From contig JBFLXN010000005.1 of the NCBI GenBank assembly GCA_040755715.1, forward strand, positions 1 to 32,798: DNA of 32,798 bases, in the 5' to 3' direction. Below the pieces are notes generated by a model. That model saw only the letters and a program-made list of their open reading frames with translations. It was not told the DNA's origin and did not search any database. Numbering within the stretch: the first letter of the stretch is position 1; every line of letters starts with the position of its first letter. A program made the translations under genes and the position numbers. This DNA comes from JBFLXN01 sp040755715 [NCBI: Candidatus Edwardsbacteria bacterium]. GTDB lineage: Bacteria > Edwardsbacteria > AC1 > JBFLXN01. This document shows, piece after piece, positions 1 to 32,798 of the stretch.

Positions 1-150
1 TTCTACCAGAACCTGGAGTTAGCATAGTAAATATTACACCAAAGCTACTGACAAAAACAACTAAAAAACACTTACAGATCCAATTACAAAAACAATTACC
101 ACACCTATTAGTATAACATATAGGCTTAATCTTGATGAGTTGGAAATCCT

Positions 151-552
151 ATGAAAGACAACAGATATTTTCACACTGCGGTTGAATATTACCGAAATGC
201 CAGGCACATTCTGAAGGAGACACCGATAGAACTCGGGGCCTTTTACCAATCAAGGAAAAATGTCCAGAAAGCCGCCGGGCTATGTTTTTTAGCGCTAGAT
301 AATGCGGTGAAAGGTTATCTTGTGAAGAAAGGTCTGGATGAGAAAAATTTACCCGAAACCTGGGATGGACTGAAATTTACCCTGCTTAAGCATTTTTCAC
401 ATAATGGAAGATTCAGAAAAGAATTAGAAATCGCTTACAGGCTTGTTCACCTAAGTCTATATTATCGTGGGGAAACAAGAGTAATTTTGGTAAAGGAAGG
501 ATTTGATAAAGCAAAAACAATAATAGAAAATTTATCCAAAGCAAAAGTATGA
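151..552 (+). CDS. HEPN-like helical protein, DUF5618-like
   Basis: A 133-residue, apparently all-helical soluble protein. The N-terminal part (about residues 8-60) contains the pattern AVEYYRNARHILKE, then FYQSRKNVQKAAG and ALDNAVKGYL, which is how DUF5618/HEPN-like proteins look: two long helices followed by a conserved alanine-rich helix. No signal peptide or membrane segment is seen. HEPN-type proteins often partner with nucleotidyltransferases in toxin-antitoxin modules, but no such partner lies downstream and the region upstream is cut by the window edge. The strict Rx4-6H ribonuclease motif is not evident, so a nuclease activity is not supported. The ATG at 151 has only a weak upstream purine stretch (GATGAG). 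A strong terminator follows about 95 bases after the stop. Family assignment is from memory of the pattern; function unknown. Confidence 0.6.
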   Translation: MKDNRYFHTAVEYYRNARHILKETPIELGAFYQSRKNVQKAAGLCFLALDNAVKGYLVKKGLDEKNLPETWDGLKFTLLKHFSHNGRFRKELEIAYRLVHLSLYYRGETRVILVKEGFDKAKTIIENLSKAKV

Positions 553-645
553 GGAGAATTTGCAAAATGAATTTGTGTAGCGACTCTCTCTACAAGTGCG
601 TCCGATTAGCAAGGTCATTTAAGAATTCAATTTATCAATTCTTAC

Positions 646-693
646 AATCCTCTCGTCCCGTTAGATATGAAAACGGGATTGAGAGGATTTTTT
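646..693 (+). terminator. Rho-independent terminator after the HEPN-like gene
   Basis: The outer stem AATCCTCTC pairs with GAGAGGATT, an inner stem CCCGTT pairs with AACGGG, and a run of six T follows at once. It lies about 95 bases after the stop at 552 and in the same direction, so it should end that transcript before the next gene. Confidence 0.85.
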
Positions 694-702
694 GTTTGGC
701 AA

Positions 703-775
703 CCTCACCCTCAATCCCTCTCTTACCTGTCCGCCGTGCTTGTGGCGGAACGCTTTAGGAGAGGGAAGGGTGAGG
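703..775. repeat. Dispersed palindromic element, CCTCACCC...GGGTGAGG type
   Basis: A 73-bp imperfect palindrome. The outer arms are CCTCACCCTCAATCCCTCTC and GAGAGGGAAGGGTGAGG; the centre holds a small hairpin TCCGCC/GGCGGA. The same design (CT-rich arm, inner hairpins, GA-rich arm) recurs at 4163-4206 and, inside the rnpA coding sequence, at 10686-10778. Here it is intergenic, just ahead of the ribosome binding site of the next gene. Confidence 0.8.
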
Positions 776-801
776 TAAAAATAATCAAAGGAGGGAAAAA
801 G

Positions 802-1167
802 ATGGCAAAACTGACTTATGCACAAAAATTCTCATTCGCCGAGACAGTAGCGGAAATACTTCTGCAAAATAAGCAGACTTTCCTTGATGCAGGACTTGAT
901 GCAAACAAGAAATTAACACAAATTCAGGAGAGGAACAAGAAGGTAGTCGTGGCAGATGCAAAACAAGAGGGACTAAAAGCAGAACTGAAAAAGGCAACAG
1001 ACCAAGCAGTATCCACGGTAGAAGATAGTTATAAATTTGCTTCTTCAACGCTTGAGGCAATGGTTGGAGCGTTAGGAAAAGACCATCCTCTATCAAAGAG
1101 GTTAAGACAATTAAGAGACCAGATGGTTCTGGAAGCTCTGAGAGGAAAGAAAGAACAGACTGGATAA
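802..1167 (+). CDS. Small helical protein of unknown function
   Basis: A 121-residue protein that I do not recognise. It is rich in Ala, Lys, Glu and Gln, has no signal peptide or membrane segment, and is probably a bundle of long helices. The middle (about residues 40-85) has a coiled-coil look, with a general resemblance to phasin-like or structural proteins; that resemblance is weak. It ends in a basic tail (LRGKKEQTG). The start at 802 is chosen because AAAGGAGGGAAAAAG is an ideal ribosome binding site; the open frame extends upstream to 667 only because it reads through the palindromic repeat at 703-775. It is a single gene flanked by repeats on both sides. Confidence 0.7.
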   Translation: MAKLTYAQKFSFAETVAEILLQNKQTFLDAGLDANKKLTQIQERNKKVVVADAKQEGLKAELKKATDQAVSTVEDSYKFASSTLEAMVGALGKDHPLSKRLRQLRDQMVLEALRGKKEQTG

Positions 1168-1300
1168 TCTCTATATCGTATATTCTTCTTCTCCCTTGAT
1201 GAAAGGGCTATGAAGACCCTTCTGCTTTGAATTCCTGCCTTAGGGGGAAGGATAAGGGTGGCAGGGCTATTGAAAGTTGAGGTTGAAGACGGAGTGATTT

Positions 1301-1525
1301 CCCCCAGGGGAAACATCTTATCCCTGAGGGGAGATGACTTATCCCCCAGGGGAAATGGTCTATCCCCTAGGGGAAATATTCCTTCTCCAGAGGGAATGGT
1401 TCCTCCCCAAGGGGAAGTCTTCCATCCCCCGGGAGAAATGTTCCCTCCTTTAGGGGAGAGACCTCATCCCAAAGGGGACTGGTTGAGTCCTTAGGGGAAA
1501 TGTCCCATCCCCAAGGGGAAATGAA
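1301..1525. repeat. Array of about eleven palindromes at 21-bp spacing
   Basis: Units of the form TCCCC-(A/T/AA/CA)-GGGGA recur with centres near 1305, 1326, 1347, 1368, 1389, 1410, 1431, 1451, 1472, 1492 and 1513. The palindromic core is kept while the 8-9 bases between units vary. An open frame (1258-1494) crosses most of the array and would give heptapeptides such as LSPRGNG, but it has no ribosome binding site and stops at 1494 while the last palindrome (centre near 1513) lies beyond it, so the pattern looks like a DNA or RNA feature. It fills much of the 644-base gap between genes at 1168-1811. In the rest of that gap, 1168-1300 shows nothing clear and 1590-1640 holds short ACGCTAAACG-type repeats. 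Confidence 0.85.
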
Positions 1526-1713
1526 CGAACTTCCTGTAGAAGGAGGTAGGGAAAATCCCTAACGCTCTGGGAAACTTTGGCGTATCAATGGGTTAGAGAA
1601 GACACGCTAAACGCTGGACGCTAAACGATGAACTATGAACTACGAACTGCTTTCAAAAGGAAAGGGAGGAGGGAAGGAAAACAAGAATTAAGGGTGTTTG
1701 GCTATATGAAAAA

Positions 1714-1772
1714 TATCCGCAATACTGCGGATAATATACCAATTTGGAGGGATAATCGCAATAATGCGGTTA
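1714..1772. repeat. Two related hairpins next to the cassette boundary
   Basis: Hairpin one (1714-1733) pairs TATCCGCA with TGCGGATA around the loop ATAC. Hairpin two (1753-1772) pairs TAATCGCA with TGCGGTTA around ATAA, with one G-T pair. They are 39 bases apart in the same orientation. They end seven bases before the GTT core at 1779, so they could be part of an attI or degenerate attC site, or a regulatory site for the first cassette. Confidence 0.6.
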
Positions 1773-1779
1773 TTAGCCG

Positions 1780-2688
1780 TTATCTGAAACCCGACCTTAT
1801 AGAGAGGAGAGATGAAATTGAGAACATTCCCGTTGAATAATGAGAAGCGTTTGTATAGCGACCTGGCGTGGACTTGGCCAATCATCAGCCCACTGGAGCA
1901 TTACATCGAAGAGACAGAATTTTTTTCTAATGTCATCCGAGAACACTCCAAAATCCCGGTAAAAACCCTGCTTCATTTAGGCTGTGGTGGTGGACACAAT
2001 GACTATACGCTGAAGAAATACTTCCAGGTAACTGGGGTTGATGTAAGTCCTGAAATACTTAAGTTGGCAAAGAAACTCAACCCAGAGGTTAACTACATTT
2101 GTGAAGATATGCGAACAGTACAACTTGGTCATTCCTTCGACGCTGTGGTGGCAATTGATTCAATTGCTTATATACTGACTGTAGAAGATTTGCGAAAAGT
2201 GTTTACAATAGCTTTTTCACACTTAAAACCCGGAGGAATTTTCATGTTTATCGCCGAAGATACCAAAGAAGACTTTAAACAAAACAATACTACTTCCTAT
2301 ACTAACTCTCAAGGAGAGATAGAAATTACGTTTATTGACAATCGTTATGATCCTGACGAAACAGATACAACCTATGAGTCAACTTTTATTTATTTAGTTC
2401 GTCGCAAAGGAAATTTAGAAATACATACTGACCGACATTTATGTGGGCTCTTCAAGTTAGATATTCTTGCCGACTTGTTAAAAGAGATAGGTTTTGAAGT
2501 TAAACAATTGAAGTATGAACCTCCAAAATCTGCTGTAGAGCCTTCGGGTCTTGCAGGTTACAAGAATTATCCAATGTTTGTCTGTATCAAACCTTAGAAA
2601 TATGGTCGGGCTTCAGATAACACGGTGTTTGTGGGAAGCTACGCTTCCCCAAATCCGCCTTCGGCGGACTTCACAAACACCGAAGACG
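1780..2688 (+). mobile_element. Integron-type gene cassette 1 (SAM methyltransferase)
   Basis: The left core is GTTATCTG at 1779-1786. Its exact reverse complement CAGATAAC lies at 2614-2621, as expected for the R'' box of the cassette's own attC. The right boundary is the G of the next core, GTTAGGCG, at 2688. The cassette is 909 bp, holds one gene on the + strand, and the gene begins 32 bases inside the left edge, which is typical cassette architecture. The left core deviates from the usual GTTRRRY. No integrase gene is in the window, so this would be classed as an attC cluster lacking integrase (CALIN-like) unless an integrase lies elsewhere. Confidence 0.75.
1812..2597 (+). CDS. Class I SAM-dependent methyltransferase (cassette gene)
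   Basis: A 261-residue cytosolic methyltransferase. Motif I is LLHLGCGGGHND (about residues 53-64), followed by VTGVDVSPEIL for the acidic residue that binds the ribose of S-adenosylmethionine, then FDAVVAIDSIAYIL and the LKPGG turn of the Rossmann-like fold. The C-terminal part (about 150-250) is a beta-rich insertion with ETDTTYESTFIYLVRR, followed by a helix and VKQLKY. Substrate cannot be deduced; small molecule or tRNA/protein modification are both possible. The ATG at 1812 follows GAGAGGAGAG at a good distance. The gene is the only one in cassette 1, so transcription probably depends on an upstream promoter or one inside the cassette edge. Confidence 0.85.
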   Translation: MKLRTFPLNNEKRLYSDLAWTWPIISPLEHYIEETEFFSNVIREHSKIPVKTLLHLGCGGGHNDYTLKKYFQVTGVDVSPEILKLAKKLNPEVNYICEDMRTVQLGHSFDAVVAIDSIAYILTVEDLRKVFTIAFSHLKPGGIFMFIAEDTKEDFKQNNTTSYTNSQGEIEITFIDNRYDPDETDTTYESTFIYLVRRKGNLEIHTDRHLCGLFKLDILADLLKEIGFEVKQLKYEPPKSAVEPSGLAGYKNYPMFVCIKP

Positions 2689-2695
2689 TTAGGCG
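2614..2695 (+). other. attC-like recombination site 1
   Basis: The order is R'' CAGATAAC (2614-2621), L'' CGGTGTTTGTG (2623-2633), two small hairpins GGAAGC/GCTTCC and TCCGCC/GGCGGA, L' CACAAACACCG (2672-2682, perfect 11-bp complement of L''), spacer AAGAC, and R' GTTAGGCG (2688-2695). The asymmetry between the one-base and five-base spacers flanking the L boxes is as expected for attC. GTTAGGC fits the GTTRRRY consensus; recombination would fall between G2688 and T2689. Confidence 0.8.
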
Positions 2696-3439
2696 AAATG
2701 CTCACTTCGAGATCCAGAAATAAAGAAGAGGTAATCAGTAATAGGGTGACAAAAAATGCTTGAATATATAATTTGGACATTGTTGTGCCTGTTTTGCCTG
2801 AATAGGCTTATAGCATGGGTAACTATCTTCAAAAAATGGAAATGGAATAAGTGGTATGGGACAATAGTAGTTTCAATAACGGGTGTTACTTTAATCTGTT
2901 TGCCACTTGCTCCTCAACCGAGGTTAGGGTTAGATATTTTTTCATTGTTATGGCGTATTGTAGGGATCATTGTTTTTATAATTGGAATATTTGTTTTGAA
3001 GCTTGCTGATCAAGAATTTCATAAGACGGGAATACAGCCAGATACCATAACAACTAAACTGGTAACTACAGGGGTATACAGTATTGTGAGACATCCTCAA
3101 TACTTAGGTCTCAACATCTCCTTTGTGGGATGGTCTTTAATTTGGGGTGCGATTTATTGTTTCTATTTAATTCCTGTCATAATTTTCTTAAACTGGTTAC
3201 AAGCCTTTCTTGAAGAAAAATGTATACTTGTGAAAGAATTTGGTGACGAATATAAAGAATATAAGAAAAAAGTGGGAATGTTTCTACCGAAAATAATGAG
3301 GGGATGATGGTTATGGAAACTAAAAATGCTATTCCCTCGTTCGCACTATCGCCTAACACAGCATATAAGTTTGGGGCTATCGCCCTTACCCTTTGGAACA
3401 TTGCTCCCTTCAGTCGCAACGTCGTATATGCTTGAGCCG
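2689..3439 (+). mobile_element. Integron-type gene cassette 2 (membrane methyltransferase)
   Basis: The cassette opens with TTAGGCG (core GTTAGGCG at 2688-2695) and its own R'' box, CGCCTAAC at 3350-3357, is the exact reverse complement of that core. It ends at the G of the next GTTAGGCG at 3439, giving 751 bp and a single + strand gene. The 23 bases at 2687-2709 are identical to 3438-3460, so cassette 2 and the sequence after it share the same left edge beyond the core itself. Confidence 0.8.
2756..3307 (+). CDS. Isoprenylcysteine carboxyl methyltransferase (ICMT)-family membrane methyltransferase
   Basis: A 183-residue integral membrane protein with about five hydrophobic segments (near residues 3-22, 33-52, 63-83, 115-135 and 138-155). 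The C-terminal half carries the family signature: LVTTGVYSIVRHPQYLGL (about residues 101-118), where the RHP motif helps bind S-adenosylmethionine, and EEKCILVKEFGDEYKEYKKK near the end. Known relatives methylate isoprenylcysteine in eukaryotes and phospholipids or unknown small molecules in bacteria; the substrate here is unknown. It is the only gene of cassette 2. A moderate ribosome binding site (AGGGTGAC) precedes the ATG. It is odd but notable that both complete cassettes carry methyltransferases of unrelated folds. Confidence 0.85.
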   Translation: MLEYIIWTLLCLFCLNRLIAWVTIFKKWKWNKWYGTIVVSITGVTLICLPLAPQPRLGLDIFSLLWRIVGIIVFIIGIFVLKLADQEFHKTGIQPDTITTKLVTTGVYSIVRHPQYLGLNISFVGWSLIWGAIYCFYLIPVIIFLNWLQAFLEEKCILVKEFGDEYKEYKKKVGMFLPKIMRG

Positions 3440-3446
3440 TTAGGCG
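3350..3446 (+). other. attC-like recombination site 2
   Basis: R'' is CGCCTAAC (3350-3357), the left stem AGCATATA (3360-3367), and the right stem TATATGCT (3425-3432) is its perfect complement. After the spacer TGAGCC comes R' GTTAGGCG (3439-3446). The 57-base variable middle contains a GGGC/GCCC hairpin. Overall length 97 bp. Spacers of 2 and 6 bases give the expected asymmetry. Confidence 0.8.
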
Positions 3447-3510
3447 AAATGCTCACTTCGGGGCAAAATATAAAAGTGGAAAAAACAATCTTAAAAGGAG
3501 GTAATTAAAA

Positions 3511-4056
3511 ATGAAGAACAAGCTTTTAAATGTGGCAGCGGTGATGGTACGTCAACTGCCTGAACTTAACAAGGGATTGAAAGCAAATAAGGCTGGGCTA
3601 GATTCGGTTAAGAGGGCTGTTGTGGATTTGAAAGATCACCAATGGAAAATAGCAATGAAACAGGATTCAACGAGTCTTGCTTTGAGTGAAAAGATAAGGA
3701 CTCCCAATCTTAAAGGTCTATTATCAAAAAAGGAGGCTGTTGCTTTGATTAAGCAAAGCGGTTTGGAAATTGGTAAGGTTCAGGAGGATAATAGTTTGTT
3801 TGTGGCTGACACTTTGAAGAAAACAGGTTATGAACCAAGGGTCGGCCCCACAGGAATGTTTTTTGTTAATCCTGTTTCCAAGGATACAATTATGAGCAAA
3901 CCCAATGTGGTATATATGCAGGAACCTGCTCCTGGAACGATCCTATCCCTAGAAAAGGGAAAAGTAGATTTTCGTATAATTACGATTTCTCCGAAGCAAA
4001 ATATTCCCCCTCCAGCATTTCCATCACCGAAAGAAGAGAAAAAATTCAAGCGATAA
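3511..4056 (+). CDS. PASTA-domain-like protein, possible third cassette gene
   Basis: A 181-residue protein without signal peptide. The first 60 residues are basic and helical. From about residue 66 there is a PASTA-like fold: TPNLKGLLSKKEAVALIKQSGLEIGKV, then after a 40-residue insertion VVYMQEPAPGTILSLEKGKVDFRII. This matches the order P-x-L-x-G, helix, G-x-V, and Q-x-P-x-PG of PASTA domains, which in other bacteria bind peptidoglycan on serine/threonine kinases or penicillin-binding proteins. A soluble, unattached PASTA-like protein is unusual, and the call is moderate. The ATG follows a perfect AAAAGGAGGT site. The gene begins 71 bases after a cassette core at 3439, but no matching R'' box (CGCCTAAC) occurs downstream, so the cassette, if real, has lost its attC. 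Confidence 0.65.
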   Translation: MKNKLLNVAAVMVRQLPELNKGLKANKAGLDSVKRAVVDLKDHQWKIAMKQDSTSLALSEKIRTPNLKGLLSKKEAVALIKQSGLEIGKVQEDNSLFVADTLKKTGYEPRVGPTGMFFVNPVSKDTIMSKPNVVYMQEPAPGTILSLEKGKVDFRIITISPKQNIPPPAFPSPKEEKKFKR

Positions 4057-4162
4057 GTATAAACAAAAATCTAAAGTCTATGCGATTGGAGGGTTGCATA
4101 GCAGCATCGGTCATCTTTCCACCGTAGAGGAGTATGATCCCGGCACTTGACCCGTAACCTAT

Positions 4163-4206
4163 TAACCCCTCCCTGTGTCCCTCCTCTTGAGGGGAGGGTG
4201 GGGTTA
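4163..4206. repeat. Dispersed palindromic element, CCCTCCC type
   Basis: The arms TAACCCCTCCC and GGGAGGGTGGGGTTA pair with one bulge around a CCTCTTGAGG centre. It belongs to the same loose family as 703-775 and 10686-10778. It lies in the 371-base gap 4057-4427, just before a terminator. The part of the gap at 4057-4160 shows nothing I can identify. Confidence 0.7.
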
Positions 4207-4207
4207 G

Positions 4208-4248
4208 AAGAGGGTGTTCCTACTTTAAAGGAATGCCCTCTTTTTTTC
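4208..4248 (+). terminator. Rho-independent terminator after the PASTA-like gene
   Basis: The stem AAGAGGGTGTTCCT pairs with AGGAATGCCCTCTT (one mismatch) around the loop ACTTTAA and is followed by a run of seven T. It is about 150 bases after the stop at 4056 and closes the cassette region. Confidence 0.85.
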
Positions 4249-4290
4249 TTGCCTTCATTACTTTTATTTTGGTATATTTATAGTATAGAG

Positions 4291-4399
4291 CATATGGAAC
4301 CATAGATTACACAGATTAACACGGATTTTCACCCCGATAAAATCGGGGTGTCAATCCCTCGGCCGTAGCCTACGGGCGAGGCTGTGGCTAATGAATTTT
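4291..4399. repeat. Dispersed CACAGATTAACAC repeat with a covarying hairpin module
   Basis: It begins with CATATGGAACCA, runs through ATTACACAGATTAACACGG, and contains the perfect 9-bp hairpin CACCCCGAT/ATCGGGGTG at 4330-4350. A second hairpin region (GGCCGTAGCC, CGGGCGAGGC) and the complementary end GGCTGTGGCTAA follow. The same module is found inside the WecA-like gene at 20605-20625 and in altered form elsewhere. The start CATATGGAACCA is repeated in inverse at 6516-6527. Confidence 0.8.
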
Positions 4400-4427
4400 T
4401 CACCAGTAACTATAATATGAGAGAAAG

Positions 4428-4643
4428 ATGCGATTGGATGATGGGCAAATAGAGGTCTTGGATGAGATGATGGCGGAAATATATAGAAGAAAGACTTCAG
4501 GCGAGCGACTTCAAATTGCCTTTGGCTTGTGGCACTCAGCCAGATTACAGTTGTTCCACTGCCTTCGTTCTTTGTATCCTGATTGGGATGAAAGCCAGAT
4601 ACAAGAAGAGGTGGTAAGGAGGATTTCTCATGGAGCAACATGA
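4428..4643 (+). CDS. Small helical partner of the adjacent nucleotidyltransferase
   Basis: A 71-residue acidic-to-neutral helical protein with no recognisable domain. Its pattern (MRLDDGQIEVLDEMMAEIYRRK, then SGERLQIAFGLWHSARLQL) resembles the short uncharacterised proteins often encoded just before nucleotidyltransferases in bacterial genomes; the ERLxxAFxLWxSAR stretch is the most memorable part. The stop overlaps the next gene by 14 bases, which indicates translational coupling and a joint function. By context it could be the antitoxin or regulator of a two-gene module, but this is inference. The dispersed repeat at 4291-4399 ends 28 bases upstream, and no strong ribosome binding site is visible apart from GAGAGAAAG. 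Confidence 0.65.
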   Translation: MRLDDGQIEVLDEMMAEIYRRKTSGERLQIAFGLWHSARLQLFHCLRSLYPDWDESQIQEEVVRRISHGAT

Positions 4644-5196
4644 ACTTCTCCGACACCTTGTTCTATGCTTTGAGACACTAAAAATTCCGTATCTTATCAC
4701 CGGAGCCATAGCATCTATTGCCTATGGTGAGCCAAGATTCACCAATGATATTGATATAGTAGCTGACCTCAAAGAAGAACATATTGCTGGTCTCAGAGAT
4801 TGCTTTCCAGAAGAAGAATTTTATTTAGATGAAGATACAATTAAAGACGCCATTCATCATCAACACCAGTTCAATATCATTCATCCTTCGTCAGGATTAA
4901 AGATTGATGTAATTATTCGTAAGAGAGACGCATTTGATAATACTCGCTTCAGTCGGGTAAAAAGAATCCGTCCAGTAGAAGACACAGAAGCAAACTTTGC
5001 TTCACCTGAAGATGTGATAATTAAGAAGATGGAATACTATAAAGAAGGAGGCTCAGAAAAACATCTCCGTGATATTACAGGTATCCTCAAAATATCAGGG
5101 GAGATTATTGACCATAATTACATCTCCCAATGGGCAGAAAAGTTAGGGCTCAAAGAAATCTGGGAGGCTATCTTAAAAAGAACATCTAAATCATAG
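4630..5196 (+). CDS. Nucleotidyltransferase-fold protein (DUF6036/AbiEii-like)
   Basis: A 188-residue cytosolic protein of the nucleotidyltransferase superfamily. The hallmark is the glycine-rich turn and acidic pair in GAIASIAYGEPRFTNDIDIV (residues 25-44), with D40 and D42 as likely metal-binding residues. A third acidic strand is provided by LKIDVIIRK near residues 95-103. The C-terminal part (FASPEDVIIKKMEYYKEGGSEKHLRDI) matches the conserved helix of this family, where a lysine and an aspartate recur. The ATG follows AAGGAGGATTTCTC, a strong site that lies within the upstream gene. Related proteins act as nucleotide- or pyrophosphate-transferring toxins or as uncharacterised accessory enzymes. 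Toxin function is inferred only from the family and the small overlapping partner. Confidence 0.8.
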   Translation: MEQHELLRHLVLCFETLKIPYLITGAIASIAYGEPRFTNDIDIVADLKEEHIAGLRDCFPEEEFYLDEDTIKDAIHHQHQFNIIHPSSGLKIDVIIRKRDAFDNTRFSRVKRIRPVEDTEANFASPEDVIIKKMEYYKEGGSEKHLRDITGILKISGEIIDHNYISQWAEKLGLKEIWEAILKRTSKS

Positions 5197-5259
5197 GTGA
5201 GAGGGCATGGCCAAAATATAGATTGGCCTACGAAATTTTGTTTGTGGAGATAACAGAAG

Positions 5260-6495
5260 ATGAAGATAACACCAAAGAGATATATTGCGACCTCTGTGTT
5301 AACCCCGCACCAAATTTTGCTGCGAGGGTTAATCTGGGTAAATCTGTGGTTTCATATCTTGGTTTCCTCTGTGCAAGCTTCTCCCGAACTCCGCGGGCTC
5401 TGGGTAGTGCGCTATACTTTGACCACTCCCCAGAAAGTCTATCAAATGTTAGAGTCTGCGGAAAAAAATAATTTCAATGCTATCTTTGTCCAGGTCTATG
5501 CTCGTGGTGAAGCTTTCTATCCCTCAAGATTTGTACCTCTGTCAAGATTAGTGAAGAGAGGATTTGACCCTTTGGCTTTAATTGTTAAAGAAGCACACCA
5601 CCGCGGATTAGAAGTTCATACCTGGCTCAATATCTACTATGCCTGGTCATTTGAAGATTTACCCCGAGATACTACTCATCTACTCAATCTCTACCCTTGG
5701 AGTTCTTTGGTTGACGAATCAGGAAGACCTCTTAAAGATTATACATCAAAAGAGTTTGCCCGGCATGGACTGGAGGGAACTTTTGTTTCTCCGGCAGACC
5801 TTTGGATTCGTGAATATCTTTTGGAAATAGTTAGAGAAATTGTCTTGAAATATGATGTTGATGGAATTCATCTTGACTATATTCGCTATCCTGGGTTAAA
5901 ATATGGTTATGATGTTTCCAGCAGAAGCGAATTTATGCGACAATTCTATGTGGACCCTTATGATTTCCTAGAGAGACCCGGAGAATTGACCTTTCAATTG
6001 GGTCGGGATGGCTATCTGGACCTCTGGACAAAGTGGGAACGGTGGAAAGTTGATAGGGTCACCGAATTCGTTAAGAATGTTCGTCAAGAGCTTTCAAGAA
6101 TGAATCCCTGGGTAAAACTTTCGGCGGCGGTAATTCCGGATTATCAGTCTGCCTATAGTTATCATGGACAAGACTGGGGCAGATGGCTCCAGGAAGGACT
6201 GGTTGACTTTGTCGTGCCGATGTGTTATGACACTCAGATAAACACGGTCATTAGGCAAATTAGAAACGGATTAGCCTGGGTAAATAAAGGTGACCTAATC
6301 GCAGGCATTGCTGTTTATAATCAAAGTGTAGGTGAGGCAATTGAAAAGATTTCTGCAGTGCGGCATTTAGGGGTTAAAGGAGTAGTCCTCTTTTCCTATG
6401 ATGCCATTGCGGATAAACCCGAATATTTTCAAAGACTACGTCATAGTGTCTTCTGGCAGAAAGTGGGAATGCCGGATATCGCTTGTAATCAATGA
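5260..6495 (+). CDS. Secreted glycoside hydrolase-like protein (GHL10/YddW family)
   Basis: A 411-residue exported protein. Residues 1-40 look like a signal peptide, with hydrophobic core QILLRGLIWVNLWFHILVSS and probable cleavage after VQA40. The mature part starts with ELRGLWVVRYTL, the typical opening of GHL10 (formerly DUF187/UPF0748) proteins. It continues with FVQVYARGEAFYPS, HRGLEVHTWLNIYYAW, the catalytic-barrel strand VDGIHLDYIRYP (about residues 205-216), and VPMCYDTQ near residue 325. Family members are predicted TIM-barrel glycosidases acting on peptidoglycan-like or polysaccharide substrates; the substrate is not known here. The ATG at 5260 has a GGAG site 10 bases upstream. The signal peptide region coincides with a dispersed repeat (5290-5360), so this leader may be repeat-derived. 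Confidence 0.85.
   Translation: MKITPKRYIATSVLTPHQILLRGLIWVNLWFHILVSSVQASPELRGLWVVRYTLTTPQKVYQMLESAEKNNFNAIFVQVYARGEAFYPSRFVPLSRLVKRGFDPLALIVKEAHHRGLEVHTWLNIYYAWSFEDLPRDTTHLLNLYPWSSLVDESGRPLKDYTSKEFARHGLEGTFVSPADLWIREYLLEIVREIVLKYDVDGIHLDYIRYPGLKYGYDVSSRSEFMRQFYVDPYDFLERPGELTFQLGRDGYLDLWTKWERWKVDRVTEFVKNVRQELSRMNPWVKLSAAVIPDYQSAYSYHGQDWGRWLQEGLVDFVVPMCYDTQINTVIRQIRNGLAWVNKGDLIAGIAVYNQSVGEAIEKISAVRHLGVKGVVLFSYDAIADKPEYFQRLRHSVFWQKVGMPDIACNQ
5290..5360. repeat. Dispersed repeat inside the 5' end of the hydrolase gene
   Basis: A hairpin TTAACCCCGCA/TGCGAGGGTTAA (5299-5332, one bulge) is followed by TAATCTGGGTAAATCTGTGGTTTCATATC. The end TGTGGTTTCATATC resembles the TGTGGTTCCATATG terminus at 6514-6527. 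The repeat overlaps codons about 11-34 of the secreted hydrolase, that is, its signal peptide. Confidence 0.65.
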
Positions 6496-6531
6496 ATACA
6501 TCAATGCAAAATTTGTGGTTCCATATGTTCG

Positions 6532-6846
6532 ATGAAGAAAAAACAGGTTTCAATTCCTTCTGATTTCAGACTATATTTTTGGGATACCTCTATTAAGAAT
6601 ATTGATTTACGAAAACATCAAATCTATGTTATAGAAAGATTATTAGAGTATGGTAATGAGAAAGCGGTTCGCTGGATGTTTAAACATTTTAGGCGGCGAA
6701 CGATTATGGAGACCTTGAAAAAAAGTCGGGTCCTTTCCCAAAGGACGGCTAATTTCTGGGCAATGTTCTTTGGATTGAATAAGAAAGAAGTTTTATGTTT
6801 GACTCCGCAATTTCAAAAGATACAAAGACTATTCTGGCCCTATTAA
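6532..6846 (+). CDS. DUF6922-like partner protein of the AbiEii-type gene
   Basis: A 104-residue basic cytosolic protein. The pattern FRLYFWDTSIKNIDLRKHQIYVIERLLEYGNEKAVRWMF, followed by a helix and LSQRTANFWAMFFGL, matches DUF6922, a domain regularly encoded before AbiEii-type nucleotidyltransferases. It overlaps the next gene by 52 bases, which is strong evidence of co-expression. By analogy with AbiEi it could be the antitoxin or transcriptional repressor, although it lacks an obvious winged-helix signature. The last 15 residues lie in the overlap and may be less constrained. The start codon follows TATGTTCG without a good ribosome binding site. Confidence 0.75.
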   Translation: MKKKQVSIPSDFRLYFWDTSIKNIDLRKHQIYVIERLLEYGNEKAVRWMFKHFRRRTIMETLKKSRVLSQRTANFWAMFFGLNKKEVLCLTPQFQKIQRLFWPY

Positions 6847-7424
6847 GAGAGAGAGATTTTCCTTTAGAGGCTTATCTTGCTGGTGGTACGGGTTGTGCTT
6901 TACAACTTGGGCATCGCTTCTCTTTTGATTTGGATTTTTTTATTGAGAAAGAATTTGATGTTGAGAAAATATTGAGGGTTTTTCAAAATATTCCTAAGTT
7001 CAAATGTGAACAAATAAAGTGGGGAACACTTCTTGGTAAATTCAAAGAAATTGGGTTTAGTCTTTTTTACTATCCTTACCCGCTCATTTATCCAACAAAA
7101 ATATTTCAACAAGTTCGGATTGCTGACTTGCAGGATATTGCGGCGATGAAGTTAGCAGCCATCGCCGCTAGAGGAAGGAAGCGAGATTTTATAGATCTCT
7201 ATTTCATTTTGCAGAACTCTTTAGATTGGAAAACTATTTTCAACACTTATGAAAAAAAATACAGGAATTTATCTGAGGCATTCCTTCACCTTATGAAAAG
7301 CCTCTCCTATTTTGAAGATGCGGAAAAGGATACGATACCACTAATGATAGAAAAAGTTCGCTGGGCAGAAGTAAAAAAATTTTTTGAGAAGGAAACCAAA
7401 AGAATAACGGAAAAACTTATTTAA
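6795..7424 (+). CDS. AbiEii/AbiGii-type nucleotidyltransferase (toxin family)
   Basis: A 209-residue nucleotidyltransferase. The motif LAGGTGCALQLGHRFSFDLDFF (residues 28-49) contains the GG-T turn and the acidic pair D45 and D47. The AbiEii family lysine/aspartate helix is clear in DIAAMKLAAIAARGRKRDFIDLYFIL (about residues 112-137). The remainder is helical. In the type IV toxin-antitoxin AbiE system, the AbiEii protein transfers nucleotides and can modify tRNA, with AbiEi as antitoxin and repressor. Here the partner is the overlapping DUF6922-like gene, so the pair is likely a variant of this system. The gene starts inside its partner with AAGAAAG upstream of the ATG. Toxicity is inferred, not shown. 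Confidence 0.85.
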   Translation: MFDSAISKDTKTILALLRERDFPLEAYLAGGTGCALQLGHRFSFDLDFFIEKEFDVEKILRVFQNIPKFKCEQIKWGTLLGKFKEIGFSLFYYPYPLIYPTKIFQQVRIADLQDIAAMKLAAIAARGRKRDFIDLYFILQNSLDWKTIFNTYEKKYRNLSEAFLHLMKSLSYFEDAEKDTIPLMIEKVRWAEVKKFFEKETKRITEKLI

Positions 7425-7452
7425 TTTATGACTCCACAGATTATAAAAAGGG

Positions 7453-7513
7453 GATTACACAGATTATTTATGTTTTAGAAATCTGTGTAATTGGTAGTTA
7501 AATCTGTGTAATC
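7453..7513. repeat. Inverted ACACAGATT repeat upstream of ppdK
   Basis: GATTACACAGATT (7453-7465) is followed by two copies of its complement, AATCTGTGTAAT (7480-7491) and AATCTGTGTAATC (7501-7513). Only one can pair at a time, so two alternative hairpins are possible. The repeat ends 20 bases ahead of the ppdK start and so lies in its leader. Confidence 0.75.
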
Positions 7514-7533
7514 ATTTCTTACCAGGAGGTTTT

Positions 7534-10236
7534 ATGTCCAAAAAGTTTGTCTATTTCTTCGGGGGGGGAAAAGCCGCCGGTAGCGCTCGGATGAAGGATT
7601 TGTTGGGCGGCAAAGGCTCAAATTTAGCGGAAATGACCAATCTCAGTATTCCGGTCCCGGCTGGTTTTACCATTACCACTGAAGTCTGTCGGTATTACTA
7701 TGCCAACAAAAAACGCTATCCACCAGGTTTAAGAGAAGAGATTGAAAAGAACCTAACAAAGGTGGAAAAAGCTATGGGGACCAAATTTGGTGATGCTAAA
7801 AATCCGCTATTAGTCTCTGTGCGCTCCGGGGCCAGAGTTTCTATGCCAGGAATGATGGATACCGTGCTGAATATCGGCTTGAATGAAAAAACACTCCAGG
7901 GATTGATTTCTGCCACACAAAATGAACGGTTCGCTTACGATTGTTATCGTCGCTTCATCCAAATGTACGGGGATGTTGTTTTAGGATTGAAGCCGAGAGA
8001 GGAAAAAGAAATTGACCCATTTGAAGGTGCTATTCAAGAATTGAAAAAAGAAAGAGGAGTGAAACTTGATACTGATTTGACTGTTGAAGATTTGAAAGAG
8101 TTGGTGAGAAGATTTAAGACTCTGGTCAAAGAAAGGACAGGACAAGATTTTCCTGAGGAGCCGAGGAAACAGCTCTTTGGTTCCATCGGTGCTGTATTTG
8201 AATCCTGGAATAATAAGCGTGCCATTGAATATCGGAGATTAAACAATATCCCTGAGGAATGGGGAACAGCCGCCTCGGTGCAGGCAATGGTGTTTGGCAA
8301 TATAGGTGAAGATTCAGCCACCGGAGTCGCTTTCACCCGTGACCCCGCAACCGGCGAGAAAAAATTCTATGGAGAATATCTGGTGAATGCTCAGGGTGAG
8401 GATGTCGTAGCTGGTATCAGAACACCACAGCCAATCAATATAGCGGGAAAGACCGACCCATCACAAATTTCTCTAGAAGAGAAGATGTCACAGGTCTATC
8501 GGGAATTAGAAAAGATTTATAAGAAATTAGAAAGACATTATCGGGACATGCAGGACATTGAGTTCACTATTCAGAAAGGTAGACTCTGGATGCTTCAGAC
8601 AAGAAAGGGGAAGAGAACAGCTCAGGCGGCAGTGAGAATGGCAGTAGAGATGACAAAAGAAGGATTAATCAGCAAACAAGAAGCAGTTTTAAGAGTGGAC
8701 CCTGATCAAATAGACCAATTGTTGCATCCAACTTTAGACCCGAAAGCGAAATTTGAAGTGCTGGTTAAGGGATTGCCGGCTTCACCGGGAGCAGCGGTGG
8801 GACAGATAGTCTTTTCGGCTGAGGAAGCGGTGGAAGAAGCCAAAGCCGGGAATAAAGTTATTCTGGTGAGATTAGAGACCTCAGCTGAGGATATTCATGG
8901 AATGGCCGTGGCACAGGGAATCTTAACGGCTCGGGGTGGAATGACCTCTCACGCCGCTGTTGTTGCTAGGGGTATGGGGAAATGTTGTGTTGCCGGTTGT
9001 AGTGGAATTGAGATTGATTACGAAAAGGGCGAAATCCGAGTTAAAGACAAGATAATCAAAAGAGGCGAATATCTGACTTTAGACGGTTCCACTGGTAGAG
9101 TGATTCCGGGAAAAGTTCCCACAGTTGCTCCATCGCTTTCTGGCGATTTTGCTCTGTTGATGAAATGGGCAGACCAGTTACGGAAACTCGGAGTGCGCAC
9201 TAATGCTGATACTCCTAAAGATGCCAGAGTGGCCAGAGAATTCGGAGCTGAAGGAATCGGGCTCTGTCGGACTGAACATATGTTCTTTAATCCCGATAGA
9301 ATTGATGCGATGCGAGAAATGATTGTGGCCAAGAATGAAGAAGGAAGAAGAAAAGCTTTGGCAAAACTTCTACCGATGCAAAGAGAAGATTTTGTTGGTA
9401 TCTTTAGAGAGATGGATGGACTGCCAGTAATTATCAGAACCCTTGACCCTCCACTGCACGAATTTCTGCCACAAAAAGAGGAAGAAATAAAAGAATTGGC
9501 AGAGAAGATTGGTATTACTTTTGAGGAATTACAGGCAAAGGTTACTTCATTGCATGAAGCCAATCCGATGTTAGGACATCGTGGTTGTCGTTTAGGAGTT
9601 GCTTATCCTGAAATTACAGAAATGCAAGCCAGAGCCATCTTTGAAGCCGCCTGCCAGGTAGCCAAGGAGAAAATTAAGGTCATTCCTGAAGTGATGATTC
9701 CTTTGGTGGGTCATATGAATGAATTGAAAATGCAGAGAAAAATTGTGGACCGAGTGGCTTTTGAGGTGTTTGAGGAACAAAAAGTCAAGATAAAATATCT
9801 GGTGGGCACGATGATTGAATTGCCCCGAGCCGCTTTAACTGCTGACCGCATTGCTGAAGTAGCCGACTTTTTTTCCTACGGCACGAACGATTTAACTCAA
9901 ACAGTCTATGGACTCTCAAGAGATGATGCAGGTAAATTCTTGAATCTCTATGTAGAAAAGAAAATCATTCCTGAAGACCCATTCCAGAAACTTGACCAGG
10001 AAGGTGTTGGACTCTTAGTAGAAGTGGGAATTCAAAAGGGAAGAAAGACAAGACCGGATTTGGAAGTCGGCATCTGTGGAGAACACGGTGGTGAACCTTC
10101 TTCGGTGGAGTTTTGTCATTGGGTGGGAATGGATTATGTTTCCTGTTCTCCCTATCGGGTGCCAATAGCTCGTTTGGCGGCAGCTCACGCTGCTTTGAAG
10201 GAAAAAATGAAAATAGAAGTAGTGGGCGAAGCGTAG
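7534..10236 (+). CDS. ppdK: Pyruvate, phosphate dikinase
   Basis: A full-length 900-residue enzyme that interconverts pyruvate, ATP and phosphate with phosphoenolpyruvate, AMP and pyrophosphate in the cytosol. The N-terminal ATP-grasp domain opens with LLGGKGSNLAEMTNL and includes VRSGARVSMPGMMDTVLN. The swivelling domain carries the phosphorylated histidine in GGMTSHAAVVARGMGKCC (H473). The C-terminal pyruvate/PEP domain has EGIGLCRTEHMF, GTNDLTQ and the active-site cysteine of CGEHGGEP (C848). Length and domain order are normal, and no interruption is seen. CAGGAGGT gives a good ribosome binding site. It is followed by a repeat-rich spacer and then rpmH. In anaerobes this enzyme commonly serves pyrophosphate-linked glycolysis or gluconeogenesis; direction is not determined here. 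Confidence 0.98.
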   Translation: MSKKFVYFFGGGKAAGSARMKDLLGGKGSNLAEMTNLSIPVPAGFTITTEVCRYYYANKKRYPPGLREEIEKNLTKVEKAMGTKFGDAKNPLLVSVRSGARVSMPGMMDTVLNIGLNEKTLQGLISATQNERFAYDCYRRFIQMYGDVVLGLKPREEKEIDPFEGAIQELKKERGVKLDTDLTVEDLKELVRRFKTLVKERTGQDFPEEPRKQLFGSIGAVFESWNNKRAIEYRRLNNIPEEWGTAASVQAMVFGNIGEDSATGVAFTRDPATGEKKFYGEYLVNAQGEDVVAGIRTPQPINIAGKTDPSQISLEEKMSQVYRELEKIYKKLERHYRDMQDIEFTIQKGRLWMLQTRKGKRTAQAAVRMAVEMTKEGLISKQEAVLRVDPDQIDQLLHPTLDPKAKFEVLVKGLPASPGAAVGQIVFSAEEAVEEAKAGNKVILVRLETSAEDIHGMAVAQGILTARGGMTSHAAVVARGMGKCCVAGCSGIEIDYEKGEIRVKDKIIKRGEYLTLDGSTGRVIPGKVPTVAPSLSGDFALLMKWADQLRKLGVRTNADTPKDARVAREFGAEGIGLCRTEHMFFNPDRIDAMREMIVAKNEEGRRKALAKLLPMQREDFVGIFREMDGLPVIIRTLDPPLHEFLPQKEEEIKELAEKIGITFEELQAKVTSLHEANPMLGHRGCRLGVAYPEITEMQARAIFEAACQVAKEKIKVIPEVMIPLVGHMNELKMQRKIVDRVAFEVFEEQKVKIKYLVGTMIELPRAALTADRIAEVADFFSYGTNDLTQTVYGLSRDDAGKFLNLYVEKKIIPEDPFQKLDQEGVGLLVEVGIQKGRKTRPDLEVGICGEHGGEPSSVEFCHWVGMDYVSCSPYRVPIARLAAAHAALKEKMKIEVVGEA

Positions 10237-10333
10237 ATGAACGCCAGACGCCAGACGCTAAACGCCGAACGCAAAAAGCGTAATGCGTCAAACGTAAAAA
10301 CGGTAGTGTCAAAAGTTATATGAAAAACAATTT

Positions 10334-10412
10334 ACCACGAAGGCACGAAAGTCTATTATAGAATTTGAACTAGACTAAGGAATAATTTCGTGATTTTCGC
10401 GTTTTCGTGGTT
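10334..10412. repeat. Inverted ACCACGAAGGCACGAAAG repeat upstream of rpmH
   Basis: The left arm ACCACGAAGGCACGAAAG (10334-10351) is mirrored on the right by TTTCGTG and GTTTTCGTGGTT, ending 19 bases before the rpmH start. It is built like the ACACAGATT repeats but from a different unit. The rest of the spacer from 10237 holds short CGCCAGACGC and ACGCTAAACGC-type repeats also met at 1600-1640. Confidence 0.75.
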
Positions 10413-10431
10413 GAACCAGAAGGAGTAAAGA

Positions 10432-10566
10432 ATGAAACGCACTTATCAACCAAGCCGGATTAAGAGAAAAAGAACTCACGGCTTTCGTAAAAGAATGCGG
10501 ACTAAAGACGGGAGGAAAATCTTAAGCCGAAGAAGAGCCAAGGGAAGAAAACGATTGACCGTATGA
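10432..10566 (+). CDS. rpmH: 50S ribosomal protein L34
   Basis: A 44-residue, very basic protein with the typical L34 opening [20 protein letters not shown], the central [11 protein letters not shown] and the end [12 protein letters not shown]. It binds 23S rRNA in the large ribosomal subunit. Length is normal for the family. GAAGGAGTAAAG is the ribosome binding site. The stop overlaps the rnpA start in ATGA, so the two are translationally coupled, as in most bacteria. dnaA, often found upstream, is replaced here by ppdK. Confidence 0.97.
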
Positions 10567-11042
10567 TAAAAAAAGAAGGGTTTCCCAAAACTGAGCGCTT
10601 GAGTAAGAAAAAAGATTTTCAGCAAGTATTTGAAAAAGGTAGAAAACTTGAAGGGAAGCTATTTTCTCTTCGCTTATTAGAGAGACCTCACCCCTTCCCT
10701 CCGGTAGGACAGACATCTTGCCTGTCCTGCACCCCGACTGTGTCGGGGTGCCACCCGAGGGAGAAAGGGAGAGGTGAGAAGATTGCGACGAAATCGCATA
10801 TCTTGTGTCGGGTGGGATTTGTAGTGAGCAAAAAGATTGGTAAGGCCGTAGTGAGAAATAAAGTCAAAAGAAGATTAAGAGAATCCTATCGGCGCCTGAA
10901 AGCAGAAATTAGAAATGACTTTGACCTTATCTTCCTAGCGAAACCAACAATTGTTGAAGCCACTTATTGGGAAATCAAAAAAGAGATGGAAGAACTTTTC
11001 CAAAAGGCACAGTGGGAGAAAGAACTAAAGGTAGAAGGATAA
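10563..11042 (+). CDS. rnpA: Ribonuclease P protein component with an in-frame insertion
   Basis: A 159-residue RNase P protein, which assists the catalytic RNA in maturing tRNA 5' ends. Conserved parts are present: [19 protein letters not shown] (residues 11-29), the strand LFSLRLL, then [28 protein letters not shown] (83-110) with the basic RNR-type motif (98-103), and the end with DLIFLAKP. Between the first strand and RVGF, where relatives have a loop of about 8 residues, there are about 40 residues. They include a stretch (42-72) encoded by a 93-bp palindromic element; 93 is divisible by three and the frame stays open. The insertion ([15 protein letters not shown]...) is Pro-, Cys- and Gly-rich, unlike the rest. 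The loop position suggests that the enzyme still works. Confidence 0.95.
10686..10778. repeat. Palindromic element inserted in frame in rnpA
   Basis: The outer arms CCTCACCCCTTCCCTCCGG and CCGAGGGAGAAAGGGAGAGGTGAG pair imperfectly. Inside are two hairpins: AGGACAG/CTGTCCT (10706-10728) and the perfect CACCCCGAC/GTCGGGGTG (10730-10750). The whole element is 93 bp and adds 31 codons without a stop. It combines the CCTCACCC arm type of 703-775 with the CACCCCGA module of 4330-4350. Confidence 0.85.
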
Positions 11043-11051
11043 AGGAGCAAA

Positions 11052-11321
11052 ATGAAAAAAAAATCAATCTGCAATTTAAAATTTGCAATTTGCCATTTGC
11101 CATTGCCGAGCAAAGCGAGGCTTATCTTGATATATGGCATTCGTCTCTATCAATTATTCGGCTCAATTTTGCCTCCTTCTTGCCGTTTCTCTCCTACCTG
11201 TTCCGAATATGCCATTCAAGCCTTACAGCATTACAGTTTTTGGCGAGGAATATTTCTTTCTCTAAAACGTCTTCTGCGTTGCCATCCATTCAATCCAGGA
11301 GGATATGACCCGGTGACATAA
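11052..11321 (+). CDS. yidD: Membrane protein insertion efficiency factor YidD
   Basis: An 89-residue YidD, a small membrane-associated protein that assists YidC-dependent insertion. The family core is LYQLFGSILPPSCRFSPTCSEYAIQAL, followed by HYSFWRGIFLSLKRLLRCHPFNPGGYDPV. The three cysteines (CRF, CSE, RCHP) and the end GGYDPV are diagnostic. The core starts around residue 24; the first 20 or so residues (KSICNLKFAICHLPLP) are encoded by an ATTTGCAATTTGCC-type repeat and have no match in usual family members, whose N-terminus is a short hydrophobic-basic helix. GGAGCAAA is the ribosome binding site. It follows rnpA by 9 bases. The expected next gene, yidC, is absent. Confidence 0.93.
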   Translation: MKKKSICNLKFAICHLPLPSKARLILIYGIRLYQLFGSILPPSCRFSPTCSEYAIQALQHYSFWRGIFLSLKRLLRCHPFNPGGYDPVT

Positions 11322-11323
11322 AG

Positions 11324-11407
11324 AAAAATCAAATATCAAAATGACATATCAAAATTTAGAATTTTTGGATTTTAATTTGTAATTTTAATTTTTGATATTT
11401 GATTTTT
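11324..11407. repeat. Inverted repeat with perfect 18-bp ends
   Basis: The ends AAAAATCAAATATCAAAA (11324-11341) and TTTTGATATTTGATTTTT (11390-11407) are exact reverse complements, separated by 48 AT-rich bases. It lies between yidD and the transporter and belongs to the ATATCAAAAT type of repeat also seen at 20167-20338. It may act as a terminator in either direction because of its T-rich arm. Confidence 0.85.
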
Positions 11408-11431
11408 GTATTCGTGAAGTGAGGACTCTCT

Positions 11432-12814
11432 ATGCGTCTAATTTCTATTCTATCAGTGATAATTGTGCCACTTGTTTTAACCTTACTTGCCCACCTTGGC
11501 CTAGGGCTTTCCTTTCGTCAAGACCTCTCATTCTTTGTCTTCCTCTCATTTATCACCGGCACATTGATTTACTGGGAAAGGCGTTTGGCTTTTGCCTTCA
11601 TCGGAGTTTTCTTCCTCTTAATCTTTCAGGTGCTGGATATTCCCAACCTACTTCACTTTGCTAATTTGGATGTCATCCTCTTTCTCATTGGAATGATGAT
11701 TGTAATTGGTTTCTTAGAGGAACGGAAGTTTTTTGAAATATTAGTAGAAAGAATTTTAGAGCAAGTTCAGGGAAGTGCCTGGCGACTTATCTCTATGATG
11801 CTTATATTAGCCGCTCTTTCAGCCGCTTTAGTAGATGAAGTTACCTCCATTCTCTTTATGAGTGCAGTGATGTTTCACATCACTGAGAGATTTGAACTTG
11901 ACCCAGCTCCTTTCCTCATAATGCTGGTTTTTGCCACTAACATAGGTTCCAGTATGACTGTAGTAGGAAATCCGATTGGTGTTTTAATTGCTCTACGAGC
12001 TGGTTTTACTTTTATTGACTTTATTCGCTGGGTAACACCGATTTCTCTGGTTGGCTTAGCATTCTGCATTCTGCTCTGCTTTTGGTTTTTTGCCCGACCT
12101 ATTAAGAGTTTAAATCATAAGATGGGTAAGAGTATTAAAGGCAAGATTGAAGAAAACCATATCTCAAGAAGAAACTTTAGAATTTCACTCTATTTGTTTT
12201 TAGGTGTAATTGGTGGATTGATTCTTCATCATCAATTAGAAAAATGGCTATATCTTGAGAAGAATACACTTCTGGTGGGTATAGCTCTTATTGGCGGGGC
12301 GATTGCTTTATTTTTAGAGGGAGAGAAGGCAAGAAATTTGGTAGAGAAAAAAGTTGAATGGTGGACTTTGGCCTTTTTCCTTTTGCTCTTTGCTTCGGTC
12401 GGAACTTTACACTATGTAGGAATAACCTCACTTTTAGCCCAGAAGGTTGTAGACCTAACCGGAGGCAATCAAAATCTCCTTTTAATCATTCTCACCTGGA
12501 GTGTTGGGATTTTGAGCGCTTTCTTGGACAATGTCTTAGCAGTAGCGACTTTTATTCCCATAATCCAAGATTTAGCCAAGACAGGTATCTCTATACATTA
12601 TCTCTGGTGGGGTATACTTTTAGGCGGGACTTTCTTAGGTAATCTTACGCTGATTGGTTCTACGGCAAACATTGTGGTTTTAGGATTATTGGAGAAGCGG
12701 GGTCACAAAGTAACTTTCTGGGAGTGGTTCAAACCTGGTTTCGTAGTAGCGGTCTCCACTTTAGTCCTGGCAACATTCCTTTTGATAATTGAAAGTTGGC
12801 TCTGGCCGAGGTGA
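11432..12814 (+). CDS. ArsB/SLC13 ion transporter superfamily permease
   Basis: A 460-residue polytopic membrane protein with about twelve hydrophobic segments. Two inverted halves are visible, each with the helix-hairpin typical of the ion transporter superfamily: DEVTSILFMSAVMFH with NIGSSMTVVGNPIGVLIAL (about residues 134-194), and LDNVLAVATFIPII with TLIGSTANIVVLGLL (about 368-425). The SxxTxxGNP and GSTAN signatures place it with ArsB/NhaD/SLC13 proteins. Known members carry arsenite, sodium or dicarboxylates; no arsR, arsC or other ars gene is nearby, so arsenite export is unlikely from context and the substrate is open. A GTGAGG site lies ahead of the ATG. It stands alone between two repeat regions. 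Confidence 0.88.
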   Translation: MRLISILSVIIVPLVLTLLAHLGLGLSFRQDLSFFVFLSFITGTLIYWERRLAFAFIGVFFLLIFQVLDIPNLLHFANLDVILFLIGMMIVIGFLEERKFFEILVERILEQVQGSAWRLISMMLILAALSAALVDEVTSILFMSAVMFHITERFELDPAPFLIMLVFATNIGSSMTVVGNPIGVLIALRAGFTFIDFIRWVTPISLVGLAFCILLCFWFFARPIKSLNHKMGKSIKGKIEENHISRRNFRISLYLFLGVIGGLILHHQLEKWLYLEKNTLLVGIALIGGAIALFLEGEKARNLVEKKVEWWTLAFFLLLFASVGTLHYVGITSLLAQKVVDLTGGNQNLLLIILTWSVGILSAFLDNVLAVATFIPIIQDLAKTGISIHYLWWGILLGGTFLGNLTLIGSTANIVVLGLLEKRGHKVTFWEWFKPGFVVAVSTLVLATFLLIIESWLWPR

Positions 12815-12815
12815 A

Positions 12816-12945
12816 TCTGTGGCTAAGGAATTTTTGAGGTGCTCTCTGTGGTTTTCATGGTCATCAACATCCTGATTGGGTCATTGTTCAATAACTTAAT
12901 GACTTAATTACCTAATTAGCCCTTTTCAAATAATCTGTGGTTCTT
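12816..12945. repeat. Dispersed CTGTGG repeat, inverted copy at 18.1-18.2 kb
   Basis: The segment includes AATCTGTGGCTAAGG, CTCTGTGGTTTTC, GGGTCATTGTTCAATAAC and TTAATTACCTAATTAGCCC, then AATCTGTGGTTC. The central part 12874-12928 matches the reverse complement of 18125-18175 in order and spacing (GGTCATTG, ATTACCTAATTA, CTTTT). It fills the gap before the nfu-like gene. Confidence 0.7.
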
Positions 12946-12972
12946 CAGTAATAATTAAATAAGGAGGCTTAG

Positions 12973-13206
12973 ATGCAACCTGAAATCAAGGAAAAGGTTC
13001 AAACAGCACTACAGGAAATCATTCCTGTCTTACAGAGAGACGGCGGTAATGTGGAGTTGGTAGAAATCACGGAAGGTGGCACAGTCAAGGTGCGATTGAC
13101 CGGCGCCTGCGCCGGCTGTCCAATGTCCCAGATGACTTTGCAGATGGGAATTGAAAGAATCCTGAAAGAAAAAGTGCCAGAAGTGAAAAGCGTAGAAAGC
13201 ATTTAG
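12973..13206 (+). CDS. NifU C-terminal-domain (Nfu-type) iron-sulfur protein
   Basis: A 77-residue stand-alone Nfu domain. It opens with a helix (KEKVQTALQEIIPVLQRDGGNVELVEI) and carries the CxxC motif in LTGACAGCPMSQMTL (C46 and C49), which binds a transient 4Fe-4S cluster at a dimer interface. It would act in the cytosol as a carrier or scaffold in iron-sulfur cluster assembly. There is no NifU N-terminal scaffold domain and no nifS or suf gene in the window. AAGGAGGCTTAG precedes the ATG. The response regulator follows 22 bases later, so they are probably co-transcribed, though a functional tie is not obvious. Confidence 0.95.
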   Translation: MQPEIKEKVQTALQEIIPVLQRDGGNVELVEITEGGTVKVRLTGACAGCPMSQMTLQMGIERILKEKVPEVKSVESI

Positions 13207-13228
13207 AAGAGCAAGGAGATGCAAAGCA

Positions 13229-13621
13229 ATGAAAAAAATCTTAATTGCTGATGATGACAAAAATATTCTTTTTTTTCTGAGTGAACTCCTTCAGAGAAGT
13301 GATTATGAGATTGTTCAAGCAGTGGATGGGGAGCAGGCTTTAAAATTTGCCCGAGAGCAGAAACCCGCCCTCATTCTCTTAGACATTATGATGCCAGGTC
13401 TTGACGGTTTAGAAGTCTGCCGTCAGCTAAAAACCGACCCAGAGACAAAACAAATCAAAATCATTATGGTTACTGCCAAGACCACAGAACCTGACATAGA
13501 AAGAGGCCTAGCCGCAGGAGCAGATTTTTATATTCCAAAACCATTTAAGATAAGTGTTCTCTCAGAGAAAATTAGAGAATTATTGGAGAAGAAGAAAGAA
13601 GAACAGACAAGGAAAATTTGA
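13229..13621 (+). CDS. Stand-alone response regulator receiver protein
   Basis: A 130-residue single-domain receiver (CheY-like). Acidic pocket residues D8-D10 (ILIADDDKN), phosphoacceptor D52 (LILLDIMMPG), switch threonine T82 (IIMVTAKT) and lysine K104 (YIPKPF) are all present. A basic, glutamate-rich tail of about 12 residues follows the domain and there is no DNA-binding output, so it should act through protein contacts. No histidine kinase is in the window. The location just ahead of cell-wall and pilT genes is compatible with a role in motility or growth control, but this is inference. The ATG lies behind AAGGAGATGCAAAGC. A consensus promoter for the next gene overlaps its stop codon. 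Confidence 0.95.
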   Translation: MKKILIADDDKNILFFLSELLQRSDYEIVQAVDGEQALKFAREQKPALILLDIMMPGLDGLEVCRQLKTDPETKQIKIIMVTAKTTEPDIERGLAAGADFYIPKPFKISVLSEKIRELLEKKKEEQTRKI

Positions 13622-13646
13622 CAAACGAAATTCTTTATGATATAAT
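13618..13646 (+). promoter_or_regulatory. Perfect sigma70-type promoter for the amidase gene
   Basis: TTGACA (13618-13623) and TATAAT (13641-13646) are both perfect consensus hexamers with the optimal 17-base spacer. The TTGACA contains the stop codon of the response regulator. Transcription would start about seven bases after the -10 box, at or next to the A of the amidase ATG (13653), predicting a leaderless mRNA. Confidence 0.85.
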
Positions 13647-13652
13647 TATCCT

Positions 13653-14825
13653 ATGTTTAGAAAAAGTATTTTTTATATTTGCCTTTTTTTTATCTTTCTC
13701 AAATTTGCTTCAATTTCTCAAGCGAAAATAAACTGCTTCTATCTCAACAGTCAATCTCAAGAAACATTAGAATCTTCTAATTTTGATGGTGAAGATTATA
13801 TTCTTTTACGGGACTTAGTGCGAATTGTTCAGGCAAATTCTGAGTGGTATCCTGAAATTCAGCGATTAAAAATAACCGTGGGTGAACATTCTTTTCAATT
13901 AATTGTAGATAATTGTTTCCTTTCCATAGATAGACAAGTCTATCAATTAGTCAATCCACCACGAAAAGAAGAGGGAGAACTGTTAGTGCCGGTAGAGTTC
14001 CTCTGGCGTTATCTTGGACCGACTCTGAAAGAAAAAATTCTATGGAATGATGAGAAGAAAGAACTCTCTTTTGAGAAAGCAAGTCCTGTCGTCAAAAAAA
14101 ACATTCCCTCGTCGACAAAAACTAAATTAAAGATTGAGAAAATTGTTATTGATGCAGGGCATGGAGGACAAGACCCTGGCGCCATTGGTCCAACAAAATT
14201 TGAAGAAAAAATCGCTAATCTGGATATGGCTCTGCGACTGAAAGAACTCCTTGAAAAAAAATTGAAAGTGAAGGTGATTATGACCCGAGTAGATGACACC
14301 TTTATTCCTTTGGGCGAGCGGACAAAGATAGCAAATGAGGCGCAAGCAAATCTCTTTGTCAGTATTCACTGCAATGCCAATCGGAGTCGGGCAATGAATG
14401 GCTGTGAGACTTATTTCCTTTCATTGGCGAGAAATGATGAAGCCAGAGCTACAGAAATTTTAGAGAACTCTGCCTTGAAATTTGAAAAGCCTGATACTGC
14501 TACTGGGCATCTAAGTGAATTAGATTTTATCTTTGGTGACCTCATTCAAACAGAATATTTGGCTGAATCAAGCGAGTTAGCTGAATTGGTGCAGGAGGAA
14601 TTTTCCAAGAGGTTACCCATCAATAGCCGAGGGATTAACCAAGCAGGCTTTTATGTTCTCCGAGGGGCAATGATGCCGGCTATTTTGGTGGAAACTGCTT
14701 TCATTTCAAACTGGCAAGAAGAAAGACTTTTGCGCCAGTCAAAGTTTAGAGCAAAAATTGTAGAAGCTATTTATGCTGGAATTGCTGAATTTAAGAAAAT
14801 CTACGAAAAGAGGATGAATAAGTGA
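13653..14825 (+). CDS. N-acetylmuramoyl-L-alanine amidase (Amidase_3, AmiC type)
   Basis: A 390-residue exported zinc amidase that cleaves the bond between muramic acid and the peptide in peptidoglycan. A signal peptide (MFRKSIFYICLFFIFLKFASISQA, cleaved near residue 24) is followed by a beta-rich N-terminal part (about 30-140) resembling the copper amine oxidase N-terminal-like domains common in such enzymes. The catalytic domain starts at IVIDAGHGGQDPGA with zinc ligand H170, continues with E185 and SIHCNAN (H239), and ends with LVETAFISN, where E347 is the catalytic glutamate. The short C-terminal FKKIYEKRMNK is ordinary. There is no ribosome binding site, consistent with the leaderless promoter. 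The stop overlaps murI by four bases (GTGA). Confidence 0.95.
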   Translation: MFRKSIFYICLFFIFLKFASISQAKINCFYLNSQSQETLESSNFDGEDYILLRDLVRIVQANSEWYPEIQRLKITVGEHSFQLIVDNCFLSIDRQVYQLVNPPRKEEGELLVPVEFLWRYLGPTLKEKILWNDEKKELSFEKASPVVKKNIPSSTKTKLKIEKIVIDAGHGGQDPGAIGPTKFEEKIANLDMALRLKELLEKKLKVKVIMTRVDDTFIPLGERTKIANEAQANLFVSIHCNANRSRAMNGCETYFLSLARNDEARATEILENSALKFEKPDTATGHLSELDFIFGDLIQTEYLAESSELAELVQEEFSKRLPINSRGINQAGFYVLRGAMMPAILVETAFISNWQEERLLRQSKFRAKIVEAIYAGIAEFKKIYEKRMNK

Positions 14826-15637
14826 ATGACCGGAAGAAAGCCATCGGTATTTTTGATTCAGGTATTGGCGGATTGACAGTAGTGAAAGAGATTTCCCGCC
14901 TACTACCTCAAGAGCGTATTGTTTATTTTGGCGATACTGCCCGAGTCCCCTACGGTTCAAAATCCAAAGAAACCGTGACAAAATTTAGTTTCCAGAACAC
15001 TCGTTTCCTTTTAGAACAAAAAGTAAAAATGGTCATCGTGGCCTGTAATACTGCCTCAGCCTTAAGTCTTCAAGCATTGAGAGAGGAATTTAAAGATTTG
15101 CCCATTTTAGGTGTCATTGAACCTGGGGCAAAAGCGGCGGTGAGCCGCACCAAGAAAAAGCGAATTGGGGTGATTGGCACTTTGGGAACCATTGCCAGCG
15201 GTGTTTATGAAAAAAACATTAGAGAACTCATCCCAGAGGTCTTGGTTATAGGTCAAGCCTGCCCACTCTTTGTGCCATTGGTAGAAGAAGGCTGGATTAA
15301 CAAACAAGCTACCCGACTTATTACAGAGGAATACTTAACACCATTACGGCAGGCAGGCATTGATACTTTGGTTTTGGGCTGCACCCACTATCCGCTCCTA
15401 AAAGGAGTAATTCAAAATGTCATTGGTGAAGAAGTCTCTCTAGTAGATTCGGCTTTTGAAACCGCTCTAGCCATAAAAGAAATGCTTACCAATCGGAGTC
15501 TCTTGAGAGAAAGCACCGATGAGCCGGAACATACTTTTTTCGTCAGTGACCTGCCATTGAAATTTTTGGAAATGGGTGAGAGATTTTTAGGTAGAGTATT
15601 ACCCAATTGTTTGAAAGTGACTGTAGAAGGGCTTTGA
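14822..15637 (+). CDS. murI: Glutamate racemase
   Basis: A 271-residue cofactor-independent racemase that makes D-glutamate for peptidoglycan. The opening IGIFDSGIGGLTVVKEI holds D12 and S13. The two catalytic cysteines are C75 in VACNTASAL and C187 in LGCTHYPLL, and the family motifs YFGDTARVPYGSKS and GVIEPGA are intact. Length is normal. It starts with GTG at 14822, overlapping the amidase stop; AAGAGG within the end of the amidase gene is the ribosome binding site. The pair is thus translationally coupled and both products act in cell-wall metabolism. Confidence 0.97.
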   Translation: MNDRKKAIGIFDSGIGGLTVVKEISRLLPQERIVYFGDTARVPYGSKSKETVTKFSFQNTRFLLEQKVKMVIVACNTASALSLQALREEFKDLPILGVIEPGAKAAVSRTKKKRIGVIGTLGTIASGVYEKNIRELIPEVLVIGQACPLFVPLVEEGWINKQATRLITEEYLTPLRQAGIDTLVLGCTHYPLLKGVIQNVIGEEVSLVDSAFETALAIKEMLTNRSLLRESTDEPEHTFFVSDLPLKFLEMGERFLGRVLPNCLKVTVEGL

Positions 15638-15638
15638 A

Positions 15639-15731
15639 AAATCAGACGACAGATGAAAGAATAACAGATGACAGATAGCCCAGAAAATAGATTTGAAAGG
15701 TTTCTAACCTCTGACCTCCGTCTTCTGATTT
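15639..15731. repeat. Inverted AAATCAGA repeat downstream of murI
   Basis: AATCAGACGAC (from 15640) and GTCTTCTGATTT (15720-15731) are reverse complements except for one base. The inner part contains ATAACAGATGACAGAT and a small hairpin AGGTT/AACCT (15699-15711). It resembles the other short-unit inverted repeats of the window and separates murI from the pilT pair. Confidence 0.7.
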
Positions 15732-15765
15732 CTCTAAACTAGATGAATCCGTAGCTAAATTTTTC

Positions 15766-15795
15766 TTGACACTCATTTGATTATTCTGATAGATT
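15766..15795 (+). promoter_or_regulatory. Probable promoter for the first pilT gene
   Basis: A perfect TTGACA (15766-15771) is followed after 18 bases by TAGATT (15790-15795), a four-of-six match to the -10 box. The start site would fall around 15802, only a few bases before the ATG at 15806, and no ribosome binding site is visible. A second leaderless or near-leaderless transcript is possible; less certain than the one at 13618. Confidence 0.55.
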
Positions 15796-15805
15796 TTTAC
15801 AAAAC

Positions 15806-16870
15806 ATGGGCACTTTTAATCTTGATGAACTTTTGCGCAATTTAGTCTCTCTTGAAGGTTCTGACCTTCACCTGAAAGTTAGTGAGCCACCAGTCTTTCG
15901 CATTCATGGGCAGTTGGTGCGGACTAACCTTCCTCCACTTACATCGCAAGATACAAAAGACCTGATGTATGGCATTATGAATCAAGAGCGGAGAGAAAGA
16001 TATGAGCGCACTCATCAACTGGATATGTCCTATTCCATTCCTGGTGTTTCTCGCTTTCGGGTGAATGTCTTTCGTCAGCGAGGTAATGTAGGAGCGGTCT
16101 TAAGAGTGATTCCACTGCATGTAAAAACAATTGATGAATGGGGATTGCCGCAAATCTTAAAAGCTATTTCTATTCTGCCCCGGGGATTTGTCTTGGTGAC
16201 CGGTCCGACTGGCAGCGGCAAATCTACTACTCTGGCGGCTATGATTGAAAACATCAATGAAAATAAATCCTGTCACATTATGACCGTAGAAGACCCCATT
16301 GAATTTCTCCATCGGGATAGAAAAGCCAGCATTAATCAAAGGGAAATCGGGGTGGACACCCATTCATATGCCGCCGCCCTAAAACATGTGATGCGTCAGA
16401 ATCCTGATGTGATTTTAGTCGGAGAGATGCGCGATTTAGAAACGATGGCTTTGGCTATTACTGCCGCCGAAACTGGCCATTTGGTTTTTTCTACGGTTCA
16501 TACGACTGATGCCGCACAAACAGTGGATAGAATCGTGGATGTCTTTCCCCCGGACCAACAACAACAGGTGAGACTTCAGTTGTCAGCAACTCTTCAGGCG
16601 GTGATTTCTCAGACTCTAATTCCAAGGGCTGACGGCACTGGGCGGGTAGCTGCTTTTGAGATTCTTATCTGCACCCCTGCGGTGAGAACTATTGTCAGAG
16701 AAGGAAAGACACCACAACTCTATTCAGTGATTCAGAGTGGCTCAAAATTCGGGATGCAGACTCTTGATTCCTGTCTTAAGGATTTATACCAAAGCGGTCT
16801 GATTACTTTTGAAGATGCCTTAGCCAAATCGTCTAATCCCCACCTTTTGGAACAGCAATTGAAACGTTGA
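15806..16870 (+). CDS. pilT: Type IV pilus retraction ATPase, PilT family (first copy)
   Basis: A 354-residue cytosolic hexameric ATPase of the GspE/PilT family that powers pilus retraction. The N-terminal PAS-like part begins with SLEGSDLHLKVSEPPVFRIHG. Walker A is GPTGSGKS (residues 133-140), the Asp box is MTVEDPIEFLH, Walker B is VILVGEMRDLET, and the His box is GHLVFSTVHTTDA. The PilT-specific AIRNLIRE motif is diverged to AVRTIVREGK, whereas the second copy keeps AVRNLIREAK, so this copy may be the PilU-like one. No ribosome binding site is visible. The gene runs into the second copy with a one-base overlap. Confidence 0.95.
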   Translation: MGTFNLDELLRNLVSLEGSDLHLKVSEPPVFRIHGQLVRTNLPPLTSQDTKDLMYGIMNQERRERYERTHQLDMSYSIPGVSRFRVNVFRQRGNVGAVLRVIPLHVKTIDEWGLPQILKAISILPRGFVLVTGPTGSGKSTTLAAMIENINENKSCHIMTVEDPIEFLHRDRKASINQREIGVDTHSYAAALKHVMRQNPDVILVGEMRDLETMALAITAAETGHLVFSTVHTTDAAQTVDRIVDVFPPDQQQQVRLQLSATLQAVISQTLIPRADGTGRVAAFEILICTPAVRTIVREGKTPQLYSVIQSGSKFGMQTLDSCLKDLYQSGLITFEDALAKSSNPHLLEQQLKR

Positions 16871-17931
16871 TGGAACTTTTACCTCTGCTTCAAACAATGA
16901 AAGAAAAAAAGGCTTCTGACCTTCATCTCAAGGTAGGAAGCCCTCCATTGGTGCGCATTTATGGCGATTTGATGCCACTTCCACTTCCCATCGTTACTGG
17001 TGAAAACACCAAATCCGTAGTCCAGAATCTTGTAAGTGAGAATCTCCGTTGGCGTTTTCAAGAGGAATTGGAACTTGATTTTGCCTATACCGTGCCTAAC
17101 CTCGGACGCTTTCGGGTGAATCTTTTTCAACAGCGTGGTTCTATGGGCTTGGTCTTTCGTTTAATTCCTGAACGGATTCCCATCTTAGAAGAACTTGGAT
17201 TACCCCCTATTTGTAAGGAATTAGTCATGAGACCCCGTGGATTATTGTTAATCACTGGACCAGCCGGGTGTGGGAAGACCACTACTCAGGCGGCTCTAAT
17301 TGACTATCGCAATACCCAAGAGGCTTGTCATATTATGACCGTTGAGGACCCGATTGAGTTTCTGTTTCAAGACAAAAAGGCTTTGGTCAATCAGAGAGAA
17401 CTTGGCAATGATACCCTCTCCTTTGCTGACGCCCTGAAATATGTGCTTCGTCAGGATCCTGATGTGATTTTAGTAGGTGAGATGCGTGATTTAGAGACGA
17501 TTTCCTTAGCTATCACCGCCGCTGAAACTGGACATTTAGTCCTGGCTACTCTGCACACTACTGATGCCGTGCAAACCGTAGACCGCATCATTGATGTCTT
17601 TCCCTTGCATCAACAATTGCAAATCAGGACACAGGTCTCTGTAAATTTTGTCGGCGTCATTTCTCAGATTCTTTTGAAACGAGCTGATGGGAGAGGGCAA
17701 GTGGCGGCTTTTGAAATAATGGTAGGAACACCAGCAGTAAGGAATTTGATTAGAGAAGCAAAGACCTATCAATTAACCTCTCATTTGCAAACAGGAATGA
17801 AAGAGGGAATGACTACCCTAAACTTTTCTTTAGCCAATCTAATCAAGACAGGAATTGTAACTCTTGAGGAGGCACTCACAAAATCAATTGACTCGGAAGG
17901 ACTAAAACAGATTTTAGCCACGACGCGGTAG
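16870..17931 (+). CDS. pilT: Type IV pilus retraction ATPase, PilT family (second copy)
   Basis: A 353-residue paralogue of the preceding protein, alike over the full length (SDLHLKVGSPPLVRIYG, FRVNLFQQRGSMG, MTVEDPIEFLFQDKKALVNQRE). Walker A is GPAGCGKT (residues 130-137), Walker B VILVGEMRDLET and the His box GHLVLATLHTTDA are intact. The PilT signature is nearly canonical (AVRNLIREAK). A TTG three bases upstream is in frame, but the ATG at 16870, sharing its A with the upstream TGA stop, is the better start and implies coupling. Tandem PilT/PilU pairs usually act together in twitching motility. No pilin or assembly gene lies in the window. Confidence 0.95.
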   Translation: MELLPLLQTMKEKKASDLHLKVGSPPLVRIYGDLMPLPLPIVTGENTKSVVQNLVSENLRWRFQEELELDFAYTVPNLGRFRVNLFQQRGSMGLVFRLIPERIPILEELGLPPICKELVMRPRGLLLITGPAGCGKTTTQAALIDYRNTQEACHIMTVEDPIEFLFQDKKALVNQRELGNDTLSFADALKYVLRQDPDVILVGEMRDLETISLAITAAETGHLVLATLHTTDAVQTVDRIIDVFPLHQQLQIRTQVSVNFVGVISQILLKRADGRGQVAAFEIMVGTPAVRNLIREAKTYQLTSHLQTGMKEGMTTLNFSLANLIKTGIVTLEEALTKSIDSEGLKQILATTR

Positions 17932-18094
17932 TATACTCTGCTCATCTTTAATCTCTCCGAGTAGAATTCGGGAAGTCGGTTTTTAGAGTCTCTGGCGTGT
18001 GGAAAAGACAGACGAAACGCAGTATCGCTATCGCTCGGAGTAATCGGAGACAGGGCCGATGAAATTTAAAGAGTTTCTCCTGAAAAAGTCTGTG

Positions 18095-18216
18095 AAGTCC
18101 ACCGCAAATTACACAGATTGTTTAAAAAGGTAATTAGGTAATTAGGTTATTAAACATTAACTCAATGACCCGATAACTCTATTTGGTGTTTGTCTGTGTT
18201 AATCTGTGGCTAAAAG
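18095..18216. repeat. Dispersed CACAG repeat in the convergent gap
   Basis: ATTACACAGATTG is followed by TAATTAGGTAATTAGG, AACTCAATGACCCGAT and TGTGTTAATCTGTGGCTAAAAG. The middle is the inverse of 12874-12928. It occupies part of the 354-base gap 17932-18285 between the convergent pilT and argF genes. The part before it (17940-18090) contains GATAGCGATA-like and CTCGGAGTAATCGGAGA motifs that I cannot assign. No convincing terminator for either gene was found. Confidence 0.7.
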
Positions 18217-18285
18217 AACGAGTGAAACGATACGGCGTTTACTACGAGCCTCTTAGCGATCCTGCGAACGAAGTGATACTCCGTG

Positions 18286-19221
18286 TCATTTGTTGAAAAG
18301 TAATTTCACCAAGATCGCCTTTTGTAGATGAAGGCGATTTTCTGCTTGAGGCAAAACAATTGAATGAGGTCCATCAATGACTTCGTCTGTAATCTCTTCG
18401 CCTCTATGTGCTGGTAGACAGTGAAGTACTAAAACATCTTCTTTTGCTTTTGCTACTAATTTTGCGTTAACCTGATAGTCAGCAAAAACTCTTTTTCTTT
18501 CTTCTCTCTCGGCTTCCTGCCCCATTGAAGCCCAAACATCGGTATAAATAAAATCTGCCTCTTTAACTGCGACAAAAGGGTCTTCCAAAATTTCAATTTT
18601 TGCCTTCGTCTTTTGCGCAAACTCTAAAGTCTTTTCAATAATCTCTTGTTTTGGCTGATAAGCCTTGGGGCAGCCAACGGAGATGTTCATTCCTAAAATT
18701 CCACTTGCTAAAAGAAGTGAATGGCAGACATTATTGCCATCTCCGATGTAGGCGAGTTTCCAATTTCGCCAGTCCATCTTCTTAGCCCGGTGCTCATAAA
18801 TTGTAAAGAAATCCGCCAGAATCTGGCAAGGATGCTCCAAATCTGAAAGGCCATTAATCACTGGCACAGTAGCATTTTCTGCCAATTCCACAATCGTCTG
18901 ATGAGAAAAAGTCCGAGCCATAACGGCGTCTACCCAGCGTGAGAGATTGCTGGCCACATCAGCTACAGACTCCCGCTTGCCGAGTTGAATGTCAGCCGGA
19001 GCTAAATAAATAGCATGCCCACCTAATTGTGTCATCCCGGTTTCAAAGGTCACTCTGGTTCGGAGTGAAGGCTTTTCAAAAATCATCGCCAAGGTTTTTT
19101 CCTTTAAGACCCTGTGAGCGATGCCTTTCTTGGTTTTAGATTTTATTTTTTTAGAGAGAACGAACATTTTTTCAATTTCTGATTTAGTGAGGTCAGACAC
19201 AGAGACTAAATCTTTTTTCAT
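18286..19221 (-). CDS. argF: Ornithine carbamoyltransferase
   Basis: A 311-residue cytosolic enzyme that joins carbamoyl phosphate and ornithine to citrulline in arginine synthesis. The carbamoyl phosphate loop is FEKPSLRTRVTFE (SLRTR at residues 52-56), a common variant of STRTR. It is followed by LGKRESVADVASNLSRW, the LSDLEHPCQILADF segment and the ornithine-binding HCLPAHRGEEI (H267, C268). Length matches the family. AGGAGG stands 9 bases ahead of the ATG. Other arg genes are not in the window. It is the first of the - strand genes and is separated from the Tat protein by about 57 bases, so they may share a transcript. Confidence 0.96.
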   Translation of the reverse strand: MKKDLVSVSDLTKSEIEKMFVLSKKIKSKTKKGIAHRVLKEKTLAMIFEKPSLRTRVTFETGMTQLGGHAIYLAPADIQLGKRESVADVASNLSRWVDAVMARTFSHQTIVELAENATVPVINGLSDLEHPCQILADFFTIYEHRAKKMDWRNWKLAYIGDGNNVCHSLLLASGILGMNISVGCPKAYQPKQEIIEKTLEFAQKTKAKIEILEDPFVAVKEADFIYTDVWASMGQEAEREERKRVFADYQVNAKLVAKAKEDVLVLHCLPAHRGEEITDEVIDGPHSIVLPQAENRLHLQKAILVKLLFNK

Positions 19222-19278
19222 ATCTTATTAACCTCCTATAGGGAGGGGACAAGCCCCTCCCCTACATCTTTCATCATT

Positions 19279-20142
19279 TTATTCCACTGGCACAATCCGG
19301 ATTCCTCTCTTCTTCCCCGGAGAATTGTCAAAAACTTCAAGGAGGTGAAAAATCATCGCGATAAAATCTTCCTTAAACTCTCCGTGAAAATAGGAGTGCA
19401 CTAAATTGGTATATTCGAGAAGATGTCGTTCATATCTGCTGGCAGAGGTATCTTTGGGATGGACGAGACGGACAACTGTTCGCAATTCAAAACAAGGAAA
19501 ATCAAGGAAGACTACAGAGGCAACAGGGTTTTCCATTAGATTTAAAAAAGTGTGTGTTTCAAACTCTGGTGAAGTATATAGTTCCAGAGAAACCTGTTTT
19601 TTTGTATCAAAAAGATTTTCTCTCTCTTGATAGAATGATTTTAAGATTTCTAATTTTTTCTCTTGAGATTGACTGATAGTCTCTTTTAATTTCTTGCTTG
19701 TCTCTTTGATTCTTTCTTCTTTTGGGGCAAAGCCCATTCCCTTAATGGCATTGTTGATGGAAACCTGGGAGTCCAATCTTCTCCCACCATAAGTGGCTAC
19801 CGCTCCATTATGTGGACCGGCTAATGATGGAGGTTTGCCTTCTTTGATTTCTTCCAAAGTCTTAATCCGGGCAGAGAAATTCCAGTTAAGAAAGGCTGGT
19901 GGCAGACTTTGAGTTTGATAGGTATGCCAGGCACCATTGAATTTTGCCTTGATGATGCCTTCTTTCTCTTGTGAGGTGTCAACATTATCCTGCTTAAACA
20001 TTCCGTTTTTCCAGTAATGGCCCTCGGGGTTATGTTCCTTTGGACCACCGAATAGTTTTGGCACTTTTCCCAGAAGAAAGAGAAAGGGACCAGCCAGTGC
20101 CGTAAATTTCAAAAAAGCCCGACGGGTAAAAGTGGTAACCAT
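19279..20142 (-). CDS. Tat-exported protein of unknown function
   Basis: A 287-residue protein with a twin-arginine signal: TRRAFLKFTALAGPFLFLLG near the N-terminus, so it is exported folded and may carry a cofactor. The mature part opens with HNPEGHYWKNGMF and is otherwise unfamiliar. It contains a charged, helical middle (about residues 140-175, KEERIKETSKKLKETISQ), a single short Cys-containing strand (FLDFPCFELRT), and ends with GIRIVPVE. I do not recognise a domain; no heme, iron-sulfur or molybdopterin motif is visible. GGGGGAG lies ahead of the ATG. Its neighbours (argF downstream, WecA-like gene upstream) give no clear hint. Confidence 0.75.
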   Translation of the reverse strand: MVTTFTRRAFLKFTALAGPFLFLLGKVPKLFGGPKEHNPEGHYWKNGMFKQDNVDTSQEKEGIIKAKFNGAWHTYQTQSLPPAFLNWNFSARIKTLEEIKEGKPPSLAGPHNGAVATYGGRRLDSQVSINNAIKGMGFAPKEERIKETSKKLKETISQSQEKKLEILKSFYQERENLFDTKKQVSLELYTSPEFETHTFLNLMENPVASVVFLDFPCFELRTVVRLVHPKDTSASRYERHLLEYTNLVHSYFHGEFKEDFIAMIFHLLEVFDNSPGKKRGIRIVPVE

Positions 20143-20166
20143 ATCTGACTCCCCCTATAGTAAATC

Positions 20167-20338
20167 AAAAAATCAAAATCACACAGTCTAATGCCAAATG
20201 TCAAAATCCAAAATCCCCAATAAATCCAAAATTTAAATGACAAATGTTAAAAACGAATGTTTCGTCGTTTGGTATTATTTTGAATTTTGCGCTTTGTTAT
20301 TAAAAATTTTGCATTTTGATGTGTCATTTTGATATTTT
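20167..20338. repeat. Inverted CAAAAT-type repeat between two - strand genes
   Basis: The left end AAAAATCAAAATCACACA and the right end TGTGTCATTTTGATATTTT are near-complements. The middle consists of CCAAAATCC, CAAATGTTAAAA and their inverses around a GAATGTTTCGTC centre. It is the same AT-rich type as 11324-11407. Confidence 0.7.
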
Positions 20339-20346
20339 CCACGCTT

Positions 20347-21612
20347 TTAGCGGGATCCCGCCAAAGGCGGGAGATTTTTGGTATTTGAATTTCTATGCCC
20401 GAATACCCACAACCGTTGCATTCCCCAAGTAGAGAAAATAATAATTAGAATGGCAAAAATTATACTCTGGCTCTGAGTTAATCTGGTAAATCCTAAACCA
20501 ATCACACCGTAAATTCCAGAAAAGACATACATTGAAATTACGGTAGTCTGATGGGCGAATCCTTTCTTCTTCAAGATATTTAGCCACAGATTAACACAGA
20601 TTTTCACCCCGATAAAATCGGGGTGTAATTCTGTGGCTTTATTCAAATTCCTATGCTTCAAGGTATTAGCCACAGAATCACACTGGCTCGCCCGTCCCGA
20701 TTTCATCGGGACGCCCCAGGGAATTTCACTGAATTTTTCTCTGTTTTTTATGTAAAATTCTGTGGTTTTATTCAAAATCTTATGCTGTAAAATATCATAA
20801 ATATGACTTCGGTCGCCAGTAAAAAGGTCTCTTTTCTCTCTAAAACGCCGCAAAAGGGCAGAAGCCGTATCAGCTACGGGGATAAAAAGAATTAGCAGTG
20901 GTGCTAAAACCCACTTAAAATCATAGGGCCGATTACTGAAAATTAAAGCAATACAGGCTAAATTAAAACCAAGAAAGAGACTTCCACCATCACCTAAAAA
21001 GATTTTGGCAGGATAAAAGTTATGATATAAGAACCCAAGGGAAATGCCTAATAATATTAAAGAAATAGCCAACGCCAGATGATTTCCTGAAGATAGAGAA
21101 AGTAGAGAAAAAAATCCAAGGATAATCGCAGACATTCCGGTGGCTAGACCATCCATTCCATCAGAAAGGTTCAGAGCATTTGCCCCCCCCACTAGATAAA
21201 AAATAGTCAGAGGTAAAGAAATCCACCACTGAGGCAAGAAACCAAAATGTAATCCAAAAGCAATAGGAATTATAGAGGCAATTATTTCCCAGATAAATTT
21301 TTTAAGTGGAGAAATTTCTTTTAGGTCATCCAAAAGACCAATAGCAAAGATGAAAAGTCCTCCTCCCATAATACCTGCCAGGAGTCTACGCTCCAGTGAA
21401 GTCAAGAGCGAATTAGTTATAAGATAAATGCTGGGTAAAAGAAAGGCGAAGAAAAAGACAAGTCCACCACTTCGGGGTATAGTTTCAGTATGAATGCTCA
21501 GTTCCCTGGGTTTATCAACTGTTCCCATCTTGTGACCGGCTCGTCCGGCCAAGGGAGTAAATAGAAGAGCGAATAAAAAAGTAACTAAAAAAATGGCTAA
21601 GTAGATAGACAT
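20347..21612 (-). CDS. WecA/MraY-type polyprenyl-phosphate glycosyl-1-phosphate transferase with in-frame repeat insertion
   Basis: A 421-residue integral membrane enzyme with about ten hydrophobic segments. It should transfer a sugar-1-phosphate, probably a GlcNAc-type one, from UDP-sugar to undecaprenyl phosphate. Motifs: GLLDDLKEISPLKK (aspartate pair), NALNLSDGMDGLATG, FLGDGGSLFLGF and the cytoplasmic loop TGDRSHIYDIL (D267-L275). After the loop, relatives continue directly with the sequence KKGFAHQTTV, here at residues 349-358. In between lie 72 extra residues encoded by repeat elements, in units of 43 and 29 residues; L275, L318 and L347 are equivalent. Without them the protein would be 349 residues, a normal size. 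An upstream promoter lies at 21638-21667. The enzyme is well placed to initiate the polysaccharide built by the glycosyltransferases on this strand. Confidence 0.9.
   Translation of the reverse strand: MSIYLAIFLVTFLFALLFTPLAGRAGHKMGTVDKPRELSIHTETIPRSGGLVFFFAFLLPSIYLITNSLLTSLERRLLAGIMGGGLFIFAIGLLDDLKEISPLKKFIWEIIASIIPIAFGLHFGFLPQWWISLPLTIFYLVGGANALNLSDGMDGLATGMSAIILGFFSLLSLSSGNHLALAISLILLGISLGFLYHNFYPAKIFLGDGGSLFLGFNLACIALIFSNRPYDFKWVLAPLLILFIPVADTASALLRRFREKRDLFTGDRSHIYDILQHKILNKTTEFYIKNREKFSEIPWGVPMKSGRASQCDSVANTLKHRNLNKATELHPDFIGVKICVNLWLNILKKKGFAHQTTVISMYVFSGIYGVIGLGFTRLTQSQSIIFAILIIIFSTWGMQRLWVFGHRNSNTKNLPPLAGSR
20569..20797. repeat. Two palindromic units inserted in the WecA-like gene
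   Basis: Two CCACAG...CTGTGG units lie at 20584-20636 and 20670-20765. The first contains the hairpin CACCCCGAT/ATCGGGGTG (20605-20625), the second CGTCCCGAT/ATCGGGACG (20693-20713). The flanking 32-base segments 20637-20668 and 20766-20797 are near-identical direct repeats, 129 bp apart; a shorter third copy of the target lies at 20568-20582. Together they add 216 bp and keep the frame. Confidence 0.8.
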
Positions 21613-21637
21613 TTTTTATTTTTCCTTCTTTGTTTTT

Positions 21638-21667
21638 ATAATACCACAGTATTTGACTAGTTATCAA
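21638..21667 (-). promoter_or_regulatory. Probable promoter for the WecA-like gene
   Basis: Read on the - strand, TTGATA (21667-21662) is followed after 18 bases by TATTAT (21643-21638), each five of six consensus bases, with TGG just ahead of the -10 box. The ATG follows about 25 bases later, with AAGGAAAAA as ribosome binding site. Confidence 0.6.
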
Positions 21668-21728
21668 GGAATTTGTGGCCGAGGTCTCTGAAAGGGGAAA
21701 AAATATTTGAATGATTAGCACTTTTTTT

Positions 21729-21768
21729 ATCATTTCATTATTCTACAATTCTAAAATAATGGAATGAT
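21729..21768. repeat. Inverted repeat next to the HEPN/MNT pair
   Basis: ATCATTTCATTATT and AATAATGGAATGAT pair with one mismatch around a 12-base loop. It stands just after the HEPN gene end on the - strand, but a U-tract follows only when read on the other strand, so it is not a classical terminator for that gene. Confidence 0.6.
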
Positions 21769-21782
21769 GAAATAAAGGAAAA

Positions 21783-22205
21783 TCAAATAGATACTTCCTT
21801 CAGTTTCTGGTAAATACTATGTATGGCCAGGTAAACCTCATCTTTTTTTATAAATTTATATATTTCTTTTGCCTCCTCAAGTCCATAGATGTGAACAATC
21901 TGATTTCTCTTATCTACCATCTCAAAAAATAGGTTTTCATATTTTTCTTCAATAAGACCTCTTTTAAATGCCTCCTTAAAATACTGTAACGGCGTGGTGC
22001 AAATCAATCCTTCAATTCTTAAATATTCCTTAATGGACTTCCACAAGGCTTCAAAGGTGTATTCAAAACGCTTTGTGGCAACTTCTATGATTAACTCTTC
22101 GCTTAAGAAATCAAATACTAAAGGTTGCCTAATTATTTCTTCAAATTTCTTAAACGCTTTTCTAAATTTTTCAAAAGTTCTTTGGAATTTTTCCCCTTTT
22201 TCCAT
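21783..22205 (-). CDS. HEPN-domain toxin, HI0074 type
   Basis: A 140-residue helical protein of the nucleotidyltransferase substrate-binding (HI0074) family, a HEPN ribonuclease in type VII toxin-antitoxin systems. The HEPN catalytic motif Rx4H is present as RNQIVH (R100 to H105). The long helices FEKFRKAFKKFEEIIRQP and RFEYTFEALWKSIKEYLR are typical. It overlaps the upstream nucleotidyltransferase gene by 73 bases, which ties the two products stoichiometrically. In HEPN/MNT systems the MNT protein adds AMP groups to the HEPN protein and silences it. The start at 22205 has GGAAAAATTCC before it, a weak site. Confidence 0.9.
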   Translation of the reverse strand: MEKGEKFQRTFEKFRKAFKKFEEIIRQPLVFDFLSEELIIEVATKRFEYTFEALWKSIKEYLRIEGLICTTPLQYFKEAFKRGLIEEKYENLFFEMVDKRNQIVHIYGLEEAKEIYKFIKKDEVYLAIHSIYQKLKEVSI

Positions 22206-22504
22206 ATTAAGCCATCCTTTAATATATTTGCTAACAATTTCTTATCAAGATTTCCATCGCTAAGGTTAATTAAATCTATAGACCTTAAGGTTGGAACTTT
22301 GTTTTCTAACTCTTCTCGCACTTGCGCTATTACAGAAGCGGGTATAATTTCTTTAGAATATATAGCTAAATCTATATCAGAGGCAATGTCTTGAGTATTT
22401 TTAGCAAACGAGCCAAATATAAAAAGAATGTAGTCTTCTCCAAAATATTTATCAAAGATAGAAATTATCCTCTCCTTTATTTTTTCTATTGTATCGTTAG
22501 ACAT
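22133..22504 (-). CDS. MNT-domain nucleotidyltransferase antitoxin
   Basis: A 123-residue minimal nucleotidyltransferase. The defining motif is FIFGSFAKNTQDIASDIDLAIY, with G31-S32 and the acidic pair D43 and D45; SIDLINL supplies the third acidic residue (D97). It would be the antitoxin that AMPylates its HEPN partner. AAGGGGAAAAATCA gives a ribosome binding site. The pair stands between the WecA-like gene and the glycosyltransferase cluster, as often happens with mobile toxin-antitoxin modules in polysaccharide loci. Confidence 0.9.
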   Translation of the reverse strand: MSNDTIEKIKERIISIFDKYFGEDYILFIFGSFAKNTQDIASDIDLAIYSKEIIPASVIAQVREELENKVPTLRSIDLINLSDGNLDKKLLANILKDGLIWKKGKNSKELLKNLEKRLRNLKK

Positions 22505-22540
22505 TGATTTTTCCCCTTGTCTTCTTATCTCTTTATCTTC

Positions 22541-23665
22541 TTAATTTCCAATCTTCATTCTAAAACGCGCCCACCATACTGGTAAAGTCAAAAGTCCCCA
22601 GAGCGAGCCAAGCCCGTAGGATAAATGCAGAGTGGCGAAGACAAGGGGCAGGCAGAAGAACAACTTCCATTTCGGATTGAGAGCCTCTCCTGAAATGGCG
22701 AAGTTGGGAAGTTGGGAGGTTTGGAAATTAGGAAATTGAGGCTTTTGAGCGCGGCGGCTCAGAAACATTTTAATAGTGAAAAATAGACTGGCTAAAAGGT
22801 AGGTCAAAAGCTCAAAAATCAAAAACCCTTGAGCTAACCCATGAACCCTGCCCCCTGAATCCTGTCCGCTAATTCCTATTACCATTGCTAATAGCAAAAG
22901 CGACCCCACAAATAAGAGCGGCACAAAGTGGCGGAGTTTAGGAGCCCTCGGATTTATCGGCAATGTTCTAACCACACCCATTCCATCCAGCCAGCGTTGG
23001 CGCCAGAGTTCTTTTAAATTGGGCCGACAATAATAGTAGGCTTTTATTTTAGGAGAAAGATAGATTTTATAGCCGGCTATTCTAAGTCTGGAGTTGAAAT
23101 CTATATCTTCGGTGCGGGTAAACCTTTCGTCGAAATACCCCATTTTATCAAAAACTTCTTTCTTAAAGCAACCCAACCAGACTGTCTCTACATAGCCTTC
23201 GTAGTCCGGATTGTGAAATCTGCCACCACCCAAACCAAAAGGAATATAATGAGCCAGCATAATCGCTTCGGATATGGCAGAATTATTAGCAGGCAAAGCC
23301 CGCATATGGCCACCCACGTTAGCCGCTCCAGATTTCGTTAGGACTTCAAGGCAAGACTTTAGGTAGTCATCACCGTATTTGGCGTGAGCGTCCATTCTGA
23401 CAATTATATCGCCCTTGGCATTTTTAATCCCTAAGTTCAGCCCAGCGGTGACTATCTTCATAGGATTGTCTATTATTTTTAAACTTTGATATTTAATTTT
23501 TAAATTTTCTAATATCTCTCTAGTGCCATCATCAGACACGCCATCCACCGCTAAAATCTCATACTGGTCTTTGGAAAAATCTTGGGCGAATATTGAGTTA
23601 ATACAGGCTTCAATATGCTTTGCCTCGTTGCGGATGGGAAGGATAATAGAGACAAAATTAGTCAT
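22541..23665 (-). CDS. GT2 glycosyltransferase, ExoA-like, with repeat-derived segments
   Basis: A 374-residue membrane-attached glycosyltransferase with the GT-A fold. Motifs: VSIILPIRNEAKHIEAC at the start, VDGVSDDGT, the metal-binding DAHAKY, GGHMRALP, HYIPFGLGGGRFHNPDYEG and RTEDIDFNSRL. This set is typical of ExoA-type succinoglycan enzymes. Three or four hydrophobic segments follow after residue 245. Between two of them the stretch QKPQFPNFQTSQLPNF (about residues 307-333 in all) is encoded by a CCAACTTCCCAACTT-type repeat, and GQDSGGRVHGLAQG (about 263-276) by a GGATTCAGGGGGCAGGG-type repeat. Both lie in loops. A further case of coding sequence built from intergenic repeats. Confidence 0.88.
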   Translation of the reverse strand: MTNFVSIILPIRNEAKHIEACINSIFAQDFSKDQYEILAVDGVSDDGTREILENLKIKYQSLKIIDNPMKIVTAGLNLGIKNAKGDIIVRMDAHAKYGDDYLKSCLEVLTKSGAANVGGHMRALPANNSAISEAIMLAHYIPFGLGGGRFHNPDYEGYVETVWLGCFKKEVFDKMGYFDERFTRTEDIDFNSRLRIAGYKIYLSPKIKAYYYCRPNLKELWRQRWLDGMGVVRTLPINPRAPKLRHFVPLLFVGSLLLLAMVIGISGQDSGGRVHGLAQGFLIFELLTYLLASLFFTIKMFLSRRAQKPQFPNFQTSQLPNFAISGEALNPKWKLFFCLPLVFATLHLSYGLGSLWGLLTLPVWWARFRMKIGN

Positions 23666-23668
23666 AAC

Positions 23669-24802
23669 CTATATTACACTTTCAAATACTGAGATTGTTT
23701 CTTTGGCTGTTTTCTCCCAGGAAAACTGTCGGCTTCTTTCAATGGCTTTTTTAGAAAGAGTCTTGGCTAATAACTGGTCGGAGAGCAATCTCTCCATAGA
23801 GCTTGCCCACAAGTCAACATCATCCGGTGGGATGGTTACGCCGGCATCATCAATTACTTCGGGTAATGCACCAGTATTGGAAACAATACAGGGCAAACCG
23901 AATGACATTGCTTCTAATAGTGGCAGCCCAAAGCCTTCATAATAACTGGGCATTACAAACAAACTGGCGTTTAAATATAATTTATCTAATAACAAGTCAT
24001 CGGCATTTTCATTTACAACAATAGAATTATTCAGATTAAGGCTATTGATTTTTAAATATACTTTTTCTGCACCCCAGCCCTGCTTGCCGCATATTACAAG
24101 TTTATGCGGTAAGCCTCTAAGTTTTAAAATGTGATATGCCTCAATTAAAGTTTCATAATTCTTTCTTAATGTTAGATTGCCAACCGCAAGTATGTAAAAG
24201 GGAGCTTGTGTTGCAATTTCATTTTTTCCAACTTTTTTCTCTAATGGTCTCAAACCAGGGTTAACAATGTGTATTTTATTCTTTGTATAAGGGAATTTAG
24301 CTATAATTTCCTCACCTATGAATGTCGAATCAGCAATCACAGATTTAGCCGTTTTAAGGCTTAAAGGGAAAAAAGTCTTAAACATCATTTTCCAGAGCGG
24401 TTTTTGAAAATCATATTTTTGGTATGGCCCGAGGTCGTGAACTGTTACCACTTGGGGTATGGACAGTAATCGCCCAGGCAATAAATGATTAGGACCCCAG
24501 AAAAGGTCTGCTTTTGTTTTTGATAGATGCGCTGGTAGTAGAAAATGCAGCCAAAGAGGAGCCGCAAAATTATGGCCTGGTTTTAAAGATGAGAATGGAA
24601 GATTGACAAACTTGACTGTACCATTACACGCTTTTCTTATTTCTTTAGGCAAATAGGTTTCATCCCTATCTAGGCAAAGTAAAAAATGAATATTTGAATT
24701 TATGTTACTAATTGCTTTTATGATTTGCCATAGATAGACATAAACCCCACTAATCGGTCTGAGTAAGACTCTGGCATCAACGGCTATATTCATATTTGCC
24801 AT
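23669..24802 (-). CDS. GT4-type glycosyltransferase
   Basis: A 377-residue glycosyltransferase with the GT-B fold, likely retaining. It begins with MNIAVDARVLLRPISGVYVY, a form of the usual glycine-rich opening of the N-terminal domain. VTVHDLGPY and SKTKADLFWGPNHLLPG are typical. The C-terminal domain has ILAVGNLTLRKNYETLIEAY and the donor-binding MPSYYEGFGLPLLEAMSFG, with the two glutamates of the ExxxxxxxE motif. It most resembles mannosyl- or rhamnosyltransferases of O-antigen clusters, but donor and acceptor are unknown. There are two nearby ATG codons, 24802 and 24793; the first is used here. It ends three bases before the downstream GT2 gene. Confidence 0.9.
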   Translation of the reverse strand: MANMNIAVDARVLLRPISGVYVYLWQIIKAISNINSNIHFLLCLDRDETYLPKEIRKACNGTVKFVNLPFSSLKPGHNFAAPLWLHFLLPAHLSKTKADLFWGPNHLLPGRLLSIPQVVTVHDLGPYQKYDFQKPLWKMMFKTFFPLSLKTAKSVIADSTFIGEEIIAKFPYTKNKIHIVNPGLRPLEKKVGKNEIATQAPFYILAVGNLTLRKNYETLIEAYHILKLRGLPHKLVICGKQGWGAEKVYLKINSLNLNNSIVVNENADDLLLDKLYLNASLFVMPSYYEGFGLPLLEAMSFGLPCIVSNTGALPEVIDDAGVTIPPDDVDLWASSMERLLSDQLLAKTLSKKAIERSRQFSWEKTAKETISVFESVI

Positions 24803-24822
24803 ATTATTAAGTTATTTGTTAT

Positions 24823-25659
24823 TCACCTCTTTTTGTGCTTAAGTTCCCAAGCCTTCATCTGGCTCACCAGGGCATAGAAGAATCCATTGATGGTTGCGAT
24901 TAGAAAGCCGTGCATCCCATCTAGAAATCCTTTTTTATACACAAAATAATAGAAGAAAAAAAGGAAGGGTTGGAGGATGGAGAGGGTGTCATAGAGTCTC
25001 TTGAATAGAGAGTGCCAGAACCGTCCCCTTGGAAAGGAACCCCAAATAATGGACTCCTGGTATTTCGTAACGATCATCTGAGCTTCCATTGAGGTGTATA
25101 GGTTAAACTTCGCCAACATTTCTGCAAGAGAATCATAGGTGTAGTGAACGAATTCATTTTTGAGTCGACTTACAGGCCCATTCAAGATAAGTTCTGCATG
25201 AACGGCCTTAGGTTCATATCTGCCTGACCCTTTGCGGAAGAGTCGGGAATACCGGTCAGGATACCAGGCAGAATGTCTGATTCGTCGCCCCAAGAAGTAG
25301 TTTCTGCGATTGATCAAGAACCCTACATAGCCATCTCCCCCACGAGCAACAACCTCTGCAATCTCTTGGGCTAAAGGTTCAGGGGCGCGTTCATCAGCGT
25401 CCAGAGTGAAAAGCCACTCATTCTCGAAATTGACATTATCCAGAAGCCAGTTTCTTTGTTCGGAGAAGGTAGTGAACTTCCGTTGCAATATCTTAGCCCC
25501 ATACTTCTTCGCAATGTCTAAAGTGCAGTCGGTGCTCCCCCCGTCCAGGACGTAGATCTCACTACACCATGTTAGACTGCGAAGGCAGTCCTCCAATTTC
25601 TTCGCTTCATTTAAGGTCAGGACGAAAGCCGAGACCGGCGCCTTCTCCGAGAAAGGCAT
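24823..25659 (-). CDS. GT2 glycosyltransferase, WaaE/KdtX-like
   Basis: A 278-residue GT-A enzyme of the WaaE/KdtX type, which adds glucose-like sugars to the lipopolysaccharide core in Gram-negative bacteria. Motifs: VLTLNEAKKLEDCLRSL, VLDGGSTDCTLDIAKKYGA, FTTFSEQRNWLLD, LFTLDADERAPEPL with the catalytic-metal aspartates, and YPDRYSRLFRKG. A C-terminal hydrophobic patch (about 225-262, LSILQPFLFFFYYFVYKKGF) suggests attachment to the inner membrane. The ATG follows CGGAGGTTCGG. Homology to core biosynthesis hints at an outer membrane, but is not proof. Confidence 0.9.
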   Translation of the reverse strand: MPFSEKAPVSAFVLTLNEAKKLEDCLRSLTWCSEIYVLDGGSTDCTLDIAKKYGAKILQRKFTTFSEQRNWLLDNVNFENEWLFTLDADERAPEPLAQEIAEVVARGGDGYVGFLINRRNYFLGRRIRHSAWYPDRYSRLFRKGSGRYEPKAVHAELILNGPVSRLKNEFVHYTYDSLAEMLAKFNLYTSMEAQMIVTKYQESIIWGSFPRGRFWHSLFKRLYDTLSILQPFLFFFYYFVYKKGFLDGMHGFLIATINGFFYALVSQMKAWELKHKKR

Positions 25660-25736
25660 GAACCGAACCTCCGCAAATCTGTTCGATTTCCAAATGCAAA
25701 ATCAAGATGGAGTGGTTTTTCAAATTCTTGCCTACC

Positions 25737-26600
25737 CTATCCATCTTTTGTTAGAACAAGGAACTCTGTGGATGGAATTCTATAGAACAACTTGAAGCAC
25801 AGATCTATTAGGTCCAATACCCTGAAACCTATCGCGCCTATCCGACCAAGTAATCGGAAGAGATAACTGATGGGGCCAACGTTCACCTGACTATAATTTA
25901 CTGGTACTTGTTCCAAAATGATCAATCCACTGGCTTGACACAACTCAACAACTTCTGAGACAGAGTACCACCTATAATATTTTAGTCTATTTTGAAAATC
26001 AAACCATTCTAACAGGCGCTTAGGTTTACCCCAGTTCTTTGGGCTCTGCCCAAACATCAGATACACCCAGTAGGCGATACTCCACCTGCGAGGAACTTTG
26101 AGGATGAAGGTACCTCCGGGCTTCAATTTTTTTTTCAACTGCTCGATAACCTTGCGAGGCTGAGCCAAATGCTCAATAACACCAAAGAACCAAATAAGTT
26201 CAAAAGAACAATCAGCAATTACAGACAGATCTTCTAGGTTCGCTTCTACCGCCTCAAATCTATCAGCGTATCCGTTCAAGCTGGCACGCTTCTGGGCCAC
26301 TGATAACATCTCCTTAGCAAAATCTACTCCAACAATTGAGCATACCTTTGGCATTCTACTAAACACCAGAGAGAACTCTCCATTTCCACAACCTGCGTCA
26401 AGTAATCGAATCGCTTTATACGCAATGTGTTTCTTAAAGATTTGCTCAATGCAATCAAGCACTTTTCTCCTCAGCCAGAGACTGTAAGAGACTGGGATGA
26501 TTCCATACAGATCGCCCATTCCCCAGTGTTCTGCGACTCTGTTATGAGTGATTTGTATTTCTTTCGATATATTAGCATGTGTCGAAATGTCGCTACACAT
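25737..26600 (-). CDS. Class I SAM-dependent methyltransferase
   Basis: A cytosolic methyltransferase, 287 residues from the chosen start. Motif I is IRLLDAGCGNGEFSLVF, followed by VGVDFAKEMLSVAQKRA, the adenine-binding VEANLEDLSV, FGVIEHLAQPRKV and LKPGGTFILKVPRRW. The rest is helical and hydrophobic near the C-terminus. The frame opens at a TTG at 26627, but the ATG at 26600 has GGAGAG seven bases ahead of it and is preferred. Substrate unknown; its place among glycosyltransferases suggests a sugar or lipid-linked sugar. Confidence 0.88.
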   Translation of the reverse strand: MCSDISTHANISKEIQITHNRVAEHWGMGDLYGIIPVSYSLWLRRKVLDCIEQIFKKHIAYKAIRLLDAGCGNGEFSLVFSRMPKVCSIVGVDFAKEMLSVAQKRASLNGYADRFEAVEANLEDLSVIADCSFELIWFFGVIEHLAQPRKVIEQLKKKLKPGGTFILKVPRRWSIAYWVYLMFGQSPKNWGKPKRLLEWFDFQNRLKYYRWYSVSEVVELCQASGLIILEQVPVNYSQVNVGPISYLFRLLGRIGAIGFRVLDLIDLCFKLFYRIPSTEFLVLTKDG

Positions 26601-26673
26601 TTTTATTCTCTCCACCGAGCTAGACAATCACTGATGCTACTTTGGGAGGGTCTGATAAAAAAATCCGGCGGTT

Positions 26674-27927
26674 TCATCTCTTGCGGCCAAAGCGTCGTTC
26701 TATCTCCGAGGTCAAAATTTCACACACTCGTTCCGCACGAGCATGCCAGGAGTTCTGCCGAGCAACCTGCTGGCCACGGGCTATCCTCTCGGGATTCCGG
26801 TCTTTCACTGCTTCCAGCAGCGCTTTCTCAAACTCTTCTTCCGTGTCGGTAATCCAGATGACATCTTTCAATTCGCCAAGGTCAGTAACGAAATCCGTGG
26901 AGACAGTTGGTTTCCCGGCAGCAAGATATTCATTCAATTTTAACGGATACAAACCACTGGTGCAGTCGTTCTTTAGATATGGCATAATGCATACATTAAA
27001 TGCTTTTAGATATTGAGGGACGCTTAAATAAGGTTTGTTCTCTAAAAAATGAATGTTGTGACGTCGTTGAGCTTCCCGAAATGCCAAAGAGGACTGAAAG
27101 GCCCTATTCCCATTATTGGGTCCAAGAAAAACGAAATGCCATTCAGAGTGGCGCTGGGCAATAGAGTTGACCATAGCAAAGTTCAGTAATCCATTTATTG
27201 CTCCAGCATAGCCTATTCGCGGCGCCGGAATGCGCTCTACATCTGGAGGAACAGCCAGTGAGGAATCTGCTGCTTTGGCAAATAACTCAAAGTCAACGCC
27301 ATTTTGTATCAAATAAGTGTTTGGATTAATAGATTTCCTTGCATCATAAAGTTTTTTTGCTGTTGTGAAAACAATGTCTGCTTGACTGAGCACTATATTT
27401 TCATACTTTAGAATGCGGTCTCGTTCGGGGGGGGGAATCAGTGCCGCATACTCATCATAACACTCATAAACCAAAAGCTCCTCGCCAACAACCTCTCTCA
27501 TATCTTTTTGGTAAGGATGGAAGAGCCAAGCTAATCTCTTCTTACTCCCAAGGCCCAATTTATCTAAAGTATTATCAATCTGTTTACGGAGAAGTTGTTT
27601 ATTAACTTGCACCACTCGGGCAGACCTGACGGCTATGCGTTCGTGCGCTGCCATCCAAGGAGTCAGCAAATGCATATTGGAGTTCATGGTTTGAAAATTG
27701 CCTTGTCCGCCGATATACCTGACCATCTTGCTTCTGTATTTAAAAGGTGCAACTACAAGGTCAATCGGCCTTTGAACACATAAGATAACTGAACCACGGT
27801 TTTTGAAACTCTCTGACAATGCTAAGAGAAACCTCTTACGCGTGAACCCCAAGGGAACACAATGCCAGTCTTCATCAATAAACACTATCAATACATAGTC
27901 TGATAAAATTGATTTAACAGAAGCCAT
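26674..27927 (-). CDS. GT4-like glycosyltransferase, paralogue A
   Basis: A 417-residue GT-B protein. The N-terminal half opens with FIDEDWHCVPLGFTRKRFLLALSE and has YECYDEYAAL, a form of the acceptor-domain motif; LIQNGVDFELF and RIGYAGAINGLLNFAMV lead into the C-terminal domain. It ends with CIMPYLKN and YPLKLNEYLAAGKPTVSTDF. Two more genes here, at 27936-29096 and 30031-31215, share this plan, so the three look like paralogues. Donor and acceptor are unknown. The C-terminal QNSWHARAERVCEIL corresponds to QNSWDIRVKQIEDII in paralogue C. Confidence 0.88.
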   Translation of the reverse strand: MASVKSILSDYVLIVFIDEDWHCVPLGFTRKRFLLALSESFKNRGSVILCVQRPIDLVVAPFKYRSKMVRYIGGQGNFQTMNSNMHLLTPWMAAHERIAVRSARVVQVNKQLLRKQIDNTLDKLGLGSKKRLAWLFHPYQKDMREVVGEELLVYECYDEYAALIPPPERDRILKYENIVLSQADIVFTTAKKLYDARKSINPNTYLIQNGVDFELFAKAADSSLAVPPDVERIPAPRIGYAGAINGLLNFAMVNSIAQRHSEWHFVFLGPNNGNRAFQSSLAFREAQRRHNIHFLENKPYLSVPQYLKAFNVCIMPYLKNDCTSGLYPLKLNEYLAAGKPTVSTDFVTDLGELKDVIWITDTEEEFEKALLEAVKDRNPERIARGQQVARQNSWHARAERVCEILTSEIERRFGRKR

Positions 27928-27935
27928 ACTTAAAT

Positions 27936-29096
27936 CTACCCTAAAATCTTAACCATTTGATCAACTCTGTTGCCCCAATAAATTTCCAGGGAAGGACAGT
28001 TATTCTTTCCTGCAGGATAATGGGTGGATAACATATTGATTGCGTCAACCCACTCTTTCAAACTATTAGCCCTACGATAATATTCAACCCTCAAAACACC
28101 GGGGGGGAATGTTGAAACGATTGGTTTCCCACTTGCAATGTAGTCATACAACTTCATAGAACTCTGGCTTTCAGTTAATGCGTCAACTTTATGTGGTAAT
28201 ACGCAAATATCAACACCCTTCAGAAATCTCGGGACATCCTTGTAGGGCACCTGACCTAAGCAATGGACATTATCAAGGCTGAGAAAACCTTTTGTACGAG
28301 CATCATTCAAGGAAGTTGTACCAGCAATGATTAAATGCCAGGTTTTATAGTTTACAAGTATTTTAGCCATCAAATCAACATCAAACCTCTTATTGACCCC
28401 ACCGACATACCCCAAAATCACCGCATCCCCCTCAATCCCGAATATCTTCCTGAAGTCATACCTCCTTTCTGCTACCTCAAACGCCTCCAAATCCGTCGCG
28501 TTAGGAACCAGATGCGTATTAGCATTCCAAGAAATATGCTGATCCACAAGAACCTGGGTAACGCAAGTTACAGCCTTGCTTGCCTTAGATAGCGCCTCGT
28601 TGTTCCTCCTAATCGTCGCTTTCCACCCCTCCGACAAATGATAAACCTCACTAAAATCTTCAGTACAATCGTAAACATCAATCTTCTCAATCCCTAAAGC
28701 CTTATAAAACCCCAAAGACCAGAAAGGATGGCTCACTATCACCTTACTCTGGGCTGGGATGACCTCCAACTTTTGAAAATCATCCTCAATCTGCTTCCGA
28801 ACATACCCACCATTAAAGGCCACTTCGTCAAACTGACGGGTCAGGGCAGTAGGGGTCACAACCCATACTCCTTGCTCCGATTCCTGGAACAGTAATCCCT
28901 TTCGGAATGTTCTACGCCAGCGGAAAGCCGCTTCGGAATCCCCAAAGCCGAGAAAATATTTCAAAAGTGAAGTCAACGGTAGTGGAAACTCCACATAGAC
29001 TACTTTTGCCTTCAACGCCTTTCCCAGGCGCCAGGCCAACTGCTGTCGCCTTCTCCACTTCTCATCCCACTGGTCGCTGAAGAATAAGAGATCCAT
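27936..29096 (-). CDS. GT4-like glycosyltransferase, paralogue B
   Basis: A 386-residue GT-B glycosyltransferase. It begins with MDLLFFSDQWDEKWRRRQQLAWRLGKAL, comparable with the openings of the other two paralogues (tryptophan followed by a basic cluster). It has VYDCTEDFSEVYHLSEGW, LVPNATDLEAFEVAE, ILGYVGGVNKRFDVDLM and CVLPHKVDALTESQSSMKLYDYIASGKPIVSTF. The usual GVD of the donor domain is ATD here, a small departure. The gene begins 8 bases before the end of the FkbM-type gene upstream, so they are in one transcript. Substrate unknown. Confidence 0.88.
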   Translation of the reverse strand: MDLLFFSDQWDEKWRRRQQLAWRLGKALKAKVVYVEFPLPLTSLLKYFLGFGDSEAAFRWRRTFRKGLLFQESEQGVWVVTPTALTRQFDEVAFNGGYVRKQIEDDFQKLEVIPAQSKVIVSHPFWSLGFYKALGIEKIDVYDCTEDFSEVYHLSEGWKATIRRNNEALSKASKAVTCVTQVLVDQHISWNANTHLVPNATDLEAFEVAERRYDFRKIFGIEGDAVILGYVGGVNKRFDVDLMAKILVNYKTWHLIIAGTTSLNDARTKGFLSLDNVHCLGQVPYKDVPRFLKGVDICVLPHKVDALTESQSSMKLYDYIASGKPIVSTFPPGVLRVEYYRRANSLKEWVDAINMLSTHYPAGKNNCPSLEIYWGNRVDQMVKILG

Positions 29097-29104
29097 AATA
29101 CCTT

Positions 29105-29956
29105 CTATGCTTTATCTAAAAATATCACATCCGTCGTTTGTTTAATCATTCTGATATCAATTCTCTTATTTGGGTTATAAATATTGAAAGCATTATATCC
29201 AATATTAGTCATTAAATCATGGAACATATTAAGTGAGAGATCTCCTTTTTGGTAGGCTGGAATGAAGATTTCACATATTATCGGTGGTTTACATTTAATT
29301 CGCTCAAAGAATTTAGTTGTTCCTTTAAGTACATAATACTCGTAACCCTCAACATCAATTTTTATTAAAGAGACTTCCTTAATGTTGTTTTGCTCTAAGT
29401 AATCATCCAATCGTTGGGTTTTAACACTCAGTATTTCTTGGGGTTTTTCAAGCAGACCACCTATCATCGACATCATGGTTCCAACATCCGTTCGTTTTAT
29501 ATAGTAATTATGAACTACCTCATCAGAACCAAGCGCACATTCATTAAATATAATGTTTGAGTCTTTGTTATTCTCAATCATCCTTCTAATTGCTCTGGCG
29601 TTTACAGGTGAGGGTTCAAAACTATGAACCTTTCCTTTTTTACCCACTATTAAAGAAGCAATCACTGAAAAATACCCCACACCACTACCCACATCAATAA
29701 AAACCCCAGATAATGGTAAATATTTCTTTAAACACTCAGATATTTCAACATCACAACAGCTAAGGTACATTGACTTCCACCAATAATTGCGAGAAGGCCA
29801 CGTTTCTATTTTGTGGCCACCGATATCAATAAATACTGAACTATGCGGTGATGGACTAACCATCAATAAAACCCTGCCTAAGACCTTTTTAAAGAAAAGC
29901 ATCGGGTTGAGATAAAGCAATTTTATGAATAAAGTGACTCGATTGATCATATCCAT
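29105..29956 (-). CDS. FkbM-family methyltransferase
   Basis: A 283-residue SAM-dependent methyltransferase of the FkbM family, which O-methylate sugars or polyketides. Motif I is GVFIDVGSGVGYFSVIASLI, then VHSFEPSPVNARAIRRM, the family-typical LIKIDVEGYEYYVLKGT and the end YNPNKRIDIRM. A hydrophobic N-terminal part (about residues 8-36) could sit on the membrane. The gene is visibly more AT-rich than the glycosyltransferase at 31543-32652, so these parts may have been acquired separately. In this cluster it probably methylates a sugar residue of the chain. Confidence 0.92.
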   Translation of the reverse strand: MDMINRVTLFIKLLYLNPMLFFKKVLGRVLLMVSPSPHSSVFIDIGGHKIETWPSRNYWWKSMYLSCCDVEISECLKKYLPLSGVFIDVGSGVGYFSVIASLIVGKKGKVHSFEPSPVNARAIRRMIENNKDSNIIFNECALGSDEVVHNYYIKRTDVGTMMSMIGGLLEKPQEILSVKTQRLDDYLEQNNIKEVSLIKIDVEGYEYYVLKGTTKFFERIKCKPPIICEIFIPAYQKGDLSLNMFHDLMTNIGYNAFNIYNPNKRIDIRMIKQTTDVIFLDKA

Positions 29957-30030
29957 CGTTCATAAAAAATCAACAACGCACTATTCCTTTCTTTCTCATA
30001 ATATGGCTTTACTTCGAAATAGTAGATGAA

Positions 30031-31215
30031 TTATTTTGATAAATAAGACTCGATAATATCTTCTATCTGTTTTACACGTATGTCCCATGAATTTTGGCAG
30101 GCCATTTCATATCCTCGCTGAACACGTGCTCTGGTGTCTTCTCTCAAAATCTGCCCAATGCTCTGCACAAATTTCTCCTTGCTGTAGGCAATCCACACAA
30201 TCTCTTCAAAGTCTTTTAAATTAAAAGTGTCCATCGCCAGAATAGGCTTCCGGGCAGCCATATACTCAAAAAGCTTGGTTGGGAACTGAGCATACTTCAC
30301 CTGCTCAGTTGGAGCATAAGGAAGAAGACTAATGTCTATTATTTCATAGTAGAATGGGAGGTCGCCATAAAACTTGGGTTTTACAAAATATACATTCAGT
30401 TGACTTTGTAATTGGGATAGCAGTTTTTGATTCAATGAATTCAGGACTTTTACTGGTCCAATCAACAACAAGGACATCTGGGGATAAGCACCTGAGACAC
30501 GAAGTAGTAAATCAAGGTCAACTTTGTCAAAGATGCTGCCAACATAACCTAAAACTGGATGGTTTAATTTTAGATTCAATACAGGTACTTTCTTCCGAGA
30601 ATGTTTCTGCCATAGTGTGATATCAACTCCATTAGGTACCAAGAAAACATTTTTATTAAATTGCCTACTATAGGCACATAGTTGTTCCGAAACCGCAAAA
30701 ATAAGAGTGACCCTTCTCATGATTTTTTTTTCTCTGTCCTCTATCCATTTTGCCTCCCAATCATCAAAGCAAGAGAATGCCGAGTACTTATCAAAGACAT
30801 CGAAGATTGTTATTATTTCATTACATTTACCTACGAGCTTCTCACTAAAATTAATAGCAAATAACCACAAAATCGGTCTGACAAACTTTAGATGGGTCAT
30901 CACCATTTTCACTTGAAAAACACAGCAACATTCATTAAATTTATAAACCCAACCGATACCCCTTCTCAGGAAAGACTCTCCAAAAGGAAGGGGATTGAAT
31001 AATCTGTAGACGAGTAAGTTCCTGCGTACTTTAAATAGAACTCCTTTTCTAACTGACTTTCGGAATTGTGGCAGAAAATAGAAAAGTATGAATTGGGGAG
31101 GTTCAATCCATAGCACTCGGTTGGTCCTAGCAAAGCGTGTCATCAGATGATGCCGTCTACGACAAATATCATCCCAAGGATGGGGGGCGATGCAGAGGAT
31201 ATTTTGTCCGACCAT
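30031..31215 (-). CDS. GT4-like glycosyltransferase, paralogue C
   Basis: A GT-B glycosyltransferase of 394 residues from the chosen start. It opens with NILCIAPHPWDDICRRRHHLMTRFA and has TIFDVFDKYSAF, FLVPNGVDITLW, VLGYVGSIFDKVDLDLLL, SLLPYAPTEQ and FPTKLFEYMAARKPILAMD. The open frame runs up to 31308, but AGGAGAATCCGTA stands ahead of the ATG at 31215, and this ATG overlaps the upstream gene's TAA by one base (TAATG), so this start is preferred. The added 31 residues of the longer frame are basic and overlap the zinc-ribbon gene. Substrate unknown. Confidence 0.88.
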   Translation of the reverse strand: MVGQNILCIAPHPWDDICRRRHHLMTRFARTNRVLWIEPPQFILFYFLPQFRKSVRKGVLFKVRRNLLVYRLFNPLPFGESFLRRGIGWVYKFNECCCVFQVKMVMTHLKFVRPILWLFAINFSEKLVGKCNEIITIFDVFDKYSAFSCFDDWEAKWIEDREKKIMRRVTLIFAVSEQLCAYSRQFNKNVFLVPNGVDITLWQKHSRKKVPVLNLKLNHPVLGYVGSIFDKVDLDLLLRVSGAYPQMSLLLIGPVKVLNSLNQKLLSQLQSQLNVYFVKPKFYGDLPFYYEIIDISLLPYAPTEQVKYAQFPTKLFEYMAARKPILAMDTFNLKDFEEIVWIAYSKEKFVQSIGQILREDTRARVQRGYEMACQNSWDIRVKQIEDIIESYLSK

Positions 31216-31484
31216 TACGGATTCTCCTGTCTTTCGTCTTGTCGCTTTCTTGCCTCTTTGGCTTCTCCCTTTTCGAGTAGGCGGTCGTATATGCTCTCTG
31301 ACTCCCACAGCTTCGTCAGGGGGCAGTAGACATCGTCTCTGAATATCCGGAAGTCAGGTATGCCACAGACAATGGGAAACTGTCTTCGGCATTGCGTACA
31401 TACCAACGAGTCAGATGTTCGGGATATTTGCCCTTTACAAGACGGGCAGCAATACATATTATTGCTCCAACCTTGAGGTGCCAT
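31215..31484 (-). CDS. Trm112-like zinc-ribbon protein, possible methyltransferase remnant
   Basis: An 89-residue protein with a Trm112-type zinc ribbon: CPSCKG (residues 13-18), LVCTQCRRQFPIVCGIPDF (about 27-46). The four cysteines of the two CxxC pairs are intact. In many polysaccharide clusters this domain is fused to the N-terminus of a SAM methyltransferase; here the reading frame continues with ESESIYDRLLEKG, as at the start of such a methyltransferase, and then ends in a charged tail (EAKEARKRQDERQENP). It is either a truncated methyltransferase or a stand-alone partner. GAGGAGGTCAAGTGA is a good ribosome binding site. Its stop overlaps the next gene start (TAATG), so it is coupled to the glycosyltransferase. 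Confidence 0.75.
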   Translation of the reverse strand: MAPQGWSNNMYCCPSCKGQISRTSDSLVCTQCRRQFPIVCGIPDFRIFRDDVYCPLTKLWESESIYDRLLEKGEAKEARKRQDERQENP

Positions 31485-31542
31485 TCACTTGACCTCCTCT
31501 GCGAAGTCAGGGCCTGTGCTGTCCTCAGAGTTTCCTCGCGGG

Positions 31543-32652
31543 TCAAGAGAGAACCAGTTCCTCATACAATCCTTCCAGCGTCTCGAAGTTTTTGTCCCAG
31601 TCTGCTCTTTCTTGTGCGATTTGGAGGTTACGCTCACTCATGCTCCGCCGCAAATCCTCGTTGGCCAGCAGTTCGACCAGACGCTTAGCCAGAATCGTTG
31701 AATCCTTTCTGGGAACAATGAAACCGTTGAATCCATCACGCACCCACTCAAAGTAAGCGGGTGCATCTGCAACCACCACAGGCAAACCACACGCCATGGC
31801 TTCTAAAAGAGATACTGATGTGCCATCGGAAAGCGAAGTGGTCACATAGATATCTGCCGCATGAAGATATTCGGCTATGTCCCGATTACTGACCCTGCCC
31901 GCAAAATGCACCTGAGACAATAGCCCGAGCTCCTCAACTCGTCTCTTCAATTCCTGCTCCAGCAACCCATAACCAACCAGCAAAACTCTCGTTTCGGGTA
32001 TCTCAGCCACAACTGCTGGCAAAGCCTCAATGAAATAGCGGATGCCTCGTCGTGGAGTAAACAGCCGGTTCATGATTAGAACCTTCTTGTCTTCCCATCC
32101 AAGCCTCTGGCGGATCTGTGATGGGCTAGAAGAGGGCTTGAATGTGGCTCGATCTACCCCCCACGGGAAGACAACGATCCTATTCGCCGGATAGGCGGTC
32201 ATTTCGATGATGCGGTTTTTCACAAGTTCGCAATCACAGGTGATCATATCTGCCCACTTGATTGTGAAACGAGTAATCAGCTTATGCCACCGAGATTCCG
32301 AGTACTGTGGCTGGTCCAGATGCGGCAGGATATCATGGCCCCATGGCATGAGAAGGGTTGGATGGAAGCCAGAGAGAGCCCCGTAAAAACCGGCCGTCTG
32401 CACCCAACCTGTGTGCAAAACATCAGGTTGAATTTGTCTGAGCAGATTCCGGAGGTGGAGGACGATCCTGAGCAAGCGCGGGGGCTGCGGATCGTAGTGG
32501 ATCCATCTCACCCCCAGTTTCGAATAGTCGGCTTCTCCTGGCCAGTAGGAGATGTAGTAAGGCTCATGCCCTTGTTCCACCATCTTGCCCAAGAAGAGCT
32601 GGTCAAAGGCGGGAACATCTGGGTTGCCATTTGAAATGTAGGCAATTCTCAT
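31543..32652 (-). CDS. GT4-type glycosyltransferase
   Basis: A 369-residue GT-B glycosyltransferase from the chosen start. It opens with MRIAYISNGNPDVPAFDQLFLG and has DVLHTGWVQTAG, MPWGHDILPH, VVFPWGVDRATFKP, VLIMNRLFTPRRGIRYFIEALP, RVLLVGYGLLEQEL, FAGRVSNRDIAEYLHAADIYVTTSLSDGTSVSLLEAMACGLPVV. The donor motif is DGTSVSLLE rather than EGFGLPLLE, as in a subgroup of GT4. An upstream ATG at 32691 is in frame, but GAGGAAAG stands six bases before the one at 32652. The gene is visibly richer in G and C than its neighbours. It is the first gene of the - strand cluster in this window. Confidence 0.9.
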   Translation of the reverse strand: MRIAYISNGNPDVPAFDQLFLGKMVEQGHEPYYISYWPGEADYSKLGVRWIHYDPQPPRLLRIVLHLRNLLRQIQPDVLHTGWVQTAGFYGALSGFHPTLLMPWGHDILPHLDQPQYSESRWHKLITRFTIKWADMITCDCELVKNRIIEMTAYPANRIVVFPWGVDRATFKPSSSPSQIRQRLGWEDKKVLIMNRLFTPRRGIRYFIEALPAVVAEIPETRVLLVGYGLLEQELKRRVEELGLLSQVHFAGRVSNRDIAEYLHAADIYVTTSLSDGTSVSLLEAMACGLPVVVADAPAYFEWVRDGFNGFIVPRKDSTILAKRLVELLANEDLRRSMSERNLQIAQERADWDKNFETLEGLYEELVLS

Positions 32653-32677
32653 ATCTTTCCTCTGTTGGATTAGTCTA

Positions 32678-32789
32678 GTGCTGTGTGACATAAATTCCGT
32701 AACTTTTTTCGGGAGTCACACAGCACTTTCACATCCCGATTCTATCGGGATATGACATTCCGAAACTTGCCACTGGCAACTTTCGGAAT
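32678..32789. repeat. Three nested inverted repeats upstream of the glycosyltransferase cluster
   Basis: GTGCTGTGTGAC (32678-32689) and GTCACACAGCAC (32715-32726) form a perfect 12-bp inverted repeat. ATCCCGAT/ATCGGGAT (32733-32751) is the covarying hairpin module. ATTCCGAAACTTGCCA and TGGCAACTTTCGGAAT (32757-32789) form a 33-bp hairpin with a single C-C mismatch. Together they resemble a miniature mobile element or a terminator-attenuator region. Confidence 0.8.
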
Positions 32790-32798
32790 TGTAACCCC

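What the first reader, a model, noticed from the sequence alone, without database searches (positions are those of the whole stretch)
10686..10778. Palindromic element in frame within rnpA
Seen directly: a 93-bp element with outer arms and two perfect or near-perfect hairpins lies within the coding sequence and adds 31 codons. Known: the RnpA fold and its conserved parts on both sides are intact. The insertion occupies a loop between two strands. Protein-embedded palindromes are known in Rickettsia; to find one in an essential RNA-processing protein of an unrelated lineage is unexpected.
Basis: partly seen in the sequence, partly recalled or inferred. Interest (0 to 1): 0.8.

Follow-up and report, generated by a model that had tools for sequence, protein, structure and literature searches.

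The report
REP-dimer palindrome inside RNase P protein gene
A short selfish-looking DNA palindrome of a kind known from many bacteria sits inside the gene for the RNase P protein and is read as a floppy extra loop; the host gene is unusual, the kind of element is not.

Summary
The 93-bp element at 10686-10778 adds 31 in-frame codons to rnpA, is 64.5% G+C against 37.2% for the rest of the gene, and folds far better than chance (z -5.9 and -7.1; 0 of 500 shuffles reach it). RnpA is otherwise normal. Its beta1-beta2 loop has 56 residues here and 18-24 in 111 of 114 other RnpA. AlphaFold keeps the RnpA fold and leaves residues 41-80 at low confidence without structure. The core (10704-10754) reads GTAG-hairpin-hairpin-CCAC, a head-to-head dimer of GT(A/G)G-tagged REPs. 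Five dimers in other genomes share its first hairpin with one change. The dimer caps a longer palindrome. Intragenic REP dimers coding 20-30 aa, and dimers nested in longer palindromes, are published (PMC3733652). A second conserved gene in the window, a WecA-type transferase, carries a 71-codon in-frame palindromic insert. So this is a real insertion of a known kind in an essential gene, not a Rickettsia-only oddity. No genome is held for the window and no close relative was found, so no empty site and no reads could be checked.

The parts
10432..10566 (+). rpmH, overlapping the start of rnpA by 4 bp (ATGA)
   Evidence: Translation is 44 aa without internal stop; sequence. Named by sequence and position; tblastn matches in the rnpA loci listed
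10563..11042 (+). rnpA, RNase P protein, 159 aa
   Evidence: PF00825 8e-30; TIGR00188 1.7e-24; Foldseek matches to RnpA structures such as 1a6f, rmsd 1.8
10686..10778 (+). the inserted composite palindrome, 31 codons ([31 protein letters not shown])
   Evidence: G+C 64.5% against 37.2% for the rest of the gene
10686..10702 (+). outer arm, left (CCTCACCCCTTCCCTCC)
   Evidence: pairs with the right arm in the MFE fold
10704..10726 (+). REP 1: GTAG tag plus hairpin GACAGACATCTTGCCTGTC
   Evidence: the same hairpin with one change in L083, L095, L099, L111 and L113 of other genomes
10730..10754 (-). REP 2, inverted: GTGG tag (CCAC on +) plus hairpin CACCCCGACnnnGTCGGGGTG
   Evidence: perfect 10-bp inverted repeat 10729-10738/10742-10751
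10757..10778 (+). outer arm, right
   Evidence: pairs with the left arm, last four bases excepted
10784..10798 (+). small adjoining hairpin TGCGACGAAATCGCA; possibly part of the same insertion (inference: counting it brings the residual loop to 18 residues, inside the usual range)
   Evidence: fold; loop lengths
703..775 (+). palindrome with outer arms of the same type and another centre (TCCGCCGTGCTTGTGGCGGA); intergenic if the next gene starts at the ATG at 803
   Evidence: z -6.7 for 703-776, 0 of 500 shuffles as low
20575..20787 (-). second in-frame palindromic insert, 71 codons, in the WecA-type gene 20347-21612
   Evidence: H(GDRSH) to G(GFAH) is 81 residues here; in the 22 of 30 fetched homologues with the motif it is 9 in 20 (L166 printed as 7, 9 when recounted by eye) and 12 in 2; fold of 20570-20780 z -6.2
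20585..20631 (-). copy, inside the WecA-type gene, of the repeat at 4310-4356 (47 bp, 94%)
   Evidence: family D4
4310..4356 (+). second copy of the same repeat, with hairpin CACCCCGATAAAATCGGGGTG, outside any gene recognised here

Best explanation
A composite palindromic repeat has inserted in frame into rnpA and is translated. Its core (10704-10754) is a head-to-head dimer of two different GT(A/G)G-tagged REPs (REPIN-like). The dimer lies at the apex of a longer palindrome; a palindrome with arms of the same type but another centre lies elsewhere in the window. Such elements spread as small non-autonomous repeats; in the published picture GTAG REPs are thought to be moved by a RAYT-type transposase (inferred here; no RAYT was seen). 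The copy in rnpA survived because 93 bp keeps the frame, the frame used has no stop, and it landed in a loop between beta1 and beta2 where RnpA tolerates extra residues. The product is a probably disordered linker of about 31-38 residues that leaves the RnpA fold intact. Shown here: sequence, frame, tags, dimer orientation, loop position, low-confidence unstructured model of the insert. Inferred: mobility, and near-neutral effect on RNase P.
For: RnpA intact on both sides: PF00825 8e-30 with about 35 surplus residues; 1a6f and 36uk align to residues up to 43 and from 82. Loop 56 against 18-24 in 111 of 114. AlphaFold block means of pLDDT 95-97 in residues 11-40 and 81-110, 51-65 in residues 41-80. 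G+C contrast 64.5% against 37.2%. The tag-hairpin-hairpin-tag search finds 1 in the window, 5 in the 85 kb of loci L083-L113 (fetched because they match the element, so biased), 3 in 311 kb of G243 and 1 in 1.07 Mb of other loci; two scrambled-tag controls over the same four sets give 1 and 2 in all, inverted tags 0. L083 (= L203) repeats the order outer arm, tag, hairpin 1, second hairpin, tag, outer arm. Four of eight distinct dimers sit inside longer palindromes, by eye from MFE folds. A second conserved gene in the window has such an insert. Precedents: PMC3733652 sections 5, 7, 14 and 15.
Against: No close relative was found: the best-scoring PPDK matches reach 69% identity (386 genomes). 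So no empty site, target duplication or copy number could be measured. Within the window this dimer occurs once. Two bases of the GTAG tag (AG) can pair with CT beyond the hairpin, so the tag is not cleanly unpaired. In L083, L095, L099 and L111 the MFE fold pairs the two REPs with each other into one long hairpin, while the window's fold separately; the paper allows both forms. A pattern search with a close variant of hairpin 1 (one mismatch allowed) found 0 of 41 genomes. No RAYT gene was seen among 23 window proteins scanned, but the genome is not held. Several element hits in other genomes look like chance matches in GC-rich coding DNA. The WecA-type insert shows no G+C contrast (0.394 against 0.390, for 20566-20781).
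Confidence: 0.85

Rival explanations
1. The hairpins are kept because they work in the rpmH-rnpA mRNA: the three-way RNA structure slows ribosomes, protects the message or is cut by a ribonuclease, so that RnpA output is tuned.
For: Strong predicted RNA fold, z -5.9 on the coding strand; the gene overlaps rpmH in one likely operon.
Against: The fold is stronger on the non-coding strand, as a DNA palindrome does not need a coding-strand RNA role. None of 114 other RnpA measured has such an insert: 111 loops are short, and the three long ones are not significantly palindromic. A palindrome with the same type of arms lies before another gene at 703-775.
Confidence: 0.07
2. The loop is a natural lineage-specific RnpA extension whose DNA happens to be palindromic.
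For: Natural long loops exist at this place: L068 and L076 (Gardnerella, Bifidobacteriaceae) 61 residues, L135 41.
Against: Those three are not significantly palindromic (z -1.1, -2.2, -1.2), this one is (z -5.9, 0 of 500); foreign G+C content; shared hairpin, tags and layout with repeats of other genomes.
Confidence: 0.04
3. Assembly error or dying gene: the palindrome was misassembled into rnpA, or rnpA is a pseudogene.
For: Palindromes are hard to sequence and assemble; no reads were available.
Against: Frame and all conserved RnpA parts continue on both sides with no stop. A second in-frame case lies in the WecA-type gene.
Confidence: 0.04

Closest known systems
GTAG-tagged REPs and their head-to-head dimers, also called REPINs (Di Nocera et al. 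2013, PMC3733652)
   Same: Short stem-loops with a GTAG/GTGG tag; two different ones head to head with tags outside and a few bp between them (1-5 bp in some published dimers, 20-100 bp in most); inside an ORF, coding 20-30 aa; dimers nested in longer palindromes are reported (abstract and sections 5, 7, 14, 15 read)
   Different: Two bases of the GTAG tag can pair; the lineage is unknown; rnpA is not named in the paper's main text; the gene list in its Additional file 3 was not readable here
Rickettsia palindromic elements (RPE)
   Same: Palindromic repeats inserted in frame in conserved genes and translated; RPE-4 and RPE-6 are classed as CGTC REPs
   Different: RPEs as first reported are about 150 bp (review PMC10969869, passages); this one is 93 bp with GT(A/G)G tags. 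Sequences were not compared
MITEs
   Same: Small, non-autonomous, dispersed inverted repeats
   Different: No target-site duplication could be shown and no parent transposon was found

Membership tests
GTAG REP superfamily | short stem-loop, stem 6-13 bp, short loop | tested here: met
   stems of 8 and 9 bp counted between the tags, with one mismatch in all
GTAG REP superfamily | GTAG (or GTGG) tag at the foot of the stem | tested here: met
   GTAG at 10704-10707; CCAC, the complement of GTGG, at 10751-10754
GTAG REP superfamily | tag unpaired | tested here: inconclusive
   AG of GTAG can pair with CT after the hairpin; inverted repeats start at 10706 and 10729
GTAG REP superfamily | dimer with tags outside (HH; common, not obligatory) | tested here: met
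   scrambled and inverted tags give 0 in the window
GTAG REP superfamily | many copies in the host genome | tested here: inconclusive
   no host genome held; one dimer in the window; other genomes hold relatives of hairpin 1
GTAG REP superfamily | cognate RAYT transposase | not testable with these tools
   host genome not held; none among 23 window proteins scanned
Rickettsia palindromic elements | RPE family sequence and size (about 150 bp as first reported), Rickettsia host | tested here: inconclusive
   93 bp against about 150 bp (PMC10969869), but RPE-4 and RPE-6 are REP-like; no RPE sequence was compared and the host is unknown
MITE | terminal inverted repeats plus target-site duplication | tested here: inconclusive
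   outer arms pair; no empty site available to show a duplication
RnpA (PF00825) | RnpA profile and fold | tested here: met

The most novel reading that the evidence does not exclude
This uncultured lineage carries a genome-wide load of protein-coding palindromes comparable to Rickettsia's, built as Russian dolls: REP dimers insert preferentially at the apex of older palindromes, and the stacked elements are repeatedly admitted in frame into conserved, even essential, proteins as disordered linkers. Two conserved genes in 33 kb (rnpA and the WecA-type gene) are affected.
Probability: 0.3. Interest if true: 0.5.

Novelty: new member of a known kind. Interest (0 to 1): 0.33.

Why it matters
It is a clean case of a palindromic repeat being tolerated inside an essential RNA-processing protein, and it marks the beta1-beta2 loop of RnpA as an insertion-tolerant site that can be tested in laboratory strains. 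With the insert in the WecA-type gene it suggests that coding palindromes are common in some uncultured lineages, and that odd PHP..GEG-type peptides in annotated proteins (a resemblance recalled, not tested) may often be such inserts.

Tried and rejected
Identifying the lineage: the RnpA C-terminus against genome contigs gave the best 80 of 347 relatives, 38-56% identity. PPDK gave at most 65% (16 genomes), 66% (7) and 69% in the best-scoring matches of 386 genomes. RnpA was searched in the held phylum of G263 (42 of 82 genomes matched), of G702 (5 of 9) and of G211 (4 of 4), and in 23 chosen genomes (16 of 23); best identity 49%. No close relative appeared, so the empty-site comparison failed. 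A variant of hairpin 1 with one mismatch allowed was in 0 of 41 genomes. Three scans of viral contigs gave only two loci with one hairpin core; the one read (L082) lies in DNA without the rest of the element, and I take both as chance. Rfam found nothing in the window at gathering scores.

Rejected: an RNA-family explanation and a pseudogene (no stops, conserved parts intact). Literature: searches for coding palindromes in Rickettsia, palindromic repeats inserted in frame, palindromes or REPs with RNase P protein, REPIN/RAYT within genes and candidate phyla showed no rnpA case; this covers open-licence PMC papers only, judged from listings and starts of abstracts. Ogata 2002 (PMC186582) is not held. 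Of PMC3733652 I read the abstract and sections 5, 7, 14 and 15 and searched the main text; of PMC10969869 only passages. No AlphaFold run was made for the WecA-type protein.

Rows dropped: one search used 114 of 116 RnpA loci (L117 and L141 had no match at that threshold; both show short loops by eye, as do six further RnpA loci there). One search measured 22 of 30 WecA-type loci; the other 8 did not fit the motif pattern (L154 has the usual short spacing by eye; L179-L183 look MraY-like; L165 and L178 were not measured).

Full report
What is there. The rnpA gene (10563-11042, overlapping rpmH by ATGA) encodes a 159-residue RNase P protein (PF00825 8e-30; TIGR00188). Within it, 10686-10778 is a 93-bp composite palindrome read as [31 protein letters not shown]. 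It has outer arms, one hairpin with a single mismatch and one perfect 10-bp hairpin. It folds to -54.1 kcal/mol on the coding strand and -63.3 on the other (z -5.9 and -7.1; 0 of 500 dinucleotide shuffles each). Its G+C is 64.5%, against 37.2% for the rest of the gene.

Where it sits in the protein. In an alignment of 114 other RnpA (of 116 loci), the stretch between the glycine after helix 1 and the RxGF strand has 18-24 residues in 111, 41 in L135, 61 in L068 and L076, and 56 here. Against the B. subtilis structure 1a6f the homology stops at residue 43 and resumes at 82. The AlphaFold model (50-row alignment) has mean pLDDT 83.5. The blocks next to the insert on both sides have means of 95-97, while residues 41-80 have block means 51-65 and no secondary structure; strands 34-40 and 82-87 flank the insert. 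Foldseek finds RnpA structures (best E 5e-9; 1a6f rmsd 1.8, TM by target 0.87). Subtracting 31 codons leaves 25 residues, slightly above the usual range. A small adjoining hairpin (10784-10798) may belong to the insertion and would bring the count to 18 (inference).

What the element is. The core at 10704-10754 reads GTAG-GACAGACATCTTGCCTGTC-CTG-CACCCCGACTGTGTCGGGGTG-CCAC. This is the layout of a head-to-head dimer of GTAG-type REPs with tags outside (definitions from PMC3733652 section 5). In the same search the window gave 1 such dimer and 0 with two scrambled-tag controls and with inverted tags. Loci L083-L113, fetched because they match the element, gave 5 in 85 kb (controls 1, 0, 0); 311 kb of genome G243 gave 3 (0, 1, 0); the 80 rnpA loci L001-L080 gave 1 in 1.07 Mb (0, 1, 0). 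Two G243 hits repeat places of the element loci (L111 = L188, L083 = L203), so there are 8 distinct dimers, the window's included. Five of the other seven share hairpin 1 with one change (GACAGGCATCTTGCCTGTC or its complement). In L083 even the outer arms are of the same type (CCTCACC..CCTCTC / GAGAGG..GGTGA). In 4 of the 8 (window, L083, L099, L111), by eye from the folds, the dimer caps a longer palindrome. In L083, L095, L099 and L111 the two REPs pair with each other into one long hairpin, whereas the window's two fold separately; both forms are described. Only the rnpA dimer lies deep inside a long open frame: the others have no frame of 80 codons, lie in frames under 150 codons, or lie within 17 codons of the start of a longer one.

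The neighbourhood. The window has 14 hairpins of score 9 or more, against 0-5 in five Markov shuffles. A palindrome with arms of the same type and a different centre lies at 703-775. Five CCCGA-type hairpins occur in the window, against one in 1.09 Mb of the 82 loci then held; the patterns were taken from the window, so this comparison is biased, and two later loci (L087, L092) have one each. A WecA-type glycosyl-phosphate transferase gene (20347-21612, PF00953) carries a second in-frame insert of 71 codons. Between the conserved H and G the 22 of 30 homologues with the motif have 9 residues (20; one recounted by eye) or 12 (2), and this protein has 81. The insert contains a 47-bp repeat that is 94% identical to a copy at 4310-4356. 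Its flanking text is repeated (DIL-QHKILNK, NTL-KHRNLNK, NIL-KKKGF), as if two palindromes had been taken up one after the other (by eye). Unlike the rnpA element it has no G+C contrast.

How far it is shared. A DNA search with the element found matches at E <= 0.01 in 7 of 242 genomes and 15 of 297; G243 is in both. Several of these look like chance matches to outer-arm letters in GC-rich genes. A variant of hairpin 1 was in 0 of 41 genomes. No genome close to the window was found: the best-scoring PPDK matches reach 69% identity (386 genomes), and RnpA at most 49% in the searches.

Comparison with what is known. PMC3733652 (abstract and sections 5, 7, 14, 15 read) describes GTAG and CGTC REPs in more than 80 species of 8 phyla, tag variants such as GTGG, heterodimers, dimers with 1-5 bp between partners in some cases and 20-100 bp in most, dimers nested in longer palindromes (A. 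variabilis, H. neapolitanus), and intragenic REPs in several species, of which more than half are dimers or groups coding 20-30 residues, including genes for RNA-binding proteins. The rnpA element fits each of these points except that part of its GTAG tag can pair. rnpA, RNase P and ribonuclease P do not occur in its main text; its supplementary gene list was not available. Rickettsia palindromic elements as first reported are longer (about 150 bp, passages of PMC10969869), though RPE-4 and RPE-6 are counted as CGTC REPs; none was compared by sequence.

Verdict. A real in-frame insertion of a known kind of repeat into an unusual host gene. The most likely course is RAYT-type or similar dispersal of a non-autonomous palindrome, followed by survival where frame and loop allowed. 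The mobility step and the neutral effect are inferred, not shown.

Noticed in passing
2688-2709 and 3351-3460: Two sites share 23 nt (CGTTAGGCGAAATGCTCACTTCG); the second is bounded by GCCTAAC and GTTAGGC with partly complementary inner flanks, resembling integron attC sites (resemblance recalled). The methyltransferase genes 1812-2597 and 2756-3307 would be the cassettes.
   Followed up: partly
2623-2682: Another nested palindrome: outer arms CGGTGTTTGTG / CACAAACACCG round two perfect hairpins, the same layout as in rnpA (z -5.1 for 2608-2685).
   Followed up: partly
22700-22738: Glycosyltransferase gene 22541-23665 contains an 8-nt tandem repeat (GAAGTTGG) apparently read in frame as PQFPNFQTSQLPNF, possibly a third coding insert of another repeat type.
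   Followed up: no
20342-20369: A palindrome supplies the last codons and stop of the WecA-type gene.
   Followed up: no
10334-10411: Repeat ACCACGAAGGCACGAAAG...TTTCGTGATTTTCGCGTTTTCGTGGT before rpmH, a palindrome of yet another type.
   Followed up: no
L034:7744-7799: An unrelated GTAG REP dimer lies just upstream of rnpA in a Bacillota MAG.
   Followed up: no
L068, L076: Gardnerella and a Bifidobacteriaceae RnpA have a natural 61-residue loop at the same place, without significant palindrome.
   Followed up: partly
6532-7424 and 21783-22504: Pairs that look like nucleotidyltransferase toxin-antitoxin modules: DUF6922 with AbiEii-like, and NTase_sub_bind/HepT-like with a Polbeta nucleotidyltransferase.
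   Followed up: no
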